Part shown: positions 1 to 64,000 of the stretch, piece by piece
Layout: each line of letters starts with the position of its first letter
How positions within the stretch are numbered: the stretch's first letter is position 1
DNA from: Paenibacillus polymyxa
GTDB taxonomy: Bacteria; Bacillota; Bacilli; Paenibacillales; Paenibacillaceae
Reading direction: 5' to 3'
Length of the DNA: 64,000 nt
Assembly: GCF_001719045.1 (NCBI RefSeq)
Contig: NZ_CP015423.1
Span: forward strand, 3,166,501 to 3,230,500
Notes under the pieces: generated by a model
What the model saw: only the letters and a program-made list of their open reading frames with translations
Told to the model about the DNA's origin: nothing
Database searches by the model: none
Program-made: the position numbers and the translations under genes

Positions 1-206
1 ATGACCTTTTTGCCTGTCTCAGACCTTAGTCTATTAATATATGATTGCATCATTATTTTGTTATCAGACTCTTCCGAAAATGAGGTTTGAAAGAGGTTAG
101 GCTTAAATTCTAAAGAAATTTCACGTTTCCGATTTCGTTTTGTACGATACTGCATTCTCCAAGCAATTCTATAAAGCTCGCGTCGGTAATCTTCGATAGC
201 ACCCAT
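1..206 (-). CDS. 5' part of a small basic protein, possibly sigma-70-like (truncated by window edge)
   Basis: An open frame starts with ATG at 206 and runs off the left edge without a stop. It is preceded on the minus strand by a strong GGGGAGGAAA ribosome site. The visible 68 residues are rich in Arg and Lys near the start (RRELYRIAWRMQYRTKR), followed by a more polar stretch. The N-terminal pattern recalls short sigma-70-family regulators found in Paenibacillus and its phages, but no complete domain is visible, so this is only a suggestion. It is transcribed away from the acetyltransferase gene, with about 280 bases of AT-rich DNA between them. Confidence 0.55.
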   Translation of the reverse strand, partial: MGAIEDYRRELYRIAWRMQYRTKRNRKREISLEFKPNLFQTSFSEESDNKIMMQSYINRLRSETGKKV

Positions 207-486
207 CAAAATTTCCTCCCCTTGCTCAAATACGTACATATAAGGTAGGAGTTCTCAAAATCAATATAACAACCAATTTATAGAATCAATTTTATTTTTT
301 TAGCGAATATAATAAAATTTTGAATTATTTTGGAACTATTTGAAATTTCCTTGTAGAGAGCCTCTAAAATTTTGTGAAGGGTATGGGCGATATGGGGAAG
401 CTACTAGAAGACCAAGTGAAGTCAGACGCTCATTTTTTATGCTATATTTTATACATAAGGAAAATTAGTGAGAGTTGAGGTGCAGC

Positions 487-1044
487 ATGACATCAATGAA
501 TATTGTCGAATCATCTGTCAAACCAGGATTAATGGCTTTTCAGGCAAGCACTGAAGATCAGGAGCAGGTTCAGGAGTTAATTTTAAAGACGGCCAGATGG
601 CTGCACAGCAAAGGCTCTACGCAATGGGGACGCTTACTAAAAGGAAAAGATGATCATAACCTAGGCGGCGCTATTGCACGCGGAGAAGTGGTTATTTTCC
701 GAGCATCAGAGGATCATAGCCTGGCAGGCGCAGTGATCTTGCAGCAGCAGCCCAGTGCATGGGACCGTAAGTTGTGGGAACTAGACGAAACGGATTCTGA
801 AGGAGGAACCTCAGTATATCTGCATCGTTTGGTTGTGGATCGCGATAGCACCGGGAAGGGGCGAGGCCGTGAGCTGATGCAATGGATTGAACGAGGCATC
901 CACTTCACAGGCAAGGATCGAATCCGTTTAGACTGTATTGCGGGCAATGACAAGCTTAGTGAGTTTTACAGACAATGCGGTTATACGTATATAGGCGAAA
1001 CGAACGGCTATAATATTTTTGAAAAGATGCTAATAAAGTCATAG
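487..1044 (+). CDS. GNAT family N-acetyltransferase
   Basis: A protein of about 185 residues with the GNAT fold. The region YLHRLVVDRDSTGKGRGREL contains the acetyl-CoA binding motif A (V-x-x-x-x-G-x-G-x-G type), and the C-terminal part has the usual F-Y-x-x-x-G-Y motif (EFYRQCGYTYIG). It should transfer an acetyl group from acetyl-CoA to a small amine, but the substrate cannot be read from the sequence. ATG 487 is chosen because GAGG lies six bases upstream; an in-frame TTG at 475 has no ribosome site. The gene stands alone and is followed by a terminator. Confidence 0.85.
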   Translation: MTSMNIVESSVKPGLMAFQASTEDQEQVQELILKTARWLHSKGSTQWGRLLKGKDDHNLGGAIARGEVVIFRASEDHSLAGAVILQQQPSAWDRKLWELDETDSEGGTSVYLHRLVVDRDSTGKGRGRELMQWIERGIHFTGKDRIRLDCIAGNDKLSEFYRQCGYTYIGETNGYNIFEKMLIKS

Positions 1045-1072
1045 AAAACGGAATCATACTGAAGGAATACGA

Positions 1073-1108
1073 AAGAAGGAAGCAGGTGAGCTGCATTCTT
1101 CTTTTTTT
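1073..1108 (+). terminator. Rho-independent terminator
   Basis: An imperfect 13-bp stem (AAGAAGGAAGCAG pairing with CTGCATTCTTCTT) has a 4-base loop and runs into seven T residues. It lies just after the acetyltransferase gene. Confidence 0.75.
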
Positions 1109-1234
1109 GCTGTATAGCCCTTTACTTTCCCTTGGTCGCTGTCATATCAGAGCCCCAAAAGAAAAAAATTTATATAAAAATGAAAATGGGGATATCGCGC
1201 CTCCCCCTCCTACATATGATGATAGGGAAAGTTT

Positions 1235-1248
1235 TGTAAGCGCTTCAA
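1235..1248 (+). promoter_or_regulatory. cre-like site (CcpA) upstream of sugar ABC importer
   Basis: TGTAAGCGCTTCAA matches the catabolite-response consensus TGWAANCGNTNWCA at 12 of 14 positions and has the AAGCGCTT core. It lies 47 bases before the lipoprotein start, where CcpA binding would fit carbon catabolite control. This is a pattern match only. Confidence 0.5.
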
Positions 1249-1294
1249 AAGAAGGATGACATACAACCATGCGAAGCTACAGGAGGCGGTTAAG

Positions 1295-2593
1295 GTGGAC
1301 AATTACATGAGCTGGATAAAGATTGGATTTTTCCTCAGCGTTCTGTTTTTACTTGCAGCGGCATGCAGTACCTCTCCCAAAATAGAGAACACAGAAGGGC
1401 AAAAAGTGCGACTTACGATGCAGGCTTGGGGTAATCCTGCGGAGGTGAAGGTGTATCAGCGGGCGCTGGATGCATTTGAAAAGGAAAACCCAAATATCGA
1501 GGTTAAGCTGGTGCCTGTACCGGGAGACCAATATGAGCAAAAGCTGTTGACACAGCTTCAGGGAAGTCGCGGACCGGATGTGTTTTATTCGTATGAATCG
1601 ACGATTGCGCGTTTGATCGGGGCGAAGCAGGTACAGCCTTTGGGTGAGTTTTTAAAAAGTGATGCGAGTGATGTGAAGGCTGAGGATTTTCCGGAAGGAT
1701 TGTGGGGACCGGCAAAGCGTGATGGGGAAATTTATGGGGTCACTCCCGACTCCAACCCGATGGTCATGTATTACAACAAAAAGGTATTTAAGGAAGCAGG
1801 CGTGAAGACGCCGCAAGAATACTATGACGAAGGCAAGTGGAATTGGGACGCCTTTGAAGAGGTTACATCCAAGCTGAAGGCAGCCGGAAAGCAGGGTTAT
1901 ATTGCGGAAAACTGGTGGGCTCACTGGTATTCATGGGTGTGGTCGAATGGCGGTCAGATCTTTGATGAACAAGGTAAATATGTGCTGGACCACAATGAAA
2001 AGGGCAAGGAAGCATTCGGTTTTATGTACGATATGGTGAAAAAGGGAAATGCGGTATATCTCGGCTCGCTTCCCAAAGGGCAAGGGGCTGACGCGATGTT
2101 CATGTCCAATCAAGTCGGTATGCTGGCGGCGGGAAGATGGCTGGAACCCTTGTTTAGCCAAAATAAAAGCCTCGACTTCGATTATATCTACTGGCCATCT
2201 AATACCGGTAAGAATGAGCCCGTTGCCATTCCGGTTGCCTATGTAGCTGTAAACAAAAATAGTCCGCATGTGCAAGAGGCCATGAAGTTGGCAGCATTCT
2301 ACGTCTCTGTGAAGGGACAGGAGGCCCGGCTGGTTGAAGGTGGGAATGCCATGGGTACGCTTGCTGCCGCAGATGAGAGCATTATGAAAAAGGCGATAAT
2401 TGAGCATTCAAGCTATTTGACCGAAGGACGTAACATAGGGCATGCTCATGGATCTGCACTGGCCTATGATGCTCAGGTGCCAGGGCTGAACTCGGATATC
2501 ACGGAAACCATCGACCTGATGTTCCTGGGCAAGCAGGATGCTGCGGCAACCATTGAAAAATTGAATCAGATCATATCCAAGGCGGTCAAGTAG
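1295..2593 (+). CDS. Sugar ABC transporter substrate-binding lipoprotein
   Basis: A family 1 extracellular solute-binding protein of about 432 residues. From GTG 1295 the product has a short positive N-terminus, a hydrophobic stretch and the lipobox LAAAC, so it should be lipid-anchored outside the membrane. The start is chosen because GGAGG lies eight bases upstream; an earlier in-frame ATG (1256) would put 13 hydrophilic residues before the signal peptide. The motif YEQKLLTQLQGSRGPDVFY is typical of carbohydrate-binding proteins. Two permease genes follow directly, so it delivers an oligosaccharide to them. No ATPase gene is present, as is usual for Firmicute importers that share MsmX-type ATPases. 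The substrate is unknown. Confidence 0.9.
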   Translation: MDNYMSWIKIGFFLSVLFLLAAACSTSPKIENTEGQKVRLTMQAWGNPAEVKVYQRALDAFEKENPNIEVKLVPVPGDQYEQKLLTQLQGSRGPDVFYSYESTIARLIGAKQVQPLGEFLKSDASDVKAEDFPEGLWGPAKRDGEIYGVTPDSNPMVMYYNKKVFKEAGVKTPQEYYDEGKWNWDAFEEVTSKLKAAGKQGYIAENWWAHWYSWVWSNGGQIFDEQGKYVLDHNEKGKEAFGFMYDMVKKGNAVYLGSLPKGQGADAMFMSNQVGMLAAGRWLEPLFSQNKSLDFDYIYWPSNTGKNEPVAIPVAYVAVNKNSPHVQEAMKLAAFYVSVKGQEARLVEGGNAMGTLAAADESIMKKAIIEHSSYLTEGRNIGHAHGSALAYDAQVPGLNSDITETIDLMFLGKQDAAATIEKLNQIISKAVK

Positions 2594-2631
2594 GCACGGG
2601 ATGGGCCGTGACCGGGGAGGAAGGTGACAAG

Positions 2632-3504
2632 ATGCAGAAAAAGCATCAAGCGCTGTGGGGCTATCTATTCATTGGCCCCCAGTTTTTGGGTCTGTTATGT
2701 TTTTCGCTGTTGCCGTTGCTATATGCGCTTTACTTAAGCTTTGTAAACTGGGATGGATTTGGCGTACCCTTGTTTGTCGGCTTGGACAATTTCAAGGGCC
2801 AATTATCTGATCCTGATTTCTGGAAGGCACTCATCAATACGATGTACTATATGGTGTTGGTCATCCCGGCGGGGATTATATTGGCTCTGCTCGTAGCCAT
2901 CGTGCTCAACAAAGTGAAGGGCAAGGAAATTTATCGCTTGTTCTTTTTCATGCCTGTCGTAACCAGTTCGGTATCGGTTGGTGTCATCTGGATGTGGATA
3001 CTGAACGGCGAATTTGGCATTTTAAATCATCTGCTGCGAGCGATTGGGATTACAGGCCCGATGTGGCTTACCGATACGCAGTGGGTGATTCCGTCGATTG
3101 CGCTTTTGAGCATATGGCTGGGACTTGGATATAATATGGTCATTTTTCTGGCAGGACTCCAGGGTATCTCCAAAAGCTATTACGAGGCAGCCGAAATTGA
3201 CGGGGCCAGCAAGTTCCAGCAGCTAAGGTATATTACATTGCCGCTGTTGTCACCAACGACCTTTTTTGTGACCATCATGATGGTCATCAGTTCTTTTCAG
3301 GTGTTCGATCAGGCGTTTGTCATGACGAATGGAGGGCCAGCCAAAGCAAGCTATACGCTGGTGTACCACATTTATGATCAGGCGTTCATTGACTTCACGA
3401 TGGGAGAAAGTGCTGCGGCAGCAATGATTTTGTTCGTGATCATTCTCGTATTTACACTGCTGCAATTTAAAATGCAAAAGAGGTGGGTGCACTATGGAGA
3501 TTAG
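2632..3504 (+). CDS. Sugar ABC transporter permease (MalF/UgpA type)
   Basis: An integral membrane protein of about 290 residues with six predicted membrane spans. The EAA loop YYEAAEIDGASKFQQLRYIT, near residue 185, contacts the shared ATPase. It opens with WGYLFIGPQFLGLLCF, typical of the first span in CUT1-family permeases. ATG 2632 sits behind GGAGGAAGGTG; an upstream in-frame GTG at 2608 is less well placed. The 3' end overlaps the next permease by 11 bases, so translation is probably coupled. It forms the membrane channel together with that second permease for the substrate bound by the preceding lipoprotein. Confidence 0.92.
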   Translation: MQKKHQALWGYLFIGPQFLGLLCFSLLPLLYALYLSFVNWDGFGVPLFVGLDNFKGQLSDPDFWKALINTMYYMVLVIPAGIILALLVAIVLNKVKGKEIYRLFFFMPVVTSSVSVGVIWMWILNGEFGILNHLLRAIGITGPMWLTDTQWVIPSIALLSIWLGLGYNMVIFLAGLQGISKSYYEAAEIDGASKFQQLRYITLPLLSPTTFFVTIMMVISSFQVFDQAFVMTNGGPAKASYTLVYHIYDQAFIDFTMGESAAAAMILFVIILVFTLLQFKMQKRWVHYGD

Positions 3505-4324
3505 TTCCAGAGGTAGGGTATTCCTGCGCCATGTGCTGCTCGCTGTCGGCTCTTTAGTCATGTTTTTTCCATTCCTGTGGACTGTTCTCAGTTCCCTGAA
3601 GGATATTTCTCAAATTTTCGTCGTCCCACCTCAATGGATTCCTGATCCGTTCGTATGGAGCAACTATCCGGCATCGCTGGAGGCAATGCCCTTCGTGCAG
3701 GCGTATATGAACAGCTTTTACATTACGGTGATCATCGTGACAGCGACACTGATTAGCGCGTCTATGGCGGCGTATGCTTTTGCTAAAATCCGATTTCCGG
3801 GCTCGAACATACTGTTTATCTTGTTCCTCGCTACGATGATGGTGCCCAAGCAGGTGACGATGATTCCGTTATATTTGGTGATGGATCGCATCGGTTGGCT
3901 GGATACACATTGGTCGCTGATCGTACCTGGAGCCTTGTTTAATGCATTCGCAGTGTTTCTGCTCCGCCAGTTCGTCATGGGTATCCCACGCGATCTAGAG
4001 GAAGCGGCGGTAATGGATGGGGCGGGCTACATTCGTATTTACTGGAGCGTCATCCTGCCACTCATTCGTCCGGCATTGGCGGCAATAGGGATTTTCACCT
4101 TTTTGGGTGCCTGGAACAGCTTTCTTGATCCGCTTATCTATCTCAATACACCGGAGAAATTCACGGTTCCGCTTTTACTTAACAATTTCAAAGGGTTATA
4201 TACCGCCGATTGGTCACTGATGATGGCGGGTACCACCATTTCTGTCGTCCCGGTGCTAATCGTCTACATCATTGCCCAAAAGCAAATTATTGAAGGCATC
4301 ACCTTGACGGGAATTAAGGGGTAG
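3494..4324 (+). CDS. Sugar ABC transporter permease (MalG/UgpE type)
   Basis: A 276-residue polytopic membrane protein, the second permease of the importer. The EAA motif LEEAAVMDGAGYIRIYWSVI lies near residue 165, and the sequence ends with the family-typical IIEGITLTGIKG. It overlaps the upstream permease by 11 bases. Downstream, only ten bases separate it from the convergent AraC-type gene. With the binding protein and first permease it makes a three-gene CUT1 importer. The nearby oxidoreductase and AraC regulator suggest that the transported sugar is an unusual one needing redox conversion, which is an inference from context. Confidence 0.92.
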   Translation: MEISSRGRVFLRHVLLAVGSLVMFFPFLWTVLSSLKDISQIFVVPPQWIPDPFVWSNYPASLEAMPFVQAYMNSFYITVIIVTATLISASMAAYAFAKIRFPGSNILFILFLATMMVPKQVTMIPLYLVMDRIGWLDTHWSLIVPGALFNAFAVFLLRQFVMGIPRDLEEAAVMDGAGYIRIYWSVILPLIRPALAAIGIFTFLGAWNSFLDPLIYLNTPEKFTVPLLLNNFKGLYTADWSLMMAGTTISVVPVLIVYIIAQKQIIEGITLTGIKG

Positions 4325-4346
4325 GGGCATCTCTCTACTCCTTTTT
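4318..4346 (+). terminator. Possible Rho-independent terminator of the ABC operon
   Basis: GGGGTAG can pair with CTACTCC (one G-T pair) and is followed by TTTTTG. The structure overlaps the stop codons of both convergent genes. It is short, so the call is tentative. Confidence 0.4.
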
Positions 4347-5171
4347 GTATTTTTTTCGGTACTGTAGTGGGGTGTGCCCGGTAAGGTGCTTGAATACACG
4401 ACCAAAGTGAGCGATGCTGTCAAAACCCGTTTTTTCAGCAATGGAAGTCACTTTCCAGCTTGTTTCTCTTAAATACGCCCGAGCCTGCTGGACCCGCACA
4501 TCCTGAAGATATTCTACTAAGGTAAAACCTGTTGTCTGCTTGAAAATACGGCATAAATACGTGCTGCTAATATAAAAATGCTCAGCCAGCCGATCTAGCG
4601 ACAGGCTCTCGTCATAATGAGCATGCAGGTATGCGATGACCGAGTACACGCGCTGCTGCTTTTCGCTACGTTCCGGTGCAATGGTATCGGCAGTGGCCGA
4701 TTGTATGCGCCGGATGCGGATAAGGAGCTGGAGTAGCAAGCTCTGGAGATATAGCTGGCGGTAGGCATGTTCTTGGTGGTATTCATCTAGCATTTGCCGG
4801 AATAGGTGTTCCAGCTCGCATTGTTCTTCCGCGGAGGGGCGAAGCAGAAAGCTTTTCTCTGGCAGAAGAAGCTGATTCTGATCGCTGGAGGGAGAGACGG
4901 TCATTGACGAGGCTGCAAATTCTTCATCAAAGTTAATCAAAATCCGTTCATGGCTACCGCTACCCTTGTTACTCGTACGGTGAAAATCATGTTTGCTGAT
5001 CCAAATCAAATCGCCCTTCTGGAGCGCATATACCCGCTGATTAATGTAGTAGTAGCGCTCTCCTGCCAGCAAATAATAGATTTCGTGCGCTTGGTGAACA
5101 TGGTCGGCGGACATGCTGAATGGCACCTTCCGCAACGCTTGCTCGATGGCAAAACGGGGTGTAGCGATCAT
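4335..5171 (-). CDS. AraC family transcriptional regulator with N-terminal cupin domain
   Basis: A 278-residue regulator. The N-terminal half has a cupin-like ligand-binding domain (HEIYYLLAGERYYYINQRVY, then GDLIWISKHDFH). The C-terminal 100 residues hold the double helix-turn-helix of the AraC family (LAEHFYISSTYLCRIFKQTT and the signature FDSIAHFGRVFKHLTGHTPL). AAAGGAG sits nine bases before the ATG. It converges on the sugar importer and diverges from the Gfo/Idh/MocA gene, so it likely activates one or both in response to the imported sugar. The 138-base gap to the oxidoreductase gene would contain its binding sites. Confidence 0.92.
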   Translation of the reverse strand: MIATPRFAIEQALRKVPFSMSADHVHQAHEIYYLLAGERYYYINQRVYALQKGDLIWISKHDFHRTSNKGSGSHERILINFDEEFAASSMTVSPSSDQNQLLLPEKSFLLRPSAEEQCELEHLFRQMLDEYHQEHAYRQLYLQSLLLQLLIRIRRIQSATADTIAPERSEKQQRVYSVIAYLHAHYDESLSLDRLAEHFYISSTYLCRIFKQTTGFTLVEYLQDVRVQQARAYLRETSWKVTSIAEKTGFDSIAHFGRVFKHLTGHTPLQYRKKYKKE

Positions 5172-5309
5172 ATCGATAGTCTCCTTTAGTGAAAGAATAC
5201 ATAAGGATAATATATGTATATTTTACGGGAAAAATCATAATAAAAGCGAAGATTTTGCTCTTTCTTATACTATAAAATAAAAGCAATTCATGTAAAGGGT
5301 GTGAACCAA

Positions 5310-6596
5310 TTGACTAAAATCAAATATGCACTTGTGGGTACCGGAGGAAGAGCCGAATTTTTTTACGGTGAAGTTGTTACCGTTTTCAAAGATACCTCGG
5401 AGCTGATCGCGTTCTGTGACGTCAATCAGACGAGAATGGATTATGCCAATCAGCTGCTGCAGGAGAAATACGAGCATGAGCCGATTCCGACCTATAAAGC
5501 TCACGAGTTTGATCGGATGATCGCGGAGACGCAGCCGGATATCGTCATTGTCACGACCATTGACCGGGTGCATCATCGGTATATTATCCGGGCGATGGAG
5601 CTGGGCTGTGATGTCATTTCCGAGAAGCCGATGACGGTGGATGAAGATAAATGCCAAGACATTTTGGATGCCATAGACCGCACGGGACGGAAGCTGCGCG
5701 TCACCTTTAACTACCGCTATGCGCCGCATAATACGAAAATCCGTGAGCTGATCATGGACGGAACGCTCGGAGAGGTGCTGTCAGTCAATTTTGAATGGCT
5801 GCTGAATACACAGCATGGCGCGGATTATTTCCGTCGGTGGCACCGGGACAAGCGCAATAGCGGCGGTCTGCTGGTGCATAAATCGACGCATCATTTTGAT
5901 TTGATGAACTTCTGGCTTGGCTCGAAACCGGAGACGGTGTATGCGATGGGGGATCTGAAATTTTACGGACGAGAAAATGCGGAGCAGCGTGGCGTGACGG
6001 AGTTTTATCAACGGGCTTACGGCAGCAAGGCAGCGGAAAATGACCCCTTTGCGCTACACCTGGACCGTAACGAGCATCTAAAAAGCATGTATCTGGATGC
6101 TGAGCATGAGGATGGCTATGTGCGGGATCAAAGCGTATTTGGCGACAATATCAGCATTGAAGATACGCTGAGTGTCATGGTGAAGTATCAGAACAAGACG
6201 GTAATGAACTATTCGCTGAATGCTTACATGCCTTGGGAGGGCTTTATCATCGTATTTAACGGCACGAAGGGACGGATGGAAGTTCGGGTATCCGAGCAAT
6301 CCTATGTTAATTCCGGTGGCAGCAAGGCAGATGAGGGTGCGCTAAAAGAGAAGACCATCACCATCTATCCCCACTTTGCAGCACCTTATGAAGTCGAAGT
6401 AGAGGAAGGCCAGGGTGGTCATGGCGGAGGAGATCCAGTTATGCTGCGTGATATTTTTGATAAGCCGGCAGAGGATCGGTTTCATCGTGCGGCCTCACAT
6501 ATTGACGGTGCATGGTCCATTTTAACAGGCATTGCCGCCAACCGTTCTATGCGTACAGGTCAACCGGTGAAGGTGGAGGAACTGGTGCGCTTGTAA
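5310..6596 (+). CDS. Gfo/Idh/MocA family NAD(P)-dependent oxidoreductase
   Basis: A protein of about 428 residues with an N-terminal Rossmann fold (YALVGTGGRAEFF, then the family motif EKPMTVDE near residue 112) and a C-terminal alpha/beta substrate domain containing GGLLVHKSTHHFDLMNFWLG. Members oxidise or reduce sugar-like substrates such as inositols and amino- or deoxy-sugars. It is longer than the typical 330-390 residues because of an insertion around residues 200-280. TTG 5310 is preferred because AAAGGG lies ten bases upstream; GTG 5301 is also in frame but too close to it. The gene is divergent from the AraC gene and ends at a very strong terminator. The substrate is probably linked to the adjacent importer. 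Confidence 0.88.
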   Translation: MTKIKYALVGTGGRAEFFYGEVVTVFKDTSELIAFCDVNQTRMDYANQLLQEKYEHEPIPTYKAHEFDRMIAETQPDIVIVTTIDRVHHRYIIRAMELGCDVISEKPMTVDEDKCQDILDAIDRTGRKLRVTFNYRYAPHNTKIRELIMDGTLGEVLSVNFEWLLNTQHGADYFRRWHRDKRNSGGLLVHKSTHHFDLMNFWLGSKPETVYAMGDLKFYGRENAEQRGVTEFYQRAYGSKAAENDPFALHLDRNEHLKSMYLDAEHEDGYVRDQSVFGDNISIEDTLSVMVKYQNKTVMNYSLNAYMPWEGFIIVFNGTKGRMEVRVSEQSYVNSGGSKADEGALKEKTITIYPHFAAPYEVEVEEGQGGHGGGDPVMLRDIFDKPAEDRFHRAASHIDGAWSILTGIAANRSMRTGQPVKVEELVRL

Positions 6597-6613
6597 TGAG
6601 CAGTAAATGTAAT

Positions 6614-6660
6614 ACCGAAAAGCCCCCTCTAACTAGATGAATAGAGGGGGCTTTTCGGTT
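6614..6660. terminator. Strong bidirectional terminator
   Basis: A perfect 17-18 bp stem (6614-6631 with 6642-6659) has a 10-base loop, with a GC-rich centre flanked by A and T runs on both sides. It can serve the oxidoreductase gene and the convergent carbonic anhydrase gene. Confidence 0.92.
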
Positions 6661-6707
6661 GTATTTATATATAGAATGCACCTTACATCTTACGGCACTT
6701 TATTTTA

Positions 6708-7547
6708 TTATTTATTGGCAGTCAGTTCCCGGGTTCCCAGTTGTTGTACAGGACGATGGTTATCGGGGAAAATGGCAGCAAACTGGTTGATTTGGTCTGC
6801 GGACATTTCAATAGGCTGCTCCAGCACTGTCCAATTTACATGTTCTGTGCATGGCGGGGTAGTCAGCGATCCGTTGTAGCGAACGGAGTGCAGGTCTTTT
6901 GGCAGCAGCGCAGCGAGATCTATTTCTTCATCTAGAGCCGCCGCTTCTTGGGAATTATCCTTCGGTAGTTTGGACCAAATGCGGTTGAAAGCCTTGTTTT
7001 CTTTGCCACTTTGGATAAGGACTCCTAAGACAGCTGTGCTTCCGTTGTCGCTTTGATGGACAAAATGAAGCTCCATTTCAGCATTTTTACCATCTATTTG
7101 GTGTTCGCTCGGGTGATGAAAATGAAACTGCTTTAAAGTGAATTTAGTACCGTCCAGCATGATGCTATTGCTGGCATCGGCAACATTGATTTGCACAGTG
7201 TGCCCATTGTTCAAAATGGATGCTTTCGTATTAGTGTAATGAACTTGCAGCGGTTGCTGCGTTTGCGATGCTTCCAAATGGGTATGCTCTATATTGACAG
7301 GAGATTGTTCGTGGCCGTTACCACAAGCAACAAAATCTTTTTCCAGCTCTCCCCAATGCTCCGGTCCCTGATCTCCTTCATAAGACCAGTGCGGGCCTTT
7401 TTGAACAACCGCATGAGCGTTGGTAGCTGATGAGGATGAAGTGCTGGTGGTACTAGAAATGGCGGGCTGTGAATTGCATCCTGTTACTGACACAACCAAG
7501 ATAATGGCAAATATGCTGAACAGGCAACCTTTCCAGTTTTTTTTCAT
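6708..7547 (-). CDS. Alpha-class carbonic anhydrase, lipoprotein
   Basis: A 279-residue protein that interconverts CO2 and bicarbonate outside the membrane. The N-terminus is a lipoprotein signal with the cleavage box VSVTGC, followed by a Ser/Thr-rich linker. The catalytic domain starts with HWSYEGDQGPEHWGEL. The zinc-binding histidines are visible in FTLKQFHFHHPSEH (H-x-H) and in ELHFVH. The C-terminal family signature YNGSLTTPPCTEHVNW is intact, including the Thr of the substrate pocket. The length and order match bacterial alpha-carbonic anhydrases. It is monocistronic and ends at the shared strong terminator. A lipid-anchored form would supply bicarbonate at the cell surface. Confidence 0.95.
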   Translation of the reverse strand: MKKNWKGCLFSIFAIILVVSVTGCNSQPAISSTTSTSSSSATNAHAVVQKGPHWSYEGDQGPEHWGELEKDFVACGNGHEQSPVNIEHTHLEASQTQQPLQVHYTNTKASILNNGHTVQINVADASNSIMLDGTKFTLKQFHFHHPSEHQIDGKNAEMELHFVHQSDNGSTAVLGVLIQSGKENKAFNRIWSKLPKDNSQEAAALDEEIDLAALLPKDLHSVRYNGSLTTPPCTEHVNWTVLEQPIEMSADQINQFAAIFPDNHRPVQQLGTRELTANK

Positions 7548-7689
7548 GTTTCTTTATCCTTCTTCCAAATAGAGTATGTGAAACTTTTTACATTGTAAAT
7601 TATTGTACAAAGTTCCTACAAGGGTCCAAGGACTTAGAAAGAAGCATTTTTCGATTAAATAGTTTTAAGTTAGTAAGTTAGATTTATGT

Positions 7690-7719
7690 TTGTCCTTTTT
7701 GGGCAAGAGTTACTATAAT
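7690..7719 (+). promoter_or_regulatory. Sigma-A promoter of alcohol dehydrogenase gene
   Basis: TTGTCC (7690-7695) and TATAAT (7714-7719) are separated by 18 bases, about 50 bases upstream of the start codon. Two tandem AAGTTAG copies lie just before the -35 box. Confidence 0.65.
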
Positions 7720-7772
7720 AATGGAGTGTGCATTACAAAATAATTCCATATCTATTTAAAGGAGAGATCTAC

Positions 7773-8789
7773 ATGAAAGCAGCAATTGTTACAAAAGACA
7801 AGAAAGTCAGTGTAGAAGAGAAACCTTTACGCTCCCTGAAGCATGGGGAAGCGTTAGTCCAAGTCGAGTATTGCGGAGTTTGCCACACAGATTTACATGT
7901 AAAAAATGCAGATTTCGGTGATGTCACAGGCAGAGTTCTGGGGCATGAAGGTATTGGGAAAGTCATTGAATTAGGTGAAGGAGTAACCAGTCTTAAGATT
8001 GGTGATCGCGTAAGTATTGCCTGGATGTTCCAAAGCTGCGGTCACTGCGAATATTGCCTAACCGGGCGGGAAACGCTGTGTCGTGAAGTTAAAAATGCCG
8101 GATATACGGTAGACGGTGCAATGGCAGAGCAATGTATTGTCACAGCTGACTACGCGGTCAAAGTACCAGATAGTCTTGATCCTGCCGCTGCAAGTAGTGT
8201 AACTTGCGCAGGGGTTACCACATATAAAGCAGTTAAAGTAAGTGAAGTCAAACCAGGACAATGGATCGGTATCTTCGGCATTGGTGGCTTGGGTAACCTG
8301 GCTGTGCAATACGCCAAAAATGTATTCAATGCTAAAGTTGTAGCCTTTGACATCAGTGATGAAAAACTAGAACTGGCCAAACAAATCGGTGCTGACTATA
8401 TCGTTAACAGCATGAAAGAAGATCCGGTCGCTCGAGCTAAGGAGTTAACAAACGGTGCCGGTCTGGATGCAACCGTGGTTACTGCTGTTGCCAAAACACC
8501 TTTCAACCAGGCCATCGACGTTGTGAAGGCTGGCGCGCGTGTCGTAGCTGTAGGTCTCCCAACCGATAAGATGGATCTGGACATTCCACGTCTGGTTCTG
8601 GACGGCATTCAAGTTATTGGCTCCTTGGTCGGCACTCGTGAAGACCTTAAAGAAGCGTTCCAGTTCGCTGCAGAAGGTAAAGTTGTCCCTCTTGTACAAA
8701 AACGTCCGCTCGAAGACATTAATGAGATCTTCGAGGAGATGGAGCAGGGCAAAATCCAAGGACGTATGGTCATTGATTTCACAAATTAA
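7773..8789 (+). CDS. adhA: Zinc-dependent alcohol dehydrogenase (AdhA/AdhP type)
   Basis: A medium-chain dehydrogenase/reductase of 338 residues. The catalytic zinc site is seen in [10 protein letters not shown] and in GHEGIG. The structural zinc cysteines are in [15 protein letters not shown], the NAD-binding glycine motif is [16 protein letters not shown], and the usual [15 protein letters not shown] region is present. ATG 7773 follows AAAGGAGA at a good distance; an in-frame ATG 45 bases earlier has no ribosome site. The neighbours (HxlR regulator, MFS exporter, aldo-keto reductase) suggest a role in detoxifying aldehydes rather than in fermentation. The closest described relative by gene logic is AdhA of Bacillus subtilis, which belongs to an aldehyde-stress regulon. 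Confidence 0.92.
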
Positions 8790-8828
8790 AATGATGTCCA
8801 ATTCGTAACCCTTGGAATTCGGAGAGAG

Positions 8829-8864
8829 AAAGCGCCTGCTGATGTATTGCAGGCGCTCTTTTTG
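8829..8864. terminator. Rho-independent terminator
   Basis: A nine-base perfect stem AGCGCCTGC / GCAGGCGCT is followed by a T run. It lies between the convergent adhA and HxlR genes. Confidence 0.9.
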
Positions 8865-8867
8865 GCT

Positions 8868-9248
8868 TTACAAATTATTCAGAATGTTATCTTCCAAAAC
8901 CGCAGATTTATCCCCGTATTCTTTAATAATATGTCTTTCTCCCCAAGCACAAAGAGAATCTAAAATGCCTTTCAGACTACATCCATATTCACTAAGCTCG
9001 TACTCCACCTTGGGTGGAACCTGATTATAGCTAATCCGATTGACAATGCCGTCTTCCTCTAATTCACGAAGCTGCTGAGTCAGCATTTTTTGTGTTATGG
9101 AAGGCATCATCCGTTTTAATTCGCTTGTCCGCATCTTTCCATGTGTCAAATGACACAGAATGACGCATTTCCATTTCCCACCGATCACCTCTAACGTCGC
9201 CTCAACAGAGATATTGTATTTTTTCTTCCCCAATGCCGATCCCCCCAT
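8868..9248 (-). CDS. HxlR family transcriptional regulator
   Basis: A winged-helix regulator of about 126 residues with all HxlR family landmarks: VEATLEVIGGKWKCVILCHL, then SELKRMMPSITQKMLTQQLR, then VPPKVEYELSEYG. Relatives such as YodB and CatR of Bacillus sense quinones or aldehydes through a cysteine; here CVILCHL supplies two cysteines near residues 28-32. ATG 9248 has a poor ribosome site, while an in-frame TTG at 9233 has GGGGGGA seven bases upstream and may be the true start. It is divergent from the MFS exporter, with a perfect inverted repeat in between, so it probably represses the exporter and itself. Confidence 0.92.
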   Translation of the reverse strand: MGGSALGKKKYNISVEATLEVIGGKWKCVILCHLTHGKMRTSELKRMMPSITQKMLTQQLRELEEDGIVNRISYNQVPPKVEYELSEYGCSLKGILDSLCAWGERHIIKEYGDKSAVLEDNILNNL

Positions 9249-9311
9249 GTGTATCGCTTCTGTTATACATACCTTAACAGCCTGTTTTAATTAAAAAGAA
9301 CTTTATTTAGG

Positions 9312-9344
9312 GTACTTTTTAGTACCTATATCACTAAAAAGTAC
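9312..9344. promoter_or_regulatory. Inverted repeat, probable HxlR operator
   Basis: GTACTTTTTAGT (9312-9323) is repeated perfectly as ACTAAAAAGTAC (9333-9344) across a nine-base spacer, between the divergent HxlR and MFS genes. TACT and AGTA half sites resemble the boxes bound by YodB-type regulators. There is no T run and the position is intergenic-divergent, so it is not a terminator. Confidence 0.75.
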
Positions 9345-9420
9345 GTACTGTTCATATTTGCTTGAATAACTCATAATAACATCTGCTGGTCGAAGATTTC
9401 TATAGATAGGAGTGAAAAAC

Positions 9421-10617
9421 ATGTCGCCAGAATCAAAACGAAGTATCTGGCCATTACTGGCTCTAGCCGTAAGCGCCTTTGCGATTGGGACAACTGAGTT
9501 CATCAGCGTGGGACTGCTTCCCCTGATTGCTGAAGACTTGCACATATCTGTAACGATGTCTGCACTAACTGTAACGCTGTATGCATTAGGGGTGACCATC
9601 GGGGCACCTGTCTTGACCTCATTAACATCAAGTGTTTCCCGTAAAACGTTGCTGCTGTGGATCATGATTATATTTATTGCAGGCAACAGCCTCGCTGCGG
9701 TCTCTAGCGGAATTGCCTTGCTACTGATTGCACGTGTGATCTCGGCGTTCGCTCATGGGGTATTCATGTCCATCGGTTCCACTATCGCGGCCGATCTTGT
9801 GCCGGATGATCGGCGAGCGAGTGCGATTTCCATTATGTTCTCCGGGTTGACCGTAGCCACGGTTACAGGCGTACCTTTGGGTACCTACATTGGGCAGCAA
9901 TGGGGTTGGCGGGCAGCATTTATGGCGATTGTGGTCGTCGGTGTAGTGGCACTCATCGCCAATCTGATTCTGCTGCCATCTACGCTGCGCAAAGGGAACA
10001 AGACTCCTTTCCGCGAGCAGGTCAAACTGGTTACCAATGGTCGCTTGCTACTCGCATTTATCATTACAGCTTTGGGGTATGGAGGCACATTTGTGGTATT
10101 TACTTATTTATCTCCATTACTTCACGACATAACCGGATTTCAGCAAAGTACGGTAACGTTTATACTTTTGCTGTATGGAATTGCGATTGCCATCGGGAAT
10201 GTTATTGGCGGAAAAGCAGCAAACCGCAAGCCGCTTTCAGCTTTGTTTTACATGTTTCTGATTCAAGCAGTGATCCTGTTTCTCCTGTTGTTCACGGCAC
10301 CTTTTAAAACGGCAGGACTGATTACGATCTTCTTTATGGGATTGCTTGCGTTTATGAACGTGCCCGGGCTACAGGTATATGTCGTCATGTTAGCCGAACG
10401 GTTTGCACCCAAAGCTGTCGATGTTGCCTCTGCTGTTAATATTGCAGCTTTCAACGCAGGGATAGCAATCGGAGCTTATGTAGGCGGGATTGTAACGGAT
10501 TCACTCGGTCTCATTCATACGGCCTGGATCGGGAGCATTATGGTTTTCGTTGCGGTTTTGCTCACAGGCTGGAGTCGTATGCTCGAAAAAAGGGATACAA
10601 CCCCCATTACAGGTTAA
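9421..10617 (+). CDS. MFS transporter, drug:H+ antiporter DHA1 family (AraJ-like)
   Basis: A 398-residue protein with twelve predicted membrane spans. The N-terminal SAFAIGTTEFISVGLLPLIA is the hallmark of the AraJ/YdhP/PbuE branch of DHA1 exporters, and FAHGVFMSIGSTIAADLVPD corresponds to the loop after span 4. AGGAG lies eight bases before ATG 9421; GTG 9412 is in frame but overlaps that site. It is followed after 31 bases by the aldo-keto reductase gene, probably as one transcript. It likely exports a toxic small compound under HxlR control. Confidence 0.9.
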   Translation: MSPESKRSIWPLLALAVSAFAIGTTEFISVGLLPLIAEDLHISVTMSALTVTLYALGVTIGAPVLTSLTSSVSRKTLLLWIMIIFIAGNSLAAVSSGIALLLIARVISAFAHGVFMSIGSTIAADLVPDDRRASAISIMFSGLTVATVTGVPLGTYIGQQWGWRAAFMAIVVVGVVALIANLILLPSTLRKGNKTPFREQVKLVTNGRLLLAFIITALGYGGTFVVFTYLSPLLHDITGFQQSTVTFILLLYGIAIAIGNVIGGKAANRKPLSALFYMFLIQAVILFLLLFTAPFKTAGLITIFFMGLLAFMNVPGLQVYVVMLAERFAPKAVDVASAVNIAAFNAGIAIGAYVGGIVTDSLGLIHTAWIGSIMVFVAVLLTGWSRMLEKRDTTPITG

Positions 10618-10648
10618 AGCTTTTAAAAAATAGAGAGGAAGATTCAAA

Positions 10649-11491
10649 ATGACACAAAACTTACAAAGCACAACATTGTTAAACAACGGAGTTCGCATGC
10701 CTTGGTTTGGCATCGGGGTATTTAAAGTGGAAGAAGGTTCGGAGCTGGTCGATGCTATAAAGGCTGCTGTAAAGCATGGCTACCGCAGTATAGATACAGC
10801 TGCAATCTATGCGAACGAAAGCAGTGTAGGGCAGGCTATTCAGGAAGCCCTTCAGGAAAATAATCTGTCCAGAGAAGATCTGTTCGTCACGTCCAAAGTG
10901 TGGAATGCAGATTTAGGCTATGAAGAGACACGAGCCGCTTATGAAGCCAGTCTGGACAAGCTGGGTCTGGAATATCTGGATCTATATCTGATTCATTGGC
11001 CAGTTCAAGGAAAGTATAAAGAAGCTTGGAGAGCGTTGGAATCCTTGTATAAAGAAGGACGGATTAAGGCCATTGGAGTCAGCAACTTCCAGATTCATCA
11101 TTTGGAAGATCTCATGAAGGATGCCGAAATTAAGCCCATGATCAATCAGGTGGAATTCCATCCACAATTAACGCAAGCCGAGCTGTTGCAATTCTGTCAA
11201 AAGAACGACATTCAAATGGAAGCTTGGTCTCCGTTAATGCAAGGTCAATTGCTCGATCATCCGGTACTGCAAGACATAGCGACCAAGTACGGCAAATCGG
11301 TGGCGCAAGTGATTTTACGCTGGGATGTACAGCAGGGAGTTGTCACCATTCCCAAGTCTACCAAGGCGCATCGGATCGTCGAAAATGCCGACATTTTTGA
11401 CTTCGAACTGACGCGCGAGGATATGGATCGAATCCAGGCGTTAAATGCCGATCTTCGGGTAGGTCCAGATCCGGATAACTTTGATTTTTAA
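10649..11491 (+). CDS. Aldo/keto reductase
   Basis: A 280-residue (beta/alpha)8 NADPH-dependent carbonyl reductase of the AKR5 type. The family signature GYRSIDTAAIYANE contains catalytic Asp and Tyr, and the Lys of the tetrad is in LFVTSKVWNADLGYE. The sequences YLDLYLIHWPV and AIGVSNFQIHHLEDL are the second and third signatures, and VVTIPKSTKAHRIVENADIFDFELT binds the cofactor. It resembles YvgN and YtbE of Bacillus subtilis, which reduce methylglyoxal and other reactive aldehydes. A good GAGAGGAAG site precedes the ATG. It likely shares a transcript with the MFS exporter and ends at a clear terminator. Confidence 0.94.
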   Translation: MTQNLQSTTLLNNGVRMPWFGIGVFKVEEGSELVDAIKAAVKHGYRSIDTAAIYANESSVGQAIQEALQENNLSREDLFVTSKVWNADLGYEETRAAYEASLDKLGLEYLDLYLIHWPVQGKYKEAWRALESLYKEGRIKAIGVSNFQIHHLEDLMKDAEIKPMINQVEFHPQLTQAELLQFCQKNDIQMEAWSPLMQGQLLDHPVLQDIATKYGKSVAQVILRWDVQQGVVTIPKSTKAHRIVENADIFDFELTREDMDRIQALNADLRVGPDPDNFDF

Positions 11492-11509
11492 AATTACGTT
11501 CATCATGAG

Positions 11510-11545
11510 ACGCCGTTTCCTTCTTCACTGAAGGGACGGCGTTTT
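11510..11545 (+). terminator. Rho-independent terminator
   Basis: ACGCCGT and ACGGCGT form a stem extended by CCTTC / GAAGG with internal mismatches, followed by TTTT. It lies just after the aldo-keto reductase gene. Confidence 0.8.
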
Positions 11546-11659
11546 GTGCATGATGGGTCTGGAGCTACAGCAATCCAATCCCGCCATATGGTATTATAGG
11601 GTTATGTGAAAAGAGACGTTTTGGAAGCTTGTGAATACGAAAAATTTCCGGGGGACTTC

Positions 11660-12682
11660 ATGAATAAGACGATTGCAGATATAGCCCAAATGGCTGGCGT
11701 ATCCAAGAGCACGGTATCCCGTTTTTTGAACGGCGGGTCTGTCAGCGTGGATACGAAACGAAAAATTGAAAAAGTGGTTAAAGCCACGGGCTATGTGCCC
11801 AATGCCTTTGCCCAGAGTCTTAAGGCGAAGCGGACCAACATCATCGGCACCGTTGTCCCGCGTCTGGATTCTTTTGCGACATCTCATACGCTGATGGGGA
11901 TTGATGAGGAACTGCGTTCTCAGCATTATCAGATGCTGATCTCTAATACGAGCCAGGATGTACAGCGTGAAATCGAAGCCATTTATGAGCTGGGAAGACA
12001 AAAGATTTCGGGCATCATTTTGCTGGCTGCTCAAATTACAGACGACCATCTGGCCGCGATTCGTGACATTGGTATTCCGGTGTTGCTGGTGGGCCAGCAG
12101 CACGAGCAGCTTCATAGTCTTATCCATGATGACTATCGTGCAGGATATGATATCGGCACGTACGTTTTGTCACAGGGACACCGCGAAATTGCCTACGTTG
12201 GTGTTACTGAAAAGGATGTTGCCGTCGGTGTGCAGCGCAAGGAGGGCTTTAGGCAGGCTGTTCGCGATGCAGTGCCTGCTGAGTCTCATACGGACGATGC
12301 GATGCGAGCAGCAGGGTATGATATCAGATACTATGAGACCGGATTTAAAATGTCCGATGCACGGATTGCTGCATCCGCCATTTTGGACCATTTCAAGCCA
12401 TCGTTAATGGTGTGTGCTACGGATAATATCGCGCTGGGCGTAATCAATGCTGCTTATTCCAGAGGGATTGTCATCCCGTTGGATTTGTCGGTAACTGGCT
12501 TTGGGGGATACGATATTACGGAGGTCATTCACCCTGCCCTGACAACCGTTCAATATCCGTATATGGAGGCTGGACGTGTAGCAGCGCAAAATATTATGCG
12601 GCTGGTAGAACATAAATCGGTAGAAAAAGTGACGGTCATGAATTATTCCCTGATCGAAAGAGAAAGCGTTGACAAACGCTGA
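11660..12682 (+). CDS. scrR: LacI family repressor of the sucrose operon
   Basis: A 340-residue regulator. The N-terminal helix-turn-helix (TIADIAQMAGVSKSTVSRFL) includes the hinge region, and is followed by a periplasmic-binding-protein-like sugar domain ending in the usual GGYDITEVIHPALTTVQYPY. ATG 11660 is chosen because GGGGGA lies five to six bases upstream and because family members start right at the HTH; a GTG 18 codons earlier is unlikely. It lies directly upstream of a GH32 hydrolase and a PTS permease. Palindromes typical of LacI operators fill the gap, so it should repress sucrose uptake and hydrolysis. The sucrose operon promoter lies within its last codons. Confidence 0.9.
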   Translation: MNKTIADIAQMAGVSKSTVSRFLNGGSVSVDTKRKIEKVVKATGYVPNAFAQSLKAKRTNIIGTVVPRLDSFATSHTLMGIDEELRSQHYQMLISNTSQDVQREIEAIYELGRQKISGIILLAAQITDDHLAAIRDIGIPVLLVGQQHEQLHSLIHDDYRAGYDIGTYVLSQGHREIAYVGVTEKDVAVGVQRKEGFRQAVRDAVPAESHTDDAMRAAGYDIRYYETGFKMSDARIAASAILDHFKPSLMVCATDNIALGVINAAYSRGIVIPLDLSVTGFGGYDITEVIHPALTTVQYPYMEAGRVAAQNIMRLVEHKSVEKVTVMNYSLIERESVDKR

Positions 12683-12698
12683 ACAAGTGGATTATAAT
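12669..12698 (+). promoter_or_regulatory. Consensus sigma-A promoter of the sucrose operon
   Basis: TTGACA (12669-12674) and TATAAT (12693-12698) are both perfect hexamers with an 18-base spacer. The -35 box lies inside the last codons of the LacI gene, and the first operator sits at the expected transcription start. Confidence 0.85.
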
Positions 12699-12704
12699 TT
12701 CTAC

Positions 12705-12830
12705 GAAACCGGTTCCATAGCATTCGAGCACAAATGGAATCGGTTGCAAATCCATGGATGAGCATTTTTTTTAATCGTATAGGAACCGGTTCCGATTAAA
12801 TATTTTTTTCATTAATTTGGAACCGGTTCC
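12705..12830. promoter_or_regulatory. LacI-type operator cluster of the sucrose operon
   Basis: Three palindromes of the ACCGGT type are visible: GAAACCGGTTCC (12705-12716), GGAACCGGTTCC (12782-12793) and a second GGAACCGGTTCC (12819-12830). A degenerate copy GGAATCGGTTGC is at 12736-12747. The first covers the predicted transcription start; the other two sit in the leader, where bound repressor could block elongation or form a loop. Confidence 0.85.
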
Positions 12831-12863
12831 CGAAGCGAAGTTTTAATAAAATGAGGTACAACT

Positions 12864-14339
12864 ATGAAAATGACAAGAGAACAAAAGTATCGAATGATCG
12901 AGCAGGCAGAGCCCGGTGAAATAGCCGGCTTGGAGGAGAAAGTGGAGCAATGTCACTGGCGGCAGGCGTTTCATATCCAGCCACCGACCGGTTTGCTCAA
13001 TGACCCCAATGGATTTTCTTATTACCAAGGTGAATACCACTTGTTTTATCAGTGGTTTCCGCTCGGAACGGATCATGGGATGAAATACTGGTATCATCTG
13101 AAATCCAGAGATTTGGTCACATGGAATAGTGCGGGCATTGGGATCGCACCGGGGGACTATTTTGATTCGCATGGGGCTTATTCCGGCAGCGCACTGGAGC
13201 ATGAGGGTAAGTTACACATGATGTATACAGGGAATACACGAGACGAAAACTGGATTAGACATCCTTATCAATGCATGGCTGTTATGGATGAGAACGGTCA
13301 CATTACTAAATGGGAGCATCCTGTTATTGCCAATGTGCCAGAAGGCTATACAGACCATTTTCGTGATCCCAAGCTATGGAAAGACGGCGATAGCTTTTAC
13401 TGTGTGATTGGTGCCCAGAGAACGAATTTAACAGGCTGCGCGGTCCTCTACCGATCAACTGACCTTCGTACGTGGGAGTTTGAGGGAGAATTGTGCACAG
13501 GCCTGGAGTCGTTTGGCTACATGTGGGAATGTCCAGATTATTTTGAACTGAACGAAGCGGGAGTCTTGATCTTTTCTCCTCAGGGCTTGGAGCCTTCTGG
13601 GGATGAAAATCGCAATATTTATCAATCGGGCTACGTAATCGGCAAGCCGTTGGATACCGAAACAAGAACGCTGGAGCACGGTGCATTCCACGAGCTCGAT
13701 AGAGGCTTTGACTTCTATGCGCCACAGACGATGATTGACCCACAGGGGCGGCGTATTATGGTGGCATGGATGGGCCTGCCGGATATCGAATATCCCACAG
13801 ATCCGAACGGATGGGCTCATTGTCTGACATTACCAAGGGAGCTTACGCTTCATGAGGGCAAACTCTTGCAGCGGCCGATCCCTGAGCTGACTACGCTGCG
13901 TAGAAATCGTGAGGATCGGGTAGCTGACACGTTATTTTCAGAGAGCAAAACCTATGAAGGATTTACAGGTACGGCCTATGAGCTGATCTGTGAGGTAGAT
14001 CTTTTGAGCGCTAAGGTGTTTGGTATTGAATTCCGTGCGAGTGAGACTGAGAAGACGGTGATTAAATATAATGCCGTCAGTCGCAAACTTGTATTGGACC
14101 GTTCGCAATCAGGTGAGCCTGTAGCCACTTCCTATGGTGAGGTACGGCAGTGTCCATGGGATAAAGATCATATCAAACTACATTTGTTTGTAGATGCGTC
14201 TTCAGTTGAGATTTTCGTCAACGATGGGGAAGAGGTGTTCACCAGTCGTATTTTTCCGCATCCAGAGAGTGACGAAATACGCTTTTTTGCCGACAAGGGA
14301 GAGGCTCTCTTCCAGGCGGTAAAATGGGATTTTACATGA
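12864..14339 (+). CDS. scrB: Sucrose-6-phosphate hydrolase (GH32)
   Basis: A 491-residue intracellular invertase with no signal peptide. It cleaves sucrose-6-phosphate, made by the PTS, into glucose-6-phosphate and fructose. GH32 motifs are intact: the nucleophile Asp in PPTGLLNDPNGF (near residue 49), the transition-state Asp in HFRDPKLW, and the acid/base Glu in YMWECPDYF. The C-terminal beta-sandwich contains LHLFVDASSVEIFVNDGEEV. The ribosome site GAGGT precedes ATG 12864. It lies after the operator-rich leader and 67 bases before the EIIBC start, forming a two-gene operon. The length matches SacA and ScrB proteins. Confidence 0.95.
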   Translation: MKMTREQKYRMIEQAEPGEIAGLEEKVEQCHWRQAFHIQPPTGLLNDPNGFSYYQGEYHLFYQWFPLGTDHGMKYWYHLKSRDLVTWNSAGIGIAPGDYFDSHGAYSGSALEHEGKLHMMYTGNTRDENWIRHPYQCMAVMDENGHITKWEHPVIANVPEGYTDHFRDPKLWKDGDSFYCVIGAQRTNLTGCAVLYRSTDLRTWEFEGELCTGLESFGYMWECPDYFELNEAGVLIFSPQGLEPSGDENRNIYQSGYVIGKPLDTETRTLEHGAFHELDRGFDFYAPQTMIDPQGRRIMVAWMGLPDIEYPTDPNGWAHCLTLPRELTLHEGKLLQRPIPELTTLRRNREDRVADTLFSESKTYEGFTGTAYELICEVDLLSAKVFGIEFRASETEKTVIKYNAVSRKLVLDRSQSGEPVATSYGEVRQCPWDKDHIKLHLFVDASSVEIFVNDGEEVFTSRIFPHPESDEIRFFADKGEALFQAVKWDFT

Positions 14340-14406
14340 GTAGGCTAAAACATCAAGTGGTTCGTTAATCATCAAACATAACGGAATGAACGAGAGGATG
14401 AACATC

Positions 14407-15825
14407 ATGGCGGAAAACAGAGAAATAGCTAAAGAAGTGATCCAGGCAATCGGTGGGCAAGAAAATATTGCATCTTTTGCTCATTGTGCGACGCGCTTGC
14501 GGATTATGGTGCATGACAAGGAGAAGATTGATCAGAAAAAAGTTGAGGAGATCGACAAGGTCAAGGGTGCTTTCTTCAATTCCGGGCAATATCAGATTAT
14601 TTTTGGTACAGGTACGGTAAATCGAATTTTTGAAGAGGTCGAAAAGCTTGGCGTGACCGGTTCATCTAAAGAAGAGGTGAAGAGTCAGGCGAAAAAGGAA
14701 GGCAACGTCTTCCAACGCTCCATTCGTACCTTTGGCGATGTGTTTGTACCCATTATTCCTGTGCTGGTTGCTACGGGGCTGTTCATGGGGCTACGTGGCT
14801 TGCTCACTCAGCCGCAAATTCTCGCTCTCCTCGGCATGACGCCACAGGACATTTCACCCAATTTTCTATTATACACACAAGTATTAACGGATACGGCCTT
14901 TGCTTTTCTGCCCGCGTTAGTCGCATGGTCAGCCTTTAGAGTATTCGGCGGTAGTCCAGTGCTGGGTATCGTTCTCGGTCTGATGCTGGTAAACCCGGCC
15001 TTGCCCAACGCTTATAGTGTTGCGGACGGCTCAGCCCATCCGTTGACGATGTTCGGGTTCATTCCTGTAGTGGGCTATCAAGGCTCGGTATTGCCAGCTT
15101 TCTTCGTGGGCTTGATCGGAGCCAAGCTGGAGCGAGCGCTGCGCAAACGGGTGCCTGAAGCGCTAGATCTGATTCTCACACCGTTTTTAACACTGTTGAT
15201 CATGATCACTTTGGGATTGTTTGCCATCGGTCCGATTTTCCATTCACTCGAAGAATGGGTGTTGCACGGAACAACGTTTGTGCTGGATTTGCCTTTCGGT
15301 ATTGCAGGGATTGTCATCGGTTTCTTGCATCAGATTATCGTCGTTACAGGTGTGCATCATATATTTAATTTCTTGGAGATTCAACTGCTTGAAAAGAACG
15401 GCGTAAATGCCTTTAACGCCATCATTACCTGCGCTATGGCTGCTCAAGGTGCTGCCTGTCTGGCGGTTGGGCTGAAAACGAAGAATAGCAAACTGAAAGC
15501 GTTGGCACTTCCTTCCTCGTTGTCTGCTTTTCTGGGGATTACGGAGCCGGCTATTTTCGGGGTCAACCTGAGATACATGAAGCCTTTTGTTATGGGCCTT
15601 ATCGGTGGGGCGGTTGGCGGTTTTATCGCTTCTGTCTTCCATTTGGCGGCTACAGGCATGGCAGTTACGGTCATTCCAGGCACGTTGCTCTACATGAATC
15701 ATCAGCTTCCGCTTTACATTTTGGCGAACTTGGCTGCTATGGTTGTAGCCTTTGTCCTGACCTGGATGTTTGGCTATAACGATAAAATGTTGGAAGAGGT
15801 CAAAACAGCGGGTTCCTCCAATTAA
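14407..15825 (+). CDS. scrA: PTS sucrose-specific EIIBC component
   Basis: A membrane protein of about 472 residues that imports and phosphorylates sucrose. The N-terminal EIIB domain carries the phosphocysteine in IASFAHCATRLRIMV, and the EIIC domain of about ten spans includes FLGITEPAIFGVNLRYMKPF. There is no EIIA domain, so phosphate must come from a separate glucose-type EIIA, as is common for sucrose EIIBC proteins. ATG 14407 is chosen because AGAGG lies nine bases upstream and the EIIB domain starts at once; ATGs at 14386 and 14398 are also in frame. It is cotranscribed with the GH32 hydrolase and ends at a long hairpin. Confidence 0.94.
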   Translation: MAENREIAKEVIQAIGGQENIASFAHCATRLRIMVHDKEKIDQKKVEEIDKVKGAFFNSGQYQIIFGTGTVNRIFEEVEKLGVTGSSKEEVKSQAKKEGNVFQRSIRTFGDVFVPIIPVLVATGLFMGLRGLLTQPQILALLGMTPQDISPNFLLYTQVLTDTAFAFLPALVAWSAFRVFGGSPVLGIVLGLMLVNPALPNAYSVADGSAHPLTMFGFIPVVGYQGSVLPAFFVGLIGAKLERALRKRVPEALDLILTPFLTLLIMITLGLFAIGPIFHSLEEWVLHGTTFVLDLPFGIAGIVIGFLHQIIVVTGVHHIFNFLEIQLLEKNGVNAFNAIITCAMAAQGAACLAVGLKTKNSKLKALALPSSLSAFLGITEPAIFGVNLRYMKPFVMGLIGGAVGGFIASVFHLAATGMAVTVIPGTLLYMNHQLPLYILANLAAMVVAFVLTWMFGYNDKMLEEVKTAGSSN

Positions 15826-15879
15826 CACCACCCAAGTAATGCGAATACACGCAGATTTATACGCTTAATTATAAATATG

Positions 15880-15963
15880 ATGGTCGTTCTATATGGAACG
15901 CTCTTGGTCCCTAATCAAAAAGGACTACTAGAGCAGGGTTCCAGGTAGAACGACCATTTTTAT
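15880..15963 (+). terminator. Long hairpin terminator after the sucrose operon
   Basis: A perfect 12-bp outer stem (ATGGTCGTTCTA with TAGAACGACCAT) encloses a second imperfect stem with GGAAC/GTTCC, CTCT/AGAG and GGTCC/GGAC segments, and ends in TTTTTATT. The whole structure is about 78 bases, unusually long for a simple terminator. Confidence 0.75.
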
Positions 15964-15969
15964 TAACTG

Positions 15970-15987
15970 AGGATTTTGCAAAATCCT
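15970..15987. repeat. 18-bp perfect palindrome
   Basis: AGGATTTTGCAAAATCCT is self-complementary and lies between the sucrose terminator and the end of the AraC gene. The first 15 bases recur at 38596-38610 in the leader of the beta-glucan importer. Function unknown. Confidence 0.6.
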
Positions 15988-16019
15988 GTAACTATGAAAT
16001 TCTGTTCTAGACCATCCAA

Positions 16020-16808
16020 CTAAACAATCGAAGAGCGTTCATCCAGAAATTCGGACGGCGAGCAGCCTGTCAACCGTTTGAAGATCCGATGAAAATAGGA
16101 AACATCGCTATATCCCACATACTCCGAAATTTCACGAATCGTTAGCCGGGACTCGGTCAGCATGTAGATGGCGGTTTTAATGCGTTGCGTATGTACATGC
16201 TCGCTGATCGTTTGGCGTGTTACCTCACGCAGCAGCGTCGCGGCATAATTGGGGGTTTTACGGATGGCGTCGCCAAGCTCCTCCTTGGTTACCTTTTCCC
16301 GGTAGTGGTTCTGGATATACTGTTTCATATGTTCCACATGTCGCTCTCGATCGCAAGAAATGGCGCCTTTGTCCCATTCCTGATTCATATATATCATTGC
16401 CTCGGTCAGCAGACAGTCAGCCATCAGGGTGTAGTAGCTTGGGTGTTCAGTCCATTGATAGTACATCGATTTAATTCGTTCATGCAGCATATCGTAGCAT
16501 CCAGGTTTGATCAACAACGGCTTGTCAGTATTCAGTATGGGAAGTGGGCTGTTCGTACATGTTTTGCGGCAATGTATCACATACTTGGTATGAAAAAGCG
16601 TAGGAATGCTCTTGCCATAGTAATCCAGATGACCGGGTAAAAGCAGTGTTTCACCCTTACCGAGAATGAATTTGCAACCGTTCACCCAATATACACATTT
16701 GCCAAAGGTAACCAAAATGAACAGTAAGTCATCGTTGTCGCTATTTGCACCAGCCTTTTCATACCAGTCCACACCGTTGTCCTGCCGAATATCCACCAAT
16801 GTAATCAC
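16020..16808 (-). CDS. AraC family transcriptional regulator
   Basis: A regulator of about 262 residues. The N-terminal sensor domain contains CVYWVNGCKFILGKGETLLLPG, a cupin-like core, and the C-terminal double helix-turn-helix contains the signature YVGYSDVSYFHRIFKRLTGCSP. Two GTG codons could start it; the one at 16808 is preferred because GGGGAG lies eight bases upstream, while GTG 16817 touches that site. The middle region has several cysteines (IHCRKTCTN). It is divergent from the pyruvate kinase gene, and a tandem 19-bp direct repeat lies in between, as expected for AraC-type binding. It probably activates the kinase gene. Confidence 0.9.
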   Translation of the reverse strand: MITLVDIRQDNGVDWYEKAGANSDNDDLLFILVTFGKCVYWVNGCKFILGKGETLLLPGHLDYYGKSIPTLFHTKYVIHCRKTCTNSPLPILNTDKPLLIKPGCYDMLHERIKSMYYQWTEHPSYYTLMADCLLTEAMIYMNQEWDKGAISCDRERHVEHMKQYIQNHYREKVTKEELGDAIRKTPNYAATLLREVTRQTISEHVHTQRIKTAIYMLTESRLTIREISEYVGYSDVSYFHRIFKRLTGCSPSEFLDERSSIV

Positions 16809-16834
16809 GAAACTCACTCCCCGATGTCTTCAAC

Positions 16835-16872
16835 ATTCATTATACTGTAGTACATTCATCATACTATAGTTC
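16835..16872. promoter_or_regulatory. Tandem 19-bp direct repeat, candidate AraC binding site
   Basis: ATTCATTATACTGTAGTAC (16835-16853) is followed directly by ATTCATCATACTATAGTTC (16854-16872), with 16 of 19 bases identical. It lies seven bases before a possible -35 box (TTGGTG at 16879) of the pyruvate kinase gene. Direct half-sites next to -35 are typical for AraC-family activators. Confidence 0.65.
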
Positions 16873-16987
16873 ATAGTCTTGGTGCACGGGTACAGGTAGA
16901 ATAGAGCTATATAAGTTTAATGTAGATAGAGAAGCAAAGTGGAATAGAAAACCATACAGTAAAGACATTCAGGAGGATGACATTACT

Positions 16988-18403
16988 ATGCTTAAAACGA
17001 AAATTATTTGTACTATGGGACCTGCCTGTGACTCCATTCATTTGCTAAAAGAAATGATCCAGGCTGGTATGACTGTAGCCCGCTTGAATATGGCTCACGG
17101 GGAGCTGGAAGATCACGTTAAACGTATCGAAAATGTGCGTCAGGCTGCGAAGGAAATGAATACCTTTATACCTGTCATGATGGATATTAAAGGACCAGAA
17201 ATACGGATTGGCAAGCTGAGAGAGGCATCTTGTCTGTTGAAACCAGGTAGCCAGCTCATTCTGACCACAGAAGAGATTCTAGGGGACGAGCATCGTATTT
17301 CAGTGAATTACCCGGATATGCCGAAGGACATCAAACCAGGCGACCGCATTCTCATTGACGACGGTTTGGTTGATCTGACTGTAACCTCCATCGAAGGTAC
17401 GGAAATGATTTGTAATATTGTAAGCGGCGGTATTTTGAAACCGAGAAAAGGTGTAAACCTGCCAGGGATTCATACGACCCTTCCAGGCGTGACGGAGCGA
17501 GATGTGAGGCACATCCAATTTGGGGTGGAGCAGCGTGTTGAGCTTATTGCGGCTTCTTTTGTGCGTAAAGGCGACGATATCCGTGAAATCCGTGAGATTT
17601 TGAAGGGACATCATGCTGAGCATGTACAAATCTATTCCAAAATTGAAAATGCTGAAGGCATGGAAAACCTGGATGATATTATCGAAGCTTCCGATGGCAT
17701 TATGGTAGCCCGTGGCGATCTGGGTGTCGAAGTGCCGATTCAAGATGTGCCTGTGATGCAAAAAGAAATGATCGACAAGTGTAATCTGGTCGGCAAACCC
17801 GTTATCGTAGCTACCCACATGCTGGAATCCATGCAGGTGAACCCGCGTCCGACGAGAGCCGAAGTTAGTGACGTGTTTAATGCCGTTATGCAAGGAGCCG
17901 ATGTTGTTATGCTGTCGGGCGAATCAGCTGCGGGTAAATATCCTGTCGAGTCTGTACGGACCATGGCCGCTGTAGCTGCCAGAGCAGAATCGCAATTCGA
18001 TTATCAGGAGCAGTTTGATAAGCGCCGAGCACGTCAAAGCACCAACATCACCGAAGTGATTAGTCAGGGTGCGGTGAGTTCGTCCCTGGAGCTGGATGCG
18101 AAAGCAATTATTACATCGACTGCCAGCGGATTCACGGCACGTATGGTATCCAAATATCGTCCGAAGGCACCTATTATTGCGGTTACTCCGAATAATACGG
18201 TATTCGCTAAAATCTGCCTGTTATCCGGCGTATTCCCGATCAAGGGGGATAAAGTAGCAACAACGGATGAAATGTTCGAATCCTCCATCCGTAACGCGCT
18301 GAATGCAGGATATATCCATAAAGGCGATACTGTAGTCCTGTCAGCAGGTGTTCCTGTCGCTGAGGCGGGCACCACTAACTTGATCCGAGTATATCAAGTG
18401 TAA
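16988..18403 (+). CDS. pyk: Pyruvate kinase
   Basis: A 471-residue enzyme that converts phosphoenolpyruvate and ADP to pyruvate and ATP. It opens with KTKIICTMGPACDS. The active-site lysine motif IYSKIENAEG is near residue 220, the divalent-metal segment is DGIMVARGDLGVEVP, and HMLESMQVNPRPTRAEVSDV and VMLSGESAAGKYP are present. The main Bacillus enzyme carries an extra C-terminal PEP-utilising domain (about 585 residues); this one lacks it, so it may be a second, specially regulated isozyme. AGGAGGATGACATT precedes the ATG. The divergent AraC gene and direct repeats suggest control by a sugar or metabolite signal. It ends at a strong terminator. Confidence 0.95.
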   Translation: MLKTKIICTMGPACDSIHLLKEMIQAGMTVARLNMAHGELEDHVKRIENVRQAAKEMNTFIPVMMDIKGPEIRIGKLREASCLLKPGSQLILTTEEILGDEHRISVNYPDMPKDIKPGDRILIDDGLVDLTVTSIEGTEMICNIVSGGILKPRKGVNLPGIHTTLPGVTERDVRHIQFGVEQRVELIAASFVRKGDDIREIREILKGHHAEHVQIYSKIENAEGMENLDDIIEASDGIMVARGDLGVEVPIQDVPVMQKEMIDKCNLVGKPVIVATHMLESMQVNPRPTRAEVSDVFNAVMQGADVVMLSGESAAGKYPVESVRTMAAVAARAESQFDYQEQFDKRRARQSTNITEVISQGAVSSSLELDAKAIITSTASGFTARMVSKYRPKAPIIAVTPNNTVFAKICLLSGVFPIKGDKVATTDEMFESSIRNALNAGYIHKGDTVVLSAGVPVAEAGTTNLIRVYQV

Positions 18404-18428
18404 TTTACAACAAAATATAGACAAGCCA

Positions 18429-18463
18429 AAAGGCGCTGGCCCCCATGGGTTCAGCGCCTTTTT
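18429..18463. terminator. Bidirectional Rho-independent terminator
   Basis: AAAGGCGCTG pairs with CAGCGCCTTT around a 13-base loop, with T and A runs outside. It serves pyk and the convergent secreted-protein gene. Confidence 0.9.
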
Positions 18464-18485
18464 CACATTCTGTCATATCACTAAC

Positions 18486-18884
18486 TTACAGCCCGAACAC
18501 ACTTTTAGCAACGACCTGTGTCAATTCTGCCTTATGGGCTTGGTATTGCTCAGGTGTAATGCTCTTATTGGCCAGTCGTTGATCCAACTGCTCCGTTAAC
18601 TGAGCTACCTGTAAATCAACAACAGCCTGTGCGTCCTGTTTATTGGATTGTGCAATATCTGCCAAGGTTTGACCGTTATATAACGCATCATACAATTGCT
18701 CATCCGAGGATGCGCCCAGTGTTTTCAAAAGTTCATCATCCTTGGAAGCTTCATTATCCTGTACCTGAGGGGCTCTCTCTGGAGCCAGTGTAGCAGCATT
18801 AGCCCGACTTCCCCAAGTAGAAGACTGCCCAATAGATAACGCCAGCAACAGTGTACAGATGATCATAATTCGTTTTCGATTCAT
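18486..18884 (-). CDS. Small secreted protein, paralogue of the protein at 25746-26318
   Basis: A 132-residue protein with a clear signal peptide (basic start, LLLALSIG core, cleavage near ANAAT). The mature part has a Glu/Asp-rich linker and then a compact helical module: ALYNGQTLADIAQSNKQDAQ followed by a Q/A-rich helix and KSITPEQYQAHKAEL. The same module order (gapped repeat LKAGKSLATIAKAQGVSVNS, then GKITATEYNQRV) is found in the larger secreted protein 7 kb away, so the two are related. I do not recognise a named family. It is monocistronic and converges on pyk. Confidence 0.75.
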   Translation of the reverse strand: MNRKRIMIICTLLLALSIGQSSTWGSRANAATLAPERAPQVQDNEASKDDELLKTLGASSDEQLYDALYNGQTLADIAQSNKQDAQAVVDLQVAQLTEQLDQRLANKSITPEQYQAHKAELTQVVAKSVFGL

Positions 18885-19306
18885 GAGTGTAAATCTCCTT
18901 TGTGTTCATTCAATTTCTGACAAGGTGGAGCCTTATATGGATATCCAACGGGAGTAATGTTTATGCCTTTAGCCGATCCGGCTTATGTAGTTACCAGATT
19001 CTAATATACATCATACACACCCAATCTTAGCGCCAGCTTAATACTCGTTTAAAATAAACTAAAAGAGGAGGATATAAACAGGTAAAACCAAAAAAAATTC
19101 ACGGATACGAATAATGGATGTGACTTACCCTTTGGATTCTGCCCTTTTCTTTGACCACATTGTTCGTATCCCATGAATACAGAGCATCTGCTCAGACTTA
19201 CTTTCGCTGTGCTGGATTGGCGGCTTTTTAACTTTGTTAGGGGAGAGGCGGATATGAAAAAAACCTCCTTCACAAAAGTGAAAGAGGTTTTAGACATCTA
19301 CAACCA
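18885..19306. other. Intergenic region of 422 bases
   Basis: This stretch holds the promoter area of the secreted-protein gene at its left end and the terminator of the DUF805 gene at its right end. I see no convincing gene. One minus-strand frame of 82 codons runs through the terminator hairpin and has no family resemblance. Confidence 0.6.
19256..19291 (-). terminator. Rho-independent terminator of the DUF805 gene
   Basis: On the minus strand, AAAACCTC-TTCAC pairs with GTGAA-GAGGTTTT, with one bulge each side, and is followed by a run of seven T residues. Confidence 0.85.
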
Positions 19307-19648
19307 CTATGATTTAGGGTTTTTTCCATACTTATTGTCGCCAGGCTGACTGTCTAGGCATTCGAATACAAGCAGCACAATGCCACCGAAAGGCACAAGA
19401 GCAATCAGAATCCACCACCCGGTTTTACCTGTGTCATGGAGTCTGCGGACAAACACTGCCAGAGACGGTAACAAAACAGCCAAGCTATAGATAAGTGTCA
19501 ATACTAAAGGAAGTCCCAAAAGGAGATCCACTAAGTATAATATCAAACAAGCTATCACATTGAACAGAGTAAACATCCAGTATTCTGTACGTCTTGCTCT
19601 GCCTTGGAATCCTACATAGTTTTGCAGCACTTTTAAATACCATTGCAT
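19307..19648 (-). CDS. DUF805 family inner membrane protein
   Basis: A 113-residue protein with three to four hydrophobic spans. It begins with [20 protein letters not shown], where the F-x-GRA-RR-E-YW pattern is the DUF805 hallmark, and contains [20 protein letters not shown] and a polar tail with GDNKYGKNP. The biochemical role of DUF805 proteins such as YhaH and YhaI is not established. A purine-rich site (AAGGAGGTG) lies just upstream of the ATG. It is monocistronic, with its own terminator. Confidence 0.9.
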
Positions 19649-19833
19649 ATATTTTTCACCTCCTTATAAAATCTAAATGTTTCTATACACGTAAAATTGT
19701 TCTTTTAGGTATATCGGCAGGAAACATATAGAATTTTAGTTGTAAAATTATAACTTTAAACTAGAAATTTACGCAATACATTTATTAATGTTAATAATTC
19801 GATGAATAATTTATAAAAACATAAAATTACATA

Positions 19834-19862
19834 TTGAATTTTCCATATCCATTGAATAATAT
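19834..19862 (+). promoter_or_regulatory. Sigma-A promoter of the arabinanase gene
   Basis: TTGAAT (19834-19839) and TAATAT (19857-19862) are separated by 17 bases. The palindrome CGGTTAACCG (19870-19879) sits at the expected transcription start and may be an operator. The region from 19649 to here is AT-rich and otherwise empty. Confidence 0.6.
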
Positions 19863-19894
19863 AGAGGTACGGTTAACCGCCAGGTTTGAATCGT

Positions 19895-19924
19895 CCTTCT
19901 TAACAGAAGGTGCTTTTATTTTTC
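19895..19924 (+). terminator. Leader hairpin with T-rich tail (possible attenuator)
   Basis: CCTTCT and AGAAGG form a six-base stem with a four-base loop, followed by TGCTTTTATTTTT. It lies inside the predicted leader of the arabinanase mRNA, so it could attenuate transcription. The stem is short. Confidence 0.4.
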
Positions 19925-19932
19925 AAATCAAT

Positions 19933-19946
19933 TGAAAGCGCTTTAA
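19933..19946 (+). promoter_or_regulatory. cre site (CcpA) in the arabinanase leader
   Basis: TGAAAGCGCTTTAA matches TGWAANCGNTNWCA at 13 of 14 positions. It lies about 65 bases downstream of the predicted start of transcription, where bound CcpA would act as a roadblock under glucose. Confidence 0.75.
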
Positions 19947-20072
19947 TTCCAATAGGAGGGATGACCAACATTAAATTCGAGGGTGAAGAAGTTAATACAA
20001 ACATAATCCTGACCGCTTTCTCAATATTCTTTTATGTTATCAGGGATGTTCACAACGAGAGGAGATTGATTT

Positions 20073-22508
20073 ATGAAGCAATCATTTGTTCGTAAAGTAA
20101 CGGCAGCTTCACTCGCAGGTGCGCTGTTGTTGCCTGCTTCTTTGGTAGGCGCGGAGCCAACACTCCATTCAGATACAGATGGAATTCAAAATGTAGGGCA
20201 AACTTCCCTTCAAGCTCAAGACCTGGAAAACTTTTCAATTCAAAGTAAAAAGGCTGTCTCTTTCAAGGAGACTTCCGTACATGATCCATCCATTCTGAAA
20301 GTGAAAGACACATTTTACATTTTTGGCTCACATCTGGCGGCTGCCAAGTCCAAAGACCTTATGAATTGGGATACGATTGCTACAGGAGTGGCGAATGGTA
20401 ATGCATTGATTCCCAATGTCAAAGATGAATTAAAGGAAGCACTGGATTGGGCGCAGACGGACACGCTGTGGGCAGCTGATGTCATTCAACTGGCAGATGG
20501 CAAGTTCTATATGTATTATAACGCTTGCAAGGGTGACTCCCCGCGTTCAGCGATGGGCCTAGCAGTTGCTGATAAAATTGAAGGGCCTTATAAGAATAAA
20601 GGAATTTTTCTAAAATCCGGCATGTGGGACCAACCGAGTGAGGATGGAACGATCTATGATGCAACCAAGCATCCGAATGCCGTGGACCCGGACACCTTTT
20701 ATGATAAAAACGGCAAGCTGTGGATGGTATATGGCTCTTACTCTGGAGGCATTTTTATTTTGCAGATGGATGAAAAAACAGGGAAGCCGCTCCCTGGTCA
20801 AGGCTACGGGAAAAAGCTGACAGGCGGTAACCATGCTCGTATGGAAGGGCCATACATACAATACAGTCCGCAAACGGACTACTATTACTTGTTCCTGTCC
20901 TATGGTGGATTGTCAGCAGATGGCGGATACAACTTGCGGGTGGCTCGGTCCAAAACACCGGATGGCCCTTTCTACGATGCTGAAGGCAATGATATGATCA
21001 AGGTCAAGGCAAATCCTGATAAACCACTTTTTGATGACGCTTCCATTGAACCATACGGTGTCAAACTGATAGGTAATTACCTGATTCCAAGAGAAATTGG
21101 TGATCCGGGTACTGGACTGGGTGCAGGCTATGTGTCGCCCGGACACAACTCGGCTTATTATGATCCCAAGACGAAAAAGCATTTTGTCATTTTCCATTCC
21201 CGTTTCCCGGGGAGAGGCGAACAGTATGAAGTGCGGGTACATGAAATGTTCATGAACGCTGACGGTTGGCCTGTGGTTGCACCTTATCGTTATTCGGGAG
21301 ATGAGGATTCACTGAAAAAGCTGTCAGAAAAGGATGTCCTCGGTCAATATTCGTATGTAAATCACGGGAAGGAAATTTCGGCAAATATTAAGCAAGCCGT
21401 TAACGTCAGTCTGGATAGCGGCGGCAAGCTGTCTGGTGGAGTGAACGGTACATGGAAGTTGGGGGCAGGCAATCAGCTGGAAATTACAGCAGAGGGTACG
21501 AAGTACAAAGGCGTATTCCTGCAGCACCGTCATCCAGACACAGGTGCCAAGACGCTTGCTTTTACCGCGTTGTCCTCAAAGGGTGTTGCGGTATGGGGTT
21601 CGCTAAAGCCTGACCTGAAGGCCAGCAAGATTGTAGCTGCTGTGCAGAAGGATCTGAGCCTGGGCGATACGAGCAATGTTCTTTATAATCTGACGCTACC
21701 TACTCAAGCAGCACAAGATACCACTATTTCATGGGAGTCCACCCACCCGGAGAGTATTTCTGTGACAGGTGAAGTATACCGTCCAGAAGCCGGTTCTCAG
21801 CCTGTAACAGTTACATTGACGGCGACCATCAAAAAGGACAAAGCCACAGCTAAGAAAAGTTTTACAGCCACTGTTCCCGGACAGGCGCAAGGTCCTCAGC
21901 TTGCACGCTATTCGTGGAGTGAAGATCAAGGAACTTCGGTTGTCGACAGCACATACAATCAATTCGATGGTAAGACCTATGGTGGTGCCGCATGGGATAA
22001 AGACGGGAAGCTTGGCGGTGCTCTTGTCCTGAACGGCAAGGATGGTTACGTGCAGCTACCAGCGACGGTAACGGATGCGAAGGATTTTACCTTTTCCGCT
22101 TGGGTGAACTGGAAGGGCGGTGCAGCTTGGCAACGGATTTTTGACTTTGGCAACGGCCAAGCCCGGCATATGTTCCTCACCCCTTCCCAAGGAAGTGGTG
22201 TGCTCCAGTTTACAATCCATGAGGGTACGGATCAAAGCTTGCTTTCCAAATCATCATTACCTCTAAACCAGTGGACGCATGTAGCGGTTACACTGGAAGG
22301 GAATACAGGGAAGTTGTATGTAAATGGTGAGGAAGTAGCTGTTAATGACAGCATTACCTTCAATCCCGATGAGTTGCTGACGAGCGAGGCTTATCTCGGC
22401 AAAAGCCGTTTTGCCGCCGATGCTTACTTCAATGGCAGCCTGGATGAAGTTCAATTGTATAACAAAGCGCTGACAGCAGAGGAAATTAAAGCACTGGCAG
22501 AATTGTAG
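20073..22508 (+). CDS. Secreted endo-alpha-1,5-L-arabinanase (GH43) with LamG-type C-terminal domain
   Basis: An 811-residue extracellular enzyme that cleaves the arabinan side chains of pectin. A signal peptide (about residues 1-27) is followed by a five-bladed GH43 domain. The catalytic base Asp is in SVHDPSIL near residue 70, a second Asp is in NAVDPDTFYD, and the acid Glu is in HARMEGPYIQ. After a beta-rich region of the type found in Abn2/YxiA (about residues 380-520), there is an Ig-like segment (SWESTHPESISVTGEVY) and then a concanavalin-A-like LamG domain (GGALVLNGKDGYVQLP, FTFSAWVNW, SLDEVQLYNKALTAEEI) that likely binds carbohydrate. GAGAGGAGA precedes the ATG. A promoter and a cre site lie upstream. 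It works with the GH51 enzyme at 42104-43618. Confidence 0.93.
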   Translation: MKQSFVRKVTAASLAGALLLPASLVGAEPTLHSDTDGIQNVGQTSLQAQDLENFSIQSKKAVSFKETSVHDPSILKVKDTFYIFGSHLAAAKSKDLMNWDTIATGVANGNALIPNVKDELKEALDWAQTDTLWAADVIQLADGKFYMYYNACKGDSPRSAMGLAVADKIEGPYKNKGIFLKSGMWDQPSEDGTIYDATKHPNAVDPDTFYDKNGKLWMVYGSYSGGIFILQMDEKTGKPLPGQGYGKKLTGGNHARMEGPYIQYSPQTDYYYLFLSYGGLSADGGYNLRVARSKTPDGPFYDAEGNDMIKVKANPDKPLFDDASIEPYGVKLIGNYLIPREIGDPGTGLGAGYVSPGHNSAYYDPKTKKHFVIFHSRFPGRGEQYEVRVHEMFMNADGWPVVAPYRYSGDEDSLKKLSEKDVLGQYSYVNHGKEISANIKQAVNVSLDSGGKLSGGVNGTWKLGAGNQLEITAEGTKYKGVFLQHRHPDTGAKTLAFTALSSKGVAVWGSLKPDLKASKIVAAVQKDLSLGDTSNVLYNLTLPTQAAQDTTISWESTHPESISVTGEVYRPEAGSQPVTVTLTATIKKDKATAKKSFTATVPGQAQGPQLARYSWSEDQGTSVVDSTYNQFDGKTYGGAAWDKDGKLGGALVLNGKDGYVQLPATVTDAKDFTFSAWVNWKGGAAWQRIFDFGNGQARHMFLTPSQGSGVLQFTIHEGTDQSLLSKSSLPLNQWTHVAVTLEGNTGKLYVNGEEVAVNDSITFNPDELLTSEAYLGKSRFAADAYFNGSLDEVQLYNKALTAEEIKALAEL

Positions 22509-22528
22509 TTCAAAATGAGCAAATAAAC

Positions 22529-22566
22529 GCAGGAGATGAGCTTTTAGTAAGAAGTTCGTCTCCTGC
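22529..22566 (+). terminator. Hairpin terminator after the arabinanase gene
   Basis: GCAGGAGA pairs with TCTCCTGC, extended inward by a weaker CTT/AAG stem. The T run is poor, so efficiency is uncertain. Confidence 0.6.
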
Positions 22567-22730
22567 ACAATGTTTTGTATATTTATTTCTTGATTGCTGG
22601 TATAATAAGAAGCAACTGCGGATATAATGTTTTAAGTAGGCGTTAATGACTCACTCCCTTCGAATGAACACAGCTTTGAAGTTCGCAATAGAGAACATAA
22701 GCACTCTGCATAAATTAAATTCACCAGTGC

Positions 22731-22759
22731 TTGCGTTTTCAATACACTTATGGTAATAT
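22731..22759 (+). promoter_or_regulatory. Sigma-A promoter of the cold-shock gene
   Basis: TTGCGT (22731-22736) and TAATAT (22754-22759) have a 17-base spacer. The implied leader is about 130 bases long, typical of cold-shock mRNAs. The stretch 22567-22730 before it holds no visible gene. Confidence 0.7.
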
Positions 22760-22789
22760 GAGTATATTGAAATTGTGACCTGAGATTCG

Positions 22790-22839
22790 CATATTGTAGA
22801 GGGCTATTGTTTTAGGTTGAAATAACCTTGTGCAATATG
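22790..22839 (+). promoter_or_regulatory. Structured 5' leader of the cold-shock mRNA
   Basis: CATATTG (22790-22796) can pair with CAATATG (22833-22839), and the inner AGGTT (22814-22818) with AACCT (22824-22828). A temperature-sensitive leader is known for csp mRNAs; its presence here is inferred from these pairings. Confidence 0.45.
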
Positions 22840-22895
22840 TGAATTTTTATTTGTAAAAAATAAAGGTCATATAAATACATTTTGGAGGTAATTCC

Positions 22896-23096
22896 ATGCA
22901 AACAGGTACAGTAAAATGGTTTAACGCAGAAAAAGGTTTTGGTTTCATCGAGGTTGAAGGTGGAAGCGACGTATTCGTACACTTCTCCGCAATCCAAGGC
23001 GACGGCTTCAAATCTTTGGACGAAGGCCAACGCGTAGAATTCAACGTAGTTGAAGGAAACCGTGGACCACAAGCTGAGAACGTTGTAAAACTGTAA
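22896..23096 (+). CDS. cspA: Cold shock protein, CspA family
   Basis: A 66-residue single cold-shock domain that binds single-stranded RNA and DNA and acts as an RNA chaperone. It begins with [20 protein letters not shown], where KGFGFI is RNP-1, and has RNP-2 in DVFVHFSAI. The C-terminal GPQAENVV is standard. A strong GGAGGTAATTCC precedes the ATG. The codons are strongly biased, as expected for a highly expressed gene. It is followed by a terminator and then by a YdjO-type gene, a common arrangement in Paenibacillus. Confidence 0.97.
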
Positions 23097-23119
23097 TTTA
23101 AAATTACAGCCTACTTCAG

Positions 23120-23156
23120 ATGCCCCGAACATAGCGTTTGGGGCATTTGTTTTTAT
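23120..23156 (+). terminator. Rho-independent terminator of cspA
   Basis: ATGCCCC pairs with GGGGCAT and is followed by TTGTTTTT. A separate small palindrome, TGTAATTT-A-AAATTACA (23092-23108), overlaps the cspA stop codon. Confidence 0.85.
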
Positions 23157-23227
23157 CTGTTCACAAGACCGTTTTTGAACTGATTACATCTTATCGCTTT
23201 ATAAATCATGAAGAAAGAGGGATGTTT

Positions 23228-23443
23228 ATGTACAATTCACGGAAAAAGCCAATGGATGAGATTCCTGAGGAAATTACAACTGTCTGGAATTGCGCCAGCG
23301 ATACATGTAACGGCTGGATGCGGGATAACTTCGCTTTTTCTGTCGAGCCGACATGCCCCATTTGCGGTTCTGCCATGGTGAAGGGCGAGAAAAAGCTGGC
23401 AGTTTTAAATAATACGAGCTTCAATCATACCAAACAATCCTAA
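23228..23443 (+). CDS. Cold-inducible YdjO-like zinc-ribbon protein
   Basis: A 71-residue protein. Two cysteine pairs are visible: C-x4-C in WNCASDTCNGWMRDNFAF and C-x2-C in PTCPICGSAMVKGEK. This is the layout of the YdjO family, small putative zinc-ribbon proteins induced by cold in Bacillus. Their biochemical role is unknown. ATG 23228 is seven bases from AGAGG; the ATG six bases earlier is too close to it. Its place directly after cspA fits a cold-response unit, although a terminator separates the two genes. Confidence 0.85.
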   Translation: MYNSRKKPMDEIPEEITTVWNCASDTCNGWMRDNFAFSVEPTCPICGSAMVKGEKKLAVLNNTSFNHTKQS

Positions 23444-23463
23444 GCGGATAAATGTTTGTAGTG

Positions 23464-23506
23464 AAAGATGCCCCATAGCCATTAACGGCGCTGAGGCGTC
23501 TTTTTG
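23464..23506 (+). terminator. Rho-independent terminator
   Basis: AAAGATGCC pairs with GGCGTCTTT (one G-T pair) around a loop of about 22 bases and runs into TTTTT. It lies between the ydjO-like gene and a convergent hydrolase gene. Confidence 0.65.
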
Positions 23507-23551
23507 TTTTTTATAAATATAAATTATACATAAGAATGAACAGGCTTTCAA

Positions 23552-24370
23552 TTATGGTGTGTAGGATGGGGCTAGTATGCTCAGTAAGATAGAATTAAAT
23601 TCAGGTAGCGCTTCGTAGAATACACCGTGGCCGCTACGTTCGAAAGGAATAAGCTTTGATCCGGCGATTCCTTTTTGAGTTTGGACAGCCAGGGGGAAAG
23701 GACAGACCCGATCCAGCTTGCCGTGTAGAATCCAAGTAGGCACGTGTATACATGGCAAATCAGGACGCAAATCAGAGTCACGTAGTGAATACAAAGTACA
23801 AGCCATGCTATGAACTGAAGCCGCAAAGCCCTGATCACGTAACCAGTCGCGTAAGCTCTGGCTGACGGGATTGGCAAACAACATTTCGCCAAAAGAAGTT
23901 ACCAATTGTGGGCGATCTGTATAGGCTTGTTTGATGAGTTTATCTACCTCTGTGACAGGAGTACCATAAGGGAAGTCGCTGGTTGGCGTGAACCGGGGTG
24001 TAGCTGCTCCGATTAAGATCAACTGATTGACGCCAAATCCCCGGTGCCTGCTCATGTAGCGTGTGACTACAGCTCCCCCCATGGAAAAACCAATGAGCCG
24101 GACCTGGCTTAACTGAAGCGCCTGCATAACAGCCAGCAGATCGTCCGCCAATCGATCGTAATTGTATCCATGCCATGGTCGATCAGACTTGCCGAACCCT
24201 CTAAGATCAACCTGAATACAGCGATACCCGTAAGCAGGCAACAAGGCGACCTGGTATTCGTACATTCGGTGATCCAGCGGCCAGCCGTGCACCATCAGAA
24301 CAGGGATGCCTTCTCCAATATCCTCAACATACAGCTTCACGCCGCGTTCCACCTCAATATAATATCCCAT
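23552..24370 (-). CDS. Alpha/beta hydrolase
   Basis: A 272-residue alpha/beta-hydrolase of the epoxide hydrolase / non-haem chloroperoxidase type. The oxyanion motif is VHGWPLDHRMYEYQV, the conserved DLRGFGKSDRP follows, the nucleophile Ser is in IGFSMGGAVV (near residue 97), the acid is in HGKLDRVCPF and the His is in RSGHGVFYE. No signal peptide or membrane span is present, so it is cytoplasmic. ATG 24370 is chosen because AGGGG lies eight bases upstream; an in-frame start eight codons earlier has no such site. It converges on the ydjO-like gene. The substrate cannot be told. Confidence 0.9.
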   Translation of the reverse strand: MGYYIEVERGVKLYVEDIGEGIPVLMVHGWPLDHRMYEYQVALLPAYGYRCIQVDLRGFGKSDRPWHGYNYDRLADDLLAVMQALQLSQVRLIGFSMGGAVVTRYMSRHRGFGVNQLILIGAATPRFTPTSDFPYGTPVTEVDKLIKQAYTDRPQLVTSFGEMLFANPVSQSLRDWLRDQGFAASVHSMACTLYSLRDSDLRPDLPCIHVPTWILHGKLDRVCPFPLAVQTQKGIAGSKLIPFERSGHGVFYEALPEFNSILLSILAPSYTP

Positions 24371-24557
24371 CGTGTTCACCCCTCTAGAAATCACGTCATT
24401 TCATTCTCTCTCACATATATGTAGCCAGGGCTTAGCTCATTCGAAAAAGGGATGAGTCTGTCACGATATAAGCATATAATATGTCAAAAAATGTATGTCA
24501 TCCTGTATAGGAATAGGATATAATTATGGAATGAAACAGCATCGGGAGAGTGGAACA

Positions 24558-24890
24558 ATGACACCATCAAAAACATTAAAATGGATTACAGGCGGATTGG
24601 AGCTGTTTTTAGCTATTCCCGTTTTGGGCGGGCTGCTCATCGTAAATTCCGCGTATACTATATTGTTCTTTATGCTGATTTTCCACATTGTTACGTTGGT
24701 GCTATCGGTGACGAATAGAGAGTCTTATTATGGATCTATTTTAGGGATCGTGACCTCGGTTATTGGATGGATTCCGATTGTGGGCTGGTTGATGCATTTG
24801 CTCTCAGGCATATTTTTGATGATTACCGCAGCCCAGCAGCCGCGTGATCAGTATCGCAATCGCAATCCTTATGATGATTATCGCTATTAG
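24558..24890 (+). CDS. Small integral membrane protein
   Basis: A protein of about 110 residues with three hydrophobic segments (LELFLAIPVLGGLLI, ILFFMLIFHIVTLVL and a segment around GIVTSVIGWIPIVGWLMHLL) and a polar, Arg/Asn/Tyr-rich tail (YRNRNPYDDYRY). ATG 24558 follows GGGAGAG at a good distance; an ATG nine codons earlier is also in frame. No enzyme motif is seen. Proteins of this shape occur widely in Paenibacillus as uncharacterised membrane proteins. It is monocistronic, with a terminator shared with the next convergent gene. Confidence 0.75.
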   Translation: MTPSKTLKWITGGLELFLAIPVLGGLLIVNSAYTILFFMLIFHIVTLVLSVTNRESYYGSILGIVTSVIGWIPIVGWLMHLLSGIFLMITAAQQPRDQYRNRNPYDDYRY

Positions 24891-24914
24891 GGTAAGTGTG
24901 GGGATGCAAAGATG

Positions 24915-24943
24915 AAAGATCCTGTTGAACAGGGTCTTTTTTT
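24915..24943. terminator. Rho-independent terminator
   Basis: AAAGATCCTG pairs with CAGGGTCTTT (one G-T pair) around a five-base loop, ending in seven T residues, between convergent genes. Confidence 0.85.
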
Positions 24944-25487
24944 ATTTATGAAATCTCCCCATGATTATGGTGTTGTAGTATTTTCCATCTGAAAGAACCT
25001 TATCGTTTTTTAATAACCCTTCGATTTCAAATCCATGTTTTTTATAAAGCTCAATGGCTTTATCATTCGTTTCCAAAACTTGTAGAGTTATTTTCTTGAT
25101 GCCATTGGAGTCAGCCCAGGAAATAGATTTTTTTAAAAGATTCGTCCCGATCCCGTAACCCCAAAAATCCTTTAGTACACATACGCCGAATTCAACTTTA
25201 TGAGAGAATCTGCTCAGAACATGGCCCTCACATCTTGAAAATCCGACGATTTTATCATGAACTACCGCAACTAAAAATAGGTTTCTGTTATTCTCTGTAT
25301 CTGATTCAATGAGCTGTTCAAAACCGGATGTACTTATAAACGCTTCTCCCTTCTCTCTATCTAAATTTTCAGTTTCTCCATCAATCAGCAAGCGGATTTC
25401 AGACAAATTCTTCGCATCTTGAATTATGGCTGATCTGATCGTATAGTGTATTCCTTGCACATCAAATTCCTGTTTATTTATTTTCAT
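24942..25487 (-). CDS. GNAT family N-acetyltransferase
   Basis: A protein of about 181 residues with the GNAT fold. HKVEFGVCVLKDFWGYGIGT contains the acetyl-CoA pyrophosphate-binding loop (G-Y-G-I-G-T), and LQVLETNDKAIELYKKHGFE is motif B with the typical N-x-x-A-x-x-L-Y-x-x-x-G-F. The tail ENKDKV-like region (LKNDKVLSDGKYYNTIIMG) resembles acetyltransferases of the L-amino-acid/phosphinothricin type. ATG 25487 follows AAGGAG; an earlier in-frame start lacks a site. It stands alone. Confidence 0.88.
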   Translation of the reverse strand: MKINKQEFDVQGIHYTIRSAIIQDAKNLSEIRLLIDGETENLDREKGEAFISTSGFEQLIESDTENNRNLFLVAVVHDKIVGFSRCEGHVLSRFSHKVEFGVCVLKDFWGYGIGTNLLKKSISWADSNGIKKITLQVLETNDKAIELYKKHGFEIEGLLKNDKVLSDGKYYNTIIMGRFHK

Positions 25488-25569
25488 TACATTCTCCTTA
25501 TTATGAATTAGAGTGAAAAATGACCTCTGGATCATGTTAGTCTACCACATGTTATCTTGTTTACATGAC

Positions 25570-25618
25570 AAATAAGCCTGTCTCCTTCTGTTGTACCGCA
25601 GCAGGGGACAGGCCTATT
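25570..25618. terminator. Hairpin downstream of the secreted-protein gene
   Basis: AATAAGCCTGTCTCCT pairs imperfectly with AGGGGACAGGCCTATT around a 15-base loop. It lies more than 120 bases beyond the stop of the minus-strand gene and has only a weak T tract, so it may be a weak terminator or another RNA element. Confidence 0.4.
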
Positions 25619-25745
25619 GATTTCTCTACCCGTACAGGGAAGCCGGATGGAGATTTATTATACATGGGTGGATGTGTCAGATTAACAAATGGTTTTTATG
25701 AATGCGACTTATCGAGCTACAGCTTTTGGAAAACGGAAGTTGTGG

Positions 25746-26318
25746 CTATTTCTGCTTAGCAGAGGCTTTAGCTGCATTGGTTTTAGCAGGAGCCTTGGCT
25801 GCATCTCCTTGAGTAGGAGCTTTACCTGCATCCGCTTTACCGCCATCTACTGGTGGTTTGGATGGTTTCACGCCATTCACCATATCTGTCATCATTTGCT
25901 TCAGATTAGAGACACGTTGGTTATATTCAGTTGCCGTAATCTTGCCGTTTTGTTTTTCCGTAGCCAGTTTCACTTTCATATCTGAAACCATTACATCAAT
26001 AACGGAATTTACGCTCACGCCCTGTGCTTTGGCGATCGTAGCAAGGGATTTACCTGCTTTCAACTGTGTATCCAACTGACTGGAGGATAATTTCAATAAT
26101 TTCAGGAGAGCTTTGTTCTCAGCATAGTTACCTCCTGCGATTTTAGGGCCATTAGCATCGCCGGGATTCCCCTTAGGTGCCTGTGCTTTGTCTGCGATGG
26201 GAGCCTTCTCAGGTGTAGTTGAAGCAGCATGGGCTGCGCTTGTGGAGTACAGTGCCCCGCCTCCTAAAAATGCCAAGGCCATCGTTCCAGCCAAAATTGC
26301 TTTCTTGGTGCTCTTCAT
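25746..26318 (-). CDS. Secreted Ala/Lys/Pro-rich protein, paralogue of the protein at 18486-18884
   Basis: A protein of about 190 residues with a typical signal peptide (KSTKKAILAGTMALAFLGGG, cleavage near AAHAAS). The mature part has a Pro/Lys/Ala/Gly linker, then the helical module KALLKLLKLSSSQLDTQLKA / GKSLATIAKAQGVSVNS / GKITATEYNQRVSNLKQMM, and a low-complexity A-K-P tail that could bind the cell wall. The module is shared with the smaller secreted protein near 18.5 kb. No named family is recognised. ATG 26318 is nine bases from AGGTGG; ATG 26324 is also possible. Upstream, four CTGA-type hexamers at 11-bp intervals suggest control by an OmpR-type regulator. Confidence 0.75.
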   Translation of the reverse strand: MKSTKKAILAGTMALAFLGGGALYSTSAAHAASTTPEKAPIADKAQAPKGNPGDANGPKIAGGNYAENKALLKLLKLSSSQLDTQLKAGKSLATIAKAQGVSVNSVIDVMVSDMKVKLATEKQNGKITATEYNQRVSNLKQMMTDMVNGVKPSKPPVDGGKADAGKAPTQGDAAKAPAKTNAAKASAKQK

Positions 26319-26363
26319 CTTCATTTTCCACCTTTCGGTTGTGGTTTGTTTGGTACGTGATAC

Positions 26364-26418
26364 ATCATAAGGGATCAACTTGAATGCTATCTGAGCGCAA
26401 GCTGAGCATTTACTGAAT
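26364..26418 (-). promoter_or_regulatory. 11-bp-spaced direct repeats, candidate response-regulator box
   Basis: On the plus strand the hexamers TTGAAT (26380), CTGAGC (26391), CTGAGC (26402) and CTGAAT (26413) start exactly 11 bases apart. A possible -10 box TATGAT of the minus-strand secreted-protein gene lies at 26364-26369, so the repeats cover its -35 region. The same array occurs at 53876-53903 next to a two-component system. Confidence 0.6.
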
Positions 26419-26459
26419 GAAATTTGGGTGGCATGACTAAAATTTCAGCTAAAATAAAC

Positions 26460-26491
26460 TTGTATTACGTGTATTAAGTGATATAATACAC
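26460..26491 (+). promoter_or_regulatory. Promoter with overlapping operator of the YtrA-type operon
   Basis: TTGTAT (26460-26465) and TATAAT (26482-26487) have a 16-base spacer. GTGTATT (26469-26475) and AATACAC (26485-26491) form an inverted repeat across the -10 box, a good place for autorepression by the GntR protein. Confidence 0.7.
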
Positions 26492-26531
26492 TACAGGCAC
26501 GATAGATGCAGCCGATTAGGGGGAAACACCC

Positions 26532-26945
26532 ATGGAAGAACAACGGGTTGGCTCGTTCCGATTTTTAATTGACTTTAGCCAGCCATTATATGAACAAATA
26601 TTAAATCAAGTACGAAGCTCCATTGCTAAAGGGGAGATCGAAATGGGAAGCAAAATGCCATCTGTTCGTGATTTAGCGCAGGAATTACGCATGAATCCGA
26701 ATACCGTGATGCGGGCATATCAGGAGCTGGAGCGGGACGGATTGACTGAGAAGCGGCGCGGGTTAGGCACTTATGTTACTTCGTCCGGTGAACGGATTGC
26801 CAGCTTTCGGGAACAATTGGCTATAACATATATAGATCAGTTTCTCGGACAGATGAGTAGCCTGGGGTTATCGTGGGAAGATGTACAGCAGTATATACGA
26901 AGCAAACAGGACGGAAATGGCAAGGAAGGAGGCGATAAGGCATGA
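26532..26945 (+). CDS. GntR family regulator, YtrA subfamily
   Basis: A 137-residue protein with an N-terminal winged helix-turn-helix (PLYEQILNQVRSSIAKGEIE, then SVRDLAQELRMNPNTVMRAY and the wing EKRRGLGTYV) and only a short C-terminal helical extension, which defines the YtrA subfamily. These act as repressors of adjacent ABC transporter operons and often respond to cell-wall antibiotics. The stop overlaps the start of the ABC ATPase gene by four bases (ATGA), so the two are translationally coupled. The promoter carries an inverted repeat over its -10 box. Confidence 0.94.
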   Translation: MEEQRVGSFRFLIDFSQPLYEQILNQVRSSIAKGEIEMGSKMPSVRDLAQELRMNPNTVMRAYQELERDGLTEKRRGLGTYVTSSGERIASFREQLAITYIDQFLGQMSSLGLSWEDVQQYIRSKQDGNGKEGGDKA

Positions 26946-27655
26946 CGGAGTCTGTTGTGGTTGCGAATCATCTGGTGAAGCAATACGGCAGTAAAAAAGC
27001 ACTGGATCAATTAGATGTCATCATTCCGGCAGGACGTATTGTAGGCGTGCTTGGACCCAATGGCTGTGGGAAGTCCAGCTTCTTTCGAGCAATCACCGGA
27101 TTGATTCAGCCAGATGGGGGCGAGCTTCAGGTGTTGGGCCGACAGCCTGGTTGGGAAACCAACCGGGATATATCCTATCTTCCTGACCGGGCACGCTGGT
27201 ACCCCCATCATACAGTTCAGCAGACGCTGGAATGGGGGAAGTCTTTTTTGCCTGGTTTCAATATAAAAGATGCGTATAAACTTGCTGATCATATGGACGT
27301 CGAGCTGGAACTTAAAATGACTGGGCTGAGTCGCGGACAGGAGGCACGTGTGCTACTGATTTTATGTCTGGCACGTGAGGTTCCAATCATGATCCTAGAT
27401 GAGCCGTTTGCGGGTATTGATGTCCTCTCCAGAGAGGCCATTGTAGCCGGGATTATTGATTATTTGGAGGGGCGGCAGCAGTCGATACTCATTAGCACGC
27501 ATGATATTCAGGAAGTGGAAGGCTTGTTTGACTACACGGTCATGATGGACCGCGGACGGATCATATGGTCTGGTGATTCGGATGATCTGCGTGCAGAGCA
27601 TGGCTCGCTGAATCAGGTGTTCCGCAATTTGTACAAAAAGGAGTGGAAGGCGTGA
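26942..27655 (+). CDS. ABC transporter ATP-binding protein
   Basis: A 237-residue ATPase. Walker A is GPNGCGKSSF near residue 38, the Q-loop region is poorly conserved, the signature is the variant LSRGQEARVLLI, Walker B is PIMILDEPFAGID, and the H-loop is STHDIQE. Its best match in type is the YtrB/YhcG class of ATPases that sit with GntR-YtrA regulators. It overlaps both neighbours by four bases, giving a tightly coupled regulator-ATPase-permease operon. It likely energises export or sensing of a membrane-active compound. Confidence 0.93.
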   Translation: MTESVVVANHLVKQYGSKKALDQLDVIIPAGRIVGVLGPNGCGKSSFFRAITGLIQPDGGELQVLGRQPGWETNRDISYLPDRARWYPHHTVQQTLEWGKSFLPGFNIKDAYKLADHMDVELELKMTGLSRGQEARVLLILCLAREVPIMILDEPFAGIDVLSREAIVAGIIDYLEGRQQSILISTHDIQEVEGLFDYTVMMDRGRIIWSGDSDDLRAEHGSLNQVFRNLYKKEWKA

Positions 27656-28419
27656 ATTCATCAGGGCTGTTCAAAGATTTGATACGCCATGAATTTCGAA
27701 ATAAAGGAAGCTGGAGAAAGCAAAGTCGCAATCGACTACCGAGATCGTGGAGACTCGTGTATTTCTCATTATTTCTAATTGCGGCGTTCGCTATTTCCTT
27801 GTACTTCGCACTTCACAACCAGCTCGAATTGACAAGGCTGTGGTATGTCACCCTGGGCCTGCCGTACATGATCATTTTTATGGGTGTGGGAAGTTTGAGA
27901 AGAGAATGGGAAAATGACACCTACGGATGGTGGCTGACCCTTCCCTATCCGCGCATATGGCTGATTAGCGCCAAATGGATTGCGGCTATTTTACAAACCA
28001 TGGTCGTAATATCGCTTTTGTTTGTGGTGGGTTCTCTGTACGCGTTGTTCATCTCATCAACCATACAGCCTTATACGTTTGCGGATGCAGCGTCTTTTAT
28101 TGTAGCCGGATTGAACTGGTTTGTGATGATTATCGCCTTCACACCGTTGGTTATTGCGCTGGGTCTATTGACGGCCAGTACCAAATACAGCACCTTGCGG
28201 CCGCTTAACCCGATACTGTGGATTCTTTTGATGGGTGGCGGGAGTGTCTTTTATTGGTCGGGCGATCAGGGGCTTTATGAGCAGTTTGACCATGCTCAAA
28301 CAGGACAATGGTTTCCATTTACCTGGCATTTCCCGATTGCGGTGTTGATGAGTTGGATTGTTGCGTATGTATTAATCCGCTTGAGCGCGTATCTGCTGGA
28401 GAAAAAACTGTCGATTTAG
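27652..28419 (+). CDS. ABC transporter permease
   Basis: A membrane protein of about 255 residues with six predicted spans (for example LVYFSLFLIAAFAISLYFAL and IWILLMGGGSVFYW). It starts with a cytoplasmic, basic N-terminus. GTG 27652 is chosen because AAGGAG lies eight bases upstream and it overlaps the ATPase stop by four bases; GTG 27643 is also in frame. It is the membrane partner of the preceding ATPase. No specific family name can be given beyond the ABC-2-like permeases that accompany YtrA regulators. Confidence 0.88.
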   Translation: MNSSGLFKDLIRHEFRNKGSWRKQSRNRLPRSWRLVYFSLFLIAAFAISLYFALHNQLELTRLWYVTLGLPYMIIFMGVGSLRREWENDTYGWWLTLPYPRIWLISAKWIAAILQTMVVISLLFVVGSLYALFISSTIQPYTFADAASFIVAGLNWFVMIIAFTPLVIALGLLTASTKYSTLRPLNPILWILLMGGGSVFYWSGDQGLYEQFDHAQTGQWFPFTWHFPIAVLMSWIVAYVLIRLSAYLLEKKLSI

Positions 28420-28462
28420 GCTAGCGTATCTACAGGATCTATGAGGAAGGAGTTACTACACC

Positions 28463-28948
28463 ATGACGACGATATTTATATATGTATTGATGGCTGTTCT
28501 GGTGGGGCTGATGATCTGGCTAAGGACCAAGAGACGAAGGGGACCGGTAAAAGGAAACGGAATCCGGATTCTGCTCCCCTTGTTTATCGCATTCCCGCTT
28601 ATGATGATGTCTGTGTACCAATTAATGCATATTCCCGGTCAAACGTACGCGCTCCCCGCCTTTTGGGAACTGCTGGTTGCCGGGCTACTAGGGGCTCTGT
28701 TTGGCTATGTTATCTTGCTGCATACGGCGTATGAAAGACGGGATGACGGTCTTATTTATCCCAAGCCGAACCAATATTTTAAATATATTATTATCGCTAT
28801 TATCTTGATTCGCGTCGTTTTGACCCAGTATCTCAGTAGTTTGGGTACGACCGAAATTAGCATGCTGGCAATTACGATGGCGCTGGTGTATATCTCAATC
28901 TGGCGAATCGGGAGCTTTATCAAGTTTCGGAGAACGTTATCCGTATAA
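28463..28948 (+). CDS. CcdC/DUF1453-like membrane protein
   Basis: A 161-residue protein with four to five membrane spans. The pattern MIWLRTKRRRGPVKGNGIRI followed by LPLFIAFPLMMM resembles CcdC (YneJ) of Bacillus, a membrane protein encoded near cytochrome-c maturation genes but without a firm function. The rest has LLHTAYERRDDGLIYPKPNQ and the final RIGSFIKFRRTL. A GAGGAAGG site lies upstream. It probably belongs to the YtrA-type operon, 43 bases after the permease, and the operon ends at the hairpin that follows. Family assignment is by eye and moderate. Confidence 0.7.
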   Translation: MTTIFIYVLMAVLVGLMIWLRTKRRRGPVKGNGIRILLPLFIAFPLMMMSVYQLMHIPGQTYALPAFWELLVAGLLGALFGYVILLHTAYERRDDGLIYPKPNQYFKYIIIAIILIRVVLTQYLSSLGTTEISMLAITMALVYISIWRIGSFIKFRRTLSV

Positions 28949-28983
28949 CAATAGCAATGGGGTTAACACAGCGGCTTACTATT

Positions 28984-29029
28984 CAAAAAGCGTTCATTCG
29001 CTTGGCGATAGGAGCCGCTTTTTGAGTTT
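28984..29029 (+). terminator. Rho-independent terminator of the YtrA-type operon
   Basis: CAAAAAGCG (28984-28992) pairs with CGCTTTTTG (29016-29024) around a 23-base loop. Confidence 0.7.
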
Positions 29030-29208
29030 TGGCATTAGCAAGTTATCACACATTGTTATTGCTCCCCATATCCTTTATTCTAAGGCTTGTGGCTTGCATT
29101 GTAGCAGTACAATTATAAATTTTTGAAAGGAGGGTTATTGAGGTTTCAAAAGATTTAAATGGGGTTTAAAGTTAGATAGGCGGGGAAAAGTTGCTTCTTG
29201 CGATTAGG

Positions 29209-29227
29209 TGTAACTTAATTAGTTACA
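29209..29227. promoter_or_regulatory. Inverted repeat, candidate operator
   Basis: TGTAACT and AGTTACA form a perfect seven-base inverted repeat with a five-base spacer, 58 bases upstream of the CuAO-N/SnoaL gene. The size and spacing suit a MarR- or TetR-type dimer, but no such regulator gene lies next to it. Confidence 0.5.
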
Positions 29228-29284
29228 TAAAAGGGAATTGTTTTCAATTTTCTATTTTTTTTATGTTGAGAGGGGCTTACATTC

Positions 29285-30505
29285 ATGAAAAAACATACGG
29301 TTACTGCCGCACTCGCTGGCTTGCTCGTGCTATCTTCTGCTGTACCGGCCTTGGCGGCCGAAACAAAACCCGCTACAGGTATTCAGGTTTGGGTAGATGG
29401 CAAGAAGGAGGCTTACAAAATTGCGCCTATCGTGAGAAATAAGCAAGTCTTAATTCCCCTGAGACAATTGGCCTCCAGTTTGGGAATTCCGTTGGATGCC
29501 AAGCATATTACATTCAATACGGCGCGACAAAGCACGACCATCCGATATGATCAGGCGACGGTTGTACTGGTGTCTGGCAGCCCGGAAGCGCAAATCAACG
29601 GGATTAAAGTGCCACTGTCCACCTCGACCATCTTGACCAAGCAAGGGGTAACCTATGTACCGGTTGATGTCGTCAAAGAAGCATGGGGCAAGCAAGTGAT
29701 TTGGGACCCGGCCAGCCAAACGGTGCAAATCGGGGTGAGTAATAAGGATAAGGTCATTGAAATCGTGAAAAGCTTTGAAACCGGAGACACGAAAGCGGCC
29801 GAGACTTGGATCAGCAAGGATCAGTACATTCAGCACAATCTGAGCTTTGCTAGCGGAAGAGATGCGTTGCTGCAAGGGATTAGCCAGGCGAAGGGTGCCA
29901 ATGTACAGGTTGAAATCCAACGTGTAATTCAGGATGGTAATGATGTAGCGGTTCATTATAAAGAATCCATTGCAGGGAAAACGAGCATTGTTTTTGATAT
30001 TTTCCGCTTCGATAGCAATGGTAAAATTGTTGAGCATTGGGACAACATGCAGGACTCGGCTCCAGCCAATCCAAGCGGACACACCATGATTGATGGAACA
30101 ACACAGATCACGGATCTCAACCAAACTGAGACGAACAAAACACTGATCCGCAAGTTTGTGGATGATGTCCTGGTTGGCAAAAATCGTGCTGCATTGGAAA
30201 GCTACTATAACGGTGACCATTACATTCAACATAATCCTCTTTTTGGTGACGGTGTATCCAATTTGAAACAAGCATTTTCCGCAGCGGGAAGCCAAGGAGC
30301 TTCTTTTGGATATGATCAGGTTCACATGGTCATTGGAGAAGGCAACTTTGTGCTGGTTGTGAGTGAATTGACATCGTCTAAGGGAACTTCAGCCGCTGTT
30401 TATGATCTGTTCCGGGTAGAGAACGGCAAGGTAGCGGAGCATTGGGACGTAGTTCAGGAGGTTCCAGCTAAAACAGAGTGGAAAAATACAAACGGCAAGT
30501 TTTAA
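29285..30505 (+). CDS. Secreted protein: copper-amine-oxidase-N domain plus two SnoaL-like domains
   Basis: A 406-residue secreted protein. The signal peptide ends near PALAAE. Residues about 35-155 form the copper amine oxidase N-terminal-like domain (QVLIPLRQLASSLGIPL and VTYVPVDVVKEAWGKQVIWD), a common wall-associated module in Paenibacillus. Then come two tandem SnoaL-like (NTF2-fold) domains, about 158-265 and 280-395. They share the motifs YIQHNLSFASG / YIQHNPLFGDG, VFDIFRFDSNGKIVEHWD / VYDLFRVENGKVAEHWD, so they arose by duplication. SnoaL-like proteins act as isomerases or hydrolases or simply bind ligands. The fusion is unusual and the function unknown. GAGAGG lies upstream of the ATG. 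Confidence 0.88.
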   Translation: MKKHTVTAALAGLLVLSSAVPALAAETKPATGIQVWVDGKKEAYKIAPIVRNKQVLIPLRQLASSLGIPLDAKHITFNTARQSTTIRYDQATVVLVSGSPEAQINGIKVPLSTSTILTKQGVTYVPVDVVKEAWGKQVIWDPASQTVQIGVSNKDKVIEIVKSFETGDTKAAETWISKDQYIQHNLSFASGRDALLQGISQAKGANVQVEIQRVIQDGNDVAVHYKESIAGKTSIVFDIFRFDSNGKIVEHWDNMQDSAPANPSGHTMIDGTTQITDLNQTETNKTLIRKFVDDVLVGKNRAALESYYNGDHYIQHNPLFGDGVSNLKQAFSAAGSQGASFGYDQVHMVIGEGNFVLVVSELTSSKGTSAAVYDLFRVENGKVAEHWDVVQEVPAKTEWKNTNGKF

Positions 30506-30598
30506 GAAAGTGCATTTGTGGTATGGCGTGATTGGCATGCTTCCCTAATCGTCCTCTTCCTGTTAAAATGATGCAAACTTATAACAGGAGGTTGGACG

Positions 30599-31276
30599 AT
30601 GGAAGGCTTGAAGCAACGTGTGGGCTGCCTGCATGCACATCACTCGAACATAGCCTATGTGGAACGAGCTTTTGCTTCTTATGAGGTGGAGCTGATACAT
30701 TTTGTGGACCCTGGGCTTATGCGCCGGATCTCGTCAGACCCGCATTTTTCTGCGGACGATGCCAGTCGCAAGGTAGAAGAGCAACTGAGCTGGATTGCTC
30801 AAAGCGATATAGACGTTATTTTGATAACGTGCACGAATTATATCGTTTTGGCAGAAAAAGCTCAATTGACCCTGTCTACACCAGTAATTGCGCTGGATGA
30901 GCCCTTTTTTCATGAGATATGCGATGATTTGCGGCCACGGACCTTGGTATTCACGAATCCGGCTACTGTAGAGGGAACGATGAAGCGTCTTTATCATACG
31001 GCTGCTCTGTTAGGCAAACCGGATATCTCTTCTTGGATAGAGGTTAAGGTGGTGGAGGACGCTTTTGAACTGATTATGCAGGGACGTGAAGACGAGTATA
31101 AGGAATTGCTGGTTCGTTCGCTGTATGAGCTAAGGGAGGTTGATCCAAGCAGAGGGCTGGCTGTAGCACAGTTGTCTATGGTTGATGCTGCGTTACAGGT
31201 GGAGCTGGAGACGGGGCAAACGATTGGTAATCCCTTACGGTCGTTGTCGAATTCAATTGAGGATTTGTTAAGTTAA
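30599..31276 (+). CDS. Asp/Glu racemase superfamily-like protein
   Basis: A 225-residue cytoplasmic protein. The half-site pattern IDVILITCTNYIVLAEKA and then PVIALDEPFFHEI resembles the first catalytic half of aspartate/glutamate/hydantoin racemases, with a cysteine in ITCTN. The equivalent second-half motif, normally G-C-T-H, appears here as GLAVAQLSMVDAA with no cysteine. So a two-cysteine racemase mechanism is unlikely, and the activity may differ. AGGAGG lies seven bases before the ATG. The gene is alone, between a promoter region and a strong terminator. The assignment to the superfamily is moderate. Confidence 0.65.
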   Translation: MEGLKQRVGCLHAHHSNIAYVERAFASYEVELIHFVDPGLMRRISSDPHFSADDASRKVEEQLSWIAQSDIDVILITCTNYIVLAEKAQLTLSTPVIALDEPFFHEICDDLRPRTLVFTNPATVEGTMKRLYHTAALLGKPDISSWIEVKVVEDAFELIMQGREDEYKELLVRSLYELREVDPSRGLAVAQLSMVDAALQVELETGQTIGNPLRSLSNSIEDLLS

Positions 31277-31288
31277 ATAAGTATAACC

Positions 31289-31337
31289 AAAAGAACTTCC
31301 GCCCCGTGTTTTGGGCCTGTGGAAGTTCTTTTTTTTT
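31289..31337. terminator. Strong Rho-independent terminator
   Basis: AAAAGAACTTCC pairs perfectly with GGAAGTTCTTTT around a 20-base loop and is followed by a long T run. It lies between convergent genes. Confidence 0.92.
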
Positions 31338-31376
31338 GGGAGGAGGCTGGCGAGCAGTTTACTTCTACGCTGTTCA

Positions 31377-32381
31377 TCACAGATTCTGTTGATCTTGGGT
31401 GATGAGTGCTGCGCCTGCCGATTCTCTTTGGACAAGCGTAACGTATAAACGTTCATGCTCCACGTCTTCCCCAGCAATGATTTTGAGAACTTGTTCGGCA
31501 GCTACAGCGCCCCATTTACGCTTGGAATAGTCAATCGTTGTCAGACGGGGCTGAATATATTGCGCCAGCTCGATATTATCAAAGCCGACGATATGAATAT
31601 CCTTGCCAATCGTCAGCTCTGACTGAGCCATTCGATTGTACAAGCCCACTGCCATTTCATCATTGAGACAAAATACGGCTACAGGTTCCGAACCCGGGCT
31701 AACGTGTTGCTGCAAAATGATCTCAGCCGCCTGTTCACCGCCCGATTTCTCAAAATCGCCGTCAATTTCGATCATTTCAGCCACGCCGCTACGCTCAATG
31801 GTCTGCTTGACCGCCTGCATCCGTTGCCATGAATCGTAAGAACCTTCTGGTCCGGTAACCACATATAGCTTACGGTGTCCCAATTCTAATAAATGTTCGA
31901 TTGCGAGAGCGGCGCCCGCTTTGTTATCCAGCAGCACCTGGTTAATGTTAGGATGATTCAGTTCACGGTCCAACACGACAATTTTATGTCCTCGCTCGGC
32001 GTAGTTCAGTAGCTCCTGACTATCAAACGTCTGATCCAGCACAATGGCGCCGTCGATCATGCGTTCCGGCAGCATTCGGTGAGACTGCTTACCGCTGCAT
32101 ACGATGAGATCATAGCCCTTGCGGTTCAAAATTTCCTTGATGCCATACAGTAAATCTCCATAAACGTCTCCACGGAAATCAGTTAGGAAAACGCCAATAA
32201 TTTTGGTCTGCCTTTTCTTGAGATTACGTGCGGCGGCATTGGGCACATAGTTAAGCTCTTTGGCAATGGCTAAAATACGTGCGCAAGTTTCTTCTGTTAC
32301 CTTATCGCTACCATTCAAGGCATATGAAACGGTAGATATGGAAACGCCCGCCTGTTTGGCGATATCTTTAATGCTGACCAC
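31377..32381 (-). CDS. LacI family regulator of the beta-glucan oligosaccharide locus
   Basis: A 334-residue repressor with the N-terminal helix-turn-helix VSIKDIAKQAGVSISTVSYA and hinge YVPNAAARNLKKRQ, then a sugar-binding core (VFCLNDEMAVGLYNRM, HIVGFDNIELAQYIQPRLTT). The HTH sits at the very N-terminus, supporting the ATG at 32381, which is preceded by a GGAGGTGAC site. It is encoded after the phosphorylase and GH3 genes on the same strand. The two identical palindromes GAAACGTTTC in the divergent promoter region at 38.3-38.5 kb are the natural targets. The effector is probably an imported oligosaccharide. Confidence 0.93.
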   Translation of the reverse strand: MVSIKDIAKQAGVSISTVSYALNGSDKVTEETCARILAIAKELNYVPNAAARNLKKRQTKIIGVFLTDFRGDVYGDLLYGIKEILNRKGYDLIVCSGKQSHRMLPERMIDGAIVLDQTFDSQELLNYAERGHKIVVLDRELNHPNINQVLLDNKAGAALAIEHLLELGHRKLYVVTGPEGSYDSWQRMQAVKQTIERSGVAEMIEIDGDFEKSGGEQAAEIILQQHVSPGSEPVAVFCLNDEMAVGLYNRMAQSELTIGKDIHIVGFDNIELAQYIQPRLTTIDYSKRKWGAVAAEQVLKIIAGEDVEHERLYVTLVQRESAGAALITQDQQNL

Positions 32382-32478
32382 ATCGTCACCTCCTTGTCGT
32401 CCGTCTTATAATTGCTATTGTATATTCATTATTAACCACATATCTATTCCAAATGTCTTAGTCCTACACATAAGCAGC

Positions 32479-32510
32479 AAAGGGCGATCCCGCAAGATCG
32501 CCATCCCTTT
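32479..32510 (-). terminator. Hairpin downstream of the phosphorylase gene
   Basis: GGCGATC and GATCGCC form a seven-base stem with a six-base loop, with an AAAGGG / CCCTTT arm outside it. The T run is short, so read-through into the LacI gene is possible. Confidence 0.5.
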
Positions 32511-32543
32511 GTTGCCTATACCAGATTTAGCATTAAAAACGCT

Positions 32544-35500
32544 TTATAAAATAATCTCCAGACGGTGTACACCGTCATGTTCTGCCAAGGCTTGCTCGAA
32601 AATCTCGCGTTTGATGCGCAAGGCACCGGAGCGGTAGCGATTATCATCGGCTGGCACGCTTTCCAGTGGTGTTCCGTTCAATACTGTACGGCCTTGCTCA
32701 CCGCCAGTATGCTCTTGCAGCATGCGGTAGACGAAGGTGATCGGTTTTCCTGCAAAGGAAAATTCAAATTCCAATCCGTCGAGATGCTCCGGCAGCACGG
32801 GGTCCAGGATCAGATCTTCGCCCGACTGACGAACACCAAGGACATTTGATATGAGCTGATTCATATAGATTCCTGGACCACTGGAATAGATTCTCCAGCC
32901 GCCTTTGACGGGTACGGCTCCTTCACGCAGTTCACCAAACCGTTCCTGTGCTTCATAGCGGGTATTAAATTTACCGTCCGAGCTGCTGAAATAGGCGTTG
33001 CTTTGGCGCCATTCGGCATTCGGTACGGACGCACGTATGCCGACCGGATTGATGAGCTTCAAGCTGTGCCAAGCGTCATCCTTGCGTCCCAATTTGGCCA
33101 TCGCTTCCGCAAAGCGGATATGGGCATGCACATATTGCAGCCCGACCTCACGTCCGAAGTTGGCCGCTTGCTCTGCACGCTTGAAGTGCGAGCTCACACC
33201 GCCATCATACTGTGCAGGGCGGTTCATCAGACGCACGCCATCCGGGCAGAGGAACTGCTCACGGATGAGTTGCTCATGAGCCAATGCTTGCTCAGGCGTG
33301 AGCAGCTGGCTGATCATGCTGCGTGTCATCGGCAGCAGCCGATAATGGATTCCTGTCTCGGTGTCAGACGGATGGAGCATCAGCTTAGGTTGGCCGGGCT
33401 CTTCCATATACACGAAGCCCGGAATAATTCCGCTCTCCAGCATGTAGCGGTTAAAGTCTTTACGGATGCCATTGGCCATCTGATGTAGATCTTGTGCGAT
33501 CTTGTCGGCTTCACTTACTACACCCGCGGGGGCCTGCTCCAAAGCAGCAGCAAAGTTACTAATAACTTGGTAGGTGAGTGCAACCGTCCAGCTGCTCGCC
33601 ATGTATTGCTTCAGCTGAGCATTGGCTGGTTGGAGGGTATCATCCCAATCGCCGTCGCCATAGGCCGACAAATACGTATCATGCAGGAAATTCTCGCGAA
33701 TATATTCGATTTCCTTCAGGGCATGTTCCATGAGAGTCGCGGTCTGCTTGGTATAATCGAAAGTATGCCGATGGGTGTAAGGCACATTTTCTCCCAGAAT
33801 ACTGTAATCACGGGTAGCGGTCAAATAATCGCCCAGTACCTTGAGCGGCCAGACGATAATATCTCCATGGCTTTCTTCTTGCTGCACGTGAGTATAGTTG
33901 TCAAACATAAACCATTGCGGCCAGTTTCCGCTGTCCTCGTACTGATGGCTGAAAACAGTCAGCAAAATGGAACGAACCTCATCGAACTTTTGCATAGCTG
34001 AGAAATATTCCACAGGCCCCTGACACACATCACGTGTTCCCCAGGCTGCACCGCCGTATTGCTCCAGACCGTGAGGCACAGAGTAGTGAACGAGCATATT
34101 GTGGGTGTACCACCAAGCCACTGCGTTCACACGGAATAGCTCGCTCGTTTCGTGTTGACCCAGCGACAGATGGAAACCGTTCATAAGCTCGGCAAAATAT
34201 GCCCGATAGCGCTCGCACTCATCTTCAAAGGAAGCGTGACGCTCTTTGTGCGCTGATTCTTGCCCAGCTGAAAGCCCATTCAGCCAACCCTGCACGGTGC
34301 AGGTCCATTCGCTGCTGTCACCCAGCTCCAGCACAACCAGAGACGCATCAGGAGAAGCTTTCCCCTGTAGCAGTGCGTGAGCGTCGCTCACATGCTGTAA
34401 TGGAGCGCCCTCTATGTGCATTCGGTACAGCAGGTCTGGATAGGCTTCGGCACTCAGGGAAGCTGAGTCTGCCCGGAAGAGTAGGGCGTCACCTTCACGT
34501 TCCATATGAAACGGGAGTTCATATTCGTTCACATGCATAGACATTTGCTGAGTGATGAGGAACGGATAGGTTTTGCCACTCGCCGCACGCATGTGAAGCC
34601 GTACTTCTGGGCTATCGACATTCGTATGGTTTGTAATAATGAATGTATCGTCTGCCGTTTTGTAATACCAGCGCACATAATTGAAGCCAATCTCGAACAG
34701 GGAAGGCATCGTAAGCAGGCGGTATTTCCCTTGGATTCCGACATAAATACGTTGACCGGATGTCTTGGGAATATTGAGCGCATTACGCGCGTTGGTAATC
34801 ATTTTGTTGAAATTTGTATTGCCGATTACGAGTTGGGAATTGAACACCCCGTACATATAGGAGGTGGTTGTAATGGTTTCTTCCTTACCTCCTGAGTAAT
34901 GCCCACCCATTAAAATGTGCCCATGGGGACGCTCTACACGAAGCTCTTTGGATTTGAGTACGACATGCTCATAGCTGTCCGTGAAAAAGGAAAGTAGCTC
35001 ATCGCCATCCCGTTCTTCTTCCTGCCGTTTGGGGAAAAGTTGATCCACTTCGGCATCGGTTAAGTCCAGCGTGCGCAGCGGCTCACCGATGGTTTGAGCT
35101 GGAGCCACACGCCCTGCCTGAAGATCACTTGCCGCGCGTACCGGTATGATGGTCTCGGAAGCGTCTACTAGAATGGCAGCTACTTCGTCACGTGCTTTTG
35201 TCACCAGTTCCTGATACTCCAGCTTTGTCACTGCGGCTGGATGATTCGGCTGGAACAGACCGTAAAAAGTAAAGCGAGCTTCCCCAGCCAGTTTCACCCG
35301 CTCAGATTGCAACGCGGTATAGGCGAATTCGTATTGGTACACTTCATTGGCGAGCGAGTCGCGACGGAGTGCTTCCGGCTCATTCGTTTCTTTGTACGAA
35401 AGTCCAAAGAACTGAAATCCGTCAGTCGAGTAACCAACAGTGCGGGTTAACGAGCCTTGTTGAATGTATGGGAATGCCTGACTTTGAGGCTGGTTTTGAC

Positions 35501-35987
35501 GTGAGCAAACGGTATAGCCTCTTTGTTCATCATGGTAGACGGTGTGGTCAATATATTGAGATAAATAAGCTTCATTACTGCGCACAGCAGCGGTATCGGC
35601 AATGCCGATATCCTGACCGTACACGACATCTGCTTCCACGTCATCGCCCTGTAGGGTTACATCCCAGAACCATACTCCCAGGCGGCTTAGCGTGAAGGTC
35701 ACCTGATAGCCTACACCAGCGGTGAAACCTTCCCAAATAATCTGCTGATCCGTTTGTCGGATTACTCCCGGTGAGCGAACCCCAAGCAGGGGAGTGATAC
35801 TTACACCGGACGGACGGTACAATCTCAAGTACAGATTGTTCAAGGAACCGTCGACTGAATTGGTCAACAGTTGGTTGATCATCGTTGAGCCGTGAGCGAT
35901 CTTGTACACATCACCGCTGCTTAAGAAGGTAAAAGACAGGTCTCCGGTCCGCAGCAAAATATTTTGATCTAGACTTGTATTTATCAA
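32544..35987 (-). CDS. Glycoside phosphorylase (GH94 type), probable 1,2-beta-oligoglucan phosphorylase
   Basis: A 1147-residue intracellular enzyme with no signal peptide. It has an N-terminal beta-sandwich (about 1-330), a linker, and an (alpha/alpha)6 barrel (about 600-1000). The barrel carries GGAAWGTRDVCQGPVEYF near 645 and the acid motif GDGDWDDTL near 777-785, where GH94 enzymes have D-W-N-D. It should use phosphate to split beta-linked gluco-oligosaccharides and release glucose-1-phosphate. Size and context (GH3, ABC importer, LacI) match 1,2-beta-oligoglucan phosphorylase of Listeria innocua, which is about 1090 residues. The beta-1,3-oligoglucan phosphorylases of family GH161, one of which is known from Paenibacillus polymyxa, have similar length and are the main alternative. 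It starts 10 bases after the GH3 stop. Confidence 0.85.
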   Translation of the reverse strand: MINTSLDQNILLRTGDLSFTFLSSGDVYKIAHGSTMINQLLTNSVDGSLNNLYLRLYRPSGVSITPLLGVRSPGVIRQTDQQIIWEGFTAGVGYQVTFTLSRLGVWFWDVTLQGDDVEADVVYGQDIGIADTAAVRSNEAYLSQYIDHTVYHDEQRGYTVCSRQNQPQSQAFPYIQQGSLTRTVGYSTDGFQFFGLSYKETNEPEALRRDSLANEVYQYEFAYTALQSERVKLAGEARFTFYGLFQPNHPAAVTKLEYQELVTKARDEVAAILVDASETIIPVRAASDLQAGRVAPAQTIGEPLRTLDLTDAEVDQLFPKRQEEERDGDELLSFFTDSYEHVVLKSKELRVERPHGHILMGGHYSGGKEETITTTSYMYGVFNSQLVIGNTNFNKMITNARNALNIPKTSGQRIYVGIQGKYRLLTMPSLFEIGFNYVRWYYKTADDTFIITNHTNVDSPEVRLHMRAASGKTYPFLITQQMSMHVNEYELPFHMEREGDALLFRADSASLSAEAYPDLLYRMHIEGAPLQHVSDAHALLQGKASPDASLVVLELGDSSEWTCTVQGWLNGLSAGQESAHKERHASFEDECERYRAYFAELMNGFHLSLGQHETSELFRVNAVAWWYTHNMLVHYSVPHGLEQYGGAAWGTRDVCQGPVEYFSAMQKFDEVRSILLTVFSHQYEDSGNWPQWFMFDNYTHVQQEESHGDIIVWPLKVLGDYLTATRDYSILGENVPYTHRHTFDYTKQTATLMEHALKEIEYIRENFLHDTYLSAYGDGDWDDTLQPANAQLKQYMASSWTVALTYQVISNFAAALEQAPAGVVSEADKIAQDLHQMANGIRKDFNRYMLESGIIPGFVYMEEPGQPKLMLHPSDTETGIHYRLLPMTRSMISQLLTPEQALAHEQLIREQFLCPDGVRLMNRPAQYDGGVSSHFKRAEQAANFGREVGLQYVHAHIRFAEAMAKLGRKDDAWHSLKLINPVGIRASVPNAEWRQSNAYFSSSDGKFNTRYEAQERFGELREGAVPVKGGWRIYSSGPGIYMNQLISNVLGVRQSGEDLILDPVLPEHLDGLEFEFSFAGKPITFVYRMLQEHTGGEQGRTVLNGTPLESVPADDNRYRSGALRIKREIFEQALAEHDGVHRLEIIL

Positions 35988-35997
35988 AGGGAACGCC

Positions 35998-38172
35998 TCA
36001 CTTTCCTGTTTCTTTTACTAACCGAAAATGGCCTTCTGTAGTATCTCGGCTGTTAGGTCCTGTAAAGACGGCAAATTCACCGCTGTCACTGTCAAAGCTC
36101 AAATCTGCATGATGATAGCGCAGCTGAGGCTCGGTCACTGTAAATTCCACTTCCCGGCTTTTGCCTGGGGCAAGCAGGACTTTGCAGAAATCTTTCAGTT
36201 CTTTCATCGGACGAACCGTATCACCGCTGATATCACGAATATAGAACTGGACGGTTTCCTCGACTGGACGCGTTCCTGTGTTCGTTACCTGCACTTTAAC
36301 GGTCAGCTCCTGACCGGGAGTAAGAGTGTCGCCGGAAAGCTGTACGCTGTCATAGGCTACATTGGTGTAGCTCAGTCCATAGCCGAACGGGAATAAAGGT
36401 TCGTTCGGTACGTCTAGGTATTGGGAGACGTAACGTTCTTTTGTATTCGGGTCTAGCTGCGGGCGTCCTGTATTAAAATGATTGTAATACACGGGCACCT
36501 GTCCGACCGATTGCGGGAATGACATGGTCAGGCGACCCGTAGGTTCGGCATCACCGTACAACAAATCGGCAATCGCCGCGCCGCCTTCGCCACCAGGGAA
36601 CCAGGCTTCCAGTACAGCGTCTACTTCTTCAATAACACCGTGCAAATCCAACGGACGACCATTAAATAGTACGGCTACCATAGGCTTGTTCAGCGTCTTC
36701 AGGCGCTTCACCAGTTCCAACTGGGCTTGTGGCAAGCGAATATTGGAACGGCTGCCTGCTTCACCACTCATATCCGAGCGCTCTCCAAGCGCCAACACGA
36801 TAACCTCTGCTTGGCTGGCAGCTTGCAGAGCTTCTGTATATTGCTCCTCAGTCATATCGTCGATAGAGCATCCTGCCGCTACCGTGAGCAGCGAGGAGGA
36901 TATTTTCGATTGGAACCCGTCAACAACACGAATGGCTTCCTCTTGTGAACCGCTCCACGACCAAGAACCCAGAATATCGCCGCTCTCTGCAAAAGGTCCG
37001 ATCAACGCAATAGGTTGATTGCGATTCAATGGAAGAATGGAATCATTTTTGAGCAACACGCAAGATTTAATAGCTAATTCTTTGGCAACTGTGCGATGAG
37101 CGTCGCAGAACACAACTTCACGTTCACGCTCAGGGTCTGCGCCGCGTAGCGGATTCTCGAACAAGCCCAGCTTTTGTTTGAGCTTCAATATACGCATCAC
37201 TGCTTCATCAATGAGCGCTTCATCCAGCTGTCCGCTGCGAACCAGCTCAGGCAGATGCCCGTTATAGCAGGAGGTCATCATTTCGATATCTACGCCAGCC
37301 AGCAGTGCTTTCTTCGCGGCCTCGCGCTCATCCTCGGCGATGCCGTGAGGGATAAGCTCCTTAATGGCGGCCCAATCCGAAATGAGTACACCATCAAAGC
37401 CCCATTCATCACGAAGCAAATCACGCATCAGGCGCTTATTGCCCGTTGCGGCTACGCCTTCTACGGTATTGAAGGATGTCATCACCATTTCACAGCCTTC
37501 ATCTAAAGCAGCTTTGTAGGAGGGGAGATAATACTCTCGCAGCTGCCATGCGGACACATCAACAGTATTGTAATCCCGTCCGCCTTCGCCAGCTCCATAT
37601 GCGGCAAAATGCTTCACGCATGCGGCCACCCGGTCGGTATCGTTCGTCAGATCTTTACCCTGAAACCCCCGCACAAACGCACGAGCAAATTCGCTGTTGA
37701 GGTAAGGGTCTTCCCCTGTAGATTCCATCACACGGCCCCAGCGCGGGTCACGCACCAGATCGACCATAGGAGCGAATGTGACGTGAACACCGGATACAGC
37801 CGCTTCTCGGGCAGCAATGGTAGCGCTCTCTTCTGCCAGCTGCATATCCCATGAGCAACCAATAGCCAGCGGTATAGGGAAAATCGTTTTGAAGCCGTGT
37901 ACAATATCTGCCATAATTAAAAGCGGAATACCCAGACGGTTTTTACTCAAATGAGCCTGCTGAACACGAATCGCTTCTTTAGCCCCTGCGATGCCAAGCA
38001 CGGAACCGACGTTATGGACATTTTTTTCTGTGATGCCGAGAGAAGCCATAGGACCGGTAATTTGACTATCTGTTCCCGCTTCTTCAAAGAAGGCACCTAC
38101 AAGCTGTAGCAGTTGATCGACTTTTTCTTCAAGCGTCATGTTTTCTAAATAGGAATTCAGGTGTTGTTCCAT
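35998..38172 (-). CDS. GH3 beta-glucosidase
   Basis: A protein of about 725 residues, cytoplasmic (no signal peptide from ATG 38172). The N-terminal TIM barrel contains RLGIPLLIMADIVHGFKTIFP and the nucleophile Asp in GFDGVLISDWAAI. The second domain follows (SCVLLKNDSILPLNRNQPIALIGPFAESGD), and a C-terminal fibronectin-III-like domain holds LSYTNVAYDSVQLSGDTLTPG and VTNTGTRPVEETVQFYI. It likely splits glucose from the non-reducing end of imported oligosaccharides such as sophorose. ATG 38172 is six bases from GGAGG; longer in-frame starts would add hydrophilic residues without a better site. It is the first gene of the minus-strand operon. Confidence 0.94.
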   Translation of the reverse strand: MEQHLNSYLENMTLEEKVDQLLQLVGAFFEEAGTDSQITGPMASLGITEKNVHNVGSVLGIAGAKEAIRVQQAHLSKNRLGIPLLIMADIVHGFKTIFPIPLAIGCSWDMQLAEESATIAAREAAVSGVHVTFAPMVDLVRDPRWGRVMESTGEDPYLNSEFARAFVRGFQGKDLTNDTDRVAACVKHFAAYGAGEGGRDYNTVDVSAWQLREYYLPSYKAALDEGCEMVMTSFNTVEGVAATGNKRLMRDLLRDEWGFDGVLISDWAAIKELIPHGIAEDEREAAKKALLAGVDIEMMTSCYNGHLPELVRSGQLDEALIDEAVMRILKLKQKLGLFENPLRGADPEREREVVFCDAHRTVAKELAIKSCVLLKNDSILPLNRNQPIALIGPFAESGDILGSWSWSGSQEEAIRVVDGFQSKISSSLLTVAAGCSIDDMTEEQYTEALQAASQAEVIVLALGERSDMSGEAGSRSNIRLPQAQLELVKRLKTLNKPMVAVLFNGRPLDLHGVIEEVDAVLEAWFPGGEGGAAIADLLYGDAEPTGRLTMSFPQSVGQVPVYYNHFNTGRPQLDPNTKERYVSQYLDVPNEPLFPFGYGLSYTNVAYDSVQLSGDTLTPGQELTVKVQVTNTGTRPVEETVQFYIRDISGDTVRPMKELKDFCKVLLAPGKSREVEFTVTEPQLRYHHADLSFDSDSGEFAVFTGPNSRDTTEGHFRLVKETGK

Positions 38173-38311
38173 CATAATCCTCCATAAGCTGTATTGTTGG
38201 TGGACAGCTCTCTTTTTCAGATTCATGAGATTTTTTGGATAAAGATGATTCAAAAAAGTGCTGAACAGGCTAATAGCTAGTATAGAAGCATAATATTCTG
38301 TCGTATTATTA

Positions 38312-38330
38312 ATCGAAACGTTTCTATTGA
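38312..38330. promoter_or_regulatory. LacI operator, copy 1 (minus-strand operon)
   Basis: ATCGAAACGTTTCTATTGA contains the palindrome GAAACGTTTC (38315-38324). It lies just downstream of the minus-strand -10 box, at the expected transcription start of the GH3-phosphorylase operon. An identical 19-base copy is at 38504-38522. Confidence 0.85.
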
Positions 38331-38343
38331 TGAACTCAGTTGG

Positions 38344-38372
38344 ATTATATACGCTTTCAAATGGAGAGTCAA
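38344..38372 (-). promoter_or_regulatory. Sigma-A promoter of the GH3-phosphorylase operon
   Basis: On the minus strand, TTGACT (38372-38367) and TATAAT (38349-38344) have a 17-base spacer. The spacer contains TGAAAGCGTATATA, a 12-of-14 cre-like match. Confidence 0.8.
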
Positions 38373-38470
38373 ATCCAATGCAGCGGATTTTTATAGGCTA
38401 AATAGCGTAATAAAGATGATAAAAACGAAAAAAAGTCAGGATTCCGAGTGAATAAAAAATAATATTGCTA

Positions 38471-38499
38471 TTGAATACGGTTTCAATTTGTTCTATAAT
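38471..38499 (+). promoter_or_regulatory. Sigma-A promoter of the beta-glucan ABC importer
   Basis: TTGAAT (38471-38476) and TATAAT (38494-38499) have a 17-base spacer. The second LacI operator begins five bases after the -10 box. The implied leader is about 200 bases long. Confidence 0.82.
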
Positions 38500-38503
38500 G
38501 ACT

Positions 38504-38522
38504 ATCGAAACGTTTCTATTGA
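38504..38522. promoter_or_regulatory. LacI operator, copy 2 (importer operon)
   Basis: This is the same 19-base sequence as at 38312-38330, with the palindrome GAAACGTTTC at 38507-38516. It covers the expected transcription start of the importer operon. Confidence 0.85.
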
Positions 38523-38673
38523 CGGGTATGGTCCTTGTGCTTTGAACATAAGTGTTATAGCGGTATGCTTTAATCGCTATGTATTTACATGCATCAGGAT
38601 TTTGCAAAATTCGATTCCAATCAATTATTGTATTTTTGCAAAGTCCTCGTATTTGAATCCGTTATCATATTGC

Positions 38674-38693
38674 ATGATCGGTAAACCGATCAT
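38674..38693 (+). promoter_or_regulatory. Hairpin next to the ribosome site of the importer lipoprotein
   Basis: ATGATCGGT and ACCGATCAT form a nine-base stem with a two-base loop, ending five bases before GGAGG. It could stabilise the mRNA or affect translation. A partial copy of the 18-bp palindrome seen at 15970 (AGGATTTTGCAAAAT) lies earlier in the same leader at 38596-38610. Confidence 0.5.
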
Positions 38694-38709
38694 CTCGGGA
38701 GGAATTTGT

Positions 38710-39963
38710 ATGATGAAAAGAACGTTGGGGATCATTTTGGCAAGTACCTTATTACTGGGGGGCGCGCTGGTAGGCTGCTCGTCCAAGGATGATTCGTCTG
38801 GCAAAGATGCGAACGGCAAGACGACCATCACCATGTGGGGCATGGGAGCAGAAGGAAAACTGCTGCCTGAAATTGTAAAAGATTTTGAGAAAGAAAATCC
38901 AGATATTCACGTTGATGTACAGGCGTTGCCTTGGGATAACGCTCACGATAAGCTGCTGACAGCAGTTGCTTCAAAATCCGGTCCGGACGTGGTTCAGTTA
39001 GGTACATCATGGGTTCCCGAACTTGCGTCTGCGGGTGCATTGACGGATATTACCCCTTATATCAGCAAGTATCCTGAACTGGAATCGAAGAATTTCTTCG
39101 AGGGTGCTGTAGGTACGACAAAATTTGAAGGGAAACCAGTCGGTGTGCCTTGGTACACTGAAACGAGAGTTTTGTTCTATCGTTCTGACCTACTGAAACA
39201 AGTCGGATATAATGAAGCGCCTAAAACGTGGGAAGAGCTTTCCGATGCTGCTCAAAAGCTGGCGGCTCGGGGCAAAGGCAAATATGGCATCTCCTTTAGT
39301 GCAAAGGAGCAGTCTATGGGCTTTATGTTTGCTCTCCAGAACGGTTCCAAGCTGGTTGACGAGCAGGGCAATCCGCTGTTCAATCAACCACCGTTTGTGG
39401 ATGCTGTGAAGTATGTGAATACCTTTTTCCAAAATGGCTCTAACGCAGTGGATATTGGAATTGATTCCGTTCAAGGTTTGCAAGGCGAGGGTATCGTTCC
39501 AATGTTTATCAGCGGTCCTTTCATGATTAAAGAAATCAAGAGCAAGGCACCAGAATTGGAAGGTAAGTGGAATATAGCGGAGCTTCCTGGCAAAGTAAAC
39601 AACCTGTCCGTTTTGGGTGGAGCCAACCTTTCAATTATGAAATTCAGCAAGCACCCAGAGGAGTCGGCCAAATTCCTGGCTTACATGAGCAAACCAGAAA
39701 CACAGCTGAAATGGATGGATCTGTCCAGTAACTTGCCTGCAACTACTAAATCGTGGGAAGATGCCAAACTGAAGAGTGATCCGATGCTTCGGACGATTCG
39801 CAAACAGTTGGATCATTCCGCAGCATTGCCGCAACTGGCCGCATGGGAAGAGGTTTCTCAACAATTCATCAAGAGCTTCGAACGTATTTACCGCGGTCAT
39901 GCCGATGTACAGAAGGAAATGGATGACTTTAATCAGCAGGCTGCAAGTATAATGAAAAAATAA
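38710..39963 (+). CDS. Oligosaccharide ABC transporter substrate-binding lipoprotein
   Basis: A protein of about 417 residues. From ATG 38710 the product has a signal peptide with the lipobox GGALVGCSS, then the family 1 solute-binding fold (DFEKENPDIHVDVQALPW, ASKSGPDVVQLGTSWVPE, PVGVPWYTETRVLFYR, and a Trp/Met-rich cleft). GGAGG lies seven bases upstream; in-frame codons back to 38488 would be untranslated leader. It begins a three-gene importer operon. By context it should bind short beta-glucans. In Listeria innocua the equivalent protein binds sophorooligosaccharides, so that ligand is the first to test. Confidence 0.92.
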   Translation: MMKRTLGIILASTLLLGGALVGCSSKDDSSGKDANGKTTITMWGMGAEGKLLPEIVKDFEKENPDIHVDVQALPWDNAHDKLLTAVASKSGPDVVQLGTSWVPELASAGALTDITPYISKYPELESKNFFEGAVGTTKFEGKPVGVPWYTETRVLFYRSDLLKQVGYNEAPKTWEELSDAAQKLAARGKGKYGISFSAKEQSMGFMFALQNGSKLVDEQGNPLFNQPPFVDAVKYVNTFFQNGSNAVDIGIDSVQGLQGEGIVPMFISGPFMIKEIKSKAPELEGKWNIAELPGKVNNLSVLGGANLSIMKFSKHPEESAKFLAYMSKPETQLKWMDLSSNLPATTKSWEDAKLKSDPMLRTIRKQLDHSAALPQLAAWEEVSQQFIKSFERIYRGHADVQKEMDDFNQQAASIMKK

Positions 39964-39999
39964 TGATCCATATCCGTCATTGTCAAAGGGAGTGAAGGC

Positions 40000-40884
40000 A
40001 TGAAAGGAAGCTCGCAGAAGCTTGCGCCATACTTGTTTATCGGTCCCTCCATCATCCTGTTAACGCTGTTTTCGTTGTTGCCGATACTACTGGCGCTCGT
40101 GATCAGCTTCACGGATATGGATCTGTCCGGACTCGTTAATTATGAAAGTATTCGCTTTATAGGATTGGAAAATTACACGAACGTGCTTTTGGACCCTTCC
40201 TTTATAAAGTCCCTTGGTAATACCCTGTTCTTCGTCATCATCGGTGTTCCGTTGGTGCTGATATTTTCGCTTAGCATCGCGATTCTGATTAACATGGGGA
40301 AATCACGTGCTTTCAAAGTATTCCGCGTCGTGTTTTATCTGCCTTCCGTAACGAATGTGGTTGCGGTCGCAGTGGTTTGGAGCTATCTGTATAATCCGAC
40401 GCTTGGATTATTCAACTACGTACTTGGTCAGATGAATTTAGGTCCCGTCCCATGGCTGACCGATCCAACAGTAGCGAAAATTTCGCTGATTGTGTTAGCG
40501 GTTTGGCGGGGCATCGGCTTAAACATGATTATTTTTATTGCGGCTATTAAAGGGATTCCGGGTTCTTATTATGAAGCGGCTCAGCTCGACGGTGCCAATA
40601 CATGGCAGCAAATTCGTTATATTACGCTTCCGCAGCTTCGTTACGCTATTTTCTTCGTGTCCATCACGACGATGATCGGCTGGCTGCAATTTTTCGAGGA
40701 ACCGTTTGTCATGACCAAAGGGAAACCGCTCGACGGTACGCTGACGGCATCCCTGTTCATTTACAATAACGGATTCCAATTTAGTAAATTCGGGTATGCC
40801 GCGGCGGGATCGTTCATTCTGTTCTTCGCGATCATCGCGGTGACGCTGATTCAGTTCCGTTTGCAAAATAAAGCGGAGTCCTGA
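40000..40884 (+). CDS. Oligosaccharide ABC transporter permease (MalF type)
   Basis: A 294-residue membrane protein with six spans. The N-terminal KLAPYLFIGPSIILLTLFSL is typical of CUT1 permeases, and the EAA loop YYEAAQLDGANTWQQIRYIT lies near residue 190. AAAGGGAGTG precedes the ATG. It sits 36 bases after the binding-protein gene and 18 before the second permease. No ATPase gene is nearby, so a shared MsmX-like ATPase elsewhere is expected. Confidence 0.93.
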   Translation: MKGSSQKLAPYLFIGPSIILLTLFSLLPILLALVISFTDMDLSGLVNYESIRFIGLENYTNVLLDPSFIKSLGNTLFFVIIGVPLVLIFSLSIAILINMGKSRAFKVFRVVFYLPSVTNVVAVAVVWSYLYNPTLGLFNYVLGQMNLGPVPWLTDPTVAKISLIVLAVWRGIGLNMIIFIAAIKGIPGSYYEAAQLDGANTWQQIRYITLPQLRYAIFFVSITTMIGWLQFFEEPFVMTKGKPLDGTLTASLFIYNNGFQFSKFGYAAAGSFILFFAIIAVTLIQFRLQNKAES

Positions 40885-40902
40885 TAGAGAGAGGTGATGA
40901 AC

Positions 40903-41757
40903 GTGAAAACAGCTGTTCAGCAAGCCCGCGCCAATACGCGCAGTGGTGAAAAAACATTTCAATGGTTCGTGGCGATTCTCCTGACCGTAGGAGGTCTGTT
41001 GATGGTGCTGCCTTTTGCGTGGATGATTCTATCCTCCTTTAAGACAGAGGGGGAGGTAACCAAAATTCCTCCGACCATCTGGCCGCAGCATTTTACACTG
41101 GATAATTTTAAATTACTATTCGATAGCATGGCTTTTGGAACCTATCTGACGAATACGCTGATTATTGTTTTAGCTTCCTTCTTCGGATTATTTCTGAATG
41201 CCATGGCAGGTTATGGCTTTGCCAAATTCCAATTTAAAGGCAAAGGGTTTCTGTTCTATTTGGTACTGGCAACGATGATGATTCCAGGCCAAGTGACGAT
41301 GATTCCCGTCTATTTGATTCTGAACCAGATGGGGTTGACCAATTCCATGCTAGGGATTGTCCTGCCTGGATTGGTAGGTGCGTTCGCGATCTTCCTGTTC
41401 CGGCAGTTCATGTCCGATATCCCGGAAGAACTGCTAGAGGCGACACGCCTCGATGGAGCAGGGGAGTTCCGTACTTTTCTGCAAATCGTATTGCCTATCT
41501 CGACACCGATTCTAGCAGTACAGGCCATTTTAACCTTTATCGGCGGATGGAACAGCTTCCTGTGGCCGCTCATTATTGCGAACGATGAGAAGCTGTACAC
41601 ATTGTCCGTCGGACTGTCACTGCTCAAGGGACAGAACGAAAGTCAATTTGCCCTTCAAATGGCAGGCTCGACCTTTATGGTCGTTCCGATCATGATTATC
41701 TTCATTGTTTTCCAAAAGTATATTATCGAGAACTATACGATTTCGGGGATTAAGTAA
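40903..41757 (+). CDS. Oligosaccharide ABC transporter permease (MalG type)
   Basis: A protein of about 284 residues with six spans. The EAA loop LLEATRLDGAGEFRTFLQIV is present, and the C-terminal YIIENYTISGIK is family-typical. GTG 40903 is chosen because GAGG lies eight bases upstream; GTG 40894 and ATG 40897 are in frame but overlap the ribosome site. It is the last gene of the importer operon, which ends at a hairpin 33 bases later. Confidence 0.93.
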   Translation: MKTAVQQARANTRSGEKTFQWFVAILLTVGGLLMVLPFAWMILSSFKTEGEVTKIPPTIWPQHFTLDNFKLLFDSMAFGTYLTNTLIIVLASFFGLFLNAMAGYGFAKFQFKGKGFLFYLVLATMMIPGQVTMIPVYLILNQMGLTNSMLGIVLPGLVGAFAIFLFRQFMSDIPEELLEATRLDGAGEFRTFLQIVLPISTPILAVQAILTFIGGWNSFLWPLIIANDEKLYTLSVGLSLLKGQNESQFALQMAGSTFMVVPIMIIFIVFQKYIIENYTISGIK

Positions 41758-41790
41758 TAGTGTAGTGACAAACTATAGGCTGAACATAGT

Positions 41791-41835
41791 AACGGCGTAG
41801 TTTCTTGGTTCTAAACCAACGAGACTACGCCGTTT
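41791..41835 (+). terminator. Hairpin terminator of the importer operon
   Basis: AACGGCGTAGT pairs perfectly with ACTACGCCGTT, with an inner TTGGTT / ACCAA stem. The following T run is short. Confidence 0.75.
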
Positions 41836-42103
41836 ACTCTAATGGAAATATGATCAGCAGGACAACTATTACTATTTAGAAAAGGGTTATTCACTCAATA
41901 AGTTTGTTTATAAAACGAAACACTTAGAAATACGTAACCAATTGCTTATCGTTTATTCTAAACATTAATAAATGCATTAAGTATTTAATAATAATATTGA
42001 CTATAATAAATATGGTGTGTTATATTAAAACCGTAAATAAAACGGCTTCTTAGTCTTGGTGGTACAACGGATTTTATTTTCGCATTCAGAGAGGATGGTT
42101 TAG
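41836..42103 (+). promoter_or_regulatory. Promoter region of the arabinofuranosidase gene
   Basis: TTGACT (41997-42002) and TTATAT (42020-42025) have a 17-base spacer. CCGT and ACGG (42031-42045) form a small inverted repeat at the expected start of transcription. The rest of this region is AT-rich and shows no gene. Confidence 0.65.
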
Positions 42104-43618
<1,515 letters not shown>

Positions 43619-43658
43619 TTCTCTTCTGTAAAAGGTCCAGCTTCGACTGTATCTAAAT

Positions 43659-43712
43659 AAGCTCGCATTCTCTCTTGTAAGAGTATTACAAGAGCGGCAA
43701 TGCGAGCTTTTT
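43659..43712 (+). terminator. Rho-independent terminator of abfA
   Basis: AAGCTCGCATT pairs with AATGCGAGCTT, with an inner CTTGTAA / TTACAAG stem, followed by TTTT. Confidence 0.88.
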
Positions 43713-44038
43713 GCGTAAAATGAGCCATTTGTCCCTCCATAGATATAGGTCTCTAAGAGAAGGGTGGATTTTAAATAAATATTATGTTTATTACTAAATT
43801 TAACTAGACAAAGATGATCCTTATTCACTAAGTGCTCGTACTCCGTACATTTTTATGAAGTTAATTAGACCCAGTGCCAGACTTCCCAGGTGAAAAAAGA
43901 CCCTATTATATCGTTGTCAACGTACTGATATCTGAAATGCAGGGTGTGCAATCCGACTTAAATCCACGTTATACTTTAAAAGACAGTCTATTTAAATCCA
44001 AATGGTGGTTGTAGTATTTCGAGAAAGGAATGATCTGT
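43713..44038. other. Intergenic region of 326 bases
   Basis: This region lies upstream of the HSP90-family gene. A possible -10 box TATACT lies near 43971. No gene or strong repeat is visible. Confidence 0.45.
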
Positions 44039-45934
44039 ATGAGTCAAACAGACGAATATCGTTTTCAAGTGAACTTGGGCGGTATGATTGATATTTTGGC
44101 CAATCATTTATATAGCAGTCCGCGAGTGTTTATACGTGAGGTTCTGCAAAATGCAACAGATGCGATCACGGCTCGCAAGGAGCTGCGGAAGGTTGCTGCT
44201 GAAAGTAATGTATTACAAGAAGACAAGGCCCTTGAAGATACAGCTTCTGAGAGTAACGACTATGAAGGTAAAGTCATCGTGGAGTTATCTGGTTCCGGGG
44301 AGCATCAGGTATTGATGATTCAGGATAACGGCATTGGATTGTCAGAAGAAGACATTCACCGTTTTTTGTCGATCATCGGTCAGTCTTCCAAGAAGGGAGC
44401 CGATTTGCTGGCTTCTGAGACTTCGTTTATCGGACGCTTTGGGATTGGGTTACTATCCTGCTTTATGGTGAGCGATGAAATTGTAGTGCTGACCCGCTCG
44501 GTGAAGGAAGGCATCTCCATGGAATGGAGAGGGAAGCCGGATGGGACGTATACGATTCGTCGATTGGAAACCGAGCTGCCTGTAGGGACACAAATTTATT
44601 TGCGCTGCAAGCCGGGAAGTGAGTTTTATTATGAGCCAGCGCAGGTGGAGGAGTCTCTATTCTATTATGGGGCGTTGCTGCCGTATCCGGTCATGCTGTC
44701 TGTAGATGGGGAGACCAAACGGGTCAATCTTCCGTCGACGAGCTGGATGCAGGACCCAGATCAATTACGGAGTCGCCGTAGTGAGGTACTGGATTTAGGC
44801 TATCGCCTGATGGGCGAGCGCTTCAGTGATTTTATACCGTTGCGGACGACATCGGGCAGAACAGGCGGGATTGCATTCATTTTGCCTCGCAGTGTTAATC
44901 TGAACAGCAAGCGGCTGCATCGGGTGTACCTGAAGCATATGCTGGTGTCGGACAAGGCGGAAAATGTTTTGCCGGAATGGGCATTCTTCATTAAAAGCCT
45001 GATTTGGACAGATGAATTGCAACCAACGGCATCACGTGAGTATTTTTATGAAAATGAGCAGCTTGACGATGTTCGTTCTGAACTGGGGACCTGTATTCGG
45101 GAAGAACTGCTACGCATGGCGCAGTATGAGCCAGACCGCTTGCAGCACTGGATTCGTTTGCATGAGCTGTCCATGAAGGCGCTCGCCGTGGAGGATGATG
45201 AATTTTTGCGGATAATGTACCGTTGGTTTTCCTTCGAAAGTACATTTGGGCGGCGTGAGCTGAAAGAACTGATCCAAGAGGCGGACGGACGTCCACTGCA
45301 TTACACATCGACAGTAGATGAGTATCGTCAGATTACGCATGTGGCGGCGGCGCAATCCATGTTGGTGATCAATGGCGGCTATATTTATGATTCAGACATT
45401 TTGGAAAAGCTGCATTGGATTGACCCTAACCTGCAAACAGAGCGTCTTAGCCCTGAGGAAGTATCTCTTTCATTTACCGGGCTAACGCAGGAAGAACGCG
45501 AGAGTTATTACGGTGTGCTACGTGTCATGGATGCTGCTTTGCAGCCGATGCGTTGCCGCGCTGAGTTGAAGCGTTTTGAGCCTGTGAGTTTGCCAGTGTT
45601 GTATACTATTTCTCAGGATGCCCTGACCTTGCGCTCTATGGAAAACACGGTTGAGGAGACAACCTCACTTTTTTCCAATGTGCTTGATAGTCTGAAAGCA
45701 GGAGTTCAGCAAAATTCGGGCTATTCCACCTTATACTTTAATCTGAACAACCCGGTGGTGGCGCGGATTCTTGAAGCTACCGATACGCAGATGGTCACGG
45801 CAGCTACAGAAATGATGTATGTGAATGCGCTTATGATGGGGCACTACCCGATGAACCGCAGTGAGTTGGGACTGATGAATCGGAGTGTGCTGCATTTTAT
45901 CAATTGGGGATTAGGGAACGGACAAAATGCGTAA
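44039..45934 (+). CDS. Divergent HSP90-family ATPase
   Basis: A protein of about 631 residues. The N-terminal GHKL ATPase domain is clear: FQVNLGGMIDILANHLYSSP, then the Glu/Asn box REVLQNATDAITARK, the Asp box MIQDNGIGLSEEDI, and the lid and glycine region IGRFGIGLLSCFMVSDE. The catalytic-loop region around LQPTASREYFYEN matches the HSP90 middle domain. The start of the domain differs from canonical HtpG and fits the HSP90 family protein found in Streptomyces and Paenibacillus. Residues 52-75 contain an acidic insertion. ATG 44039 is nine bases from AAAGGA. The next gene starts 25 bases later and likely encodes a partner. Clients are unknown. Confidence 0.9.
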   Translation: MSQTDEYRFQVNLGGMIDILANHLYSSPRVFIREVLQNATDAITARKELRKVAAESNVLQEDKALEDTASESNDYEGKVIVELSGSGEHQVLMIQDNGIGLSEEDIHRFLSIIGQSSKKGADLLASETSFIGRFGIGLLSCFMVSDEIVVLTRSVKEGISMEWRGKPDGTYTIRRLETELPVGTQIYLRCKPGSEFYYEPAQVEESLFYYGALLPYPVMLSVDGETKRVNLPSTSWMQDPDQLRSRRSEVLDLGYRLMGERFSDFIPLRTTSGRTGGIAFILPRSVNLNSKRLHRVYLKHMLVSDKAENVLPEWAFFIKSLIWTDELQPTASREYFYENEQLDDVRSELGTCIREELLRMAQYEPDRLQHWIRLHELSMKALAVEDDEFLRIMYRWFSFESTFGRRELKELIQEADGRPLHYTSTVDEYRQITHVAAAQSMLVINGGYIYDSDILEKLHWIDPNLQTERLSPEEVSLSFTGLTQEERESYYGVLRVMDAALQPMRCRAELKRFEPVSLPVLYTISQDALTLRSMENTVEETTSLFSNVLDSLKAGVQQNSGYSTLYFNLNNPVVARILEATDTQMVTAATEMMYVNALMMGHYPMNRSELGLMNRSVLHFINWGLGNGQNA

Positions 45935-45958
45935 TTGCGTAATTATAGGGGGAGCCAA

Positions 45959-47020
45959 ATGGAAGATACGATATATGAATTGATGGAACAGGCGCAGGAT
46001 CTGCCCGGGGGTGCAGCAAAGCTGGCGATTCTGGAAGAAGCTGTCCGCTTGGCAGACACATCCGGGTTGAAGGAACTTGCTTATGAAATCCGGGGAGAGA
46101 TTGTAGACTGCGCTATTTTTAACGGATATCCATTGAAGTCGCTGATTGCTTTTTCGTGGCAGCTGGGCCAATTTGATCAAAATCCAGAGGAATACGACGC
46201 AGATGAGCTGTTGTGGAATTACAAATGGATACTCGGGAAGGTGTGCAGCTTTTCCAATATATCGAAGACTCAAATAGAAGATCTGGCGGAAGATATGCGC
46301 AGACGTTATGCCGAATATGGGTATAATGAGCGTCCATATTACTATTATAAGTTCCGCATCGCGATGGACATGGGTGAACTGGATGAAGCACGGCGATATC
46401 TGGATACCTTCCGCTCGGTCGAGCGGGACAGTATGAGTGATTGTGAGGCCTGCGAGCAAAGCCAGATGGTGCGTTTCTACTACTTGACCGGAGAAGACGA
46501 GCAGGCGCTTGCCGTGGCAAAACCGATTTTGTCGGGACGGATGAAATGTGCAGAAGTACCGCATGTGACGCTTTCTCAGGTACTGTTGCCGCTTTATCGT
46601 CAAGGCGAGGTTGATGAGGCAAAGGAGAATCATCGCAAAGGCTATCGCCTAATTCGGGATGAACGCGACTTCCTGAAAACGATAGCGGAGCATATCGAAT
46701 ATTTGGCGATTGCCGATCCAATTCAAGGAATCGAAGTGGTAGAGCGTCATCTACATATGGCACTGGACTATGAGAGCGGGCTGGAGCAGATGTATTTTTA
46801 CGCGACGATGGTGAGTCTACTGCAAAAGTTGGATACTTCGGGAGAAAAACGGTTGATCCGGTTGCCGGCTTCCTTGGAATGGGCTAGAGAGGATCGCACA
46901 TTGACAGAAATCATTGCGTATTTTAGGCCACTGGCAGAATCAGCGGCGGCTGATTTTGATCGACGGAACGGGAATACGTTTTATTCCGATTGGATCGGGA
47001 AAATTGTTCAAACGGCATAG
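45959..47020 (+). CDS. Helical-repeat (TPR-like) partner of the HSP90-family protein
   Basis: A 353-residue, all-helical, acidic protein. The helix pairs are spaced like tetratricopeptide repeats (for example AKLAILEEAVRLADTSGLKE, FRIAMDMGELDEARRYLDTF, VRFYYLTGEDEQALAVAKPI, VLLPLYRQGEVDEAKENHRK). No catalytic motif is seen. It starts 25 bases after the HSP90-family gene behind GGGGGAG, so the two are an operon. TPR proteins commonly act as HSP90 co-chaperones in eukaryotes; the same role here is an inference. No terminator is evident after it, and the next gene has its own likely -10 box (TATAAT, 47072-47077). Confidence 0.8.
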   Translation: MEDTIYELMEQAQDLPGGAAKLAILEEAVRLADTSGLKELAYEIRGEIVDCAIFNGYPLKSLIAFSWQLGQFDQNPEEYDADELLWNYKWILGKVCSFSNISKTQIEDLAEDMRRRYAEYGYNERPYYYYKFRIAMDMGELDEARRYLDTFRSVERDSMSDCEACEQSQMVRFYYLTGEDEQALAVAKPILSGRMKCAEVPHVTLSQVLLPLYRQGEVDEAKENHRKGYRLIRDERDFLKTIAEHIEYLAIADPIQGIEVVERHLHMALDYESGLEQMYFYATMVSLLQKLDTSGEKRLIRLPASLEWAREDRTLTEIIAYFRPLAESAAADFDRRNGNTFYSDWIGKIVQTA

Positions 47021-47108
47021 AAGAAGTGGTAGCTGTGACGAATATTTTATACAGCCCAAACAATGAGCAGGTATAATGTTCCTGTGAAATGACAGGAGGG
47101 GTTATGTT

Positions 47109-47855
47109 GTGACCGTAACCGAAAAGGTGATTAATTTCGCACACCGCGGAGCTTCAGGTGTATGTCCCGAGAATACGATGGCGGCATTCCGCCACGCCTT
47201 GGAACTGGGAGCAACAGGTATAGAGACGGATGTGCAGCGTACCCAAGATGGGCATCTGGTGCTGATTCATGATGAGTCGCTGAAGCGTACGACAGGTTGC
47301 TCACTGGATGTAAGGGATATTACGCTGGAAGAATTAAACAAACTGGATGCGGGCGGTTGGTTTGATGAGAAATTCCGAGGTGAGCGGGTCCCGATGCTGG
47401 ATGAGCTACTGGAACTAGCCCAGTCCTCGAATACAATTATTAATTTAGAGTTGAAAAATAGCATTTATCTCTATCCGGGAATGGAGGAAGAGGTCATTGC
47501 TGCCGTGAAGCGTTTTGGGTTGGAACAGCGGGTAATCATATCCAGCTTCAATCACGAATCGCTGGCGCTCTGTGCGCAGCTTGCTCCTGAGATCAAGACG
47601 GGGGCGCTGTATATTGAAATTATGGTTCGTCCATCGGAGTATGCCACCCAGTTCGGGGTTACAGCACTTCATGCCTACAAACAAGTTGTTACACCAGAAG
47701 CTGTATCAGAGGCTTTGGCATTAGGCGTCGTCTACCACCCATGGACGGTGAATGAACCGGAAGAAATGAAGCGTCTGCTGGAGGCCGGGGTGAACGGCAT
47801 CATTACGGACTATCCTGATCGGTTGGCGCATTTGTTGGCTGTTCGCTCTTCCTAA
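47109..47855 (+). CDS. glpQ: Glycerophosphodiester phosphodiesterase
   Basis: A 248-residue cytoplasmic enzyme that hydrolyses glycerophosphodiesters to glycerol-3-phosphate and an alcohol. The GDPD motifs are intact: FAHRGASGVCPENTMAAF at the start (HR and E-N-T), ETDVQRTQDGHLVLIHDESL with the metal-binding Glu/Asp and the catalytic His, and VNGIITDYPDRL at the end. It lacks a signal peptide, unlike secreted GlpQ. GTG 47109 is preceded by AGGAGGGG; an out-of-frame ATG TTG TGA lies between them. It ends at a strong terminator. Confidence 0.94.
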   Translation: MTVTEKVINFAHRGASGVCPENTMAAFRHALELGATGIETDVQRTQDGHLVLIHDESLKRTTGCSLDVRDITLEELNKLDAGGWFDEKFRGERVPMLDELLELAQSSNTIINLELKNSIYLYPGMEEEVIAAVKRFGLEQRVIISSFNHESLALCAQLAPEIKTGALYIEIMVRPSEYATQFGVTALHAYKQVVTPEAVSEALALGVVYHPWTVNEPEEMKRLLEAGVNGIITDYPDRLAHLLAVRSS

Positions 47856-47922
47856 GTCGAAACACACAGCGGAACTGCGACTTAGGTTTGCAGGTATATG
47901 ACTGTGGCTATTTATTGAAGTG

Positions 47923-47977
47923 AAAAAGACTCTCCTATACGCACTCGTTTTTACGAGGCGAGGGAGAGTCTTTTTTT
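47923..47977. terminator. Strong Rho-independent terminator
   Basis: AAAAAGACTCTCCT pairs with AGGGAGAGTCTTTTT, with an inner CTCG / CGAG stem, and ends in seven T residues. It is shared between convergent genes. Confidence 0.9.
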
Positions 47978-48023
47978 GCCTTAAGCCGAAGAGCGTATCA
48001 TCCACGATGACCTTGATTCCTTT

Positions 48024-48851
48024 CTACTTGATGCCGAGCCGCATGCGATAGCTGAACAGGATATCTAGTGTTCTGCCCTGAAAATGATTCTCTACCAGCT
48101 TCACGAAGCGGGCTATATCGTCGTCAAGCGCTCGATTGCCAAGTTTGAAGAGACTTTGAATACCCCCTTGGCTGAGAGCGAGCCCTGTATAGCGAGCTGC
48201 GTCACACTGCTCACGGTTGTGAAAGACAATCTCCCGGGTATATCGGAATTGTCCGCTGCGGTGCAGATTAGCTAAATGCTGATCCTTGCTCCATTTATGA
48301 GCTTGTTGCTCTACTGGGGCTTCCTGTTCCAAAAGGGTATCCGCTTTGGTGATAAGCTCTATATAAGCTTGCTCTATCTGCCATTGCAGCACCGGAGGCC
48401 AGTCACAGTCAAAGGCCGCAAACACGCCGCCCTGAGCCAAGACCCTGCCCGCTTCCTGAAGCGTGCTCTCGGGGTCCATCCAGTGAAAGGATTGAGAGCA
48501 GGTAATGACGTCTACAGTTCCGTCTTCAAAGGGCAGGTTGTTGGAGAACCCGCTTTTGAAGGAAATGGTTCCTGCTATTGTCGTTCCTGCTGTCTCCAGC
48601 TTGTGCTGTGCTTTTCCTCTCATGTCCGGGTTAGGCTCGATACCGACGATTTGCCGAGCGGCGTTTTCCCATATGAAAGTTGAAAGTCCTGTACCGCAGC
48701 CAATATCGGCAACTAGCTCTACGTTTCGCTCCAGATAGCGGCTGATGATTTCCACGACGAGTGTCGGCGCTTCCGGGCGATGCTGATCGTAGTTGTCGGC
48801 AAAACCGTTGAAACGATCCACATTACTTTGCAGATTTCCCTCAGGTATCAT
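48024..48851 (-). CDS. Class I SAM-dependent methyltransferase
   Basis: A 275-residue enzyme. The SAM-binding motif I is VADIGCGTGLSTFIW near residue 48; motif II is the acidic IVGIEPNPDMRGKA, and VDVITCSQSFHWMDPESTLQ is the typical motif IV region of the methyltransferase-11 group. VLAQGGVFAAFDCDWPPV follows. The protein resembles trans-aconitate/ubiquinone-biosynthesis-type methyltransferases, but the substrate is unknown. A GGAGGAAAAGG site precedes the ATG. It is monocistronic and converges on the GDPD gene. Confidence 0.9.
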   Translation of the reverse strand: MIPEGNLQSNVDRFNGFADNYDQHRPEAPTLVVEIISRYLERNVELVADIGCGTGLSTFIWENAARQIVGIEPNPDMRGKAQHKLETAGTTIAGTISFKSGFSNNLPFEDGTVDVITCSQSFHWMDPESTLQEAGRVLAQGGVFAAFDCDWPPVLQWQIEQAYIELITKADTLLEQEAPVEQQAHKWSKDQHLANLHRSGQFRYTREIVFHNREQCDAARYTGLALSQGGIQSLFKLGNRALDDDIARFVKLVENHFQGRTLDILFSYRMRLGIK

Positions 48852-48995
48852 AGGTCCTTTTCCTCCTTAGTTTCGACTGGGCGGCCGTGTAGATTCAAAT
48901 GCTGATGTACTCCTTTATTGTACAAGTTTACATGTTCATCCATCTACTCTCGTGATTTCACAGCACCCGTCGGATTTCGGAGGGAGGCAATTCCC

Positions 48996-49877
48996 CTATT
49001 TTATCATTGAAGCAAGCGCCCACTCGCGCATCATGGAGTCAAGCATCGGACGCAAATCTTCGCGTTGCATACCCATGTGGAGCACGGCTTCCAGATATCC
49101 AGCTTTATCTCCAATATCATAACGTGTGCCTTCCAGCTCTAATGCGAGCAGTTGGTTCTGCAATGCTACTTGATGAAGGGCATCTGTCAATTGGTATTCA
49201 CCGCCCGCTCCAGTGGACAGGTTTTCCAATATAGAGAAAATGGAAGGCTCCAACACATACCGACCAATGACTGCCTGCCGCGAAGGAGCCTCTGCCGAAG
49301 AAGGTTTTTCAACAAGCCCACCGACTTCGTGAATGAGACCGTTCTGGTGAGTGGAGTCAATAATGCCGTATTTACTTACATCCTGTTCTTCCACTGTGCG
49401 CACGCCGACCACTTGCTTGCCAGTCGCTTCGTAAACATCCATCATTTGACGAATCGCCGGGGTGGAGGAATTCATAATATCATCGCCCAGCAACACGGCG
49501 AAGGGCTCATCGCCAATGAACTGACGAGCGCAGCTGACCGCATGTCCCAGGCCGAGGGGTTCTTTTTGACGGATATAGTGAATGACTGCTTTACCCCCGA
49601 TGCTTTGAACTTCACGTAGGAGATCGTATTTACCTTTGCTCTCCAGTACCTGCTCCAACTCCACAGACTTGTCAAAATGATCCTCGATGGCTTTTTTATT
49701 ACGCCCCGTTACGATAATGATGCTCTCAATTCCGGACTTGATGGCTTCTTCTACGATATATTGAATAGCCGGCTTGTCTACGATTGGAAGCATCTCTTTC
49801 GGTAAAGCTTTCGTAGCTGGTAGAAAACGGGTTCCTAATCCGGCGGCTGGAATAACAGCTTTTGTAATTTTTCTCAT
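48996..49877 (-). CDS. galU: UTP-glucose-1-phosphate uridylyltransferase
   Basis: A 293-residue nucleotidyltransferase that makes UDP-glucose. The N-terminal KAVIPAAGLGTRFLPATKAL is the nucleotide-binding signature, with the active-site Lys in PKEMLPIVDKPAIQY; RQKEPLGLGHAV and FAVLLGDDI follow. It overlaps the upstream gtrA stop by four bases and is the last gene of a GT39-GT2-gtrA-galU operon. It thus likely supplies the sugar nucleotide used by the GT2 enzyme. Bacteria often have several copies; this one appears dedicated to surface glycosylation. Confidence 0.96.
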   Translation of the reverse strand: MRKITKAVIPAAGLGTRFLPATKALPKEMLPIVDKPAIQYIVEEAIKSGIESIIIVTGRNKKAIEDHFDKSVELEQVLESKGKYDLLREVQSIGGKAVIHYIRQKEPLGLGHAVSCARQFIGDEPFAVLLGDDIMNSSTPAIRQMMDVYEATGKQVVGVRTVEEQDVSKYGIIDSTHQNGLIHEVGGLVEKPSSAEAPSRQAVIGRYVLEPSIFSILENLSTGAGGEYQLTDALHQVALQNQLLALELEGTRYDIGDKAGYLEAVLHMGMQREDLRPMLDSMMREWALASMIK

Positions 49878-50296
49878 AGAAACTCACTTTCCTTTCGTGA
49901 TGGGGAACCGAATACCCAGTATCGGCTCCCGATATAATTGATGATCATTCCGGCTGCGGTCGCGATCAGCTTGCCTAAAGCAAGTGGCAGCTCGGTTCCA
50001 GTGTGAAGCACTTGCAGTAATAAGGAGGTTATCCCCAAAACGATCAGGTTGATGACGATAAATTTAGGTAATTGACGCTTATTAGTATTGTTTGATAGTT
50101 GTTTGTTGAATGTCCATTTGCTGTTCAAAATATAACTGTTGGCTGTGCCGCAGCTGTACGAAATGATCTGCGCCACAATAACCGGTACCCCGACCCAAGC
50201 CAGCAGCATAAAAATGATATAATCTACACCCGTATTCACCAGACCTACGATACCAAATCGGATCATAGGAAGCAGCTGGGCCATGCGACTTTTCAT
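49874..50296 (-). CDS. GtrA family flippase-like membrane protein
   Basis: A 140-residue protein with four membrane spans and the GtrA signature: FGIVGLVNTGVDYIIFMLL at the first span, SYSCGTANSYILNSKWTF in the second, and a final NYIGSRYWVFG. GtrA proteins are thought to flip undecaprenyl-phosphate-linked sugars across the membrane. It lies three bases after the GT2 gene and overlaps galU by four bases, so it works in the same three-component system. Confidence 0.94.
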   Translation of the reverse strand: MKSRMAQLLPMIRFGIVGLVNTGVDYIIFMLLAWVGVPVIVAQIISYSCGTANSYILNSKWTFNKQLSNNTNKRQLPKFIVINLIVLGITSLLLQVLHTGTELPLALGKLIATAAGMIINYIGSRYWVFGSPSRKESEFL

Positions 50297-50299
50297 GGT

Positions 50300-51391
50300 T
50301 TAGGCTCCATGACCGGATTTGGGTCCGGTATATACCGCACTGTTGCCGCGCACTGTGCGTCCTGCCGAAATCAGACTGTCACGAGCTCCTTGCATGTACA
50401 GGGATTCACGGGGTTCAGGGGCTTTCATAGCATGTGTCGGACCGTTTTCGTATTGTCCACCCAGATGCTCACGGACAATGTAAAGCGGGCGTGCTTTGGT
50501 TTCGTCATAAATCCGTCCAACATATTCACCCATAATACCGAGAATGATCAGGATCAACCCGTCGAAGATCAGGCTGATGCTAATCATAGACGACCAGCCC
50601 TTCATCACATAGAAATCGGTGAAAAAGTTGAGAAACAATACGTACATCAGATACAGGAAGCCGGACATGGATAGAAGTGCGCCGATATACCCTGCCAGCT
50701 TAAGCGGTTTAATCGAAAAGGATGTGATTCCGTCCAGACTGAGCTTGATCATTCGTTTCAACGGATACTTGGTTTCGCCTGCGAGCCGCTCGTCGCGCTC
50801 ATATTCTACAGCAGTTTGTTTGAACCCGATCCAGCTGACCAGTCCACGAACGAATCGGTTATTTTCCGGCAGCCGTTTCAATTCATCTATAACCTTGCGA
50901 TCCATTAAGCGGAAATCTCCGGTATCGACCGGGATATTAATATCCGTTGATGCTTTAAGTACACGGTAGAAGAGGCTGGCAGACCATTTCTTGAAGCGAG
51001 TTTCACCATTGCGTTTGAGCCGTTTGGCGTAGACTACTTCATAGCCTTCCTTCCACTTGTTAGCCATCTCAACAATCAGTTCCGGCGGGTCCTGGAGGTC
51101 GGCGTCAATGACGACGACCGCCTCTCCCACTGCATAATCCATCCCGGCGGTAATCGCTAGCTGATGACCAAAATTGCGAGAGAAATCAATCAATACAATG
51201 GTGTCATCTCTGAGACTGAATTCCTTGATCAATTGGACGCTGCGGTCCGAACTTCCATCATTTACGAAGATCAGCTCGTAGGGCTCACCCATTGAGCCCA
51301 TGACTTGTTTCAGCCTCCGATAGGTTTCCGTAATAACGGCTTCCTCGTTGTACATCGGAATAACTATGGAATAACGGATAGGTTCACTCAT
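50300..51391 (-). CDS. Glycosyltransferase family 2 (polyprenyl-phosphate sugar synthase)
   Basis: A 363-residue enzyme. The GT2 domain starts with YSIVIPMYNEEAVITETYRR, holds the nucleotide-binding ELIFVNDGSSDRSVQLIKE and the catalytic VVVIDADLQDPPELIVEM (the D-x-D type motif), and SGDF-like VDTGDFRLMDRKVIDEL. Two C-terminal membrane spans (about 230-300) are typical of DPM1/GtrB/YkcC-like enzymes that load a sugar onto undecaprenyl phosphate. The C-terminal tail of about 60 residues beyond the last span is longer than usual. With galU beside it, UDP-glucose is the likely donor. Confidence 0.94.
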   Translation of the reverse strand: MSEPIRYSIVIPMYNEEAVITETYRRLKQVMGSMGEPYELIFVNDGSSDRSVQLIKEFSLRDDTIVLIDFSRNFGHQLAITAGMDYAVGEAVVVIDADLQDPPELIVEMANKWKEGYEVVYAKRLKRNGETRFKKWSASLFYRVLKASTDINIPVDTGDFRLMDRKVIDELKRLPENNRFVRGLVSWIGFKQTAVEYERDERLAGETKYPLKRMIKLSLDGITSFSIKPLKLAGYIGALLSMSGFLYLMYVLFLNFFTDFYVMKGWSSMISISLIFDGLILIILGIMGEYVGRIYDETKARPLYIVREHLGGQYENGPTHAMKAPEPRESLYMQGARDSLISAGRTVRGNSAVYTGPKSGHGA

Positions 51392-51408
51392 TCGTAGTTC
51401 CTCCTCAT

Positions 51409-53733
51409 TTATAATGTGATTTCGTATAAAGTACCGCTTCCGCCAAGTTCGTCTCCGCCAGGGCCACCTTGACCATCCTGGGCGTTTGCATTGCTGTTTG
51501 TGGTGTCGCTTCCGCTCTCGGTTGCTTTAACGTCTGTACTTGTTTCGCCTGTTGTTGTTTTCCATTCATCTGTAGGGATCACTTTGCCGTGTTCTTTGAT
51601 CCATGCAGTGACTTCAGAGTTACCTCCGTCCGGTCCGCCGCCTCCACCAGAAATCATGAAGTACTTCACTTGGCCGCTTTCGACCAGCGCCTTGATTTTA
51701 TCGACGGTATAGACTGGATCGGAAGATACAAAACCATTCATAATAATTACTTTTTGTCCGGCCTCGACCAGGTAAGGAGCAGCCGTTGAATAATTACTTG
51801 CTGCGAAAAGGTAGGTTTCACCTGTGTTGTTTTTTTGCAAATAGCTCAACGTTTTTTGATCTAAACCTTGGCTGCCGTTTGGTCCCCCCATCCCTCTGGA
51901 GCGGGTAGAAGATTTTTGTTCCGTGTCTGTACTTGTTTGTGTGCTTGAAGTATTTCCATCAGGGCCGGAATTCTCTGTATTATTGGTCTGGTTATTCGTT
52001 TGAGTTCCCTCGGCTTGTTGTCCATTAGCGCTCTGGCCTCTATTGCGATCATTGCCACCCGGCATTCCCCCACCACCGCCGCCAAATTGAGTCGGTCCGG
52101 CTTGTGGAATCATGCTGTTCCCCCCGTAGACGATCGGTGTCAATGCCCAGTACACAGGGCCGATAAACATAGCGAGTACACTTGCAATGATGGCGAATCT
52201 TGTGAACTTCTCAGATTTCATTCGTGCTACTACCAATAGCGCCGTGCCGATGATCCCTAGGGTCAATACCGCGATGGACCAGCCGCTGCCAATGGTATCG
52301 TTGTAATTTTGCAAAACAAACCAGCTAAATACCGAGGTTGCCAATACTGCGGCGGGTAACAGCCAGGAGAGCCAGTTGGAACGCTCACGATACTGCTTCC
52401 ACAATTCTACGAATCCTGCTCCAAAGAGCGCTGCAATTGGTGGTGCGAGCATAATCAGGTAATAATGATGAAAGAATCCTGCTACGCTGAAAAATGCAGC
52501 TACGGGAATCAACCAGGCCAGCCAGAAGATGACCTCTTTGTGCTTTTGTGTGATATTACGACGTCGAATGCTTGCAAGCAGACCGATGGAAGCAATCAAT
52601 GCGAATGGAAGCAGCCAGCTGGCTTGACCTGACAAGGAAGATTGGAACAACCGCAAAGGTCCTTTTTCGCCAGTGCCGAACATGCCACCACCGGAATTTC
52701 CTCCCGGTCCACCGCCTGGTCCACCCTGGCCACCTTGCCAATCTCCAGGACCACTTTGTCCGTTACCGCCGAATCCGCCTGTTGCCATGTTGTTGGCACC
52801 AGAGTCATCCGTAGTGGTAGTGCTGTCCGATGATGTAGTCGTCTGAGCTTGATCTGTGTTCGTATTGCTGCTATTCGTTGTAGCGATATTGTCCCGATCT
52901 GTGCGTTCACCGCCACGATTGCCACCTGTACCCTGATCTCCTGTCAGACGGGACAGGCCGTTATAACCAAAGGCCAAATTCAGCACAGAATTGGTACCGC
53001 TACTCCCCATATAAGGGCGTTCATCTGTCGGAGTGGAGTCCACTACGACTGCCCAGGAGAGCGATACGATCAGGAGGACAACTGCTGATCCTGCCAGTGT
53101 TACTGCTTTTCGCTTCCAGTTAAACTTGGAAGCCAGCAGATAGAACAAACCCAGTGCGGGAACGATCATATAGGCTTGCAACATTTTTTCGTTAAAGGCG
53201 ATGCCTACGACTGCGAAAGCAGCAAGGATCAGCCCGGTTTTGCTATTTCTAATGCCTCTGAACAATAGCCATGTTGCGAGCAACAGTGTGAAGACCAACA
53301 TAGCGTCGATGTTATTCGTGCGGCTGACCGCTACGGCTATCGGTGTCGTTGCCATGGCGAAGGCGGCCAATCGTGCGGCCATCGTACCGAAGCTCGGTTT
53401 GACGAGCAAGTAAACGAGCAAGACCGATCCGACCTGAGCTAGCGCCTGTGGCAAGATAACGCTCCATCCGTGAAGCCCAAATATATAGGCGCTCAGTGTC
53501 TGAATCCAGAACACCACAGGCGGTTTGTCTACCGTTACTGATCCGGCAGAATCAAGTGAGGCGAAAAAGAAGTTGTGAAAGCTCTGTAGCATGCTTGCTA
53601 CGGCCGTCGTATAGTAGGTGTTTACATATTTGTCTTGCCAGATGTTGTATCCGTTCAAAAATGCGGATATCAGCATAATGATGATCAGGGGGATGTCCGC
53701 CCTGGTCTTAAACCATTTCTTAATCATGTTCAT
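51409..53733 (-). CDS. GT39-type membrane glycosyltransferase (YkcB-like) with low-complexity loops
   Basis: A 774-residue polytopic protein of the dolichyl-phosphate-mannose / ArnT-like (GT-C) group. The N-terminal loop after span 1 holds YYTTAVASMLQSFHNFFFAS and the conserved D-K-P-P motif (VTVDKPPVVFW). About ten spans follow. Three regions are unusual: a Gly/Asn/Ser/Thr-rich stretch near residues 255-350, another near 545-625, and a Gly/Asp/Ser/Asn-rich tail. They lie on the outer side by topology. The partner genes (GT2, gtrA, galU) show that it takes a sugar from a polyprenyl carrier outside the membrane and puts it on a cell-surface acceptor. It is divergent from an OmpR-type two-component system. 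Confidence 0.92.
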   Translation of the reverse strand: MNMIKKWFKTRADIPLIIIMLISAFLNGYNIWQDKYVNTYYTTAVASMLQSFHNFFFASLDSAGSVTVDKPPVVFWIQTLSAYIFGLHGWSVILPQALAQVGSVLLVYLLVKPSFGTMAARLAAFAMATTPIAVAVSRTNNIDAMLVFTLLLATWLLFRGIRNSKTGLILAAFAVVGIAFNEKMLQAYMIVPALGLFYLLASKFNWKRKAVTLAGSAVVLLIVSLSWAVVVDSTPTDERPYMGSSGTNSVLNLAFGYNGLSRLTGDQGTGGNRGGERTDRDNIATTNSSNTNTDQAQTTTSSDSTTTTDDSGANNMATGGFGGNGQSGPGDWQGGQGGPGGGPGGNSGGGMFGTGEKGPLRLFQSSLSGQASWLLPFALIASIGLLASIRRRNITQKHKEVIFWLAWLIPVAAFFSVAGFFHHYYLIMLAPPIAALFGAGFVELWKQYRERSNWLSWLLPAAVLATSVFSWFVLQNYNDTIGSGWSIAVLTLGIIGTALLVVARMKSEKFTRFAIIASVLAMFIGPVYWALTPIVYGGNSMIPQAGPTQFGGGGGGMPGGNDRNRGQSANGQQAEGTQTNNQTNNTENSGPDGNTSSTQTSTDTEQKSSTRSRGMGGPNGSQGLDQKTLSYLQKNNTGETYLFAASNYSTAAPYLVEAGQKVIIMNGFVSSDPVYTVDKIKALVESGQVKYFMISGGGGGPDGGNSEVTAWIKEHGKVIPTDEWKTTTGETSTDVKATESGSDTTNSNANAQDGQGGPGGDELGGSGTLYEITL

Positions 53734-53845
53734 TCCACTCCCTGTGAAAATTCTTTGTATTTATTCCATTGTTCTAGCCGCTATCTTCAGGACTGCGGAA
53801 TGACCAGTCGCTTCTGATCTTGGCCCGGTGAACTACCGGCTTGCT

Positions 53846-53910
53846 ATTATCATGCCATACGTACCTTAATGGGTTCTGAGCGCTCCCTGAACGTTAGCTG
53901 AAAGCTGAGC
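53846..53910. promoter_or_regulatory. 11-bp-spaced direct repeats between glycosylation operon and two-component genes
   Basis: CTGAGC (53876), CTGAAC (53887) and CTGAAA (53898) start exactly 11 bases apart, with one more CTGAGC at 53905. A possible -10 box GATAAT of the minus-strand operon lies at 53846-53851. On the plus strand TTGCGA (53924-53929) and TAGATA (53946-53951) may be the promoter of the two-component genes. OmpR-type regulators bind such repeats. Confidence 0.6.
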
Positions 53911-54015
53911 AGAGGTGCTTTTTTTGCGACAGGATTCAGGTATATTAGATACAGGTAAAAAATGAACCGACTTTTTTATGAGAAAAATGCGGCAACATGA
54001 AAGGGAAGATTAATA

Positions 54016-54702
54016 ATGAATCCAATACACGGAGTTAAAATTATGCTGGCAGATGATGAGCCTCATATTTTGCAATTTTTAGAGCTTGGACTGATTAATG
54101 AAGGATATGAAGTTAGAACCGCCGAGAACGGGAGTGAAGCGCTCGATTTGGCAAGAGAGTTTCGTCCGCATGTAGCGGTGCTGGATGTGATGATGCCGGA
54201 AATGAACGGTTTTGAGGTGTGCCAAAGTCTCAAGGAGACGGAGGATAACATCGCGGTTATTATGCTGACCGCCAAGGATGATGTAGACGATCGGGTAAAG
54301 GGTTTGAAAATCGGCGCGGATGATTATGTCGTGAAGCCCTTCAGTTTTAATGAGTTGCTGGCTCGCATTGAAGCGCGCTTGCGCAATCAGTTCCCCGATC
54401 TGCTGGGCGAAGTGATTCACGGACCCTTTCAAGTGGATGATCGACGGAAGGAAATTAGTTATCAGAGTCAGGTGCTGGAGCTGTCGCCTACCGAATATGA
54501 ACTATTGAAGTTTCTGGTGCTAAACCACGGGATTGTGCTGAGTAAAAGTCGTATACTGGACCGGGTATGGGGGTACGATTTTGGGGGCGAGGATAATATT
54601 GTTGAAGTGTACATCCGCTCCTTACGTGAAAAACTCAAAGACAAGGAGCACCGGGTCATTCGTACGCTGCGCGGTGTGGGATACCGGGTGGATCTGCTAT
54701 GA
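54016..54702 (+). CDS. OmpR family response regulator
   Basis: A 228-residue DNA-binding regulator. The receiver domain has the acidic pair in LADDEPHILQF, the phospho-acceptor Asp57 in VAVLDVMMPEMNG, and the Thr/Lys switch in MLTAKDD and YVVKPFSF. The C-terminal winged helix contains LSPTEYELLKFLVLNHGIVL and VEVYIRSLREKLKD with the final TLRGVGYRVDLL. It overlaps the sensor kinase gene by four bases. The gene context (YkcB/YkcC-like enzymes) recalls the YkoG-type regulators of Bacillus subtilis. The CTGARY repeats upstream are its likely binding site. Confidence 0.96.
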   Translation: MNPIHGVKIMLADDEPHILQFLELGLINEGYEVRTAENGSEALDLAREFRPHVAVLDVMMPEMNGFEVCQSLKETEDNIAVIMLTAKDDVDDRVKGLKIGADDYVVKPFSFNELLARIEARLRNQFPDLLGEVIHGPFQVDDRRKEISYQSQVLELSPTEYELLKFLVLNHGIVLSKSRILDRVWGYDFGGEDNIVEVYIRSLREKLKDKEHRVIRTLRGVGYRVDLL

Positions 54703-56189
54703 AGGCGGGAGGAAAAAGTCGGAGAAAATATGCGCTCCGTTCTCTCCGGTCCCAACTTTTAGCCAGAACGTTACTCATTTTGGCTTTGCTGCTCGTATTG
54801 ATTGGTTTTCTACAATATTTTCTGATGAAAGATTTTCTGTATCGTAGTCGGGCAGAAGCTATGGATACGCAGCTGAATTCAATTCCTGCCGATTTATTGA
54901 TTAAGGATTCACAGGAGCAGAGTAGGGTAACCGCTCCCCAAGAACAAACTAATCGGAGGAATAATCGACCGGGGCCGTTTTTGTTCTGGCCGGATATGTC
55001 GCTCGCTTCTATAGATACAGACGGTACCTTCCAGAGCTTGTCCAACGAAAACGGACTTAAGCCGCCACGTCTCACCACTGAGCAATATCAAGCGATGCAG
55101 CAGAGCAAACGTATGCGTCACGGCTATCAATTAATCAGGGATGCTCAGGGGAAAGAGCAACTGGTTGTATTCCGTCCGCTCGGTCCACCTGACCGTTCGT
55201 CCGGTTTACTTCAAATGGGCGTATCCACGAATTCTATGCAAGAGCAGTTGATTAACCAGCTCCGCACCTTTATTTTATTGTCATTGATTGCGCTTGCGAT
55301 TGGGTTGGCGCTTATGCTTCCTGTGCTGCGACGCACATTGGTGCCCCTTTCCAGGATGGTCGAGGCAGTCAAACGTATTGATGCGGGCAATCTGGCCGAG
55401 CGCTTTGACGCAGAGCAGGGGCAGTATGAGGTGGATCGTTTGGCAGTTTCATTTAACGGGATGCTGGAACGGTTGGAGCATTCGTTTGCTGCCGAACGGG
55501 AATTGCAGATGCAGATGAGACGATTTATTGCGGATGCTTCCCATGAACTGCGCACCCCGCTCACATCTATTCACGGTTTCTTGGAAGTGCTGCTTCGTGG
55601 AGCAGCATCTAATCCGAAGCAGCTTCAATCGGCACTAGAAAGTATGTACGGTGAATCCAAGCGGATGAATAAACTGGTCTCTGATTTACTATTGTTGGCT
55701 AAGCTGGACCGAACACCGGAGTTGAAACTGGAGGACATACCACTAGATGCGTTGCTGTTGGAAATGAAACCGCAGCTCCTTATGCTGGCAGGTACACGTA
55801 AGGTAGTTTTTGATATGACGGCAGGTATACGGGTGTTGGCAGAGGGGGATAAAATCAAGCAGGTAGTGCTCAACCTGTTTCATAATGCTGTTCAGCATAC
55901 TGATATGGAAAGAGGTGTGATCCAGGTAAACCTGTCTGCGGGTAAGAAGTTGGTGGATATCCAAATTCGTGATAACGGACCAGGCATGAGTAAAGAACAG
56001 CTGGAGCGGATATTTGAGCGTTTTTATCGTGGAGATGAATCGCGTACACGTAGCTCAGGCGGGGCGGGCCTTGGTCTGGCCATTACACAGTCTATCGTGG
56101 AAGCACACGGCGGGAACATTACGGCTGAAAGCACACCGGGAACGGGAAGTGTATTCAAAGTAACGCTACCTTTAGCGGGAACAGTATAG
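54699..56189 (+). CDS. Sensor histidine kinase
   Basis: A 496-residue membrane kinase. An N-terminal span (LLARTLLILALLLVLIGFLQ) is followed by an extracytoplasmic sensor of about 145 residues (rich in Gln, Arg and Pro in the middle), then a second span near residues 190-210, a HAMP domain, the phospho-acceptor His282 in FIADASHELRTPLTSIHG, and the ATPase domain with VVLNLFHNAVQHT (N box), IRDNGPGMSKEQLERIFERF (G1/F) and GGAGLGLAITQSIV (G2). The length and layout are standard. It is translationally coupled to the response regulator. The ligand is unknown; the sensor domain shows no recognisable fold by eye. Confidence 0.95.
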   Translation: MKAGGKSRRKYALRSLRSQLLARTLLILALLLVLIGFLQYFLMKDFLYRSRAEAMDTQLNSIPADLLIKDSQEQSRVTAPQEQTNRRNNRPGPFLFWPDMSLASIDTDGTFQSLSNENGLKPPRLTTEQYQAMQQSKRMRHGYQLIRDAQGKEQLVVFRPLGPPDRSSGLLQMGVSTNSMQEQLINQLRTFILLSLIALAIGLALMLPVLRRTLVPLSRMVEAVKRIDAGNLAERFDAEQGQYEVDRLAVSFNGMLERLEHSFAAERELQMQMRRFIADASHELRTPLTSIHGFLEVLLRGAASNPKQLQSALESMYGESKRMNKLVSDLLLLAKLDRTPELKLEDIPLDALLLEMKPQLLMLAGTRKVVFDMTAGIRVLAEGDKIKQVVLNLFHNAVQHTDMERGVIQVNLSAGKKLVDIQIRDNGPGMSKEQLERIFERFYRGDESRTRSSGGAGLGLAITQSIVEAHGGNITAESTPGTGSVFKVTLPLAGTV

Positions 56190-56213
56190 TTTTTAAGATT
56201 ATGGCGTAACATA

Positions 56214-56268
56214 AAAATAGCCCCCCGAACCGCAGCTTTGGTTATAACACGGCTCGGGAGGCTTTTCT
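56214..56268. terminator. Bidirectional terminator between kinase and subtilase genes
   Basis: AGCC, CCCGA and CCG segments pair with CGG, TCGGG and GGCT with two single mismatches, around a loop of 17 bases. A run lies to the left and T run to the right, so both convergent genes can use it. Confidence 0.8.
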
Positions 56269-56272
56269 ATTG

Positions 56273-59200
56273 TTAGTTAATCAGCGAAGCTTTTTGTAAA
56301 AGTACATGTAGCACCTTGGCGGATGCCTCACGGGTTGTAGGTGCATTCGGCTGGAAGTAGGAGGAGCCTTTGATCGCTTCTCCGTTGATAATACCTGCTG
56401 CACTTACTTTTTCAATACTGTCCTTGGCATAGCCTGCAAAGGATGAAGCATCATGGTACGGTGTGCGTGCAGGGCCATCGGCTGTAGCTTTGATTTGAAG
56501 CAGGTCTACAGCTTTACCCAGCACGACAGCAATTTCTTGACGACTGATATTAGCGTTCGGATCAAACTTGTCGCTGCTGCGACCCGTAATCAAACCAGCT
56601 TCATAAGCGGCTGCTACATCGCCGGAGTACCAGCTACCTGCCGGGATATCACTGAATGGTGCAGCAGTACCTGGTGTCAGGCCGAGTGCTCGGGTTACCA
56701 GGGCTGCAAATTCTGCACGCGTCACGTTCTTCTTCGGTGAGAAAGTCGTGTCAGTCGTGCCGTTAATCAGCAACTTGTTCGCCAGTGATTGAATTTCCGA
56801 TTGGGCATACGACGATGAAATATCTTCAAAGCTAACGGGACGTGTCGCCGCTGCATACGTCGAGAAGCCCGGACGGCTTACCTTGACGACGGTAGATCCA
56901 TCAGCCTGCTTGGTGAAGACGGATGGAACGGGATAGACATTTCCATTTGCCGTGTAGAGTACACCGGCTGTATTGGAATCAATTTGACCAGGTACGGTAA
57001 AGGATCTGCTAATAAACTGTCCTGGAGCAACTTTGAGCGATTGACTCTTGCCACCAGTGACAACATTAGCTTCAAACCCTACCGGGGTGCCGATCACATT
57101 GGAGCCTTTCAGTTTACTTGTAAAAGTGTTGCTCGCCTCTGCCTGGCTGCTGATTACCACTTCAATGCCTGCACCAGCAGGAACATTTTTCAGAGCGGAT
57201 ACTGGCAAAGCCAGAGAAGAACCTGTATTGCTTACAATCAAGCTGCTTCCTGCTGAAGCCTTGCCCAGCGTTACCAGTTGTGTGGAAGTGAGCGATGCCT
57301 TCGTCGTTTGGCCTGCTTGGCTAGTAGCCGACAGTACAATAGCTGTCGGGCTGGAACCTGCTGCTGTCACGGCAGCCTGCAAATCTGCATCGGTTACTGT
57401 CAGCGACTGTACATTATTGTTCAATGCAACGGCTGTAGTGATAGTTTTAACAGCCTGTCCTTGTTTCACAACGCTTTGAAGTGAAGGTGCAGATGTAGGG
57501 ACAGGAGTGGATGTGTTCGTTGTAGCAGAAGGTGTAGTATTGCTTCTACCGCCACCTCCACCACCTCCGCCTCCACCACTACCGCTAGATGCGGCGCTAT
57601 TATCCACGCGAATAGCTTTAGTGGCGGTGAAGAGTTTAGGGCCGTCGGCATTGCGTACGACTTCGCCGTCTTTATTCAGTTCTGGAGAACTGACTTCCAG
57701 CTTGTATACGCCGTCCTTCAAATGCTGAATCACGGGCTGACCATTAGCATCCAGAACAGGTTTTCCCTTGTCATCTAATTCGACGTAACTTCCGTCAATA
57801 TCCTTGAAGGAATATGCACCTTGTTTGAGGCGAGCATTGTCACCTTGTTCCTTGGAGGTCGTAATTCCATCGATCAGACCGATTAATTTATCATCTACGC
57901 CGTATACATAAAGCGCGATCTGGTTGGTTTTATCTGTGGTCAGGCGGAATGTCAAATCTGTTGAACGTTGAGCACCTGTACGACTCGGATAAATAATCGG
58001 GTTGGTGACACTCAAGTCCTGCAAGCCGAAGCCAGTTGTAGGATTTTCTTTGCCCACATGAACGACGAACGGCAGATGAAGTGTTGGCAGTCCGGCGCTT
58101 TTCAGAATAACTTCCCCTTCATATACACCTGTGGCTGCACCCGAATTTGGTTGTACAGACAGGAAGAACGGTTGCGATTTACCCGGTTCTGCCGAGATTG
58201 CTCCATTCGCGCCCACACCTTGCAACTGAACGGCAATGTTGCTCACGTCAGGTGTAGCAATCGGTTGAGTTGGATCAGAAGTTACATTATCATGTAAAAC
58301 GGTGCTGGCTTCATATTGCACAGTGTTAGCCGACAAGTTTTTGAGTTGAAGCTGAATCTGCTTCGCATCACTACCAGGTCGTAACACCCCGAAGCTGGCG
58401 GAAGGATTATAATTCACAACCTCCTGCCGATTAAAGTTTTTGTCGAGAATCGTAATCTTTTCGACGGTTTCCAGCAGGGCTGGCGTCTGAATCGCATTAG
58501 CGATGTTTACAAGGCCTGCACCTTGGGAATACACATCATATTGGATTTTATCCTCATCAAAGAGTGTAATCGAAGTGTTGGCGAGCGCAGCGCGGATATC
58601 AAACGGTGTCCAGTTCGGATGCTGCTGCTTCAGCAGTACAGCAAGTCCAGCCACATGTGGAGACGCCATACTTGTACCGTTGCTACGTTTGTAAGCCTGC
58701 TCATACGATGCATCTGGATAGAACTTGGCGAAAGCAGGGTAGGTTGATAAAATGCCAACCCCCGGTGCGCTCACGTCTGGTTTGATACTGAGCAGTTCAT
58801 CTCCGTTCGGTCCGCGGGAGCTGAAATCGGCCATGGTATTACCTGCATTATCTGTGCGAATATAGTCTGCTCCAAAGGAAACTGAGAACTTTTCTCCAGC
58901 GTTGTCTACGATTTGTTTAGCCAGTGCACGGCCTTCCTTACCTTTCATGTCAAAGGTTGGAATAAAGTCAAAGCTGTCACCCAAATTGGAATTAACGTAG
59001 TCATCGCGACCTGAAATACTTTCCCCTAAATCAGCTTTGGTGATGTCGCCCGCTTTCGTATTCCCATTAAAAACGATAACAGCCTTCGCGCCGTTTTTTT
59101 TCGCATTTGTGATTTTATCCACGAATGCCAAGTTGCCGCGTGAAACGAGGACGATTTTTCCTGCTAAGTCTTTCCCTTCAAAATCATCAGGTTGTCCCAG

Positions 59201-60565
59201 ATTCGCATATACGAGCTCATAAGGGGCAGTTCCCAAAATGGAGGAAAAGTCTTCTCTGCCTGTCTCCCAGCCCATCAAATTAAAATCATAATGTGCATAA
59301 GCATCATTAGTTACGGTCTTTTTCAATTCACCGTTAGCCTCCCAATAGGTGTCACGGGTGACCGAAGCTGTACCCGAGAAGCTTTTGCTCGGCGAAGTAG
59401 CTGCACCGACGGAAATCGCCAGCTGTGATGTTGCGGGAGAACCCATGGAATAAAAATAAGGGCCATCCTGTGCCGCATTACCATTCGCTATGACCGCGAC
59501 TACGCCGGAAAGTACAGCATTATTAATAGCAATGGAATCCGGGGAGTTCGGGTCCTTTTCGGAATCCGAGCCCAGCGACAGGTTAATGACGTTCATACCA
59601 TCTTTGACAGCGCGTTCAATGCCATCAATGACCTGTGCGGAGGAACCGGAGGAACGACCCGTCTTGGTATTGCGTCCAAGCACTTTATACACGTATAAGT
59701 CCGATTTATAGGAAATACCCTTTTGTACAATATCTGAGGATTTATTTGCGGCTTTACCGGCAATCGTGCCAGAGACGTGAGTACCATGTGTCGTTCCGCT
59801 AAAACCTGTGCCGTATGGGTCATTCTCTTTTTCAAGGAACGGTTCCTCGTAAGGATCGTTGTCCTGTTCAAAAGAGTCATATCCGCCTTTATAGGCTTCT
59901 TTCAAGTCCGGATGCTCATAATCGATACCGGTATCAATAACCCCGACCTTGATTCCCTCGCCATTCAATCCTTTGGCCCAGGCTTCAGGAACACCAATCT
60001 GGTCCAGCGGTGCGTTATCATAAGTGGCTTCACTGGCTGTAAGTGTTGGCGGGTCCTGTACGGGGATGGAATAATACGTTTTGTTTTCATGAATGGATTT
60101 TACGCCTGGCAGTTTAGCCAGTGCTGGAATCTTATTGGCTGGCAATGTGACCTCCAAGCCGTTAAGCACTGTGTTGTACTGGTAATTCACCTGGAGAGAA
60201 ATACCATGCTCAGCGGCTTGGTCCACGAACGTAGTTTGCTCGTTGGCAATCGCGGATTCCGCTTTTTGCTCAGATTGAGCTGTGAAAGCTTGGACGCCTG
60301 AACGTGCCGCATATTTGTCTACGGCTAAGGGCTCACCATCAAGCTGTACGATGACTCTGACCTGGCGGGAAGAGTCTGTACTTAGCTCTGGCGAAATGAA
60401 GGCCGGAGCCGCCTCAATAGTCAATGCTTGCTGAGCTTCCAAAAATGAGTTGAGTTGTAGATCTGCGGTAGCAGCAGAACTGACAGACGGCAGAGACAAG
60501 CTTACCGTCAAGGCAAGAGCGAGTGATACGACAGGTATTTTTTTCAAAATGATCGGCTTTTTCAA
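56273..60565 (-). CDS. Large secreted subtilisin-like serine protease with SLH domains
   Basis: A 1430-residue cell-surface protease. From TTG 60565 the product has an N-terminal signal peptide (VVSLALALTVSLSLPSVSSA); GAGGG lies six bases upstream, and a TTG 18 bases earlier is also in frame. An I9-type propeptide comes next, then the S8 domain with Asp in GVIDTGIDYEHPDL (near 211), His in TTHGTHVSGTIAG (near 260) and Ser in NGTSMASPHVAGLAV (near 635). A PA domain is inserted before the Ser. Further beta-rich domains follow, then a Gly8-Gly9 run linked to a Ser/Thr/Pro stretch near 1030, and three SLH repeats at the end (FEDISSSYAQSEI, FSDIPAGSWYSGDV, YHDASSFAGYAKDS) that bind wall polymers. 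Confidence 0.96.
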   Translation of the reverse strand: MKKPIILKKIPVVSLALALTVSLSLPSVSSAATADLQLNSFLEAQQALTIEAAPAFISPELSTDSSRQVRVIVQLDGEPLAVDKYAARSGVQAFTAQSEQKAESAIANEQTTFVDQAAEHGISLQVNYQYNTVLNGLEVTLPANKIPALAKLPGVKSIHENKTYYSIPVQDPPTLTASEATYDNAPLDQIGVPEAWAKGLNGEGIKVGVIDTGIDYEHPDLKEAYKGGYDSFEQDNDPYEEPFLEKENDPYGTGFSGTTHGTHVSGTIAGKAANKSSDIVQKGISYKSDLYVYKVLGRNTKTGRSSGSSAQVIDGIERAVKDGMNVINLSLGSDSEKDPNSPDSIAINNAVLSGVVAVIANGNAAQDGPYFYSMGSPATSQLAISVGAATSPSKSFSGTASVTRDTYWEANGELKKTVTNDAYAHYDFNLMGWETGREDFSSILGTAPYELVYANLGQPDDFEGKDLAGKIVLVSRGNLAFVDKITNAKKNGAKAVIVFNGNTKAGDITKADLGESISGRDDYVNSNLGDSFDFIPTFDMKGKEGRALAKQIVDNAGEKFSVSFGADYIRTDNAGNTMADFSSRGPNGDELLSIKPDVSAPGVGILSTYPAFAKFYPDASYEQAYKRSNGTSMASPHVAGLAVLLKQQHPNWTPFDIRAALANTSITLFDEDKIQYDVYSQGAGLVNIANAIQTPALLETVEKITILDKNFNRQEVVNYNPSASFGVLRPGSDAKQIQLQLKNLSANTVQYEASTVLHDNVTSDPTQPIATPDVSNIAVQLQGVGANGAISAEPGKSQPFFLSVQPNSGAATGVYEGEVILKSAGLPTLHLPFVVHVGKENPTTGFGLQDLSVTNPIIYPSRTGAQRSTDLTFRLTTDKTNQIALYVYGVDDKLIGLIDGITTSKEQGDNARLKQGAYSFKDIDGSYVELDDKGKPVLDANGQPVIQHLKDGVYKLEVSSPELNKDGEVVRNADGPKLFTATKAIRVDNSAASSGSGGGGGGGGGGRSNTTPSATTNTSTPVPTSAPSLQSVVKQGQAVKTITTAVALNNNVQSLTVTDADLQAAVTAAGSSPTAIVLSATSQAGQTTKASLTSTQLVTLGKASAGSSLIVSNTGSSLALPVSALKNVPAGAGIEVVISSQAEASNTFTSKLKGSNVIGTPVGFEANVVTGGKSQSLKVAPGQFISRSFTVPGQIDSNTAGVLYTANGNVYPVPSVFTKQADGSTVVKVSRPGFSTYAAATRPVSFEDISSSYAQSEIQSLANKLLINGTTDTTFSPKKNVTRAEFAALVTRALGLTPGTAAPFSDIPAGSWYSGDVAAAYEAGLITGRSSDKFDPNANISRQEIAVVLGKAVDLLQIKATADGPARTPYHDASSFAGYAKDSIEKVSAAGIINGEAIKGSSYFQPNAPTTREASAKVLHVLLQKASLIN

Positions 60566-60927
60566 AGATTTCCCTCTTTTCAATCAAAATATGATATGTC
60601 TACATACTAGGATTTGAAGCCACTGCCGTTGTTCTCACGCCTCCCTTAATATCTAAAATAATAGAATTGACCACTGGTGACTAACTTGCCAGTTTTGAGG
60701 CATATCTTACCATATTGGTGGGATATATTACTATATGTTTTTTATATTTTTAGAAAAAATAAGGGTAACATTACATGTAGATTCCATGGAAATGTTATGA
60801 ATTTACTAGATTATTTTTGAAAACAATCAAAGGGGAATGGGAGAATGCGAGATTTAATGATATAATCTGCATTGGAATTGTTGAGGTTTCACAATCATGT
60901 AAAATGCCTAAGGCAAAGGAGTCGATT
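60566..60927. other. Intergenic region of 362 bases with extended -10 promoter
   Basis: This is the divergent region between the subtilase and pyrophosphatase genes. TGATATAAT at 60858-60866 is an extended -10 box about 62 bases before the pyrophosphatase start; no good -35 box accompanies it. In-frame codons from 60817 to 60927 show no protein resemblance and appear to be leader. No subtilase promoter stands out. Confidence 0.5.
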
Positions 60928-61863
60928 ATGTTGGCAAAAACGTTGATTTTCGGGCATAAAAATCCGGATACGGATACCATTTGCTCAGCTATTGCTTATG
61001 CAGACTTAAAAACCAAACTGGGCGCGGACGTAGAGCCGGTTCGTCTGGGCGAGGTGAACGGGGAAACCCAGTATGCACTGGATTATTTCAAAGTGAGCGC
61101 GCCACGTCTGGTTGAGCAGGTTGCTGCTGAAACGGACAACGTCATTCTGGTCGATCATAATGAACGCCAGCAAAGCGCCGCTGATATTGACAAGGTACGT
61201 GTAACTGAAGTCATCGACCATCACCGGATCGCTAACTTTGAAACAAGCCAGCCGTTATACTTCCGAGCTGAGCCAGTGGGTTGCACAGCCACCATTTTGA
61301 ACAAGCTCTACAAGGAAAATGGTATAGCGATTCCGAAAGAAATCGCAGGTCTAATGTTGTCCGCGATTATTTCCGATTCCCTGTTGTTTAAATCCCCAAC
61401 TTGCACGGATCAAGACGTAGCTGCTGCTCGTGAACTGGCTGAAATTGCTGGTGTAGATGCAGATCGTTACGGTTTTGACTTGCTTAAAGCGGGAGCTGAT
61501 TTGAGTGGTCATACCATTGAACAGTTAGTAAGTCTGGATGCCAAAGAATTTCAGATGAATGGTCGCAAAGTGGAAATTGCTCAAGTGAACGCAGTAGACG
61601 TCAACGATGTGCTATCGCGTCAAGCTGACCTAGAAGCTGCATTATCCCAAACCATTGAGGCCAAAAATCTCGATCTGTTCCTGTTCGTTGTAACAGACAT
61701 CGTGAACAGTGATTCCATTGGTATTGCCATGGGAAGCCAAGCACAAGCGGTTGAGAAAGCCTATAATGTTCAGTTGGACGACAATAAGGCTGTTCTAAAA
61801 GGCGTTGTATCGCGCAAATCGCAAATTGTGCCTGTATTGACTGACGCTTTTAACAGTTTGTAA
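60928..61863 (+). CDS. ppaC: Manganese-dependent inorganic pyrophosphatase
   Basis: A 311-residue family II pyrophosphatase (DHH superfamily). It splits pyrophosphate and so drives biosynthesis. The metal-binding motifs are intact: [20 protein letters not shown] at the N-terminus (H-x-x-x-D-x-D), ILVDHNERQ, and the DHH motif [12 protein letters not shown] near residue 97. The substrate-binding [10 protein letters not shown] lies near the C-terminus. ATG 60928 follows AAAGGAG at seven bases, while a longer frame reaches back to 60817 without a site. The gene is monocistronic and terminated. Confidence 0.97.
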
Positions 61864-61871
61864 TGATAAAT

Positions 61872-61930
61872 AATAAGCCTCCTGAGCCCGACTGCATAAT
61901 GGCAGTGGAAGCAGGAGGCTTATTTTTATT
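61872..61930. terminator. Rho-independent terminator
   Basis: AATAAGCCTCCTG pairs perfectly with CAGGAGGCTTATT, with an inner ACTGC / GCAGT stem, and runs into TTTT. It overlaps the last bases of the convergent esterase gene. Confidence 0.9.
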
Positions 61931-62849
61931 TCTTCAGTTCTGCCAGGACATCTCCGATGCGGAATTCAAATGCCAATTTCAACTGATCGCTCATCAGATG
62001 CCAGGCGTTTTCAGCTACAGCGAGATCGCCGCTATGAGTAAAGGCATGTGCGGCACCCATGTATTTTTTATACTTCACGGGGACATCTGCTTCAATCAGC
62101 CGTTTGGCATACAACTCGGCTTCGTCAGCCAAGGAGTCCAACTCCGCGGTTATGATCAGAGCAGGAGGGAGATTATGTAGTGATTCTGCAAAAATGGGGG
62201 AAACCAACGGATTTCGCGCCTCATCTGGTGAGTTCAGATAACTTTCATTAAAGATCTTTGCTACTCGTGGCGGGATCCCCTTCTCGAATTGGGGTTTCAA
62301 TTTGGGATCTGTAGCAATATCCAGTGGTGGGTAATCCAGTACCTGATATACAATCGGAAATTCCTTGCGCTCCCGGGCCATAAGACACAGCGCTGCCGCT
62401 AGATTGCCACCCGCACTGTGTCCCCCGACCGCAATGCGTTGAGGATCTACGTTAAGCACATCAGGATGCTTGTACAACCATTGGGTCACCTCATAGCTTT
62501 CCTGTAGCGGGATAGGGAATTTATGTTCTGGGGCCAAGCGATAATCGACATTAACGACGACGCAATTCGCACGTTCAGCAATGACCGGGCACCAGGGATC
62601 ATCCATTTCGGCGCTACCCATTACAAAACCGCTGCCATGGAAATTAACGAATACAGGGAGTGGATCAGCAGACCGGTGAGAAGGTTCATATACAATCACC
62701 CTGGAGTCACCAATAGAGGTGGGGATGATCCTTTCCTTCCGATGTACTTTGGGAGAATGCGAAGGTTTGAAATCGGACGCAGCTACCATTCTGCCAGCCG
62801 ATATGCGAGCAAGTTTGACGAACAGTTTTTGTCTCAGTCTTCGCACCAT
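61926..62849 (-). CDS. Alpha/beta hydrolase, HSL-type esterase
   Basis: A 307-residue esterase of the hormone-sensitive-lipase type. The oxyanion motif reads VFVNFHGSGFVMGS, a variant of H-G-G-G. VDYRLAPEHKFP is conserved, the nucleophile Ser is in VGGHSAGGNLAAA (near residue 143), the Asp is in ITAELDSLADEAE and the His in GAAHAFTHSG. No signal peptide is present. It overlaps the MarR gene by 16 bases and has its own GGAGAGAG site inside that gene, so the two form an operon, presumably with the MarR protein sensing a compound the esterase handles. The substrate is unknown. Confidence 0.93.
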   Translation of the reverse strand: MVRRLRQKLFVKLARISAGRMVAASDFKPSHSPKVHRKERIIPTSIGDSRVIVYEPSHRSADPLPVFVNFHGSGFVMGSAEMDDPWCPVIAERANCVVVNVDYRLAPEHKFPIPLQESYEVTQWLYKHPDVLNVDPQRIAVGGHSAGGNLAAALCLMARERKEFPIVYQVLDYPPLDIATDPKLKPQFEKGIPPRVAKIFNESYLNSPDEARNPLVSPIFAESLHNLPPALIITAELDSLADEAELYAKRLIEADVPVKYKKYMGAAHAFTHSGDLAVAENAWHLMSDQLKLAFEFRIGDVLAELKK

Positions 62850-63376
62850 TTTTCTCTCTCCTCTCTGGAGTCGGTTAGACGCGAACCTTTAACATCTTCA
62901 AACGCAGAACGTACGCGTGACAAATAGGTTTGGAACTGACAGATTTCCGACTCACTAAAGTCTGACATCAGACGTGAAGCCAGCCCTACGAAAAACGGAT
63001 CCATCTGTTGAATTTTACTTCTTCCTTTATCGTTCAGGGACACGAACACTCCCCGCTTGTCATTGGGATCGTCATATTTATTAATGAATCCCTCTTGTTC
63101 GAGAGAAATAACCATAGAACTGATTGCTGCCCGGCTTACACCCATCTTATCAGCCAAAGCAGAAGGAGATGACATTTCATCTCTTTGCGCTGAAAGTACA
63201 CAAAGCGCAATATATTGCCCGTAGGAGAGACCAAATTCACGTGAACGTTTTTCCATATTTTTGCGTATTTCATACGTTATGGAAAATAAATCTACCAAAA
63301 CACCAATCGGTTTATTGCCACCTGGAAAGAGATTATAGGCCAGTTGACGAATTTCGGAGTCCAAAAAAAAGAACAT
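62834..63376 (-). CDS. MarR family transcriptional regulator
   Basis: A 180-residue winged-helix regulator. The core DNA-binding part is SALADKMGVSRAAISSMVIS (recognition helix) and the wing KYDDPNDKRGVFVSLNDKG; dimerisation helices are at both ends. ATG 63376 is preferred because GAGGTGG lies seven bases upstream; a GTG three codons earlier is also in frame. It is longer than many MarR proteins because of an N-terminal extension of about 25 residues. The downstream esterase overlaps its end. An AT-rich inverted repeat 19 bases upstream of the start is the probable operator. Confidence 0.93.
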   Translation of the reverse strand: MFFFLDSEIRQLAYNLFPGGNKPIGVLVDLFSITYEIRKNMEKRSREFGLSYGQYIALCVLSAQRDEMSSPSALADKMGVSRAAISSMVISLEQEGFINKYDDPNDKRGVFVSLNDKGRSKIQQMDPFFVGLASRLMSDFSESEICQFQTYLSRVRSAFEDVKGSRLTDSREEREKWCED

Positions 63377-63394
63377 GCGATCCACCTCGATGTA

Positions 63395-63423
63395 GTTAAT
63401 TAGTTAACTGTAATTTAATTAAC
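63395..63423. promoter_or_regulatory. Inverted repeat, probable MarR operator
   Basis: GTTAATTA (63395-63402) is repeated inverted as TAATTAAC (63416-63423), with a third GTTAAC in between. Its place just upstream of the MarR gene suits autorepression. Confidence 0.6.
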
Positions 63424-63486
63424 CACTGGTTGCAATGATTTATACAAACTTTGTTCCGCATTTTTTTAAAATATATCTGTAAAACG

Positions 63487-64000
63487 TCATATCCAGGGAC
63501 CGATACACTGATCGAGGCTCTGATTCACAAAGGCTTGTATGGAGGGCTGACGCAGGGTACGTCCTTCTTGCCACCGCCACTCACTATATTGAACCTTGGC
63601 GGTATACATGGGTTGCACCCAAAATGCATCTTGATGCCGATCCGGTTTATTGCTAAAAGGTCGCTCCGATATGGTATGTGGCAGCAGGCGCTCGGTAAGC
63701 TGACGCCAATCTTCCCGAGTCAGCTTACCTGTACCCACATGCCCGATATAGCGCAGCATGCCTTGTTTATCATATTGGCCCAGCAACACAGCATTGATAA
63801 TGCCTCCGTTTAGGGTATAGCCACCGATGACGGCAATGATATCGCCATAATTTTTGACCTTGACCCATCGTCCGTCTTTTCCGCCCAATGTGTACGGACT
63901 ATCCAGCTTTTTACACACAATGCCTTCCATTCCTTGGCTGCACATGACCTGAAATAGAGCTTGTCCATCAGGATGAGCGGGAGCCAGTTGAATCCGTTCA
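63487..64000 (-). CDS. ATP-dependent DNA ligase, C-terminal part (truncated by window edge)
   Basis: The frame is open to the right edge, so the N-terminal part lies outside the window. The visible 171 residues hold ligase motif IV (GMEGIVCKKLDSPYTLGGKD) and motif V (RWVKVKNYG), then an OB-fold domain with AVIGGYTLNGGIINAVLLGQ and GHVGTGKLTREDWRQL. This matches the ligase domain of LigD/YkoU-type proteins that join double-strand breaks together with Ku, or a stand-alone ATP-dependent ligase. The C-terminus ends soon after the OB domain, so no polymerase or nuclease domain follows. It may sit next to a ku gene beyond the window, which cannot be seen. Confidence 0.9.
   Translation of the reverse strand, partial: ERIQLAPAHPDGQALFQVMCSQGMEGIVCKKLDSPYTLGGKDGRWVKVKNYGDIIAVIGGYTLNGGIINAVLLGQYDKQGMLRYIGHVGTGKLTREDWRQLTERLLPHTISERPFSNKPDRHQDAFWVQPMYTAKVQYSEWRWQEGRTLRQPSIQAFVNQSLDQCIGPWI

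Follow-up and report, generated by a model that had tools for sequence, protein, structure and literature searches.

An 11-bp-periodic half-site array as the candidate operator of an OmpR/PhoB-family two-component system beside a surface glycosylation operon in Paenibacillus polymyxa

Analysis of a 64,000-nucleotide stretch of the Paenibacillus polymyxa genome (the window) revealed two arrays of four RYTCAG-like half-sites. Judged from sequence, both are predicted operators of an OmpR/PhoB-family response regulator (gene at 54016–54702, plus strand), which would activate the adjoining promoters; the probability of this reading was put at about 0.85. We infer both which protein binds and that it activates rather than represses. 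The first-pass annotation had proposed that this regulator controls a secreted-protein gene and the glycosylation operon. Conservation, rarity and clustering of the arrays beside the regulator speak for that proposal, but the sites go beyond two targets: two more places were found elsewhere in the own genome and, within the window, a third and weaker site.

The first candidate operator and promoter (26364–26418, minus strand) reads ATTCAG (26418–26413), GCTCAG (26407–26402), GCTCAG (26396–26391) and ATTCAA (26385–26380), followed by N10 and the -10 box TATGAT (26369–26364). The second (53849–53903, minus strand) reads TTTCAG (53903–53898), GTTCAG (53892–53887), GCTCAG (53881–53876) and ATTAAG (53870–53865), followed by N10 and CATGAT (53854–53849). 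The gene-sense consensus common to both is four RYTCAG-like copies with an 11-bp period, and the exact spacing described in the first-pass annotation was borne out in both arrays. Its hexamer, CTGARY, fitted less evenly. On the plus strand, the first array carries TTGAAT (26380), CTGAGC (26391), CTGAGC (26402) and CTGAAT (26413), three exact units and one with a single mismatch at 26380. The second carries CTTAAT (53865), CTGAGC (53876), CTGAAC (53887) and CTGAAA (53898); the units at 53876 and 53887 are exact, the last base is off at 53898, and the weaker copy at 53865 was missing from the earlier list, which gave three copies only. The suggested proximity to the -35 region was upheld at both loci: 10 nt separate the end of the promoter-proximal half-site from the -10 box, which would place a bound regulator at the -35 position. 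The hexamers 17 nt upstream of the -10 boxes, read by eye, are AGATAG and AGAACC; since these are unlike TTGACA, an activator seems to be needed. All 14 loci of close relatives that were read, own locus included (L051–L064), match the first array at 18–19 of 20 positions before the orthologous gene.

The arrays were rare in both the window and the genome. Scanning the window with the three-copy pattern at up to three mismatches gave seven matches, against a shuffled mean of 1.16, and none of 100 shuffles reached seven; two matches outside the arrays (5780 and 42491, three mismatches each) are presumably due to chance. In the own genome (5.76 Mb), the pattern at up to one mismatch gave seven matches falling into four places, and the reversed-pattern control gave none, in line with the non-random distribution that had been set beforehand as an expectation. 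The third place is a four-copy array upstream of a gene at L009 (C1:4389954–4389992), and the fourth is an array upstream of a membrane-protein gene with a GT87 match (L008, C1:2590693; Pfam GT87 E 7.5e-8). Orientation to the downstream gene was identical at all four. A looser three-copy pattern gave six exact matches in the own genome, all within these places, and 18 further matches at one mismatch, against three control matches in total. A pattern of two copies plus the -10 box matched 28 times, against eight controls, with the first array as the sole exact match. Four GTTCAGAATYGG sites were among the weaker own-genome pattern matches. The own genome was scanned with patterns and not with the matrix used below, and weak sites like 19064–19010 would escape such a scan.

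The proposed binder consists of a receiver domain (PF00072, 112.5 bits) and a C-terminal winged helix (Trans_reg_C, PF00486, 91.3 bits), the layout of the OmpR/PhoB family. The partner histidine kinase (54699–56189, plus strand) showed HAMP, HisKA and HATPase domain matches. Of 75 genus genomes, 59 were found to contain the regulator (E ≤ 1e-70), and these same 59 also contain the kinase (E ≤ 1e-60); each lies at one place, with the kinase match of G005 split in two pieces. Comparison of the regulator with NCBIfam equivalogs reached no cut-off among the best 25 of 106 families, and PhoB (203 bits against a cut-off of 296.2), MtrA (196.6 against 300), YycF/WalR (171 against 340) and CseB (165.5 against 350) were rejected. 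The solved structures nearest by sequence were those of Mycobacterium tuberculosis PhoP (9ji3, 3r0j; E about 3e-56). Of 80 regulator orthologues, 79 show the recognition-helix motif NIVEVY[IV]RSLR, either exactly or with one residue changed. The closest named records to the window kinase, among the best 80 of 413, belonged to P. ottowii (92%), P. brasilensis (91%) and P. terrae (90%). The kinase in a record titled Paenibacillus polymyxa ISL-58 (L216) is just 55% identical to that of the window, and the species label may be wrong. The kinase gene adjoins a gene for a 1436-aa subtilase with SLH domains (56273–60583), a candidate surface protein for the glycosylation operon.

Conservation at orthologous loci and clustering beside the regulator, both set beforehand as tests, were confirmed. 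A four-copy array matching 17–19 of 20 consensus positions was located within 350 bp before the regulator in all 59 regulator-bearing genus genomes, which are phylogenetically non-independent, as in all genome counts here; L110–L113 were left out of this count as duplicates of L035–L038. Among the named loci (the best 80 of 413, fetched by kinase alignment), 71 showed an array with at least 17 of 20 matching positions no more than 400 bp upstream of the regulator; none of 2000 shuffled sequences reached this. Array-bearing loci include Neobacillus (L184), Desulfosporosinus (L188, L208), Thermoactinomyces (L233) and a Pelotomaculum MAG (L230). In most of the 43 listed regulator-directed arrays with at least 18 matching positions, N10 leads to GATAAT, TATGAT, CATAAT or a similar hexamer, and the distance to the start codon is mostly 24–56 bp; the -10 register is poor at L203, L227, L233, L240 and L245. 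Direct half-sites repeated every 11 bp, with about 10 nt between the last of them and a -10 box, give these sites the form of a class II operator, some of them being poor examples. Nine of the 80 named loci were exceptions. In L194, L211 and L220 the array lies just 3' of the kinase and is followed by a VTC-like gene as well as a second membrane-protein gene, and in L231 and L235 it lies directly before the PMT gene, which starts about 6 kb away from the start of the regulator. L190 (20.3) and L199 (16.0) gave borderline matrix scores, and no array was found in L193 and L212 (short contig) by the matrix scan of the named loci.

In the window, the site corresponding to the regulator-directed site of relatives is degenerate (TTTGCG-N5-ATTCAG; 53923–53955, plus strand). 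In 44 of the 59 genomes this position has a pair of perfect TTCAG copies spaced 11 bp apart, and in 14 close relatives (own included) it has one perfect copy, while L107 is without a clear copy; as the site is weak in the window's species group, autoregulation there is uncertain. The exact three-copy CTGAR-N6 pattern gave 51 matches (36 places once overlapping registers were merged) against six reversed-control matches; since many arrays depart from the exact pattern, it is present in only 21 of the 75 genus genomes. The 59 regulator-bearing genomes accounted for 49 matches (34 places) against one control, and the 16 regulator-lacking genomes for two against five controls; one of the 49 matches (G017) falls within a gene and is probably due to chance. 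The strict CTGARY pattern was present in 12 of 75 genus genomes, always as the exported-protein array, with two reversed-control matches.

At the family level, the exact four-copy pattern was detected in 93 of 295 genomes, with six reversed-control matches in three genomes among the matches listed; some of the matches are plain tandem repeats (e.g. G119, G167, G172, G296, G311). Downstream of 30 loci among the matches listed, this regulator was identified in 15 by BLAST and in two by eye (L281, L289), an HlyD/MacA-like adaptor in seven and a VTC-like gene in two, which leaves four loci without assignment. The adaptors behind a four-copy array (L290, L292, L293, L295, L301, L305, L306) belong to another genus of the family, and were called by Pfam for L293 alone and by eye for the others. 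VTC-like genes with a membrane-protein gene follow the array in other Paenibacillaceae (L194, L211, L220, L277, L280), called by Pfam for L277 alone and by eye for the others.

A 55-column matrix (four units, N10 and -10 box) was trained on 57 distinct regulator-adjacent sites in named loci outside the window's species group (L168–L173 left out), after removal of one duplicate training site; 17-position sites and secreted-gene arrays were also left out of training. In the window, the highest scores were obtained at 26418 (45.4), 53903 (44.2) and 19064 (16.9), all on the minus strand, and the maximum of 100 Markov windows was 12.9. The other own-genome places scored 42.0 (L009) and 31.5 (L008). 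In G014, an array scoring 36.9 lies upstream of an alkaline phosphatase-like gene called by eye (L122).

The second array precedes a minus-strand operon that begins with a PMT_2/YkcB-like membrane glycosyltransferase (51409–53733; PF13231, PF24878). This gene is followed by a GT2 glycosyltransferase (50300–51391; PF00535), which is a probable polyprenyl-phosphate sugar transferase, a GtrA-family membrane protein (49874–50296; PF04138), which is a probable lipid-sugar flippase, and the UTP-glucose-1-phosphate uridylyltransferase GalU (48996–49877; TIGR01099, 379.7 bits against a cut-off of 326.8). PMT_2, GT2 and GtrA together form the gene set of PMT/GtrA-type lipid-linked glycosylation, and suggest lipid-linked sugar transfer onto a surface polymer or protein. 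The PMT (E ≤ 1e-60) was found in 57 of 59 regulator-bearing genomes against one of 16 others (G044, 46% identity). In the regulator-lacking G044, an array scoring 21.5 also stands before a Gly/Pro-rich lipoprotein gene (L132); together with the distant PMT, this hints at a related system. The two regulator-bearing genomes in which the PMT is missing keep the array, which faces a methyltransferase-like gene in G074 and an exported transpeptidase-like gene in G047, both called by eye. The PMT orthologue of G013 matched in two overlapping pieces (G013:C1:5227894–5230197), which suggests a frameshift or sequencing error. A PMT of at least 40% identity was present in 33 of the 80 named loci, weaker matches having been dropped, and PMT_2, GT2 and GtrA were all listed for 30 of the 33. 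An array (matrix score at least 20, at most 450 bp upstream, right direction) precedes the PMT in 32 of the 33, a count that is partly circular because matrix training drew on other-species arrays near the regulator with at least 18 of 20 positions, among them PMT-directed arrays. The PMT without an array is that of L209, where the match is partial. The PMT has its own array even in L203, L208 and L233, where PMT and regulator genes are not divergently arranged.

The first array lies before a gene for a small exported protein of 192 aa (25746–26324, minus strand), whose signal peptide was recognized by eye and which had no Pfam or NCBIfam match. A 132-aa protein with a signal-peptide-like start, also read by eye (18486–18884, minus strand), is its paralogue (28% identity, E 5e-10 in a single comparison). 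It is preceded by the weaker third site, TTTTAG-N5-TTTAAA-N5-ATTAAG-N5-GCTAAG-N10-TATGAT (19010–19064, minus strand). Eleven of the 12 relatives fetched retain this site, with scores of 11.9–19.0; L312 yielded no orthologue. Homologues of the exported protein could be found in 34 of 75 genus genomes, and 30 loci were fetched for scoring, G014, G015 and G016 being left out and G018 handled separately. Best matrix scores were 36–46 in 14 close relatives (own included), 9–35 (9.2–34.5) in 10 other regulator-bearing genomes and 2–17 in six regulator-lacking genomes. The last group scored lower than the 10 distant regulator-bearing genomes (Mann-Whitney p 0.002, phylogeny-uncorrected, best score anywhere in the locus of about 3.5 kb), with regulator-lacking G022 (16.5) within the range of the distant regulator-bearing relatives. 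Distant orthologues carry degenerate periodic copies at 14–16 of 20 positions, even in regulator-lacking genomes, which leaves room for a second regulator at the exported-protein sites. In G018, a close relative judging by the 82–91% DNA identity of the flanks, three array copies are kept, and a deletion runs from the promoter into the exported-protein gene, of which a remnant follows. Searches of this genome at the E thresholds used yielded neither the regulator nor the kinase nor a PMT; as the assembly is in about 350 contigs, their absence is likely but not certain.

A separate two-copy motif, GTTCAG-AATYG-GTTCAG, occurs in the own genome at C1:1135356, 3333150, 3906660 and 5261092 (loci examined, L163–L166 and L248–L276). 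It was present in 41 of 75 genus genomes with no reversed-control match, usually with a TATAnT-like box about 10 nt further on. An exported-looking protein is encoded downstream in about 22 of 29 loci by eye, several with SLH-like repeats, and three loci are without an ORF. The four own-genome loci were negative with the array matrix. The motif was detected in 39 of 59 regulator-bearing and also in two of 16 regulator-lacking genomes (G004, G053), and it is therefore probably the site of another OmpR-type regulator.

These observations bear on an alternative in which control is divided: the neighbouring regulator would act on its own gene and the glycosylation operon alone, and the exported-protein promoters would answer to a paralogous OmpR-family regulator with a similar motif, TTNAG. 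The TTAAG-type site before the 132-aa paralogue agrees with such a division, as do the mixtures of TTTAC, TTAAG, TTCAG and TTCAT at distant exported-protein orthologues, regulator-lacking genomes included, and the matrix-negative two-copy motif before other exported genes. Nevertheless, the array at 26364–26418 scores like the PMT array under a matrix derived from regulator-adjacent sites, exported-gene scores are lower where the regulator is lacking, and regulator loss in G018 accompanies decay of the exported-protein gene. A division of labour between two regulators was thus considered improbable.

Slightly less improbable, although still unlikely, is that the regulator binds the arrays yet represses by covering the -35 region. 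Repression is within reach of OmpR-family proteins and the operator overlaps the -35 position; however, the exact N10 before the -10 box matches the class II activator layout of PhoB, and AGATAG and AGAACC are unlike TTGACA. An origin by chance was rejected on the absence of comparable matches in the 100 window shuffles, the reversed control and the 2000 shuffles, and on the simulated matrix maximum of 12.9. A tandem-repeat artefact without regulatory role, as might be thought from the plain repeats among the family-level matches, was also rejected because spacers vary within arrays and across species, while half-sites and period persist. With the co-orientation at four own-genome places added, an origin by chance or as such an artefact is extremely improbable.

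Activation by the adjacent regulator, the preferred reading, resembles known switches. The class II activator layout of PhoB has 11-bp direct repeats and N10 to the -10 box, and pho-box half-sites are CTGTCA or TTAACA (PhoB and Bacillus PhoP). The arrays share with such operators the head-to-tail order, the 11-bp period, the overlap with -35 and the distance of about 10 nt to -10, but differ in the half-site RYTCAG and in their targets, glycosylation and small exported-protein genes. The M. tuberculosis PhoP box, TCACAGC-N4-TCACAGC, has the same period and CAGC in common with the arrays, and differs in the 5' part of the half-site and in the gene set. Streptococcal CiaR recognizes TTTAAG-N5-TTTAAG. 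CiaR and PmrA/BasR boxes are hexamer-N5-hexamer like the arrays, and the window's third site holds ATTAAG and GCTAAG; compared by motif alone, the arrays differ from the CiaR box in that position 4 is mostly C and not A. YkcB/YkcC- and GtrA/PMT-type surface glycosylation systems also combine PMT_2, GT2 and GtrA, but the window operon is paired with a dedicated two-component system and a candidate operator. A Streptomyces CutR-type site was rejected, the arrays being RYTCAG-N5 and the CutR site being TAWATAAA (PMC12802291).

According to the proposed mechanism, phosphorylation by the adjacent kinase would enable the regulator to activate its target set. Two regulator dimers would bind the four head-to-tail half-sites on one helix face, occupy the -35 position and recruit RNA polymerase, as PhoB does at the pho box. 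The predicted targets are the PMT-GT2-GtrA-GalU operon, the small exported protein at 25746–26324 and perhaps its paralogue at 18486–18884, as well as the GT87-like membrane protein (L008) and the L009 gene elsewhere in the genome; in most relatives, the regulator itself would be a target. More tentatively, and rather doubtfully in this full extent, the arrays may mark an old, mostly autoregulated Firmicutes envelope regulon defined by four RYTCAG copies, in which one two-component system would coordinate PMT-GT2-GtrA glycosylation, VTC operons, HlyD/MacA-like export and small exported proteins; the latter may feed back on the kinase, which would itself be a sensor of glycosylation or of envelope state. 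The kind of switch is already known; the operator sequence and the regulon look new within a limited literature search, although this is not established.

With the arrays as predicted operators, a widely conserved, uncharacterised two-component system gains a precisely defined candidate operator together with a list of candidate targets. The small exported proteins would be tied to surface glycosylation through this candidate operator, and the role of the two-component system in the surface glycosylation of Paenibacillus and its relatives becomes directly testable.
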